DNA of 29,173 nt from a virus. The position numbers and the translations under genes were made by a program. Positions within the stretch are counted from its first letter, which is position 1; the number at the start of each line of letters is the position of its first letter. The stretch lies in IMG/VR virus record IMGVR_UViG_3300047321_000440, positions 1-29,173 of that record; one strand, 5' to 3'. The notes beneath the pieces are model-generated. The model was given only the letters and a program-made list of their open reading frames with translations, was not told where the DNA came from and did not search any database. Below, in pieces: positions 1 to 29,173 of the stretch.

Positions 1-169
1 CGAAATGCGGTCCGTAGATCTCGGCGTTCTTGTCGAGCTGGGTTCCGGCGTGGATGAGGATGCGGGCGCCGTGCTGCTTGGCGGGCAGCTTCCAGGTGCG
101 GTTTTCGACGCGCTTCGTCTGGTGGACAATCGCGCCAGCCCAGGGCTGGCGAACGGTCAGGGCCTTCAT
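1..169 (-). CDS. ASCH-domain protein, N-terminal part (runs off left edge)
   Basis: This leftward gene starts with ATG at 169 and continues past the left edge; 56 residues are visible. They begin MKALTVRQPWAGAIV and continue with VENRTW and ILIHAG. The pattern LTVRQPWA...VENRTW...IHAG is the N-terminal signature of ASCH domains, small PUA-like beta-barrels that bind RNA or nucleotides and are common in phages and actinobacteria. Its ATG overlaps the stop of the gene before it (ATGA), so it is the fifth visible cistron of a coupled leftward operon. The family is clear from sequence. Its target is unknown, and the C-terminal half is missing from the window. Confidence 0.8.
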   Translation of the reverse strand, partial: MKALTVRQPWAGAIVHQTKRVENRTWKLPAKQHGARILIHAGTQLDKNAEIYGPHF

Positions 170-483
170 CGGGTCGCCTCCTCGGTTGCGGTGGCCTGCT
201 GGGCGATGCCGGCCAGCCAGTCCGGCCAGGTGTCGACGGGCCCTTCGAAGTGCTGCCCGAGGGGGTGGTCGGTGGGGGTGTCGGGGTCTTTGCGCCAGTG
301 CCCGTCTACGTAGGCGGCAACGTTGGCGCGGCGGGGGTGGTTGTCGGTGCGCCAGGTGATTTCGACGCGGGCGGGGGTGATGAAGCCGGGGCCGTACGGG
401 TTGGGGAGGTCGGGGACGCCTGCGACAACGAACTTCGTGGAGCGTTCTATGGCGGTCGCAGCGACAACGGTGGGGGCGGTCAT
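166..483 (-). CDS. Hypothetical protein, 105 aa
   Basis: This 105-aa soluble protein starts MTAPTVVAATAIERSTKF. I chose the ATG at 483 because it overlaps the previous gene's stop by 4 nt. Upstream in-frame sequence is Arg/Pro-rich and reads like a shadow of the neighbouring gene. The centre (VEITWRTDNHPRRANVAAYV) looks like a short beta-rich segment, followed by DGHWRKDPDTPTDHPLG and an amphipathic C-terminus with PDWLAGIAQQA. There is no signal peptide, membrane segment or catalytic motif, and I do not recognise the family. It lies in the same coupled operon as the ASCH gene and is probably an accessory protein of the element. Confidence 0.65.
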   Translation of the reverse strand: MTAPTVVAATAIERSTKFVVAGVPDLPNPYGPGFITPARVEITWRTDNHPRRANVAAYVDGHWRKDPDTPTDHPLGQHFEGPVDTWPDWLAGIAQQATATEEATR

Positions 484-800
484 CGGGGCACCTCGCTCAG
501 CAGGGACTCCCAGCACTCGTCTTCGTCTGCCTGCTCGGACGCTTCGAACCGCTCGAGGGTGCAGCCGTCCTCGGTGCACGGCCAGGGAGTGACGGGCCGG
601 CCGACCAGATCACCCATCTCGGCGGCCTCAGGGTCCTTCTCAACGATCCGCAGGCCGTGCGGGCAGTACACGCCCCACGCCTCGTCGGCTAGCTTGGCGC
701 GGGTCTCGCAGTCCGGGAACGGGCAGTTCTCGATCAGGCCTTTGTGCTGGGACGGGAAACCCATCTGGTCGGGGCCGTCGTGCGTGATGTTGATGGTCAT
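480..800 (-). CDS. Cys-containing hypothetical protein, 106 aa
   Basis: This 106-aa protein starts MTINITHDGP at 800, overlapping its upstream neighbour's stop by 4 nt and its downstream neighbour's start by 4 nt. Cysteines are paired and spaced: CPFPDC near residue 26, YCPHG near 46 and PCTEDGC near 74-80. This suggests a small metal-binding fold, although the spacing matches no classical zinc finger that I can name. The C-terminus is acidic (EASEQADEDECWESLLSE). No transmembrane segment is seen. The function is unknown; the position suggests co-expression with the zinc-finger-like protein upstream. Confidence 0.65.
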   Translation of the reverse strand: MTINITHDGPDQMGFPSQHKGLIENCPFPDCETRAKLADEAWGVYCPHGLRIVEKDPEAAEMGDLVGRPVTPWPCTEDGCTLERFEASEQADEDECWESLLSEVPR

Positions 801-1087
801 CGGGTCGGCTCCTCGGTGGGGGTCCACTGCGGGCAGCCGACGGGGAGACCCGCGGTGATGTCCCGCCCGTCCTCGCAGTCTTCGGGCCAGCCGGGGTGTT
901 CCGGGTACGGCCCGTCGGAGTCGGCAGGGGTGAAGTGCTGGCAGGTCTTGCAGCTGCGGGCGGCCGGGTTGTGCCAGCAGCGGGCGATGTGCGCGGTGGC
1001 AGCGGCCGACTTGGACCAGGTGCGTCGGCAGTACGGGCACTGGTGGCGGGTGACGACGACGGGGATCGGCAGGGACACGGCGGTCAT
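797..1087 (-). CDS. Small zinc-finger-like protein, 96 aa
   Basis: This 96-aa protein starts MTAVSLPIPV at 1087, with an ATGA overlap to the preceding cistron. Residues 17-37 read CPYC, then about 12 residues, then HIARC, a C2H2/C2HC-like knuckle. Further Cys pairs follow (CKTC near 46-49, then single Cys near 71 and 85). Proteins of this kind are frequent in actinophage and integrative-element accessory operons and usually lack an assigned role. Metal binding is inferred from the Cys/His spacing, and nucleic-acid binding is only a possibility. It is the second cistron of the leftward operon. Confidence 0.65.
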   Translation of the reverse strand: MTAVSLPIPVVVTRHQCPYCRRTWSKSAAATAHIARCWHNPAARSCKTCQHFTPADSDGPYPEHPGWPEDCEDGRDITAGLPVGCPQWTPTEEPTR

Positions 1088-1488
1088 CGGGGCTTCACCT
1101 CGGCTCCGAGGATCTGCCTGGCCACGGCAACGGCGTGCCGGGCGAGGCTGCTGTCCGGGTCGGCCTGTGCGGCGGTGGTAAGGATCTGGGCGTGTGCGTC
1201 CAGCCAGTCGGCGAGAGCGAGACCGACGCCGGGGTGCATGAGGGCCATCCATCCGGCGTTCCGCCACGCGTTGCGGGTCTCGTCCCATGGTTCGTGGCTC
1301 ATGGTCGGTACCCAGGCGATGAGGTAGGAGGCGTTCAGGTCTGGTCGGTCGGTCATGACGGTGGCGGTGTGCCCGCCGTGGTCGAGATGGGTGTCATGGG
1401 GGCGCCACGGACCGTCCGTGGCGTGGGAGGCGGCTTCGCGGAGCAGCGAGGCAGCCTCGCGGAGTTCGGCGGTCGGGGTCTTTGGCAT
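1084..1488 (-). CDS. Hypothetical protein, 134 aa; first gene of leftward operon
   Basis: This 134-aa protein starts MPKTPTAELREAASLLREAA at 1488, preceded by a clear AGGAG ribosome site about 8 nt upstream. It is mostly helical: an N-terminal amphipathic helix, then a His/Asp-rich middle (DGPWRPHDTHLDHGGHTATV, SYLIAWVPTM) and a C-terminal helical part (ALADWLDAHAQILTTAAQ). Similar proteins recur in Streptomyces phages and chromosomal islands without a known role. It heads the coupled run of five genes to the left edge, each overlapping the next by 4 nt, so its ribosome site probably governs entry of ribosomes into the whole set. Confidence 0.7.
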   Translation of the reverse strand: MPKTPTAELREAASLLREAASHATDGPWRPHDTHLDHGGHTATVMTDRPDLNASYLIAWVPTMSHEPWDETRNAWRNAGWMALMHPGVGLALADWLDAHAQILTTAAQADPDSSLARHAVAVARQILGAEVKPR

Positions 1489-1539
1489 GTGACGGCTCCT
1501 GGGAAGGGGGCTCTTTCAGGGTGACGCGGAATGGGGCTG

Positions 1540-1572
1540 GCACTCCCCCCGGTCGCTGGTTGGGGGAGTACC
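1540..1572 (-). terminator. Hairpin terminator after the small Cys gene
   Basis: Arms ACTCCCCC (1542-1549) and GGGGGAGT (1562-1569) form an 8-bp perfect stem with a 12-nt loop. The hairpin sits directly downstream of the leftward gene at 1582-1740 and upstream of the next leftward operon. There is no T tract, which is usual for Streptomyces terminators. Confidence 0.5.
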
Positions 1573-1581
1573 GGGTGGGGG

Positions 1582-1740
1582 TCAGGTGGCCGTTGTGCGC
1601 TTGTGGCGGGCGAGCAGGCGGGTTCTGATCTGGCTTGCGACGAGCTGTCCCCAGGTGTGCCAGCCGGTGGTGTTTGTGTACTGGCGGCCGTGGTGGCGTT
1701 GGTCGATTCCGCACCAGCGGCAGGCGTTCGGGTTGGGCAC
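1582..1740 (-). CDS. Small Cys/His-rich protein, 52 aa
   Basis: This small protein carries a CRWCGIDQRHHGRQY motif near its N-terminus followed by a basic C-terminus (RTRLLARHKRT). The CxxC plus His pair suggests a minimal metal-binding knuckle of a kind often seen in actinophage accessory proteins. I prefer the GTG at 1740 because GGAG lies 5 nt upstream. An in-frame ATG at 1806 would add 22 residues but has no ribosome site, and its first codons lie inside an 18-bp element that recurs inverted at 5069-5086. The region between 1740 and 1806 contains TAGGGT, a plausible leftward -10 box. The function is unknown. Confidence 0.55.
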   Translation of the reverse strand: MPNPNACRWCGIDQRHHGRQYTNTTGWHTWGQLVASQIRTRLLARHKRTTAT

Positions 1741-1790
1741 GGGTGCTCCGGTGGCTGGTTGGGTGGTGTGGTTCCACCCTACCCCGAAAC

Positions 1791-1808
1791 CTATTGCGTA
1801 CGCCATGA
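1791..1808. repeat. 18-bp inverted-repeat element, copy A
   Basis: CTATTGCGTACGCCATGA here is the exact reverse complement of 5069-5086. It contains the palindromic core GCGTACGC. Read leftward, it lies 51 nt upstream of the GTG of the small Cys/His protein at 1582-1740; read rightward, it lies upstream of the 1891 gene. It may be an operator or a promoter part. Confidence 0.7.
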
Positions 1809-1823
1809 GAATGCGGGAATGGG

Positions 1824-1842
1824 TGAGACCCGATACGTCTCA
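1824..1842. promoter_or_regulatory. Possible operator: TGAGAC-N7-GTCTCA palindrome
   Basis: Perfect 6-bp arms TGAGAC and GTCTCA flank a 7-nt spacer, giving a 19-bp dyad typical in size for a dimeric repressor site. It lies 48 nt upstream of the ATG at 1891 and between two divergent genes. No cognate regulator can be named from the window. Confidence 0.35.
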
Positions 1843-1890
1843 ACTCCCACACCGCTACGCCGCGGAGCTGTGGTCCGGCAGAATCCCGGC

Positions 1891-2352
1891 ATGAGCGAAT
1901 GGGTGAGTGCCGCAATAGGCGCCGGTTCTGCGGTCGTTGGCGGCATCGTCACGGGATGGTTCACACGGTCCGCCGGCCACCGCCAAGCCGACGCAGCAGC
2001 ACACGCAGGGAACCGGCAGGCTGATGCGCTGATCTCCTCGGTTCGGGAGACCCTGGACGAGCAACGTGCACAGTCGCACTGGGAGGCCCGGCGGAACGTC
2101 TACGTGCAGTTTCTCGACGCTGTCGGGTCCAGGGCTGGTGGAGGCTACGGTCTCTTGTTCCAGTCGGGGGATGAGACGGCAGTGCCGCGCGCCTTCATGC
2201 TTCTCGAGCTGGAGGGGCCGGCGGAAGTTGTGCAGAGCGGTCAGGCCCTGATGGAGGCCGTGGACCGCCGGCAAGGGCCAGAGGGGCTATCTGCCTTCGA
2301 TGCGGCCCGGGTCGCCTTCATCAATGTGGCCCGTTCCGCCATGGTGCGCTAA
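1891..2352 (+). CDS. Membrane-anchored hypothetical protein, 153 aa
   Basis: This 153-aa protein starts MSEWVSAAIGAGSAVVGGIV. Residues 5-24 form one hydrophobic, Gly/Ala-rich membrane segment with a short outside or periplasm-facing tail. They are followed by a charged helical region (HRQADAAAHAGNRQADALISSVRETLDEQRAQSHWEARRNVY, in two parts) and a cytoplasmic helical domain. Proteins with this MSEWVSAAIGAGSAV start are widespread in Streptomyces with no assigned function. It is the only rightward gene in this stretch and converges with the gene at 2469-2894 across a terminator repeat. Start choice is supported by the start of the membrane segment; no strong ribosome site is seen, so a leaderless or weakly initiated transcript is possible. 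Confidence 0.7.
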   Translation: MSEWVSAAIGAGSAVVGGIVTGWFTRSAGHRQADAAAHAGNRQADALISSVRETLDEQRAQSHWEARRNVYVQFLDAVGSRAGGGYGLLFQSGDETAVPRAFMLLELEGPAEVVQSGQALMEAVDRRQGPEGLSAFDAARVAFINVARSAMVR

Positions 2353-2362
2353 CCGGCACGAC

Positions 2363-2418
2363 TGCGCCCCGGACCAGAGCGCAGGTCCGCGGCGCAGGGT
2401 GGGACGGTGCGGCGCACC
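2363..2418. terminator. Terminator repeat R1
   Basis: This 56-bp unit has arms TGCGCC and GGCGCA with inner arms GGACC and GGTCC, then a 28-nt tail shared exactly with the unit at 3007-3062. It lies between convergent genes (1891-2352 and 2469-2894), so it can end transcription from both sides. The second part, around GGTGCGNCGCACC on the minus strand, can form another small hairpin. Confidence 0.65.
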
Positions 2419-2468
2419 TGGCGCGACCGGTGAGGCCGAAACCGGGATGGGGTGCGCCTGAACAAACC

Positions 2469-2894
2469 TCAGGCTGCGCTAATGCTGATGTTGCCCACTT
2501 CAGCGATCGCCCGCAGGACAAGCCGCAGCTCGACATCATTGAGGGCGTGAATGGCGCGGCGAAGGTCCAACGTCCACTCGCCCATCAGCGACGCCGCGAC
2601 CTGGAGCACCGCAATCTCGCTGGATGACGCCTTGGGCCAGTCCCCGCCGCTCATGGTCAAGCGACGGCCGATGGAGTCCCACGCGATGCACGGGTGGGCG
2701 CCGGAACGGTCGATGATTGGCGGGGTGCCCCAGATCGGGATGGTGGGCAGGTTGGTGTCGAGGAAACGGCGCAGCCAGTAGCCGTCTCGGTGCGCGCCAA
2801 GGAGACGGGTGGCCGCCTGCCAGTTCTCGTTGCCGATGCCGCGGAGCAGACTCTCGGCCATAGCCGGTCCACTGGTGGTGTCAATTGCCGTCAT
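2469..2894 (-). CDS. Hypothetical protein, 141 aa
   Basis: This 141-aa soluble protein starts MTAIDTTSGPAMAESLLRG at 2894, with GGAG 6 nt upstream. It contains a helical N-terminus (ENWQAATRLLGAHRDGYWL), a Pro/Ile-rich central loop (LPTIPIWGTPPIIDRSG), then a C-terminal helical region ending in ELRLVLRAIAEVGNISISAA. Similar proteins occur singly in many Streptomyces genomes without a known role. It is transcribed alone and followed at once by terminator repeat R1. This arrangement of one gene plus its own terminator resembles that of moron genes carried by temperate phages. Confidence 0.65.
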   Translation of the reverse strand: MTAIDTTSGPAMAESLLRGIGNENWQAATRLLGAHRDGYWLRRFLDTNLPTIPIWGTPPIIDRSGAHPCIAWDSIGRRLTMSGGDWPKASSSEIAVLQVAASLMGEWTLDLRRAIHALNDVELRLVLRAIAEVGNISISAA

Positions 2895-3006
2895 GGTGGT
2901 CTCCGCCCTATGCCGCTGAGTCTCACAGGCCACTGTGCAGGGCCCTGGGCTGGCGGCCGCCCGTACACGCCGCACTCTCACCCTGACGGGCGGGAAAGCA
3001 CACGGC

Positions 3007-3062
3007 TGCGCCCCAGACCAGTCTGTCGGTCCGGGGCGCAGGGTGGGACGGTGCGGCGCACC
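3007..3062. terminator. Terminator repeat R2
   Basis: Perfect 8-bp arms TGCGCCCC (3007-3014) and GGGGCGCA (3033-3040), with inner GACC/GGTC pairing, are followed by the same 28-nt tail as R1. It lies just downstream of the leftward gene at 3082-3339 and within the 187-nt gap before the gene at 2469-2894. Nothing else is seen in that gap except the ribosome site of the latter. Confidence 0.65.
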
Positions 3063-3081
3063 AGTCCGCTTGGGCCGGTCC

Positions 3082-3339
3082 CTACCGGCGGCCTAGGGAG
3101 TACACGTCCGTCGAGGCCTGCCGGGGGTGCTCCTCGTACAGGCGGTCCTCAAGGCTGTGGAGCGCCTCGCCAAGGACCTGTCGGGCTTCGTCCAACTTCT
3201 TGGCCGGCACCGATTCACGGCCGGTCTTCGGGTAGGCGTTCGTGAGCTGAATGCTGAGGGTGTGGAGCTCATGGCGGATTGCTGCGAGGTGCGCCCCGAG
3301 CTGATCGTGCTCCTCGAAGGTCAGTCTCGGTTTCGTCAT
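3082..3339 (-). CDS. Small helical protein, 85 aa
   Basis: This 85-aa protein starts MTKPRLTFEEHDQLGAHLAA at 3339. The family (TFEEHxxLGxxLAxIRxELH...NAYPxxGxES) is very common in Streptomyces as a stand-alone small cytosolic protein of unknown function; recognition here is from memory of that pattern. It is almost wholly helical with two heptad-like segments. A TTG 7 codons upstream is possible but has no ribosome site. The ATG is embedded in TGACGTCATGAC, a palindrome-like sequence also found around the start codon of the gene at 6028-7035. It is followed by terminator repeat R2. Confidence 0.7.
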   Translation of the reverse strand: MTKPRLTFEEHDQLGAHLAAIRHELHTLSIQLTNAYPKTGRESVPAKKLDEARQVLGEALHSLEDRLYEEHPRQASTDVYSLGRR

Positions 3340-3434
3340 GACGTCATCATCTCTATTCAACGGGCGTGGGGCTGGGGAACTGTTCTGCTGGCCCTGGATC
3401 GCAAGGGCTTCCTGGGCCAGGTCGAGAACGCGGC

Positions 3435-3468
3435 CGCGCCCCAGACCGGTCTGTCGGTCCGGGGCGCG
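3435..3468. terminator. Terminator repeat R3 (short form)
   Basis: Arms GCGCCCC (3436-3442) and GGGGCGC (3461-3467) enclose the same loop motif as R2 (GACC...TCTGTCGGTC). The 28-nt tail of R1 and R2 is absent. It lies between the stop of the membrane protein gene at 3479-4120 and the next leftward gene, so it is placed to end the former's transcript. Confidence 0.6.
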
Positions 3469-3478
3469 CCGTCCGGGG

Positions 3479-4120
3479 CTACTTGCGGGGGGTGAGCGGC
3501 TCGCATCCGCTGATGCTGACGACGCCGTCGGACTTCTTCAGCGTGATGATGATCCGTTCGTCTGCGTTCGCGGACTTCAGCTGCGGCCACGTCGACTCGT
3601 TGGTCGGGTCGGTGGAGACCATGCACACCTCGAAGATTCCCTTCTCCGCACCGGGTGTCGTATACGTGCCTTCGGGGATGTCCTCGCCGACGACGTAGTC
3701 ACCGTTGGTGTACGTCTTGGGCTTCGGCGGGGCCGGCTTCGGCTTGTGCGTGGGCTTGGCGGCCGGGGTCTCCTTCTTCGGGGCGGCCTTCGACGGTTCG
3801 GCCTTCGACGGTGCCGGGGTCGGCTTCTCCGTGGTGGGCGCGGCCGCAACGTCGCTGCTGGCCTTCCCGTCGCTGGTGTCCTGCGGGCCGACGATCGCCC
3901 CCAGGACTCCCAGGGCCACGACCAGGCCCGCGGCGGTGATCCCGGCGATCGCCCACCCGTTGAGGCCCTTCTTCGGGGGTCTGGGCGGCATGGGAGGGAC
4001 GGGATTGCCCGGATAGGTGTGACCGTACTGCGGGTGCCCCCATGCCGGGTTCTGCTGGCCGGTGTGGCCGTGCTGCGGCTGCTGGGGCTGGTTGGGGTTG
4101 TACGGGTTCTGCTGGGACAC
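3479..4120 (-). CDS. Membrane-anchored protein with exported C-terminal domain, 213 aa
   Basis: The GTG at 4120 is preceded by a perfect AGGAGG. Residues 1-50 are Pro/Gln/Asn/Tyr-rich (NPYNPNQPQQPQ, PVPPMPPRPPKK) and should stay in the cytosol. Residues about 53-78 form one membrane helix (GWAIAGITAAGLVVALGVLG). A Lys/Pro/Ala-rich linker of about 50 residues, of wall-spanning type, follows. Residues 140-209 form a compact domain with DIPEGTYTTPG, two Cys (near 166 and 206) and a SDG...SGC ending. The same domain pattern closes the lipoprotein encoded at 19292-19951. Such domains are common in streptomycete secreted proteins and have no assigned function. The likely site of action is the outer membrane face or cell wall. 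Confidence 0.75.
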   Translation of the reverse strand: MSQQNPYNPNQPQQPQHGHTGQQNPAWGHPQYGHTYPGNPVPPMPPRPPKKGLNGWAIAGITAAGLVVALGVLGAIVGPQDTSDGKASSDVAAAPTTEKPTPAPSKAEPSKAAPKKETPAAKPTHKPKPAPPKPKTYTNGDYVVGEDIPEGTYTTPGAEKGIFEVCMVSTDPTNESTWPQLKSANADERIIITLKKSDGVVSISGCEPLTPRK

Positions 4121-4265
4121 GGGCGGGCCTCCTGCTGGGGTGAAACGGGACGGTGGGCGTGGGGGTGCGGGCGTGAGGGTGCGAGGGGGCACTGCGGTAC
4201 GGCGTGGGGGGTTCGTGCACGGACGCAGGGGTGGGGCGTGGGCGGAGAGGCGGTGGCCGGCGGGG

Positions 4266-4883
4266 TCAGCCCAGCGAGCCGGAGAAACCGCCAGACGTGG
4301 CCTCCTCAGCAGACAGCTGGATCTTCCCGCGGTGACTGATCTCCACCTGGTAAAAGTCCTGGCCACCCGGAACGTCGTCCACGGACACGTCGAACGTGCA
4401 CGTCCCGGCCGCCTCGTCGTACTCCGACAGCAGCAGGAAACTCGTCGCGATCACCGCACCCGCGGCGTCGTACACGGTCACCGACGTACCGAGGCTGATG
4501 TCGTCGTACCCACCGGACCCTTCGCAGCCGTCCGTACCGTCACTGATCACACCGTCGGTCAGGACGAACTCGCCGGTCAGGGTGAACGTGCCCTTCGGGG
4601 CGGCCTCAACAGCAGCCGGCTTTCCGTCCGCGGTGATGCTGCTGCCGCTGGTGGCGCCGTTGTCGCGGCTGGTGGCGTACCAGGTACCGCCGACGATCGC
4701 AGCACCGGCAACTGCGCCTACGAGGAGCGTGGTGAGGGTCCGTCGGATACCGGGCTTCCCGGCGGCCGGGACCGGCGCGGGCGGGGCGGCCGGCATCGGC
4801 GGAACGGCCGGAACCTCGGGGCTGGGCGTGGAGTTGGTGGTCGGCTGGTCGCCGTCGGCCCAGGAGGGCGTGGAATCGGTCAT
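4266..4883 (-). CDS. Single-pass membrane protein with exported domain, 205 aa
   Basis: This protein starts MTDSTPSWADGDQ at 4883. The first 45 residues are Pro/Ala-rich (VPAVPPMPAAPPAPVPAAGKPG), then RR and a membrane helix at about residues 48-70 (TLTTLLVGAVAGAAIVGGTWY). The exported part carries GTFTLTGEFVLTDG and two Cys (about 120 and 162) that could form a disulphide, and is rich in beta-type and Asp/Gly residues. The layout parallels the gene at 3479-4120, but the outer domain is different. It is a typical Streptomyces surface protein of unknown function, and may be a lysogeny-expressed surface modifier (inference). The start is supported by the reading frame becoming non-protein-like further upstream. 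Confidence 0.7.
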   Translation of the reverse strand: MTDSTPSWADGDQPTTNSTPSPEVPAVPPMPAAPPAPVPAAGKPGIRRTLTTLLVGAVAGAAIVGGTWYATSRDNGATSGSSITADGKPAAVEAAPKGTFTLTGEFVLTDGVISDGTDGCEGSGGYDDISLGTSVTVYDAAGAVIATSFLLLSEYDEAAGTCTFDVSVDDVPGGQDFYQVEISHRGKIQLSAEEATSGGFSGSLG

Positions 4884-5068
4884 GGGTACCTGCCTGTCGC
4901 GAGGGTCTGCCGGTGGTGGGGGCACGACGGCATCATGTGGATGATTTGTGTGACAACCGTGGAGCTCCGGTGGTTGCAGTCGGTGGGGGTGATTTCCGGA
5001 GCGTCGGGTTGCCGGCCTGCCGGGGAGTCCCGGCGGCGTCTTGGCGCATCGCACACGCTACCCGCTTG

Positions 5069-5086
5069 TCATGGCGTACGCAATAG
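5069..5086. repeat. 18-bp inverted-repeat element, copy B
   Basis: TCATGGCGTACGCAATAG is the exact reverse complement of 1791-1808. It lies within the 343-nt gap between 4883 and 5227. Read rightward, it precedes the small Cys/Trp gene at 5227, just as copy A read leftward precedes the small Cys gene at 1582-1740. TTGTCA overlaps its left edge, but no good -10 box at 17-18 nt is visible. The rest of the gap holds one hairpin (5111-5146) and nothing else recognisable. Confidence 0.7.
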
Positions 5087-5110
5087 AGAATGAGTGTGGG
5101 CCAGGCACGA

Positions 5111-5146
5111 CAACGCCCCCAACCCGGGGAAGGGCTGAGGGCGTTG
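5111..5146. terminator. Hairpin, probable terminator or attenuator
   Basis: CAACGCCC (5111-5118) and GGGCGTTG (5139-5146) form an 8-bp perfect stem around a 20-nt GC-rich loop. It lies between element B and the gene at 5227, so it may act as a leader attenuator for that gene or as a terminator for leftward read-through. Confidence 0.45.
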
Positions 5147-5226
5147 AGCCGCTTCGGTGTCTGGTCTGGCCTCGTACGGGGATTATGTGAGGGAACGTCG
5201 TTGACCGGGACGTACAAGGGGGCAGC

Positions 5227-5394
5227 GTGAACTTCGGGTTTGTGTGCGGGTGGTGCGGCACCGACTGCATCGTCTGGGGAGAGCCCGTGATGTCGTGGTG
5301 GACGCAGAAGTACCGCATCGGAGAGACCTTCGACTGCTGGTGGTGCGACGGCACCAACATCACCCCGCCCCCACCGTGGACGCCCGACGAGTAG
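5227..5394 (+). CDS. Very small Cys/Trp-rich protein, 55 aa
   Basis: The GTG at 5227 is preceded by AAGGGGG at a good distance. The 55-aa product contains CGWCGTDC near residues 7-14 and CWWC at 37-40, separated by 22 residues: a zinc-ribbon-like pair of knuckles. It has seven Trp and a Pro-rich tail (ITPPPPWTPDE). No homologue is known to me; a tiny metal-binding protein is inferred from the Cys spacing. It converges with the GIY-YIG/GntR gene, whose stop is 5 nt beyond its own. Its paired upstream element links it to the similarly Cys-rich gene at 1582-1740. Confidence 0.6.
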   Translation: MNFGFVCGWCGTDCIVWGEPVMSWWTQKYRIGETFDCWWCDGTNITPPPPWTPDE

Positions 5395-5399
5395 GCGGG

Positions 5400-5954
5400 T
5401 CAGGAAGGCCGAGAGGGCTGCCCGGCCACCCAGAAGCCGCTGGTTCGCTGATCAAGCACGCGTTCTGAATAGAGATCCTCCAGAGCCGACCTGACCATCG
5501 CTATGGAGACTCCATACAAGTCGGCCAGAGCACGTACTGCTGGGAGCCGCTCCCCCGGCTGGTACTCGCCAGCGTGTAGTGACTTCCTCAGGCGATCGGC
5601 AACATCGGCGACCCCTTGCTTCAGCTCTGGGGCGTCCCTCCTGGCGGGCCGTTCACGCATGCCACCAAATCGGTGGGTGTCTCCGAAGCGAGGCTTCTCC
5701 GACCGCTCAATCGCCTCCTCGGCTGCGAGGGCTTCAACACGGCTGCCGACCCACTCGACCTCCTTTCGAGCGACCAGGTGCCACCACAGCTTCTGCAGCG
5801 CGTGTTCCTCCCATCGCCGCTCGGGGGCCATTGAGATCCCGACGTACAACAGGCGCTCCTCGGCGTCGTAGAGCCGGTAGATCGCTGTCCTGCCCGCCAT
5901 TGCGGCGTTGTACGAAGACTTGGTGCTGAAGTTGATCGTTCGTCGGCTTGTCAC
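5400..5954 (-). CDS. GIY-YIG nuclease domain fused to GntR-type winged helix
   Basis: The protein has two parts. The N-terminal part shows TAIYRLYD, then LLYVGIS and ERRWEEH, then SRVEALAAEEAIE and RFGDTH: the Tyr, Gly, Arg and Glu positions of a UvrC/SLX1-like GIY-YIG domain (about 75 residues). The C-terminal part, about 65 residues, reads VADRLRKSLHAGEYQPGERLPAVRALADLYGVS (in pieces) and then IAMVRSALEDL, a classical GntR winged helix with no effector domain after it. I chose the GTG at 5954 because AGAGG lies about 10 nt upstream; the ATG at 5900 lacks a ribosome site but fits the domain start better and gives 166 aa. Other Streptomyces proteins seem to share this fusion. Roles in site-directed cleavage or regulation are inference. 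Confidence 0.75.
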   Translation of the reverse strand: MTSRRTINFSTKSSYNAAMAGRTAIYRLYDAEERLLYVGISMAPERRWEEHALQKLWWHLVARKEVEWVGSRVEALAAEEAIERSEKPRFGDTHRFGGMRERPARRDAPELKQGVADVADRLRKSLHAGEYQPGERLPAVRALADLYGVSIAMVRSALEDLYSERVLDQRTSGFWVAGQPSRPS

Positions 5955-6027
5955 GGACTGGCGTCCTCTCAGTGATGAGGCAGAGGGGCGCCGGGCCGAC
6001 CACGAGAGGGCCGGCCCGGCCAGGGAG

Positions 6028-7035
6028 TCAGACGGAGATGCTCTGCTTGGCTGCCTGGTCAGCGCACGTCCTGCAGAGGCGGCCACCAGGAAGAGCCGGA
6101 CGACCGCACAGGCCGTCGTTGCCGTTGCACTCGAGTTGCTGACGCTGGGCTTCCGCGGCCGGCAGGCTCGCCAAGCTGTCTGGCGTCCATGTCAAGGCCT
6201 CCGAGTCGCCGCTCTCAGCCTGACGGGGAAGCGCCGGAGCTGATGACGGAGGAGGCGCAGCAATAGCGGCGCGCAACCTTCCGGCCACGATCGCCCCGAC
6301 AGTCGTCTTCACCGGGTCCGGAAGAGGCCGGCCAGCAATTACCTGGTGCAACTGCGGTTCGGTCCAGCCCTCCAGCAGCATCCCCGTGACCGTCAGACCC
6401 TGATCGGTGAGCGTCTTGCCGGTCAGCAGGAACTTGGGGTTCTCCGCTCCGATTGCAAGCAGCAGGTCAACTCCTGGGCTACAACTCGACCTCTCGCTGC
6501 CGTCCTTCCCTCCCGACCCGCAGCTCGACGAGCCCGCAGGAAAGGAAGGACGGTTCGTATTCTCTTCGCTGGTCTTCTTAGAGCTGGTCTTCTTAGGCAT
6601 GCGATCAGCCGCTTGCGGATCAACCGCGTGCGGAAAATCGCTAACCGGTTCCGAGCTGGGAGTTTCCATGTCTTCGCAGGTCATGTCCGGTTGCAGATTT
6701 TCGCCCACCGGCTCTGAGCTGGGCATATCTGTGATGCTGTAGCTCATCTGGCCCATGGTCCCGTCATCGTTGCGGTCCTGCCTACGGACGAGGTAGCCGT
6801 ACGACTCGAGCTCGCGGAGGCCCGTCCTGACCGAGGCCAGCCCGTCTGTGCTGGCATTTGCGATCCACTTCGGGGTGACGCCGTAGCCGTTTCGGTGCGT
6901 GCTGATCAGACCGAAGATGCCCTTGGCCTTGAAGGACAGACGCACATCACGGAACAGGCGGTTGTGGATCTGGGTGAAGTCTCGCTGGAGGACATCGGCA
7001 GCCATGGGGCCGCGATCGATGCGGCCATGGGTCAT
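6028..7035 (-). CDS. Winged-helix replisome-organiser-like protein, 335 aa
   Basis: Residues about 18-105 carry DFTQIHNRLFRDVRLSFKAK, GIFGLISTHRNGYGVTPKWI, SVRTGLRELESYGYLVRR and YSITDMP. This is the winged-helix pattern of phage replication initiators and replisome organisers and of many actinobacterial element-borne HTH proteins. A Ser/Lys-rich, poorly ordered stretch follows (about 105-185), then a helical segment (GKTLTDQGLTVTGMLLEGW) and a C-terminal Cys cluster (CNGNDGLC...CRTC), likely zinc-binding. GGGGGTGA precedes the ATG at 7035. It is the best candidate in the window for a DNA replication initiator, but a transcription factor is possible. Codon use looks less GC-extreme than in the rightward modules. 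Confidence 0.65.
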   Translation of the reverse strand: MTHGRIDRGPMAADVLQRDFTQIHNRLFRDVRLSFKAKGIFGLISTHRNGYGVTPKWIANASTDGLASVRTGLRELESYGYLVRRQDRNDDGTMGQMSYSITDMPSSEPVGENLQPDMTCEDMETPSSEPVSDFPHAVDPQAADRMPKKTSSKKTSEENTNRPSFPAGSSSCGSGGKDGSERSSCSPGVDLLLAIGAENPKFLLTGKTLTDQGLTVTGMLLEGWTEPQLHQVIAGRPLPDPVKTTVGAIVAGRLRAAIAAPPPSSAPALPRQAESGDSEALTWTPDSLASLPAAEAQRQQLECNGNDGLCGRPALPGGRLCRTCADQAAKQSISV

Positions 7036-7178
7036 GACGTCACCCCCGCCGCCCGGAGGATCACGGAGCGTGGTCTTGTGGGCGATGCGCTTGCTACGGG
7101 TACAGTTCTCACTGCGGTTCCTACTTTCACACGCTGGGACTTGCTTGATCAGCGGGCTGCGATCCGCTGAGACGCTTG

Positions 7179-7212
7179 AAGGGCCGGGATAGCTGCGAAC
7201 TCCCCGGCCTTT
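7179..7212 (-). terminator. Rho-independent-type terminator
   Basis: Arms AAGGGCCGGG (7179-7188) and CCCGGCCTTT (7203-7212) pair over 10 bp with one G-T, around a 14-nt loop. The hairpin is downstream of the leftward gene at 7255-7548. A second hairpin (TCAGCGG at 7149-7155, CCGCTGA at 7164-7170) lies beside it. The rest of the 219-nt gap to 7035 should hold the promoter of the replication-like gene, but no confident -35/-10 pair was found. Confidence 0.6.
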
Positions 7213-7254
7213 CGTGCGTTCTGGGCCAGGCGTAGCGCCGGCCAGGTAACCCGG

Positions 7255-7548
7255 TCATGACTGTCTGGAACGACGGGCCCGCGGCTTCTTGTCAGGGCCT
7301 CGCACGTCGGGCTGGGGAGGATGCTGCCTGAAGTACTCCAGGAACGCCCCGGTCTCCATCGTGCGAGCGTTCGAGATCCGGATGTACGGCAGCCGCTGGC
7401 CCTCGCCGAACGGCCAGTCGTCTCGAGTCCTGGCGATGTACCGGATGGTGTCGCCAGTGGCGTGCCGGGTGATGTCGAGCTCGACAAGCAGGCGCGCGCC
7501 AGCCTCGAACGTCACGTACGGCGGCAGGTTGTCGGGAGTGTTCACCAT
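7255..7548 (-). CDS. Conserved Streptomyces small protein, 97 aa
   Basis: This 97-aa protein starts MVNTPDNLPPYVTFEAGARL at 7548 with a G-rich ribosome site upstream. The pattern DLPPYVTFxxGARLLVEL...TGDTIRYIART...WPFGEG...YIRISNARTM recurs in many Streptomyces genomes, often near regulators. It reads like a small winged helix (GARLLVELDITRHATGDTIRYIAR) with a basic C-terminal tail (GPDKKPRARRSRQS), so DNA binding is plausible but not proven. Upstream in-frame sequence to 7704 is not protein-like. The 212-nt gap to the next gene holds CTAGA/TCTAG inverted arms (7595-7599, 7615-7619) and a possible leftward -10 (TAGTCT). Confidence 0.65.
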   Translation of the reverse strand: MVNTPDNLPPYVTFEAGARLLVELDITRHATGDTIRYIARTRDDWPFGEGQRLPYIRISNARTMETGAFLEYFRQHPPQPDVRGPDKKPRARRSRQS

Positions 7549-7737
7549 GCGAGGTGCACCCCCCGGGGACCTTTTCTGAGTCCCGCAAAAAAGACTAGAG
7601 TCACTACGAACCCTTCTAGCGGAGCGGTTCACGTGGCCGCTTGTCTTCGCAGGTCGGCGGCCATAAGGACGGTCGGCCGGTGTGATGAACCGGTCGGCCG
7701 TCATTGAACGTCTAACGGCAGGTGGCTACCCCAGGGC

Positions 7738-7756
7738 ACCACCCTGTCTGGGTGGT
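7738..7756 (-). terminator. Short hairpin terminator
   Basis: ACCACCC (7738-7744) and GGGTGGT (7750-7756) form a perfect 7-bp stem with a 5-nt loop, directly after the stop of the leftward gene at 7761-8321. Confidence 0.55.
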
Positions 7757-7760
7757 TGGG

Positions 7761-8321
7761 TCACGCTCGGGAGCCGGCCACGAGGGCGTACTGCTGATTC
7801 ATCCAATGCAACCGTTCGGGACCCCTCGTCACCTTGCCCAGGTCGGTTAGCTCGGCCAGGCCCGCTCGCATGGACGTGTAGTCGAAGCCGATGTGGTCAG
7901 CAGTTCCGCCAAGCGAGAACCAGACCCCGGCGTAATACCTGCGCAGCTCCTTCAGCATCAACCGAGCCCGGATCGACATGTCCGGCTCTGGCGTCGGTGC
8001 AGCTTCCTCGATCGTTGGCGTACAGGCAGCTACCGCTTCGAGCAGCCCGTCGTCGAGGGCAGCCTGGATCAGAGGCAGCGGGTCTGAGCTGAACTCGAAC
8101 CACTCGCCGTGTGATCGCTGCTCGGCAAAGTGCCGGTGCAGCGCCCGCTCAAGGGCATATGGCGAAGGAACGGCCCAGAGCACCTCAATCTTCACCGGAC
8201 TCATCCGCTGAATCTGGCTGCACCGCGCTTCGAGGTCAGTCGTCATCCCGATCTTCACAGTGAAGCTTCCCGGCTCACCCATTACGTACAGGTACGTGGG
8301 CTTGTTGATGCGCTGGTTCAC
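7761..8321 (-). CDS. T5orf172/MUG113-type GIY-YIG protein with C-terminal helical domain, 186 aa
   Basis: The GTG at 8321 follows AGAGGAT. Residues 8-77 match the T5orf172/MUG113 branch of GIY-YIG domains: TYLYVMG, FTVKIGMTTDLEARCSQIQ, then ALERALHRHFAEQRSHGEWFEF. The Tyr, KIG, Arg, Glu-Arg-x-x-His and GEWF positions are all present, so the fold and metal-binding Glu look intact. Residues about 115-180 (IRARLMLKELRRYYAGVWF, DYTSMRAGLAELTDLGKVTRGP) look like a winged helix or small DNA-binding domain. It lies 19 nt downstream of the GntR/UTRA gene and is probably co-transcribed with it. Nuclease activity and target are inferred only from the family. Confidence 0.75.
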   Translation of the reverse strand: MNQRINKPTYLYVMGEPGSFTVKIGMTTDLEARCSQIQRMSPVKIEVLWAVPSPYALERALHRHFAEQRSHGEWFEFSSDPLPLIQAALDDGLLEAVAACTPTIEEAAPTPEPDMSIRARLMLKELRRYYAGVWFSLGGTADHIGFDYTSMRAGLAELTDLGKVTRGPERLHWMNQQYALVAGSRA

Positions 8322-8340
8322 TTTGCAGATCCTCTCTGGG

Positions 8341-9075
8341 TCACTGGGTGTCCACCTGCCACAGGCCCGGCGCGTAGACGTCCTCCCAGACCTCGAGAGG
8401 GCCGTCCTCGTCCGAGAACGTGTTCACGAGCACCAGGACTGGCACGGGAGTCCCCGGCTCGACGTCGACTCCGAGGGCTTCCAGTTCGTAGTCGTATGCG
8501 AGCCGCGCGCTCCTGCGCTCCGGCGACTTGGTGACTGTCCGTCCGGTGCGTGCTGTGTAGATCTCCTGCCAGAACCGGTCGAACGGCTCTGGGCTGAGCA
8601 ATTCGGGCACATCGTCGAGGGCGCGGACGTGGATGCATGAGACAGCGAACACGGTGCGCTTGCCGTCCCGGACGAAGGTGCGCGTCCGTAGGACCACCTC
8701 CTCGTGGAGCTCGACATTGAGCTGGTCGGCGAGGATCGGGTCGACGAGGGATCGCAGCTGTGCTGTGTGGTCCACCGAGATCTCCTTCTTCGCGTAGGGC
8801 TTCCCGGTTCGCGCAATCCGATCGAGGCGGGCGGACGCTGTTGCCGCCACTCGCGGCTGATCCACAACGACGGTGCCGACCCCGGGCTTCGGCATGGTCA
8901 GACCTTCCGACTTGAGCAGCCGAAACGCGCGGTTAGCCGTGGTGATGGAGACGCCGAACTCCTTGCACACGTCCGTCATGGAGGGCATTTGTGTGCCAGG
9001 GGCGAGCGTGCCATCGGTGATCAGCTTCCGGTAGTGGCTGGCGATTTCCGCGTAGCCGGGCTTTTTGTCGCTCAT
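8341..9075 (-). CDS. GntR/HutC-family repressor with UTRA domain (KorSA/TraR-like)
   Basis: This 244-aa protein starts MSDKKPGYAEIASHYRKLI; GAGAAGGTG is well placed before the ATG at 9075, better than for the GTG at 9081. Residues 5-72 form a GntR winged helix (LAPGTQMPSMTDVCKEFGVS, TTANRAFRLLKSEGL, GVGTVV). Residues about 85-235 fit a UTRA ligand domain (EISVDHTAQLRSLVDPI, EEVVLRTRTFV, SCIHVRALDDVPEL, ending in ANTFSDEDGPLEVWEDVY-like VNTFSDEDGPLEVWEDVY). Repressors of this family (KorSA of pSAM2, TraR/KorA types) control transfer genes and their own promoter in Streptomyces elements. It faces the transfer operon across a region with TAGTRCT repeats, which supports that role. It may also bind a small ligand. 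Confidence 0.85.
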   Translation of the reverse strand: MSDKKPGYAEIASHYRKLITDGTLAPGTQMPSMTDVCKEFGVSITTANRAFRLLKSEGLTMPKPGVGTVVVDQPRVAATASARLDRIARTGKPYAKKEISVDHTAQLRSLVDPILADQLNVELHEEVVLRTRTFVRDGKRTVFAVSCIHVRALDDVPELLSPEPFDRFWQEIYTARTGRTVTKSPERRSARLAYDYELEALGVDVEPGTPVPVLVLVNTFSDEDGPLEVWEDVYAPGLWQVDTQ

Positions 9076-9092
9076 CTTCACCTTCTCTCTAA

Positions 9093-9137
9093 GTGTAGTG
9101 CTTGCGCGTTCCGGTGTAGTGCTCTACGTTAGTACTT
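9093..9137. promoter_or_regulatory. Divergent regulatory region with TAGTRCT operator repeats
   Basis: GTGTAGTGCT occurs exactly at 9093-9102 and 9114-9123, a 21-bp period (two helical turns), and a variant TAGTACT lies at 9130-9136. A rightward promoter candidate, TTGCGC (9102-9107), 17 nt, TACGTT (9125-9130), is interleaved with them. Such spaced repeats upstream of a GntR gene are typical autoregulatory sites and would also cover the promoter of the rightward operon. Confidence 0.6.
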
Positions 9138-9194
9138 GTCGGGGCACAACGCAACGACAAGCCAGGACCAACGAGGCCAGAAACGCCAAGAGGC

Positions 9195-9214
9195 CCAGGT
9201 GGTAGGACACCTGG
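9195..9214 (+). promoter_or_regulatory. Leader hairpin upstream of the rightward operon
   Basis: CCAGGTG (9195-9201) and CACCTGG (9208-9214) form a perfect 7-bp stem around GTAGGA. It lies in the 140-nt leader between the candidate promoter and the first start codon, followed by a CCCC/GGGG stretch. It could be an attenuator, an mRNA-stabilising hairpin or a terminator of minor transcripts. Confidence 0.35.
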
Positions 9215-9277
9215 ACCCCGATGGGGGCCCCGAAGGACCCGGCAGATCGCTATCAGCCTTCACCAGGAGCGTCTGCT

Positions 9278-9652
9278 ATGCAGAACGGTATCCGACGAGT
9301 GCTCAACGTGGACAGCAAGCACTCCACCTCTTCAGTCTCTACCCAGTCCGATGAAGCCCTGCGCCAGGCAACGGTCGCTCAGATCGGCCCGCGCCGGCTG
9401 ATCGCCGCCGGTATCAAGCGCGGCAGCGGCCAGCTGGTCGTCACGGCCGACCAGACCCCCGAGGTCCGTCGTGCGGTGGCCCTCTTCCGTTCGGCCGCTC
9501 TCACCGTTGCCCAGTACGAGGCAATGGACTCCGCCGACATGACGCCGGACGAGCACAACACCTGGTACGACAAGTTGAACGTCATGCGCGAGGCGCGTGC
9601 CGTCCTCGAGGCCGCCGGCCAGTCCCATCTGGTCGAGGCGGTGGCGGCATGA
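9278..9652 (+). CDS. Hypothetical protein, 124 aa; first gene of rightward operon
   Basis: This 124-aa protein starts MQNGIRRVLNVDSKHSTSS, preceded by AGGAG at 8 nt. It has a short polar N-terminus, then ATVAQIGPRRLIAAGIKRGSGQLVV and a helical C-terminal half (EVRRAVALFRSAALTVAQYEAM, NVMREARAVLEAAG). It lacks membrane segments. The family is not recognised. It is the first gene after the repressor-controlled region, a place that in pSAM2-like elements is held by small activators or regulators such as Pra, but no similarity to Pra is claimed. Its stop overlaps the next start (ATGA). Confidence 0.65.
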   Translation: MQNGIRRVLNVDSKHSTSSVSTQSDEALRQATVAQIGPRRLIAAGIKRGSGQLVVTADQTPEVRRAVALFRSAALTVAQYEAMDSADMTPDEHNTWYDKLNVMREARAVLEAAGQSHLVEAVAA

Positions 9653-10074
9653 GCGTCCCCGACAACATCCGCGCCCTCGTCTACGCCCTGCACCAGCTGG
9701 GCGGCGGTGAGGTCACCCGAGGCCAGGCCGGCATCCGTATCAACGTGTCGGGCCTGAACGTTCCGACGGACGCCCCGTGGGAGAACTGCTTCAGCATCGA
9801 CCTGAGCGCCGAAGCGTTGGCCCGGGTCGTCAAGGCAGCCGAGCAGGCCGTACAGCCGACGCAGGCCCCGCTCGTGGCGGCCACAGAGCCACGCGACTGG
9901 TCGGCGGCCGCGGTCGCCCACACCCACTCCCAGGTCTACGCCGACGTGCAGGACCTGTTCGAGGGCATCGACCCCGACTCTCTCCTCGACGACGTGTTCG
10001 CCTCCCCGGACGCCGACGCTTCCCTGGTCGCGTACGAGCAGCTCGTCACCGGCGACTGGGACGGGGAGCTGTGA
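9649..10074 (+). CDS. Hypothetical protein, 141 aa
   Basis: This 141-aa acidic soluble protein starts MSVPDNIRALVYALHQLGGG. A beta-type stretch (GQAGIRINVSGLNV) is followed by FSIDLSAEALARVVKAAEQAV and an acidic C-terminal part (DLFEGIDPDSLLDDVF). The family is not recognised. Overlaps with both neighbours (ATGA at 9649, GTGA at 10071) show tight translational coupling in the operon. Confidence 0.65.
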   Translation: MSVPDNIRALVYALHQLGGGEVTRGQAGIRINVSGLNVPTDAPWENCFSIDLSAEALARVVKAAEQAVQPTQAPLVAATEPRDWSAAAVAHTHSQVYADVQDLFEGIDPDSLLDDVFASPDADASLVAYEQLVTGDWDGEL

Positions 10075-10208
10075 CCGCCGCTGAGCAGCAGGCCAACGCT
10101 GACGCCGCGGCCGCGCTGCAGGAAGCCCTGGAACGGAACGCCGAAGCCCTTAAGGCCGCAGCGGAGGCATCCGAAGCCCTCGCGAAGCTCCTCGGAGGCC
10201 AGAAGTGA
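10071..10208 (+). CDS. Very small Ala-rich helical protein, 45 aa
   Basis: The GTG at 10071 overlaps the previous stop, and GGGGAG sits just upstream. The 45-aa product, rich in Ala, Glu and Gln (AEQQANADAAAALQEALERN, then LKAAAEASEALAKLLGG), is predicted to be one long amphipathic helix, possibly a coiled coil. Its stop overlaps the next GTG (GTGA at 10205). The exact fit between two coupled genes, with no spare bases, is the main support for its being real. A role as a small adaptor in the operon is only a guess. Confidence 0.6.
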   Translation: MTAAEQQANADAAAALQEALERNAEALKAAAEASEALAKLLGGQK

Positions 10209-10594
10209 CCACCGTCCACACCGCAGGCAACGCAGTCCCGCCCCTGGGCGACGACCTCGCCGACGTCCTCGACCGCCTGGCCGGTGTTCACGCCGGCATC
10301 GACCTCATCCGCGACGGCATCCGCCTCATCGCCCTCGATCGCCTCGACACCGACCAGAGCCAGACCGTCATCGGCTTCCTCGCCGGGTCGTCCGAGGGCA
10401 CCGACGTCCTCACCGCCCTTGCCCACCTCATCGCCCGACTCTCCAACGCCGACACCAACCCGTCCCTCCGAACCCTGCCCCTCGACCAGCAGAAGACCGC
10501 ACAGCACCACGGGGAGCAGGCCCAGTTCCACCTGACCGACGAATGGCTCCACCAGCACGCATCCGAAGCCTCTGCCGCCATCGACGGAGTCTGA
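10205..10594 (+). CDS. Hypothetical helical protein, 129 aa
   Basis: This 129-aa protein (GTG start) is largely helical: DDLADVLDRLAGVHAGIDLI, SQTVIGFLAGSSEGTDVLTA, LAHLIARLSNAD. No catalytic motif, signal peptide or clear membrane segment is present, and I do not recognise a family. It ends the first coupled block of the transfer operon, followed at once by a strong 12-bp hairpin, so expression of genes beyond may be attenuated or separately promoted. Confidence 0.65.
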   Translation: MTTVHTAGNAVPPLGDDLADVLDRLAGVHAGIDLIRDGIRLIALDRLDTDQSQTVIGFLAGSSEGTDVLTALAHLIARLSNADTNPSLRTLPLDQQKTAQHHGEQAQFHLTDEWLHQHASEASAAIDGV

Positions 10595-10606
10595 CCACCC
10601 CCCGCC

Positions 10607-10643
10607 GGGGTCCGGTCGCCGAGCCGACAGACGACCGGACCCC
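10607..10643 (+). terminator. Strong 12-bp hairpin terminator or attenuator
   Basis: GGGGTCCGGTCG (10607-10618) and CGACCGGACCCC (10632-10643) are perfect inverted arms with a 13-nt loop. It lies between genes on the same strand, so it is placed to reduce or divide transcription of the rightward operon. Confidence 0.65.
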
Positions 10644-10689
10644 ACACCACCCGACCACCCGCCCGCACCACCCGTCAGAGGAGCAGCAC

Positions 10690-10938
10690 ATGACCGGCAC
10701 CGAGTTCCGCACCCTGCACGGCGACCCCACCACCTGGACCACCACCGACATCGAATCCCAGCAGAACCTCGCCGAGATCGACGCCCTCACGACCACCGCC
10801 GCCCGCTGGGCCGGCGAAACCCCCGAACACACCCTGCGGACCCGGCTCACCTTCCAGGCACACGGCCTCTACCGCGCCGTCAGGAACACGGGCCGGGTCA
10901 TCCGCCGCCACAACCACCGCACCTCGACCACCGCCTGA
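10690..10938 (+). CDS. Hypothetical basic protein, 82 aa
   Basis: This 82-aa protein starts MTGTEFRTLHGDPTTWTTTD after AGAGGAG at a good distance. The C-terminal third is strongly basic with His/Arg (LYRAVRNTGRVIRRHNHRTS), suggesting contact with nucleic acid or a membrane surface. The family is not recognised. Its TGA overlaps the ATG of a tiny membrane protein (TGATG), as is usual for the small genes just before spd genes in Streptomyces elements. Confidence 0.65.
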   Translation: MTGTEFRTLHGDPTTWTTTDIESQQNLAEIDALTTTAARWAGETPEHTLRTRLTFQAHGLYRAVRNTGRVIRRHNHRTSTTA

Positions 10939-11084
10939 TGAGCAGACACCAGATGCGCAGCCGCCTCGGCGGCTACGCGTTCGCCGCCCTCACCCTCCTC
11001 GCCATCTACGCCGACATGACCGGCCCCGCACTCATCTGCGCAGGGCTCACCGCACTCACCTGGAAAGGAAACCGAAAGCGATGA
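10938..11084 (+). CDS. Tiny two-helix membrane protein, 48 aa
   Basis: This 48-aa product starts MSRHQMRSRLGGYAFAALTL. Two short hydrophobic helices (about 12-25 and 29-41) are separated by a Asp-Met-Thr-Gly turn, with basic residues at both ends (WKGNRKR). It overlaps the previous stop (TGATG) and the next start (ATGA at 11081), which strongly supports a real gene. Tiny membrane proteins of this kind are typical of the Spd (plasmid spread) operons of Streptomyces, where they are thought to form part of a septal or lateral DNA pore; that role is inferred from context. Confidence 0.65.
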   Translation: MSRHQMRSRLGGYAFAALTLLAIYADMTGPALICAGLTALTWKGNRKR

Positions 11085-11962
11085 CCAGCACCCCGGCTAC
11101 CCCCTCGGCGAACCACATTGCACGCGTGCTCGCCTGGGCGTGCCAGGCGGCCGTCGCCTCCATGTACCTCGTCGTCATCGGCACCCCGGCCGCGTGGCGT
11201 CCGGTAGTTGCCGCTGACAAGGTCGGCGCCGCCTGCCTGGGGCTGTTCGTGATGTGCATGGCGTTCCTCTGGGGAACCAGCCTTTGGTCCGAGCAGAAGC
11301 ACTTCTACAACCGCAGCAGGCGCGGCATTCACCAGAGCGCCGCCATCGCCGGCCACCTCGGCCTGTTCTTCATCGCGATGGTCGCCGCGACGGAGCAGCC
11401 GAACCCGATCGCCATGTGGGTCATCATGCCGATTTTCTCCGCCCTTGCGATCGTCGTCTGGATCAGCTGGATGCAGAGCCTGGCCCTTCCCCCTGAGGAC
11501 CAGGCCGTCATCGACGCCATTCACGCTCAGCAAGCCCAGGCAGCAGTGGCCCTCTTCGACGCCAGCGAGAAGGAACGCCGCCACGCACGGCTCGGCGCGA
11601 TCGTCGCCAGCCTCGGCTACGAACTGACCGACACGCCTGCTGTCGCCCCGAAGGAGGAGGCACCCCTGCAGACGTGGGTGGTCCCCTCCCGCAAGCACAG
11701 CCCGCTCGTCTACTTCATCCGCAACGGCAACCGACTCAAGATCGGCACGAGCACGGAGCTGAAGCGGAGGGTCCGAACCCTCGCCCTCCGCGCCGAGAAC
11801 GTCGTTCTCCTGGTCAACGGAGGACAGGACATCGAGCGCGCCTTCCACCGCCAGTTCTCCGACCTCCGCATCGGCAACACCGAGTGGTTCGCCTACGAAG
11901 GCGCCCTCGTCGACTACGTCACCACCGAGAACCACCGCATCCGACAGGAGCAGGCCAAGTGA
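11081..11962 (+). CDS. Spd-like membrane protein with C-terminal T5orf172 GIY-YIG domain, 293 aa
   Basis: Four hydrophobic helices lie at about residues 15-34, 47-68, 85-104 and 111-131. A charged helical region follows (140-180). Residues 209-280 form a T5orf172/MUG113-type GIY-YIG domain: LVYFIRNGNRLKIGTSTELKRR, then IERAFHRQF and NTEWFAYEGALVDYV (given in parts). The Tyr, KIG, Arg, Glu252, His256 and EWF positions are present. The membrane part resembles the multi-span Spd proteins that help DNA spread between hyphal compartments. A membrane-tethered nuclease-like domain in such a protein is unusual. The role could be nicking, binding or defence of incoming DNA; this is inference. Confidence 0.75.
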   Translation: MTSTPATPSANHIARVLAWACQAAVASMYLVVIGTPAAWRPVVAADKVGAACLGLFVMCMAFLWGTSLWSEQKHFYNRSRRGIHQSAAIAGHLGLFFIAMVAATEQPNPIAMWVIMPIFSALAIVVWISWMQSLALPPEDQAVIDAIHAQQAQAAVALFDASEKERRHARLGAIVASLGYELTDTPAVAPKEEAPLQTWVVPSRKHSPLVYFIRNGNRLKIGTSTELKRRVRTLALRAENVVLLVNGGQDIERAFHRQFSDLRIGNTEWFAYEGALVDYVTTENHRIRQEQAK

Positions 11963-12027
11963 CCACCGTCCAGGCCTCGCCCCGAAACGCCGCCTAACCC
12001 CACACCACGAATCGAAAGGACCGGCCC

Positions 12028-13221
12028 ATGCTGTCCCAGGTACAGAACACAGTCGAGCAGGTGCCCGTGCAGGCATGGGCCGTCCCGATCGCCCTCGTCG
12101 CCATCACCTTCGGCTACCGCGTCGCCTTGAACCGGGCCCGCAACGTCCGCAAGAAGCCCCGCGACGCCCAGAAGCGCCGCAGCCTCATCGGATTCCTCGG
12201 CATGGGCCTCGTCGTCGTCGCCGGCCTCGCCCTGTCCACCAACACCTCCGCCCGCTTCGCCGAGAAGCGCCTCCACATGGAGTCGCCCTGGCACGTGACC
12301 GTCGGCCTCGTCCTCGAAGCGATCGTCCTCGGCCTCTCCGTCTACGCCTGGGCGTTCAACGACAAGGGCGCCACACGGGCCGCGTACCTCCTCGTCCTCG
12401 CCCAGGCGGTCGGCGCCATCGAAGTCGTCCGGCAGGAGCACGAGGACCTCGGCACCGCCCTCGTCCGCATCGTCGGACCGGTCATGCTCGCCTACGGCCT
12501 CCACAAGCTCCTCGGCCTCGAAGCGAAGCTCGGCAAGGTCGAGATCAAGTCCGACGGGCTCCTGGCCCGCGCCTGGAGGGACCGCCTCAAGCGCCTCGAG
12601 TCCAAGCTCGGCATCGGCTCCCGCGGCGCGGACGCCGAGTCCATCAGCCGCCGCAACGCCCAGGACAAGCTCGTCTCTCTCGTCACCCTCGGTAGGCCTC
12701 GGATCATGGGGAAGCGCCGTTACGAGAAGGCCCTGATGCGCGCCGGCGACGCCTCCTTCAACGGCCTTGGAGACACCCTCGACGAGCTCGGTGTCGAGCT
12801 GCGAATCACGACCCGTATCGACCGCATGCGCGCCTTCAAGAACCTTCCCGGCCGGGCCGAGGACTACAACCTTCGCTCCCTGCGCCCCTCCACGGCGCCT
12901 CAGGGCGCACCGGACGCGGCGCCCGACGACATAAGCGCTCTGACCAGCGAGGGCGCAGCAGGGCGCACCACAGGACGCGGTGAAGGCGCGCCCGGGGCGA
13001 ACCCGGGCGAGGCGCAGGCGAACAAGGGGCCCAACGGGGGCGACACGGACCGTCGCACCCTCGCGTTCGACCTCTACTTCGACCTCCAGAGGAACGGTCA
13101 GCCGCCCTCGCAGAACGCCTTCGAGAAGGCATGGCGGGAGGAGGGCTACGGGCTCAAGACCGACGACATCCGCGCCCTCTACAAGGACGTCCACACCAAG
13201 GTCACCGGCAACAACCCGTAA
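12028..13221 (+). CDS. Multi-span Spd-like membrane protein, 397 aa
   Basis: The ATG at 12028 follows AAAGGA. Five hydrophobic segments lie at about residues 15-34, 53-70, 89-109, 118-134 and 143-161, with basic loops between (RVALNRARNVRKKPRDAQKRR). The long cytosolic C-terminal part includes a basic helical stretch (WRDRLKRLESKLG), a Gly/Ala/Pro-rich disordered linker (about 290-335) and a final helical domain (DLYFDLQRNGQPPSQNAFEKAWREEG in two parts) that looks like a small DNA-binding module. Membrane plus cytosolic HTH-like parts are typical of SpdB/DUF2637-type transfer proteins of Streptomyces plasmids. It is followed 26 nt later by the DUF6197 gene. Confidence 0.7.
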   Translation: MLSQVQNTVEQVPVQAWAVPIALVAITFGYRVALNRARNVRKKPRDAQKRRSLIGFLGMGLVVVAGLALSTNTSARFAEKRLHMESPWHVTVGLVLEAIVLGLSVYAWAFNDKGATRAAYLLVLAQAVGAIEVVRQEHEDLGTALVRIVGPVMLAYGLHKLLGLEAKLGKVEIKSDGLLARAWRDRLKRLESKLGIGSRGADAESISRRNAQDKLVSLVTLGRPRIMGKRRYEKALMRAGDASFNGLGDTLDELGVELRITTRIDRMRAFKNLPGRAEDYNLRSLRPSTAPQGAPDAAPDDISALTSEGAAGRTTGRGEGAPGANPGEAQANKGPNGGDTDRRTLAFDLYFDLQRNGQPPSQNAFEKAWREEGYGLKTDDIRALYKDVHTKVTGNNP

Positions 13222-13247
13222 CCCGAACCGACGAAAGGACACCCCTG

Positions 13248-13751
13248 ATGCCGACCACCCAGACCCAGATCCCGACCTCTTCCGCCTTCACGTCCCCCGA
13301 CATTCGCCCCACCGGCCCGGCCGGTATCCAGACGCCGGCCGTGGAGCTGGGGCACGCCGGGACACCCCCATGGAGCCATCGGCTTCTCCCGCCGTTCGTC
13401 CGCGGGTTACTGGCCGACCTGGGCTGGTGGCAGGACCCGGCACCGCAGCCGCCGTCCGTCCACCTCGAGCAGGTCCTCGCCGTCCTCAAGAAGTACGGGT
13501 GGTGCCAGTCCCTCGACGTCACCCCCACCGGCCGGCTCTGCATCCGCGGCGCCCAGAACGTTCTCGAGAAGACCGGCCACACCACCCCGGAGGCCCGCGA
13601 AAAGGCCGTCGGCTACATGCAACAGGCCCTCGCCCAGGCCGGAATCAGCATGCAGTTCTTCGCCTGGAACGACCTGCCTGACCAGCAGTTTTCCGCAGTT
13701 GAGGCCCTTCTGACGGGGGCCGCCCGCCTAGCCCGAGAGAACGGAGAGTAA
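13248..13751 (+). CDS. DUF6197-family protein, 167 aa
   Basis: The start is MPTTQTQIPTSSAFTSPDIR at 13248, with GAAAGGA upstream. After a Pro/Thr-rich N-terminus, residues about 72-165 show the pattern of DUF6197: LEQVLAVLKKYGWCQ, TPTGRLCIRGAQNVL, then helices and FFAWNDLPDQQFSAVEALL and AARLA. Family members are actinobacterial, usually 120-170 aa, and of unknown function; they often lie in mobile elements. The pair of Cys in WCQ and LCIRGA is conserved in the pattern. It lies between two membrane protein genes of the transfer operon. No specific role can be given. Confidence 0.75.
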   Translation: MPTTQTQIPTSSAFTSPDIRPTGPAGIQTPAVELGHAGTPPWSHRLLPPFVRGLLADLGWWQDPAPQPPSVHLEQVLAVLKKYGWCQSLDVTPTGRLCIRGAQNVLEKTGHTTPEAREKAVGYMQQALAQAGISMQFFAWNDLPDQQFSAVEALLTGAARLARENGE

Positions 13752-13753
13752 AA

Positions 13754-14359
13754 ATGCCCGCCCCCGAAGACGAATTCGACCGCATCATCAAGGAATTCCG
13801 CGTGAACCCCTCGGAAATCATCGACCAGAACCCCTACAACGCCCCCACGCAGCACCAGAAGGCGGGCCTCACGAAGCGCGGAAAGGCCGCCCTCGGAATC
13901 GGCGCCGCGGTAATCGCCGGTGGCAGCCTGATCGGCTACCAGGTGCATTCCGCGAACGTCGCGGAAAGCGAGGCGAAGGCACAGGAGATCGCGCTGAAGT
14001 CGCAGGCCCTGGAGCTGGAGAAACTCCGCGAAACGAACCGTGCGAACGAGGCCGCCCGCCAGGTGCAGGCCAGCCAGGCGAAGGCCCGGCAGGTGTCCAT
14101 CGACACGTGCGTCAAGGACAGTGCCGACCTGGTCGGGAAGGGCTTTGGCTCCCCGTCGCACCGGGACATCGTGAGCGACTGCCAGGCCCAGTACGCCGAC
14201 GTCCCGAGCACTGGCGACATGGAGGCCGCGGCCTCCGCGAAGGACGCCGGCAACGGCAGCGGTGGCGGCGTGAACCAGGGCCTCCTGGTCGGCGGCGCCG
14301 TCCTCGTCCTGTTCCTTGTGGGCGCCGCCAAGAAGGGCACCCGCACCAACCCTGCGTAG
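13754..14359 (+). CDS. Two-helix membrane protein with coiled coil, 201 aa
   Basis: The ATG at 13754 follows GGAG and begins 2 nt after the preceding stop. Residues 1-42 are polar with an NPYNAPTQHQ motif. The first membrane helix lies at about 45-63, a long Ala/Glu/Lys/Gln coiled coil at 68-113 and two Cys at about 119 and 143 (a possible disulphide). A Gly/Ser linker precedes the second membrane helix (175-192) and a basic tail. The middle part is probably outside if both helices span the membrane. It fits a structural part of the DNA-transfer apparatus by context; the family is not recognised. Confidence 0.65.
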   Translation: MPAPEDEFDRIIKEFRVNPSEIIDQNPYNAPTQHQKAGLTKRGKAALGIGAAVIAGGSLIGYQVHSANVAESEAKAQEIALKSQALELEKLRETNRANEAARQVQASQAKARQVSIDTCVKDSADLVGKGFGSPSHRDIVSDCQAQYADVPSTGDMEAAASAKDAGNGSGGGVNQGLLVGGAVLVLFLVGAAKKGTRTNPA

Positions 14360-14360
14360 T

Positions 14361-14455
14361 ACTTCCCACTTACTGATCACCCCGAAAATGACCGATCTTG
14401 AGCGTCAGGGAGCCCCCTGGCCGGGTCTTTTCGGGGCGGGAAGTCAGTAGGAAGT
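14361..14455. repeat. 95-bp nested inverted repeat
   Basis: Outer arms are ACTTCC (14361-14366)/GGAAGT (14450-14455), the next are TACTGA (14371-14376)/TCAGTA (14444-14449), the inner are CCCCGAAAA (14380-14388)/TTTTCGGGG (14428-14436) and GACC (14390-14393)/GGTC (14424-14427), with CAGGG/CCCTG at the apex. TAGTACTT at its left edge matches the operator-like repeat at 9130-9137. It separates two halves of the transfer operon and could be a terminator, a protein-binding site or an origin-like locus. Confidence 0.7.
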
Positions 14456-14487
14456 AACCCCAGGGACTACCGAGAGTGAGGAATGAG

Positions 14488-16290
14488 ATGGCATCCGACG
14501 CGATCAATCCGGCCGTTCCCGGCCCGGCCGACCCGCCCGACGCGAACGCCCCTGGCCGTCCCGCCGGGGGTCTGATCGCGTCCGTGCTCGCCCCTGTTGC
14601 CGTCGCCCGGCCGACGTTCGACCTGACCGCTCCTGCGGGGGCGGACGGGGCCACGGATGCGGCTGTCACGGGCGTCTCCAGTGCCGCCTTCCACGGCACC
14701 GAGGAGACCACCCAGCAGGACAGCAAGACCGCGGCCAGCAGTGCCCAGAAGAAGGGCATTTGGCGGGCGTGGATGCTGGCCGGCGCGGCCCGCTGGGGAA
14801 AGGGTGGCGGCACGCAGAACAAGCGCCTGGACATGAAGAAGGCAAAAGCCCAGGCGCAGCAGGTGAAAGAGACCCGAACAGTCACGATAAACCGCACCCC
14901 AGCCCCGCTCGGCAAGGGTTCTTCCAATGCCGGTTCGAAGGGATCCGGCAATAAATCTCTGAATTCGAAGGGTAATTCGGGCGGGGCGGTGAAGGGTCCG
15001 CAGAATTCCAACGGGAAGGCGCACCAGGGTCCCGCCGGTCGTTCCGGCGGCAGTGCTGGAACAGGCCCTGGTGGCAGTGGTGGCCGCGGACCGAGTGGCG
15101 GCCGCACAGCCAACGGGCCGTCCGGGCGAGACCGCAACGCGTCTCCGAAGGGCCCCAAGACGGATGCCAGTGGCGGCCGTACCCCGAAGCAGGAGAAGAC
15201 CAGCCTGACGAAGGGCGGTACCACCAACAGCCCGAAGGGCATGTCGGGTGGTTCCGCGGGCGGGAAGAAGGGCGCCCCGGGTCCGGCAGGAAGCCCCGGC
15301 AAGAGCGGCGGGACGGGCACCAGCGGTTCGGGCGGCAGTAAGGGATCCGGGTCCGGCTGGTTCTCCAGCAGCAAGAACGGCAAGGCCCCCACCGGCAAGG
15401 ACACCAAGCAGGCCCCCACCCAGGGCGACAAGGCGGCAAAGGGCAAGGACGCCAAGACCACCCCCGCCCCCGCATCGGCCGCCACGGACCCGGCCAAGGC
15501 GGGCGGCAAGACGAAGGTCAACCTGCTCAAGCGCAAGCGCCAGACCCCCGACGCAGCCGGTCAGAAGACCAGCCCGGACACCCCGGCCAACGGGAAGCGG
15601 TTCTCCACCCGGGAGTCCCGCGAGACCGGATACCGCGACGGCACCCGCGCCGCGAAGGTCGCCGCCCACACCAAGGCCTACCGCGACGGCGTCAAGGACG
15701 GATGGGCCGACACCACCCAGGCCGCCGACCGGGAGAAAGCCCGCCTGGACCAGGCACACCAGACACGCAAGCAGGCCCGAGACGAGGAGAAGCCGGTGCC
15801 CGGCACCCAGAGCAGCGCGGACTACCACCAGCCCGAACCGATCGGCGTGAAGGAAGTCACCGCCACCCACATCGTCCTCGGCGACGGCGCCGCGAAGGAC
15901 TCCGTGACCCGCGGCGAAGTCCGCACCCTCAAGTCGTTCGAGCGCCGACTGACCGAGAAGTCCAACTCCATGACGAAGGTCGCGGAGATGACGAAGGGCA
16001 TGCAGGCGCACGCGGAGGAGCAGGCGAAGAAGGCCACCAAGCTCCTCGAGGACGCCAAGGCCGTCAAGGGCGGCGAGAAGCTCGCCGGAACCCTCGCCCG
16101 GATGGAAGAAGCCGCGAAGATCCAGGCCGACAAGGCCAAGGAAATCCACAAGCGGGCCGTCCGCGCCGCAGAAGCCTGCGCCGTGGTCCTGACCAACGTC
16201 GAGACCCGGTACGGCGGCATGTACAAGGCCGTCGTCGACTCCGACGAGACCGCCCCCGCCGAACTCCACTTCTACAAGGACCAGGGGTAA
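14488..16290 (+). CDS. Long Gly/Ser/Lys-rich protein with C-terminal coiled coil, 600 aa
   Basis: The ATG at 14488 is preceded by GTGAGGAATGAG. The first ~100 residues are Ala/Pro-rich, then a short basic helix (KAKAQAQQVKETRTVTINRT). About residues 144-347 are low-complexity Gly/Ser/Lys/Pro repeats, surely disordered. A conserved-looking segment RFSTRESRETGYRDGTRAAK and AYRDGVKDGWADTT follows, then a folded part (GVKEVTATHIVLGDGA) and a long coiled coil at about 485-570. Proteins with this layout occur next to TraB-like translocases in Streptomyces integrative elements. It could be a DNA-binding or scaffold part of the transfer complex; the Lys-rich linker would suit DNA contact. It is the start of the second half of the transfer operon. 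Confidence 0.7.
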   Translation: MASDAINPAVPGPADPPDANAPGRPAGGLIASVLAPVAVARPTFDLTAPAGADGATDAAVTGVSSAAFHGTEETTQQDSKTAASSAQKKGIWRAWMLAGAARWGKGGGTQNKRLDMKKAKAQAQQVKETRTVTINRTPAPLGKGSSNAGSKGSGNKSLNSKGNSGGAVKGPQNSNGKAHQGPAGRSGGSAGTGPGGSGGRGPSGGRTANGPSGRDRNASPKGPKTDASGGRTPKQEKTSLTKGGTTNSPKGMSGGSAGGKKGAPGPAGSPGKSGGTGTSGSGGSKGSGSGWFSSSKNGKAPTGKDTKQAPTQGDKAAKGKDAKTTPAPASAATDPAKAGGKTKVNLLKRKRQTPDAAGQKTSPDTPANGKRFSTRESRETGYRDGTRAAKVAAHTKAYRDGVKDGWADTTQAADREKARLDQAHQTRKQARDEEKPVPGTQSSADYHQPEPIGVKEVTATHIVLGDGAAKDSVTRGEVRTLKSFERRLTEKSNSMTKVAEMTKGMQAHAEEQAKKATKLLEDAKAVKGGEKLAGTLARMEEAAKIQADKAKEIHKRAVRAAEACAVVLTNVETRYGGMYKAVVDSDETAPAELHFYKDQG

Positions 16291-16296
16291 ACCGCC

Positions 16297-16674
16297 ATGG
16301 CTGACCTGACGTACAAGCGCCTCCAGAAGGCCGTTACCGACCTCGCGAAGGACGTCGCCAAGGGATCGGAGGCGATCCGGTCCGCCGCCCAGTGGATCGA
16401 CGAGGAAGCACAGGACACTTCCCGCGTTGCCGAGGCGATCGGCGGGATGGGAGTCGACCGCGAAACCGTGTCCGAGACCCACGAACTGTCCAAGGCGATG
16501 CGCGGGGTCTCCGAAGGCGCCATCGACTACGCGTCCTCTGGTGACACCACCACCAAGGCCGCCAAGGCCGCATACGACCAGGCCCACACCACCCACAACG
16601 GGATACAGGAGGCCTACTCCCGATCATCCGCTGACGTGAGCAACCTCAACCGCGAATGGCTGCGCCAGGAATGA
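16297..16674 (+). CDS. Small all-helical protein, 125 aa
   Basis: This starts MADLTYKRLQKAVTDLAKDV at 16297, with AGGGG upstream and 6 nt after the previous stop. The whole 125-aa product is helical with heptad character (KAVTDLAKDVAKGSEAIRSA, HELSKAMRGVSEGAIDYA, AYSRSSADVSNLNREWLRQE). Size and helical hairpin form recall WXG100-like or coiled-coil partner proteins, but the WXG motif is absent. Position between the coiled-coil protein and the FtsK/TraB gene suggests that it binds one of them. The family is not recognised. Confidence 0.65.
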   Translation: MADLTYKRLQKAVTDLAKDVAKGSEAIRSAAQWIDEEAQDTSRVAEAIGGMGVDRETVSETHELSKAMRGVSEGAIDYASSGDTTTKAAKAAYDQAHTTHNGIQEAYSRSSADVSNLNREWLRQE

Positions 16675-16680
16675 CCCGGC

Positions 16681-16712
16681 GGGCGGGACCAGGAGGCACC
16701 CCGGTCCCGCCC
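16681..16712 (+). terminator. 10-bp hairpin before the translocase gene
   Basis: GGGCGGGACC (16681-16690) and GGTCCCGCCC (16703-16712) are perfect arms with a 12-nt loop. The hairpin lies between two genes on the same strand, so it may limit read-through into the translocase gene, whose product is lethal at high level in some Streptomyces plasmids (Kil phenotype). Confidence 0.6.
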
Positions 16713-16753
16713 CTCTTACCTCGGATTACCTACAACCCACGAAGGAGTATCCA

Positions 16754-19036
16754 GTGACCACGTCCACGAACGCCACGACCACCCCGGCCGCCACGTCCGC
16801 AGAGCGCGCCGCAGCCATCGCCACGACCGTCGCCCCGCTCGCCGTCGGAATCGTCGCCCCGTTCCTCGACGGCGGCACCGCATTGACCGCAGTCATCGCC
16901 TACGCCGGCGTGGCTTCCGGGACCGCCCTGAACTACTTTGAGCGCCTCCCGCAGGCCCTGACGGACAACCTCCCCGCAGAGGACATCGTCCAGGCCCACA
17001 AGACCCCGCTGTTCATCTCCACCATCACCACCGGAATGTCCCTCGGCATGGGAACCATCATGGGGCCGGACGGCGCCGATGCGTTGATGGCAGGAATGCT
17101 CGACCCGATGTCCATCCCTGGCATCGTCTCCCTCGGCTGGTGGGCTGCCGTCGCCCTCGTCCCGTGGAAGCTGCGCAACGTCCTCGGCCGCAAGCCCAAG
17201 GCGGCCAACCTCGTGCAGGGTGCCCCGGTTGGTGCCCCCGTGCCCGCCCTGCCGCTCACTGGCGCGCAGGCGATCCTCAAGCGGTGGGCCGAGCACGTCT
17301 CCAACCCGCAGAACGGAGCACACCGGGGCCAGGAGCTCACCGTCCGCACCTTCGGGACCACCCGCTGGGTCGGCACCATCACCGCGCCCGTCGGATCATC
17401 CGTCACCGTCACCGCCGACACCGTGTCCTCCGTCTACCAGATCCCCGCCGCATGGATCTCCTTCAAGGCCGGCGCCCACGCAGGGGAGCGCCACATCGCC
17501 GTGAACCTGACCGCCCCCGCCGACCTCGACCCCTCCACCCTGATCGGGGCATGGAAGAAGTGGGTGGCCAAGCCCAACGGCCTCATGGCCGGCACCCACC
17601 TCAAGGACCTTCGCGACGACCCCAACACCGGCGGGCAGGTCGCCCTCGTCGTCGCCGGAGATGACCTCGACCGACTCCGCCACCCCGACCGCATGGACCT
17701 TGCCGGAGCCATGCGCGTCACCAACCCGCTGCTGATCTCCTACGAGCCCCGCCAGAACCCCCGCGAAGCCGTCATCCGCAAGATGGACCGCAACCCCCTC
17801 GAGCAGGGCACCCCGTTCCCCGGCGTGCACGTCCTCAAGGCCAACGCCAACGGCTACATCGAGCTCGGCCGCGGCGTCTCCGGATTCCCCGCCCGTATCC
17901 AGCTCCACGACCCCGCCCTCGGCGCCCAGCACTGCATCGTTGCCGGGGTCACCGGCTCCGGAAAGGGCGGCACCCTCCAGATCATTGCCCTCGCCCACCA
18001 CGTCAACCGGTCCGCGATCATCTACGCCGACCCCAAGGGATCCTCGAACCCGGCGATCGAGAAGATGGCCGCTTACTCCGGTCTCGGCCCGGACGATGCG
18101 ATGGGTGCGCTCCGTATCTGGTACCACGGTCTGATGCACCGAGTCGCCGAGTCCGCGCGCCTCGGAATGAAGAACTTCAAGGCCAGTCCGGGCCGCCCCT
18201 GGGTGCCCCTGATCCTCGATGAGGCCAGCAAGCTCCTTGGCGAGAACGCCGAGCACCGTAAGGAAGCCACGTTCATCATCAACGCCGGTGCGACCCTCGG
18301 CCGCTCTCTCGGTATGCCCGTCGACCTCGCCAACCAGCTCATGCAGCTCGCCCAGCTCGGAGGCGACGCAGCGATCCGCGACAACATCTTCTACGGCGGC
18401 TCTCTCGTCCTCCTTCGCTCCGACTCCCAGCAGAAGCACCTCGTCGACCTCCCCGAGAACTTCGCCGGCTGCAACCCCGCCGACATCCCCCCGGCCTGGT
18501 CCGGAGACCGCGACATGGTCTACGACCCCAGCACGCCCCCGAACGACCCCGAGCGCACCTTCGGTCTCGCGTTCGCCGCCAGCCCCGGCGCCCACGCCGA
18601 GATGATGCGGAACTGGATCCTCGAGGACGCCACCCCGTACATCGACACCGACAACATCGTCATCCCCGAAGACTGGCCGTTCTGGGATCAGCGCCACGAG
18701 CTCGCCACCCAGTCCGTCCTCCCCGACGACCAGGCCGGCGGCGACGATGACGACTTCGCCAGCGGAATGCTGTTCGGCGGAGTCACCGTGGCAAAGAAGG
18801 GCCCCTCCGCCGACGACAAGATTGTCCGGGCGCTCGAGGAGGTCGCCGACCCCCTTGGCTTCGAGGTCATCTACAAGCACAAGAACGACATCGCCAAGCT
18901 CGCGGGCGTGACGGGTTCCACCTTCGACAACGCCCTGTCCCGCCTCGCCGCGGAAGGGAAGATTCACCGGCAGATGAAGGACGGCAAGGAAGTCCGCGGC
19001 CACTACGGCCTCGGCCCGGCCCCCGAAGGCCAGTGA
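16754..19036 (+). CDS. FtsK/SpoIIIE-type DNA translocase, TraB-like transfer protein
   Basis: The GTG at 16754 follows GAAGGAG. Hydrophobic helices lie at about residues 21-38, 42-59, 84-104 and 121-137. A middle domain (about 170-390) leads to Walker A GVTGSGKGG (398-406, Lys404), then YADPKGSSNP, Walker B PLILDEAS (485-492; Asp489, Glu490) and a later SDSQQKHLVDLP segment typical of the FtsK fold. The Walker A Lys is followed by Gly rather than Ser/Thr. The C-terminal ~75 residues form a winged helix (KNDIAKLAGVTGSTFDNALS, RLAAEGKIHRQ) like the domain by which TraB binds clt repeats. TraB hexamers pump double-stranded DNA between mycelia without relaxase. The family call is firm; conjugation by this element is inferred. 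Confidence 0.9.
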   Translation: MTTSTNATTTPAATSAERAAAIATTVAPLAVGIVAPFLDGGTALTAVIAYAGVASGTALNYFERLPQALTDNLPAEDIVQAHKTPLFISTITTGMSLGMGTIMGPDGADALMAGMLDPMSIPGIVSLGWWAAVALVPWKLRNVLGRKPKAANLVQGAPVGAPVPALPLTGAQAILKRWAEHVSNPQNGAHRGQELTVRTFGTTRWVGTITAPVGSSVTVTADTVSSVYQIPAAWISFKAGAHAGERHIAVNLTAPADLDPSTLIGAWKKWVAKPNGLMAGTHLKDLRDDPNTGGQVALVVAGDDLDRLRHPDRMDLAGAMRVTNPLLISYEPRQNPREAVIRKMDRNPLEQGTPFPGVHVLKANANGYIELGRGVSGFPARIQLHDPALGAQHCIVAGVTGSGKGGTLQIIALAHHVNRSAIIYADPKGSSNPAIEKMAAYSGLGPDDAMGALRIWYHGLMHRVAESARLGMKNFKASPGRPWVPLILDEASKLLGENAEHRKEATFIINAGATLGRSLGMPVDLANQLMQLAQLGGDAAIRDNIFYGGSLVLLRSDSQQKHLVDLPENFAGCNPADIPPAWSGDRDMVYDPSTPPNDPERTFGLAFAASPGAHAEMMRNWILEDATPYIDTDNIVIPEDWPFWDQRHELATQSVLPDDQAGGDDDDFASGMLFGGVTVAKKGPSADDKIVRALEEVADPLGFEVIYKHKNDIAKLAGVTGSTFDNALSRLAAEGKIHRQMKDGKEVRGHYGLGPAPEGQ

Positions 19037-19101
19037 CCGGCAGGGGGAACCGGGGGAGGAGCAGCCCGGACAAACCCCCATCCATGCGCCACGATTGAAG
19101 A

Positions 19102-19158
19102 GCACGGCCGGCCAGGGAGCCCCGGTGTCCCCGCGCCCACTCCCCGGCCAGGCCGTGC
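19102..19158 (+). terminator. Hairpin terminator at the end of the transfer operon
   Basis: GCACGGCC (19102-19109) pairs with GGCCGTGC (19151-19158), and an adjacent GGCC pair (19110-19113 with 19145-19148) lengthens the stem. It lies 65 nt after the translocase stop. The region between it and the next hairpin also has four CCCGA(C/G) motifs (near 19170, 19199, 19222 and 19231). Confidence 0.55.
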
Positions 19159-19242
19159 CACACATAACCCCCGACAACCGGGGCACCAGACCGTACGACC
19201 CGAGCTCCAGCAGGTACTTCCCCCGACCTGCCCGAGCCACCC

Positions 19243-19277
19243 GGCCCCCATCAGGCACCCCCCGCCTGGTGGGGGCC
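19243..19277. terminator. 14-bp bidirectional hairpin terminator
   Basis: GGCCCCCATCAGGC (19243-19256) and GCCTGGTGGGGGCC (19264-19277) pair over 14 bp with a single mismatch position (A opposite a G-type wobble) and a 7-nt loop. It lies between the convergent translocase and lipoprotein genes and can serve both. Confidence 0.7.
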
Positions 19278-19291
19278 GCGGCTTGCCCCGG

Positions 19292-19951
19292 CTACTTCAC
19301 CAGCTTCCAGATCCCGCAGCCCCGCGTCGTGAACTGCCCATCCGACGCCCGGATCGTCACCGTGATCTCCTGCGTCGACGTCGCGAAGCTGTTGTCGATG
19401 ATGTCCCCACCCCTGGAAGTCCGCTCCCAGTAGCAGTCCGCCAGATCACCCTTCGCCTGGTACGTGCCCGGCCCGATCGCATCGTCGGCCGTCCCCGGCT
19501 TCGCCTTCACCTTGTACGTGCCATCCGAGTACGACCGGGACGCCTTCCCGTCCAACGCCTTCGTCACCGTCTTCATCAGCTCCGGGCACAGCTTCGGCAC
19601 CCCCATCCGCAGCACCGCAGCCTCGTCCTCGGTCGGCTTCCGCATCATCAGCCACTCAGCCGGATCGTCATCGACCTCCGTGCGCTCCGGCAGCGCTTTG
19701 CAGATGTCCGCCACGTAGGCCGACGCCGACTCGCCAGGCATCCACCCCTTCGCGGTCGCCTCCTGATCGATCTCGTCCTCCCAAGTCGGCGGCTCCTCCA
19801 CCGTCAGAGAAGGTGCTGGCGCGACCTCCGACACCGATGGACTCGAGGCCGCCGGCTTCGCGTCATCACTGCCGCCCCCACCGCACCCCGACACCAGCGC
19901 CACCGCGACAATTCCTGCCGCAACAGCCCCCACGCCCCGCATAAGCCTCAT
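19292..19951 (-). CDS. Lipoprotein with C-terminal GTY/SDG domain, 219 aa
   Basis: The chosen ATG at 19951 gives MRLMRGVGAVAAGIVAVALV followed by SGC, a type II signal peptide with lipobox LVSGC and lipidated Cys23. A Ser/Ala/Pro linker follows, then a helical domain (WEDEIDQEATAKGWMPGES, YVADICKALPE, PKLCPELMKTVTKALDG). The last ~70 residues have AIGPGTYQAKG, DCYWERTS, ITVTIRASDGQFTTRGCGIW, the same pattern as the outer domain of the membrane protein at 3479-4120. It should sit on the outer face of the cell membrane. It is the only leftward gene between two rightward modules, the arrangement of a moron expressed on its own; roles in superinfection immunity or entry exclusion are possible but not shown. 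Confidence 0.8.
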   Translation of the reverse strand: MRLMRGVGAVAAGIVAVALVSGCGGGGSDDAKPAASSPSVSEVAPAPSLTVEEPPTWEDEIDQEATAKGWMPGESASAYVADICKALPERTEVDDDPAEWLMMRKPTEDEAAVLRMGVPKLCPELMKTVTKALDGKASRSYSDGTYKVKAKPGTADDAIGPGTYQAKGDLADCYWERTSRGGDIIDNSFATSTQEITVTIRASDGQFTTRGCGIWKLVK

Positions 19952-20018
19952 GCCGCGCAGGATCCCACCAGGATCGGGCAGGGGGAAGAAAGACCGGCAC
20001 ATCGGGGATCATCGGTTA

Positions 20019-20033
20019 CAGGCGCGGGGCCTG
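20019..20033 (+). promoter_or_regulatory. 13-bp control element, copy 1 (before terS)
   Basis: CAGGCGCGGGGCCTG holds the 13-nt core GGCGCGGGGCCTG shared exactly with 22189-22201 and 24134-24146. It forms a 5-bp stem (CAGGC/GCCTG) with a 5-nt loop and lies 29 nt before the terS ATG. GATC lies upstream of all three copies. Confidence 0.65.
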
Positions 20034-20062
20034 ACGACAACAAAGCGGGAGCCCCGACCGCC

Positions 20063-20587
20063 ATGCCAGCCTCCAGAGCAAAACAAGCCGACACCGCCCA
20101 GCGACGCACCGAGATGCTGCGCATGAAGATCAGCGGCAAGTCGGTCACGCAGATCGCCGAACACTTCGGCATGACGCGCGCCACCGCGTCCAAGGACCTC
20201 AGCCGCATCGTCCGCAAAGCCCGCGAACTCGAGATCCAGGAAGCCGAGCTCTACCGCGAAGTGCAGCGCGGACGCCTCGAAACGCTCCTGCTCGGCGTCT
20301 GGCCCGACGCGGTCACCGGCGAACCGAAGGCATCAGAGACTGCCCGAAAGCTGATCTCCGACCTGTCCGACCTCCTCGGCGTCAAGGTACCCGTCCGCAC
20401 CGAAATCTCCGGCCCCGAAGGCGGCGACATCCCCTTCAGCAGTGGCGACCTGACCGAGCTCCGCACCCTCATCGCCATCTCTGACCAGCCGGGCGCCGAA
20501 GTACCCGACTTCGGTCACGACGACGAAGACGAGGAAGAGGACAGCGAAGGCGACCAGCCAGACGACGATGACGACGACGACCAGTAG
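20063..20587 (+). CDS. terS: Terminase small subunit (HTH DNA-binding), 174 aa
   Basis: The ATG at 20063 follows GGGAG. Residues about 18-55 form a helix-turn-helix (RMKISGKSVTQIAEHFGMTR, ATASKDLSRIV) as in small terminase subunits that recognise the phage packaging site. A helical central part (RKARELEIQEAELYREVQRG, ETARKLISDLSDLLG) would form the oligomer ring. The last ~25 residues are almost all Asp/Glu (DEDEEEDSEGDQPDDDDDDD). It lies directly before the large terminase, overlapping it by 20 nt, which supports the call. A similar HTH regulator is the main alternative. Confidence 0.8.
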   Translation: MPASRAKQADTAQRRTEMLRMKISGKSVTQIAEHFGMTRATASKDLSRIVRKARELEIQEAELYREVQRGRLETLLLGVWPDAVTGEPKASETARKLISDLSDLLGVKVPVRTEISGPEGGDIPFSSGDLTELRTLIAISDQPGAEVPDFGHDDEDEEEDSEGDQPDDDDDDDQ

Positions 20588-22145
20588 GCGGCACCAGGAG
20601 TTCCTCGACGAGTACCGTTCCCTTCCTGCCGAGCAGCGCTACCTCGTTGCCGCCCGCGCCACCCCGGACCAGCGGCGCAAGCTCATGGCGATCGAGCGGA
20701 ACATGGCCATGGACCGGTCCCCCGGAGCCATGGCGTCAGTCCTCACCGAGGGCCGCGAACTTCAAGCACCGCACCTGAATCTGATCGACCAGGCGTTCCA
20801 GCGCATCGCGGCCGGAGAGAAGCTGCAGGTCATGCTGACGATGCCGCCACGCCACGGGAAGTCTCAGAGGGCCTCGCGCTGGGGGCCCCTCTGGTATCTG
20901 CGGCGTCACCCCGAGCACCGCGTCATGATCGCCTCTTACGGTGCCGACCTTGCTGAAGGCCACGGACGGTGGGTGCGAGACCAGCTTCGCGAGTACCCCA
21001 CAGCGCTCGGCATCCGCCTGCACTCCGGATCCCACGCCGCGAACCGGTTCGACCTTGAGCAGCGCCGGGGATCATCCGTCACCGGCGGCATGGTCACCGC
21101 AGGCGTCGGAGGCGGTTTGACCGGAAAAGGCTTCAATTTGGGCATTATCGACGACCCGTTCAAAGGCAACGACGACTCCGGAAGCCCCGCGCAGCGCGAC
21201 CGCGTCTACGACTGGTACCGCTCCGTCTTCTACACCCGGCGTGCCCCCGGCGCCTCAATCCTGCTGATCAATACGCGTTGGCATGAAGACGACCTCTCCG
21301 GCCGGCTCCTCGCCCACGAACCCGAACGATGGATCCAGATCGACCTGCCCGCCATCGCCGACAACGCCAACGACGCCCTCGGACGCACCCTCGGACAGGC
21401 CCTCTGGCCCAGCCAGTACGACGAAACCGACCTCGCCGACACACGCCAGACCCTCGGCGAACGCATCTGGTACGCCATGTACCAGCAAAAGCCCCGCCCC
21501 CTCGAAGGCGGCGTCTGGAAATGGGCATGGATCACCGGGCACCGCGTGGACCCCAAAGCGTGGCCCGGCATCACACCTACCCGTGTCGTCGTCGCCGTCG
21601 ACACCGCCGGTGGCGACACCGTCCGACGCGACTCCGCCGGCAACGACGAAGTCGGGCTCGTCTGCGCCGCCCGCGACGCAGAAGGCCACCTCTACGTCCT
21701 CGACGACCGCTCACGCAACATGGGCGCCGAGACATGGGGCACCGAGGTCTGCCAGCTTGCGATTGACCGGCAGGCTGACGCCATCGTCATCGAGAAGAAC
21801 TTCGGCGGCGACATGGCCGCACAGATCGTCCGCCAGGCCTGGAGCGAACTCGAACGGGACGGCGGCACGAACCGGATGCTGATGCCCGCCATCATCGAAG
21901 TCCACGCCAAGCAGGGGAAGCGCCTGCGCGCCGAACCGATCGCCCAGCTCTACAAGCAGGGCCTCGTCCACCACGTCGGAGAGCACACCGAACTCGAGGG
22001 GCAGCTCGTCACCTGGATCCCCGGTATGGACTCACCGGACCGCATGGACGCTGCCGTGCACGGCCTCACCGAGCTCGCCAACCCGGCTGCCGCATCCGTG
22101 GGCAGCGGTTCGTACAGCGACCACCGCCTGTCCGGGCGTCGTTGA
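20568..22145 (+). CDS. terL: Terminase large subunit, 525 aa
   Basis: This packaging motor couples ATP hydrolysis to DNA entry into the prohead and cuts the concatemer. The ATPase half has Walker A PPRHGKS (93-99, Lys98) and Walker B LGIIDDP (191-197; Asp195 with Asp196 in the usual Glu place). The nuclease half has VAVDTAGG (Asp345), a VIEKNFGG motif and DRMDAAVHGL near the C-terminus, giving the three acidic positions of an RNase H-like nuclease. Length is normal for the family. Translation begins inside terS (20-nt overlap) with no strong ribosome site of its own, so it is probably coupled. It is followed by control element copy 2 and portal. Confidence 0.95.
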   Translation: MTTTTSRRHQEFLDEYRSLPAEQRYLVAARATPDQRRKLMAIERNMAMDRSPGAMASVLTEGRELQAPHLNLIDQAFQRIAAGEKLQVMLTMPPRHGKSQRASRWGPLWYLRRHPEHRVMIASYGADLAEGHGRWVRDQLREYPTALGIRLHSGSHAANRFDLEQRRGSSVTGGMVTAGVGGGLTGKGFNLGIIDDPFKGNDDSGSPAQRDRVYDWYRSVFYTRRAPGASILLINTRWHEDDLSGRLLAHEPERWIQIDLPAIADNANDALGRTLGQALWPSQYDETDLADTRQTLGERIWYAMYQQKPRPLEGGVWKWAWITGHRVDPKAWPGITPTRVVVAVDTAGGDTVRRDSAGNDEVGLVCAARDAEGHLYVLDDRSRNMGAETWGTEVCQLAIDRQADAIVIEKNFGGDMAAQIVRQAWSELERDGGTNRMLMPAIIEVHAKQGKRLRAEPIAQLYKQGLVHHVGEHTELEGQLVTWIPGMDSPDRMDAAVHGLTELANPAAASVGSGSYSDHRLSGRR

Positions 22146-22158
22146 CCGGGGGCAGCGC

Positions 22159-22202
22159 CCAGGCCCTGCGCCCGTACGCTGATCACATGGCGCGGGGCCT
22201 GG
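22159..22202 (+). promoter_or_regulatory. 13-bp control element, copy 2, in a 14-bp stem (before portal)
   Basis: GGCGCGGGGCCTGG (22189-22202) holds the shared 13-nt core. Here it pairs with CCAGGCCCTGCGCC (22159-22172) over 14 bp with one G-T, loop 16 nt containing TGATCAC. It ends 16 nt before the portal start, just ahead of AGAGGAG. TTGACC lies upstream at 22142, but no matching -10 box is evident. Confidence 0.65.
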
Positions 22203-22217
22203 TACAGAGGAGTTCTG

Positions 22218-24107
22218 GTGGGTCTCAGGCAGATCGCCATCCACGCATGGAGCTGGCTGAACTACAAGCCGGTCTACTCCGACTCGATGGGCATGCCCAA
22301 CCGTCGTGCGTTCCCCGAAGCGCAAGCGATGTGGGTACCGGCCGAGGACGAACGGCGCCTCGCCGCGTACAAGCTGCTGTCCGCCTACGACCACAACCAG
22401 GCAGCGGAGATCGCCGAGGTCGTCGACGGCCCGAACGCCCGCGACCGGCGCGAGTTCGGCGACCCGTCGATGTTCATCGACACCCTCGTATCGAACGTGC
22501 TGGGGCGCGAACAGAAGATCGTGGTCCCCGGTGCGGAGCAGACCGGCACGGTCCAGAACGGGGCTGTGTCAGCCGCGGCTGCGGAACGCGTCCAGGAACT
22601 CCTGCGCGACTGGGCCAAGGCCGAACTGCTGCCGATGCGCTTGCAGCAGTGCGAGCGGAAGACCGTCGCGCTCGGAGACGGCGTGTACCGGATGGCGTGG
22701 GACCCGGCGAAGCGTCGCCCGACCCTGCGCGTCACCGACCCCGGGTTCTACTTCCCCGTCATCGGGGAGGACGACGACGGTGGGGAGTACCCGCGCCGTG
22801 TTCACTTCGCCTGGGAACTTCCCGCGGATCCGAAGCGGGACCTCAAGGCCCGGCTGCGGCGGATCACGTACGAGCTGGACTGGATTCGGCCGCTGACCGT
22901 GACCGGGGTCGACGAGACCGGCTCCCGTGCGGTCCGCGCCTTTCCCCCCGCCCCTGTGGTGGAGGGCGAAGACGGTACGGAGCCCGCCGTGCCCGTGCTG
23001 ACAGCTGGCGACACCATCGAGCCCGTCACCGGGGCCATCGCCCGCCAGTACGCGTGGAACGACGAACCCTCCTACTTCACCTGTTACCTCACCGACGCCA
23101 CCTGGGTCATCGGCGACATCAAGGGACCCGTCGACGTCGACTCGCTGCCTCTCGCCAGTGCCACCTACGCCACCCGGTCGGACGGTGAAGTCCTCGACCA
23201 CCTCGACCTCCTCATCGACTTCATCCCGGTCATCCACGTCCCGAACACGGTGCCGCCGGCCGAAGAGCACTGGGGGCAGTCGTCGCTGGCGAAGGCCCTG
23301 CAGGTCTTCGACGAGCTCGCCGGATCGGACACCGACTCCGCCCGCGCTTCCGCAACCACCGGGCTGCCCATGCTCGCCGTGTCCGGTGTCACCGACTCCC
23401 GGCAGGAACTGGCCGCCGGCCCGGGCATGGTCTTCAAGCTCGGGGAGAACGGTCGCCTGACCGCCGTCGACACCTCCACCGCCCTGGCAGAGCTCCGCAA
23501 TCACGTGGCGGACCTGAAGGACCGGGCCTCCAACATCGTGCGGCTGCCCGCCGTATCCCTCGGCACCCTCAGCCCGTCCGAAGTGCCGTCCGGGTTCGCC
23601 ATGCAGGTCTCCCTGGGCCCCCTGGACTCCCTCATCGGCAGCATGCGCCTGGCCCGCGAACACAAGGAACGGCTCCTCCTGAAGTTCGTCCAGCGCCTCT
23701 ACCTGGCAGGCCAGCACCCCGACTGGGCCGGGATCACCCCGCAGGACGCCGAACTCGTCCGCGGCCCCTACACACCCACCGACAAGGCGGCGGTTCTCGA
23801 ACAGGTCGCCAACGGTGTCCCCAAGGGCGTCATCTCCCTCGAGACCGGGGTGCGGATGCTCGCCGACGCCGGGTTCCCCATCGACGACATCGAGAAGGAG
23901 ATCGAGCTCATTCAGTCCCGGGCGTTCGAGCAGGCCCGGTTCCTTGCCGACGCCCTCGGCAACCCCGACGAAGTCGCCTCCTTCCTCGGCCGCCAAGCCC
24001 CGGAAAACCCGGAGCCTCCCGTGCCGAACCTGCCGCCTGCTGCGGCCGACGACACTGTTCAGAACCTCCTGGAACAGGGGCAGCAGGGGAGCAGGGGGAA
24101 CGAATGA
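22218..24107 (+). CDS. Phage portal protein, 629 aa
   Basis: The GTG at 22218 follows AGAGGAG. The dodecameric portal forms the DNA entry channel of the head. The 629-aa protein starts MGLRQIAIHAWSWLNYKPVY and has typical portal features: an N-terminal clip/wing part (VDTLVSNVLGREQKIVVPG-like FIDTLVSNVLGREQ), a GVYRMAWDP motif, a central IDFIPVIHVPNTVPP strand, EHWGQSSLAKALQVFDELAG and a long stem/crown helix (NHVADLKDRASNIVRLPAVS). The C-terminus is helical and then Pro/Gln-rich. Position between terminase and scaffold is diagnostic. It belongs to the actinophage Gp6-like portal group as far as I can judge. Confidence 0.9.
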   Translation: MGLRQIAIHAWSWLNYKPVYSDSMGMPNRRAFPEAQAMWVPAEDERRLAAYKLLSAYDHNQAAEIAEVVDGPNARDRREFGDPSMFIDTLVSNVLGREQKIVVPGAEQTGTVQNGAVSAAAAERVQELLRDWAKAELLPMRLQQCERKTVALGDGVYRMAWDPAKRRPTLRVTDPGFYFPVIGEDDDGGEYPRRVHFAWELPADPKRDLKARLRRITYELDWIRPLTVTGVDETGSRAVRAFPPAPVVEGEDGTEPAVPVLTAGDTIEPVTGAIARQYAWNDEPSYFTCYLTDATWVIGDIKGPVDVDSLPLASATYATRSDGEVLDHLDLLIDFIPVIHVPNTVPPAEEHWGQSSLAKALQVFDELAGSDTDSARASATTGLPMLAVSGVTDSRQELAAGPGMVFKLGENGRLTAVDTSTALAELRNHVADLKDRASNIVRLPAVSLGTLSPSEVPSGFAMQVSLGPLDSLIGSMRLAREHKERLLLKFVQRLYLAGQHPDWAGITPQDAELVRGPYTPTDKAAVLEQVANGVPKGVISLETGVRMLADAGFPIDDIEKEIELIQSRAFEQARFLADALGNPDEVASFLGRQAPENPEPPVPNLPPAAADDTVQNLLEQGQQGSRGNE

Positions 24108-24131
24108 CCCGAGCCGTGCTTTCCTTGATCT

Positions 24132-24146
24132 CAGGCGCGGGGCCTG
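24132..24146 (+). promoter_or_regulatory. 13-bp control element, copy 3 (before scaffold)
   Basis: CAGGCGCGGGGCCTG is identical over 15 nt with copy 1, and TGATC precedes it as in copy 2. It lies 26 nt before the ATG at 24173 and downstream of the portal stop. Its presence argues that 24108-24172 is leader and not coding. Confidence 0.65.
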
Positions 24147-24172
24147 GAACAAGTTCGGGAGGACTTGCGCTT

Positions 24173-24916
24173 ATGCGTCGCCCCACGCAGCACCACAACA
24201 TCCCCGCCATCCACTCGGCGTGGGCGCACCCGTACACCGGCGTGACCGGTCTCGGCGTGTTCTACAACGACGGCGGCGACCCGCCCGCCGGTGGTGCGCC
24301 GAACCCCCAGGACCCCCCGAAGCCCGGGCCGCCCACCACCCAGCGGACCTTCACCCAGGACGAACTCACCGCCCTGGCCGCGAAGGAGAAGGCTCAGGGA
24401 GAACGTGCCGGCGCGAGGGCCGCTCTAGAGAAGGTCGCCGCCGACCTCGGCTTCACGAACCTCGACGACGCCAAGGCGTTCATCGAGGAAGGCCGCAAGG
24501 CCAAGGAAGCCCAGCTGAGCGAGCACGAGAAGAAGGAACGCGAACTCGCAGACCGTGAGGCCAAGGCCGAAGCCCGTGAGAAGGCTGCAGCAGAGCGTGA
24601 GCGGATCGCGAACCGTCGGGCCATCCTGGTTGGGCTCGGAGCGACCGGAGTAGACCTCGAGGACGCTGTGGCCCTCCTGCGCGTCCCGGACGACGCTGAC
24701 GACGCCACGATCACCGAGGCTGCTGAGGCGCTCAAGGGGCGCCGCGGTGAACTCTTCGGTGTCGCCCGGCAGGACGACCCGGCCGTCACGCAGCTCCCCC
24801 CGGCACCGGGCGGTGCACCCGCAGGCGGCCCCCCGGCACGACAGGCACCCACCGGCAAGCCCGGCGACCGAGGCCGCGAAATGGCCCGCCTCCGCGGCCA
24901 CAAGCCCGCCGCATAA
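24173..24916 (+). CDS. Capsid scaffolding protein, 247 aa
   Basis: Scaffold proteins form a temporary core for prohead assembly. The 247-aa product starts MRRPTQHHNIPAIHSAWAHP, then a Pro/Gly-rich stretch (DPPAGGAPNPQDPPKPGPP), a long charged coiled coil (about 85-160; EKAQGERAGARAALEKVAAD, KEAQLSEHEKKERELADREA) and a helical domain (ATGVDLEDAVALLRVPDDAD), ending in a basic tail typical of capsid-binding ends (PGDRGREMARLRGHKPAA). I chose the ATG at 24173 with GGGAGG about 10 nt upstream; an ATG at 24104 overlaps the portal stop (ATGA) but its first residues would be coded by the repeated control element. The gene lies before decoration and capsid genes. Confidence 0.8.
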   Translation: MRRPTQHHNIPAIHSAWAHPYTGVTGLGVFYNDGGDPPAGGAPNPQDPPKPGPPTTQRTFTQDELTALAAKEKAQGERAGARAALEKVAADLGFTNLDDAKAFIEEGRKAKEAQLSEHEKKERELADREAKAEAREKAAAERERIANRRAILVGLGATGVDLEDAVALLRVPDDADDATITEAAEALKGRRGELFGVARQDDPAVTQLPPAPGGAPAGGPPARQAPTGKPGDRGREMARLRGHKPAA

Positions 24917-24926
24917 CCACAGACTT

Positions 24927-24989
24927 CCCGGCCCACCAGCCGGGGTTGGGACCACGCCCTCTCCTCGTGGACGCACACCCCCAGGGGTG
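24927..24989 (+). promoter_or_regulatory. Two leader hairpins before the decoration gene
   Basis: CCCGGC (24927-24932)/GCCGGG (24939-24944) and CACCCC (24976-24981)/GGGGTG (24984-24989) lie in the 109-nt gap after the scaffold stop. The first may end or attenuate scaffold transcription and the second may stabilise the capsid mRNA. Confidence 0.45.
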
Positions 24990-25025
24990 CAGCTGTCACC
25001 GCCGTTTTCATGAGGAGAGGCAGTC

Positions 25026-25778
25026 GTGAACGACTTCCAGCCCTACTCCTACACGGACAGCGTCACCGCCGACCGGCCGTGGCTCGCGTCCCTGGTAGGA
25101 GTCCAGGACACCAACACCATCACCCTCGACCTGAGCAAGTTCGTCGCGGGCACCCACTACGTCGTCTCGGCGAACCCGCTGCTTCAGGGCCGCACGGTCA
25201 TGAAGTCCGGCATCCCGCTCGGCAAGGTCGCCGCATCCGGGCTGTACGCCCCCTACGGCGGCACGACCAGCGAGCTGCAGACCGTCACCGTCACCGGCAC
25301 CCCGACCGGCGGCACGTACACGCTGACGTTCTCCGGGCAGACCACCGCAGGTATCCCGTACAACGCCACCGCGGCACAGGTGAAGACGGCCCTCGAGGCC
25401 CTGTCGAACATCAACCCCGGTGACGTCGTCGTCGGCGGCGGCCCGCACCCGGGCACCGCAGTGACCGTGACGTTCTCCGGGCAGTACGCCGGCGACAACG
25501 TCGCCCAGATGACCGCCTCCGGGACCAGCCTCACCGGCGGATCCAGCCCGGCCGTAGCCGTCGCCACCACCACAGCGGGCGGCACCGACCTGGCCACCGA
25601 CGGCACGCAGATCTTCGCAGGCTTCCTCGTCTCCGAGATCAGCTTCAGCCCGGCCTCGACCAAGGCGGCCGGCGCCCTGCTCTGGCGCGGCGAAGTGTTC
25701 GCCGCCAAGCTCCCCGTTTCCTTCGACCCGGCCAACGTCACCGCGACGGCGCCCGGCGTCAGCGTCCACTACCGGTAA
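25026..25778 (+). CDS. Head decoration protein with inserted beta domain, 250 aa
   Basis: The GTG at 25026 follows GAGGAGAGG. Residues 1-80 and 187-250 together read like a gpD-type head decoration protein: TADRPWLASLVGVQDTNTIT, AGTHYVVSANPLLQGRTVMK, IPLGKVAASGLYAPYGG and later TQIFAGFLVSEISF and RGEVFAAKLPVSFDP. Residues about 81-186 are a Thr/Gly-rich insert (TVTVTGTPTGGTYTLTFSGQ, ATAAQVKTALEAL, VTVTFSGQYAGDNVAQMTA) of a kind seen in many actinophage capsid and tail proteins. Lambda-like decoration trimers clamp the capsid from outside, so the insert would stand out from the particle. The following gene is the capsid protein, as in lambda. Confidence 0.8.
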   Translation: MNDFQPYSYTDSVTADRPWLASLVGVQDTNTITLDLSKFVAGTHYVVSANPLLQGRTVMKSGIPLGKVAASGLYAPYGGTTSELQTVTVTGTPTGGTYTLTFSGQTTAGIPYNATAAQVKTALEALSNINPGDVVVGGGPHPGTAVTVTFSGQYAGDNVAQMTASGTSLTGGSSPAVAVATTTAGGTDLATDGTQIFAGFLVSEISFSPASTKAAGALLWRGEVFAAKLPVSFDPANVTATAPGVSVHYR

Positions 25779-25793
25779 GAGGAGGAGATCACC

Positions 25794-26846
25794 ATGGAGG
25801 CTCTTGAGCTCCTCCTGCGGGACACCAACGACACCGATCTCACGGTGTTTGCCCGCCAGATGGACACCCCGGCGAACTACCGGCTCACCCGGGAGATCCT
25901 TCCCGAGACCACGGTCCCGGGGGTTAAGTTCCGCACCACGTCCGCGAAGCGACGCGTCAACGCCGCGAAGTTCCGCGCCTACGACGCCCCCACGACCATG
26001 GCGAAGCGCCAGGCCGAGCAGGTCGTCAACGAGGGCATGCTCCCCGCCCTGGGCCAGACCCTCGCCGTGTCCGAGATGGACCAGATCCTTCTCGACGTCG
26101 GCCATGGCTCGGACACCCAGCGCTACATCGACCTCCTGTACTCGGACGTCGAGCGGCACGTCGAGTCCATCCGCACCACGCAGGAACTCGCCGCCGGCCA
26201 GCTACTCGCCAACGGCACCGTCAACCTGCCCGGCCTCGGCCTGGACGTGAACTGGAACGTCCCCAGCGCGAACATGCCGACGGCTGGCACCCTGTGGGAC
26301 GACCCGACCGCCACCCCGCTCACTGACGAGCGAGCCTGGATCGATCACCTGCTCGACTCCGGTGCTCCCGCCCCGCGCCAGGTGCTCACTTCCCGCCGGG
26401 CCCGTGCCCTGCTGGCGGCAAACGTGGAGTACCGTGCCGCGTTCTACGGCTCCTCAAGCACGGGCACCACGCCGACGGCGACTCTCGCGCCCAACGAAGT
26501 CGATGCGGTCCGCGCCCGCTACGACCTGCCGCCGATCGTCACCTACGACGTCCAGGTCTGGGACGACGACGTATACAAGCGCGTCCTCCCCGACAACAAG
26601 TGGATCCTGATCCCGGACGTTCCGGCGGCGGAGTGGGCGCAGACCCAGTACGGCCGCACCCGTGAGGCGGCCAAGTTCACTTCCGGAACCAACCCGGCAC
26701 TCACCCGCGAAGAGGCCCCCGGCATCGTCGTCGTCTCGCACGTCGACGACAACCCGGTCCAGATCTACACCCGCGGCGCAGCAATCGGCATGCCCGTCCT
26801 GTACGTCCCGGACATCCACATCTCTGCGACCGTCCTCGGGGCGTGA
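25794..26846 (+). CDS. Major capsid protein, lambda gpE-like, 350 aa
   Basis: The ATG at 25794 follows AGGAGGAG, the strongest ribosome site in the window, fitting high expression. The 350-aa product has features of the capsid E (lambda gpE, HK97 fold) family: DTNDTDLTVFARQMDTPANY, LTREILPETTVPGVKFRTTS, REYDAPTTMAKRQ-like RAYDAPTTMAKRQAEQ, a long helix DTQRYIDLLYSDVERHVESI, a DPTATPLTDERAWIDHLLDS segment, and near the end VYKRVLPDNKWILIPDV and a GIVVVSHVDDNPVQIYTRGA stretch. Length is normal. It lies after scaffold and decoration genes. Confidence 0.9.
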   Translation: MEALELLLRDTNDTDLTVFARQMDTPANYRLTREILPETTVPGVKFRTTSAKRRVNAAKFRAYDAPTTMAKRQAEQVVNEGMLPALGQTLAVSEMDQILLDVGHGSDTQRYIDLLYSDVERHVESIRTTQELAAGQLLANGTVNLPGLGLDVNWNVPSANMPTAGTLWDDPTATPLTDERAWIDHLLDSGAPAPRQVLTSRRARALLAANVEYRAAFYGSSSTGTTPTATLAPNEVDAVRARYDLPPIVTYDVQVWDDDVYKRVLPDNKWILIPDVPAAEWAQTQYGRTREAAKFTSGTNPALTREEAPGIVVVSHVDDNPVQIYTRGAAIGMPVLYVPDIHISATVLGA

Positions 26847-26851
26847 CCGCC

Positions 26852-27145
26852 ATGGCCAAGCTCAGCAAGGCCGTGTACGTCCGGGACCCGGACCGCCACC
26901 GCAGCGTCCTCCTCCTGCCGGGAGAGGAGCTGGAGCAGCGCCTCGCCGCTCTGGTCACCAACCCCGACTGCTGGGAGGACGGCAAGGTGCCGGCCGCGCA
27001 GGAAAGCGTCACCCGCAAGTCCGAGGACGCCGCCCCCGACAAGGTCGACGACACCGAGGACACCAAGCCGGCCGCCCGTAAGACGGCGGCCCGTAAGCCG
27101 GCCCGGGGCCGGACGACCGCTGCTGAGGGCACCGGCGGTCAGTAA
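26852..27145 (+). CDS. Small basic-tailed protein, 97 aa
   Basis: The ATG at 26852 gives MAKLSKAVYVRDPDRHRSVL; a GTG at 26843 overlaps the capsid stop (GTGA) and would add three residues. The N-terminal half is beta-like (VYVRDPDRHRSVLLLPGEEL), with LAALVTNPDCWEDG after it. The C-terminal half is a disordered Lys/Arg/Ala/Thr-rich tail (KPAARKTAARKPARGRT) that could bind DNA or the capsid interior. Genes of this form follow the capsid gene in many actinophages and lack a proven role. It is followed by a strong hairpin. Confidence 0.7.
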   Translation: MAKLSKAVYVRDPDRHRSVLLLPGEELEQRLAALVTNPDCWEDGKVPAAQESVTRKSEDAAPDKVDDTEDTKPAARKTAARKPARGRTTAAEGTGGQ

Positions 27146-27150
27146 GCGGA

Positions 27151-27194
27151 GTGTGGGCCCGACCCCCTGGTGGGGCGCCAGGCCGGGCCCACAC
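27151..27194 (+). terminator. 11-bp hairpin after the capsid genes
   Basis: GTGTGGGCCCG (27151-27161) and CGGGCCCACAC (27184-27194) are perfect 11-bp arms; the 22-nt loop has inner CCCC/GGGG pairing. Placed between capsid and connector genes, it is suited to lower the expression of the connectors relative to the capsid. Confidence 0.7.
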
Positions 27195-27237
27195 CCGCCG
27201 TACCCCCTTCCCACCTCACACCTGACCGGAGGACCTG

Positions 27238-27573
27238 GTGGACGCAGCCGTACGCGCCTGGCTCATCTCCCAGCTCGGCGTTGACACCGACCTACCAGAC
27301 CTCGAGCTGCGCTACACCCGCCTGGGCACCGCACGCGCGGTAGCGCTCGAGATCCTGCGCGAGCGTCTTGCCGCACTGCTGGCCGCACCCGGCACCGTGT
27401 CCGTGTCCGGTGTCGTGTCCGTGAACTTCTCCGCGAACATAGCCGCCTACGAACGGCAGATCACCAACCTCGAGGCCGGGGAACCCACCGCACCGGATGA
27501 CCCCGACGTCCCGGGCGAACTCGTCGGTGACGGCTTGGAGGTTCTATACCTCGTGGAACGGCCCCGCCGATGA
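27238..27573 (+). CDS. Probable head-tail connector protein, 111 aa
   Basis: The GTG at 27238 follows GGAGG. The 111-aa product starts MDAAVRAWLISQLGVDTDLP, with helices RAVALEILRERLAALLAAPG and NIAAYERQITNLEAGEP. Its size, helical start and place after the capsid genes match gp6-like adaptor proteins that dock on the portal, but no strong family motif is seen, so this is a context call. Its stop overlaps the next ATG (ATGA at 27570). Confidence 0.6.
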   Translation: MDAAVRAWLISQLGVDTDLPDLELRYTRLGTARAVALEILRERLAALLAAPGTVSVSGVVSVNFSANIAAYERQITNLEAGEPTAPDDPDVPGELVGDGLEVLYLVERPRR

Positions 27574-28403
27574 CCACCCCCACCCGGCGCCGCACTCTCC
27601 GCGCCCGCCTCCTCGACTTCATCCGGGACGCCACCAGCCGCATCACCGCCGCGTGGCGAATCCTCACCAACGCCCAGAACAAGCTCCTGGACGCCCTTGC
27701 CGTCATCCGCCCCGGTCGTAGCGCATCCGTCCGGATCCGTGCCGCACAGCAGACATTCCAGCGCAGCATCGCCGACTTCAACCGGGCCGTCGGATCGTTC
27801 ACCGAACGGTGGGTCGCAACCGACCTGCCCCTCGCCTACCGCGAAGGCGCCTTCGGGATGCTCGACAGGGCCGACCGGCCCCGACGCATGTGGTCCTGGA
27901 CCGCCCGACACCAGAGCGCCATCACCACCCTGTCCTCCCAGGCTTACGCCGACCTCATGGGCCGCCTTCAGGAAGCGGTCCGCCGCGCCCAGGCGTTCCT
28001 CCGTGCCGCAGTGGACGCCGCCCGCGCCCGCGCCAGCAGGTTCGAGTACGGGTCGTTCAACCGGGACACCCTGCGCGAGGAGCACCCGCTGGGCACCGTC
28101 ATCTATGCCAACGACGCCCGCCACCCCGTCGAAGCCTGGGCCAGCGCCGCCATTGCCTGGCAGGCCGTGACCACCGCCAACGCCGGCGCCGTCGCCACCG
28201 CCTACGAACAGCTGCAGTGCACCCAGGTAAAGGTCCGCGATGGGGCGGGCTGTGGATGGCGGAATCACGGGGATGCCGACAAGGCCGACGGCACCATCCG
28301 CGACATCGACGACGCCCTCGCCCACCCCACAGCCCACGCCCATTGTGTACGAGAGTTTTTGCCGCACTTCGAACGCCCCGCCCAACTGGGAGGCCTCGCA
28401 TGA
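27570..28403 (+). CDS. Minor head (MuF-like) protein, 277 aa
   Basis: This 277-aa protein has a basic N-terminus (TPTRRRTLRARLLDFI) and a long helical body (TNAQNKLLDALAVI, QSAITTLSSQAYADLMGRLQ). Its C-terminal part is marked by VRDGAGCGW (222-230, Cys228), NHGDADKADGT, then AHPTAHAHCVREFLP (251-265, Cys259). The D-G-x-x-C-G-W...H-P-x-x-H-x-x-C-x-R-x-F pattern is that of the SPP1 gp7/Mu gpF minor head protein ending, probably a small metal- or disulphide-held module. Such proteins assist head assembly or DNA ejection. It is coupled by overlaps with both neighbours. Confidence 0.75.
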   Translation: MTTPTRRRTLRARLLDFIRDATSRITAAWRILTNAQNKLLDALAVIRPGRSASVRIRAAQQTFQRSIADFNRAVGSFTERWVATDLPLAYREGAFGMLDRADRPRRMWSWTARHQSAITTLSSQAYADLMGRLQEAVRRAQAFLRAAVDAARARASRFEYGSFNRDTLREEHPLGTVIYANDARHPVEAWASAAIAWQAVTTANAGAVATAYEQLQCTQVKVRDGAGCGWRNHGDADKADGTIRDIDDALAHPTAHAHCVREFLPHFERPAQLGGLA

Positions 28404-28777
28404 CCGCCCCGAGCATGGCCGACGAGCCCCGCCATGTCAGCATCACTGCCGACGGCGTCATGGGCACCGTGGCGATCGACGGCACCGACATCAGCAGGTC
28501 GGTGCAGGGCTACAACCTGGAGCACCGCGTTGGTGCGGCACCGCTCCTTGTCCTCTACACCACCCCCCACCGGGGACTCGACTTCGAAGGCCTCGCCCAC
28601 GTGGCGGTCGGTGACCAGACAGACCCCGGGGAAGCGGTCGCCGCGTTCCTCGCCAACGTCGACCCGAGCGCCCTGCATCAGGCCGCCCTGGCGCGTGACG
28701 ACCTCGACGGCAGTAAGCACGAGGTCACCCGGGCAATCCTGGCGCAGCTCGCCGACTGGGCGCAGGGGAAAGCCTGA
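28400..28777 (+). CDS. Hypothetical phage protein, 125 aa
   Basis: The ATG at 28400 overlaps the previous stop (ATGA). The 125-aa product starts MTAPSMADEPRHVSITADGV and has a beta-rich N-terminal part (GTVAIDGTDISRSVQGYNLE, PLLVLYTTPHRGLDFEGLAH) followed by a helical C-terminus (HEVTRAILAQLADWAQ). The pattern IDGTDISRSVQGYNLEHR is common in small actinophage proteins from the head-tail region, with unknown role. Its TGA overlaps the next ATG by one base. Confidence 0.7.
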   Translation: MTAPSMADEPRHVSITADGVMGTVAIDGTDISRSVQGYNLEHRVGAAPLLVLYTTPHRGLDFEGLAHVAVGDQTDPGEAVAAFLANVDPSALHQAALARDDLDGSKHEVTRAILAQLADWAQGKA

Positions 28778-29173
28778 TGGCCGGCCTCGACCAGGCGCTC
28801 GCCGGCGTCACCAAGTGGATCGGGAGCAACCTCCTGATCGACACTGTGCGCGTCACCCTGCCAGCCACCGGCGAACCCGTCCTCAACACCACCACCGGGC
28901 AGCTCGAGTACCCGGAGGGCGGCGTGCTGTACGAGGGCCCCGGTGCGGTGGTCCCGTCCAGCGGCACGACGGAGCGGGCAGCGATCCAGGATGCCGTGCA
29001 GCCGTGGACGCAGCAGGCCAAGCTCTCCTACTTCCTCCTGACCCCTCTGACGGCACCTGTCCCGCCGGAGAACGCGGTGGCGTCCGTGGTTGGTGTCCAC
29101 GACCCGTCGCGTACGGCCCTGATCGGCCGGACGTGGACGTGCGCCGGACCGGGCATGGCCAGCACGGTGGAAG
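28777..29173 (+). CDS. DUF6093-like head-tail adaptor, N-terminal part (runs off right edge)
   Basis: The ATG at 28777 overlaps the preceding TGA. The 132 visible residues start MAGLDQALAGVTKWIGSNLL and continue with DTVRVTLPATGEPVLNTTTG, VLYEGPGAVVPSSG, LSYFLLTPLTAPVPPENAVA, DPSRTALIGRTW. The order DTVRVTLPATG...LYEGPG..V...YFLLTPLTAP...G..W is that of DUF6093-type proteins, found between minor head and tail genes of actinophages and thought to close or connect the head. Family assignment is from memory of the pattern. The C-terminus lies outside the window. Confidence 0.65.
   Translation, partial: MAGLDQALAGVTKWIGSNLLIDTVRVTLPATGEPVLNTTTGQLEYPEGGVLYEGPGAVVPSSGTTERAAIQDAVQPWTQQAKLSYFLLTPLTAPVPPENAVASVVGVHDPSRTALIGRTWTCAGPGMASTVE

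Follow-up and report, generated by a model that had tools for sequence, protein, structure and literature searches.

The 9-nt word GGCGCGGGG, which opens a 13-mer repeated ahead of the terS, portal and scaffold genes, is best explained as the target of a phage small RNA (sRNA), placed at the predicted start of three late mRNAs; from the comparative evidence set out below, we give this reading a probability of about 0.7. The element was analyzed in a 29-kb virus record, taken at its full length and referred to here as the window. The window's terminase shares 67% identity with its counterpart in the Streptomyces phage-plasmid ZL12, and identity reaches 87% with the terminases of circular ~90-kb Streptomyces plasmids. 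The initial annotation had proposed that packaging and head genes share a regulatory site, a proposal that the relatives support well: the element is a real, strongly conserved control element. That annotation had also listed an RNA-level regulator among its candidates, and this direction proved right, while an sRNA target at the 5′ end of the mRNA was not one of the options it named.

A conserved nine-nucleotide core in three predicted late promoters

The 13-mer GGCGCGGGGCCTG occurs at 20021-20033, 22189-22201 and 24134-24146, always on the plus strand, and is followed after 29, 16 and 26 nt by the start codons of terS (ATG 20063), portal (GTG 22218) and scaffold (ATG 24173), respectively. 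Rescanning confirmed these positions, the common orientation and the start gaps of 16-29 nt as first annotated, together with a GATC upstream of each copy (10, 4 and 3 nt upstream of copies 1, 2 and 3). No fourth exact copy is present anywhere in the window, so that the earlier claim of no other full copy holds for the 13-mer; its first 9 nt, however, recur on the minus strand at 19137-19129, which is the loop of an sRNA-like hairpin read from the other strand, and at 26379, where promoter context is absent and the match looks like chance. Judged from the window alone, the significance of the repeat is modest, and 4 of 100 dinucleotide shuffles of the window hold some 13-mer in at least three copies on one strand. 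The 13-mer is taken as real because dozens of relatives have exact copies ahead of the corresponding genes and because its core is found in 126 of 126 portal-anchored loci.

The scan of relatives that had been suggested as a check recovered exact or altered copies at the same genes. With few exceptions, exact copies lie on the late-gene strand, and nearly all of them stand at terS, portal or scaffold; each complete ~90-kb relative has 0-3 of them. Relatives that lack an exact copy carry an altered version in its place, differing for the most part in the final two letters, which vary freely. This comparison reduces the functional unit to the 13-mer's first 9 nt, the core GGCGCGGGG. The relatives gathered comprise 80 viral loci and 79 genome loci, some of them distant. 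Upstream sequence was present for 126 homologous portal loci. When these were searched within 110 nt upstream of the portal start, independently of the motif, every locus was found to contain the core (119 exact, 7 as GGCGTGGGG), across portal identities of 49-100%. Anchoring on terS gave an exact core in 103 of 123 loci and one mismatch in 12, and a narrow anchor on scaffold gave an exact core in 53 of 85. The shortfall at scaffold lies in lineages in which this gene lies further from portal, and many of those sites were located by another search. A reversed control word produced 0-1 matches per class in the anchored tests.

Beyond this family, the element is absent from the Streptomyces phages phiC31, VWB and mu1/6, and a scan of INPHARED returned ZL12 as the only convincing match. 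In 150 Streptomyces genomes, the pattern of hexamer plus core is not enriched and is less common than its reversed control; its clear matches are prophage genes, and the idea of a host regulon was rejected. Two further observations concern the neighborhood of the terminase genes. A fourth late-promoter copy, located upstream of terS, precedes a gene for a ParB-like nuclease-domain protein at L072:5761, L097:6132, L099:6124, L107:5606 and L110:3621. Moreover, the terL matches in several plasmids (among H48, H55, H63, H66, H69 and H70) fall into two pieces, some with HNH or LAGLIDADG endonuclease annotations beneath them, and introns or inteins in the terminase gene are the likely cause.

In the window, each core lies 8 nt downstream of a -10-like hexamer and is accompanied by a box, boxA, at the -35 position, all on the plus strand. 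At terS, the core occupies 20021-20029, the hexamer GATCAT 20007-20012 and boxA GGGGGAAG 19981-19988; at portal, the corresponding positions are 22189-22197, 22175-22180 (TACGCT) and 22148-22155 (GGGGGCAG); and at scaffold, 24134-24142, 24120-24125 (TTTCCT) and 24094-24101 (GGGGGAAC). Downstream lie terS (20063-20584), a small terminase gene whose product has an N-terminal helix-turn-helix (HTH), terL (20568-22145), the large terminase gene, probably co-transcribed with terS, portal (22218-24107) and scaffold (24173-24916). The scaffold promoter sits inside a longer open reading frame that begins with ATG at 24104, and the scaffold start at 24173, as originally assigned, is therefore well supported.

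Among the relatives, the hexamer takes the forms TACnCT at portal, TnnnCT at scaffold and GATCAT at terS, with TAnnCT as the general form. The core follows it after 6-9 nt (mean 7.6-7.8 nt, sd 0.4-0.8 nt), and its distance to the start codon has an sd of 3-8 nt and a range of 11-45 nt. In the phage-plasmid lineage, the spacer between boxA GGGGGAAC and the core measures 31-33 bp in the 145 sites with a recognised boxA, while the other lineages keep the hexamer and the core with nothing conserved at -35. The late promoters resemble actinobacterial sigma70 (HrdB-type) promoters in the TAnnCT hexamer and the start region: a -10-like hexamer accompanies the core at 123 of the 126 portal sites, in the place of a sigma70-type -10 (TAnnnT 6-9 nt before the start), and the GATCAT of terS is a poor -10. 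They differ from HrdB-type promoters in their -35 region, which lacks TTGACA 16-18 bp upstream and has boxA in the phage-plasmids only; a scan gave no promoter-like match. In the shortest leaders, little beyond a Shine-Dalgarno sequence fits between the core and the start codon; transcription therefore probably begins at or before the core, which should form the 5′ end of the three late mRNAs.

A predicted small-RNA gene carrying the antisense of the core

When the opposite strand was searched, an additional core came to light upstream of terS, in the window as in its relatives, embedded in a long inverted repeat. The repeat belongs to an unannotated, predicted sRNA gene on the plus strand, about 0.9 kb upstream of terS (19067-19158). 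Its putative promoter consists of a -35 element, CGGACA (19067-19072), and a -10 element, CACGAT (19090-19095), with a transcription start expected at 19100-19102; exactly 17 bp separate GACA from CAnnnT in 61 of 63 relatives, and this arrangement is a second point of likeness to HrdB-type promoters. The predicted hairpin spans 19102-19158 (-41.3 kcal/mol for 19095-19172, z -5.5). Its seed CCCCGCGCC, at 19129-19137, is the exact antisense of the core and occupies the CCCC apical loop plus the 3′ side of the apical stem.

The association between hairpin and seed does not depend on having looked for the seed. With the sRNA promoter plus hairpin as the only criteria, 68 elements were recovered, of which 65 hold the exact antisense 9-mer in the loop; likewise, in 65 of the 68, the CCCC loop provides a C-rich unpaired region complementary to the G's of the target, as in RNAs of the RoxS/FasX type. 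The stem covaries: across 48 distinct sequences, 31 cells are changed on both sides, compared with 6.5 in shuffles (0 of 500 shuffles reached this value), and sliding the hairpin partner lowers pairing from 89.9% to 45% or less. The apical stem has the form RYGU-CCCC-GCGCC, in which the 5′ stem partner of the seed varies only as pairing permits (UG in 36 and CG in 12 of the 48 sequences). A related bias is seen on the side of the target, where 13 of the 20 promoter cores with one mismatch carry C5T or C3T, the only core substitutions that keep pairing with the sRNA, via G-U. This excess has a P of about 5e-5 even if all changes are transitions, a value that is only indicative because related loci are not independent.

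Among the 62 loci of the phage-plasmid type, at least 61 have the sRNA gene, and in 56 it lies at most 1.3 kb upstream of terS. It is further off in L010/L085 and L037/L088, each pair being the same record seen twice, so that the 62 loci are not all independent; a variant occurs in L011, and the gene was not found in L086. A search of Rfam returned no family near threshold or at the gathering score. A covariance model built on the sRNA of this group (clade 1) matches the window, L165 and L011, and gives no convincing match in lineages 2 or 3, the hairpins of clade 3 included. Two features of the surrounding sequence are also recorded. In most phage-plasmids, a GGGGGA(A/G)-like box precedes the sRNA -35 (about 19047-19053 in the window); it resembles the boxA of the late promoters and may point to shared activation. 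Between the sRNA and terS lies a gene with a lipoprotein-like start (19292-20002, minus strand), divergent from terS; some relatives lack this gene and have only 130-190 nt between their sRNA and the terS core.

An antisense loop is also present in a second prophage lineage (most of L118-L132, and L109, L112 and L405), where a differently built hairpin, 4-6 kb upstream of terL and with compensated stem changes, holds CCCCGCGCC in its loop. The clade-1 covariance model misses these clade-3 hairpins, so that a common origin with those of clade 1 is no more than a possibility. At L120:5335-5475 and in its relatives, stems flank the clade-3 hairpin on both sides, making it one segment of a larger structured RNA. 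In a third lineage (L097-L107, L113, L138 and others), the core is retained at the same genes, and several searches there found no hairpin with an antisense loop. In L113, a repeat resembling a CRISPR-like array (AGGGACCATCC units) was observed near 18974-19462, beside the prophage. Separately, Gordonia phage Jambalaya (L501) carries GCTGGCCGAGGGCCGGGC three times, at 11580, 14883 and 19131, upstream of its major capsid, major tail and tape measure genes, and Zitch (L502) carries GGCTAGGGGCCGG twice, upstream of 14769 and 18227. These repeats can form short hairpins and lie downstream of TAnnnT-like hexamers; they are possibly a parallel system.

Other explanations for the core

The core could instead be a DNA site, an operator or activator site at the start of transcription bound by a phage or host protein, with the inverted copy upstream of terS as another site, for instance in a pac/cos region. 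We regard this as unlikely, albeit the strongest of the alternatives. The fixed spacing of the core to the -10 hexamer and boxA, and the restriction of the sites to the starts of late transcription units, would suit a bound protein, and a protein reading either orientation would account for the inverted core. However, no regulatory gene is common to all core-bearing lineages, which share the virion module only; a comparison of gene content between the phage-plasmids and the core-bearing chromosomal prophages found no repressor, sigma factor or replication gene common to all. Among the shared proteins, an HTH is seen in TerS only, through weak matches below the Pfam cut-offs, yet TerS is 25-38% identical between lineages, and the HTH regions differ visibly. 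That region is thus not strikingly conserved, and TerS is a possible reader of the core. A protein site does not predict a promoter with 17-bp spacing before a hairpin, covariation in the stem, or an excess of C-to-T changes that keep G-U pairing.

Among known DNA sites, the closest comparison is with the stoperators of cluster A mycobacteriophages (L5, TipsytheTRex), asymmetric 13-mers bound by the immunity repressor at more than 20 sites per genome (PMC9283540). Like them, the element is an asymmetric 13-mer that lies in short intergenic gaps and follows the direction of transcription; unlike them, it has three sites and no repressor gene shared among core-bearing lineages. The counts of exact 13-mers in complete ~90-kb relatives place it outside that class.

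A second, still less probable possibility is that the core acts without any partner in trans, as an intrinsic promoter or leader element in which GGCGCGGGG, as the first stretch transcribed, determines by itself initiation, pausing or mRNA stability, the antisense loop being unrelated. The third lineage, around L097-L113, fits this view in keeping the core with no antisense RNA detected, as does a core made of G/C only at the 5′ end. Left unexplained are the exact conservation of nine letters and the fact that two distinct structured elements in these phages hold the antisense 9-mer in their loops.

A translational role is very improbable, whether as a start-associated sequence (SAS) or as a local mRNA hairpin regulating ribosome binding. 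The sites do precede start codons, and copies 1 and 3 can form CAGGC-GCGGG-GCCTG, as first annotated; in relatives, however, the hairpin arms are not maintained, the 3′ half of the 13-mer varying without compensation, and folding of two of the three leaders is no better than in shuffles (z -0.49, -0.58 and -1.91). The upstream arm of the 14-bp stem described for copy 2 lies before the predicted transcription start, which would restrict that stem to read-through transcripts. Base pairing between the core and the region of the start codon ranked 6, 14 and 6 of 120 permutations in three classes, which is suggestive, but 47 and 40 of 120 in others; as no general pairing was found, the idea was dropped. 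The SAS of cluster K mycobacteriophages, GGGATAGGAGCCC, which had inspired the initial comparison, contains a Shine-Dalgarno sequence (AGGAG) and lies 3-7 nt before the starts of non-structural genes, in 11-19 copies (PMC3203893). The two elements share an asymmetric 13-bp word, in one orientation, upstream of a subset of phage genes. The element described here differs in sequence from the SAS, is tethered to promoters rather than to start codons, holds a constant distance to the -10 hexamer while its distance to the start varies, and is present in three copies at packaging and head genes; its distances to the start codon, 29, 16 and 26 nt within the window and 11-45 nt across the relatives, place it outside the SAS class. 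Finally, a chance repeat of a GC-rich word, as some shuffled windows contain, has a negligible probability given conservation at homologous positions in more than 100 relatives, against 0-1 control matches.

Proposed control of packaging and head genes by one small RNA

Under the sRNA-target reading, three separate late promoters would drive terS-terL, portal, and scaffold onward, with the element as their 5′-terminal part. RNA polymerase would read the -10-like hexamer, plus the GGGGGAAC box at -35 in the phage-plasmid lineage, and would start at the core or one or two nt before it, so that each mRNA would begin with (N)GGCGCGGGG. From the sigma70-like promoter upstream of terS, the same phage would make the sRNA, a GC-rich hairpin whose CCCC apical loop would open to present CCCCGCGCC, and this one sRNA would pair in trans with all three mRNAs (terS, portal and scaffold) at their extreme 5′ ends. 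Predicted duplexes with all three leaders reach -28 to -30 kcal/mol. Five of the nine seed bases lie in the apical stem of the folded sRNA, and pairing therefore needs the stem to open. While promoter geometry, the antisense match and stem covariation can be read directly from the aligned sequences, we infer expression of the sRNA, its pairing in cells and the sign of its effect. A role as pairing site for the sRNA is the probable reason for the invariance of the core.

A precedent for this geometry is provided by RoxS acting on yflS in Bacillus subtilis and FasX acting on ska in Streptococcus, in which a C-rich region of the sRNA pairs with G's at the extreme 5′ end of the mRNA, four C's on four G's that lie 5-6 nt downstream of the -10; RNase J1 is thereby blocked and expression rises (PMC5419742; Durand et al. 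2017). The likeness is one of geometry, with pairing well upstream of the start codon, and implies no sequence relation to the phage sRNA. Unlike RoxS and FasX, the predicted RNA is phage-encoded, within the phage late region, and would meet three morphogenesis mRNAs via one identical 9-nt word, through its apical CCCC loop. Streptomyces has RNase J. Because the geometry is alike, protection of the 5′ ends, which would raise the late mRNAs together, is put slightly ahead of the opposite sign: protection has about an even chance of being correct, and a substantial but lesser possibility is that, in the plasmid prophage, the sRNA silences late mRNAs made by leaky transcription. It is reasonably likely, if less so than the identity of the core as an sRNA target, that the sRNA coordinates packaging and head genes via one 9-nt word at their 5′ ends, as an RNase J clamp or as a silencer, and that the same seed recurs on another hairpin scaffold in the second prophage lineage.

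In the literature searched, we found no description of late-gene control in the ~90-kb phage-plasmids of Streptomyces. The combination of core and hexamer would offer a simple means of recognising late promoters in this phage family. If the proposed mechanism is correct, one unannotated RNA of ~60-80 nt would control terS, portal and scaffold together, its target word being joined to the promoter and thereby placed at the head of each mRNA. An actinobacterium would then provide a case of phage morphogenesis genes controlled in trans by an sRNA.
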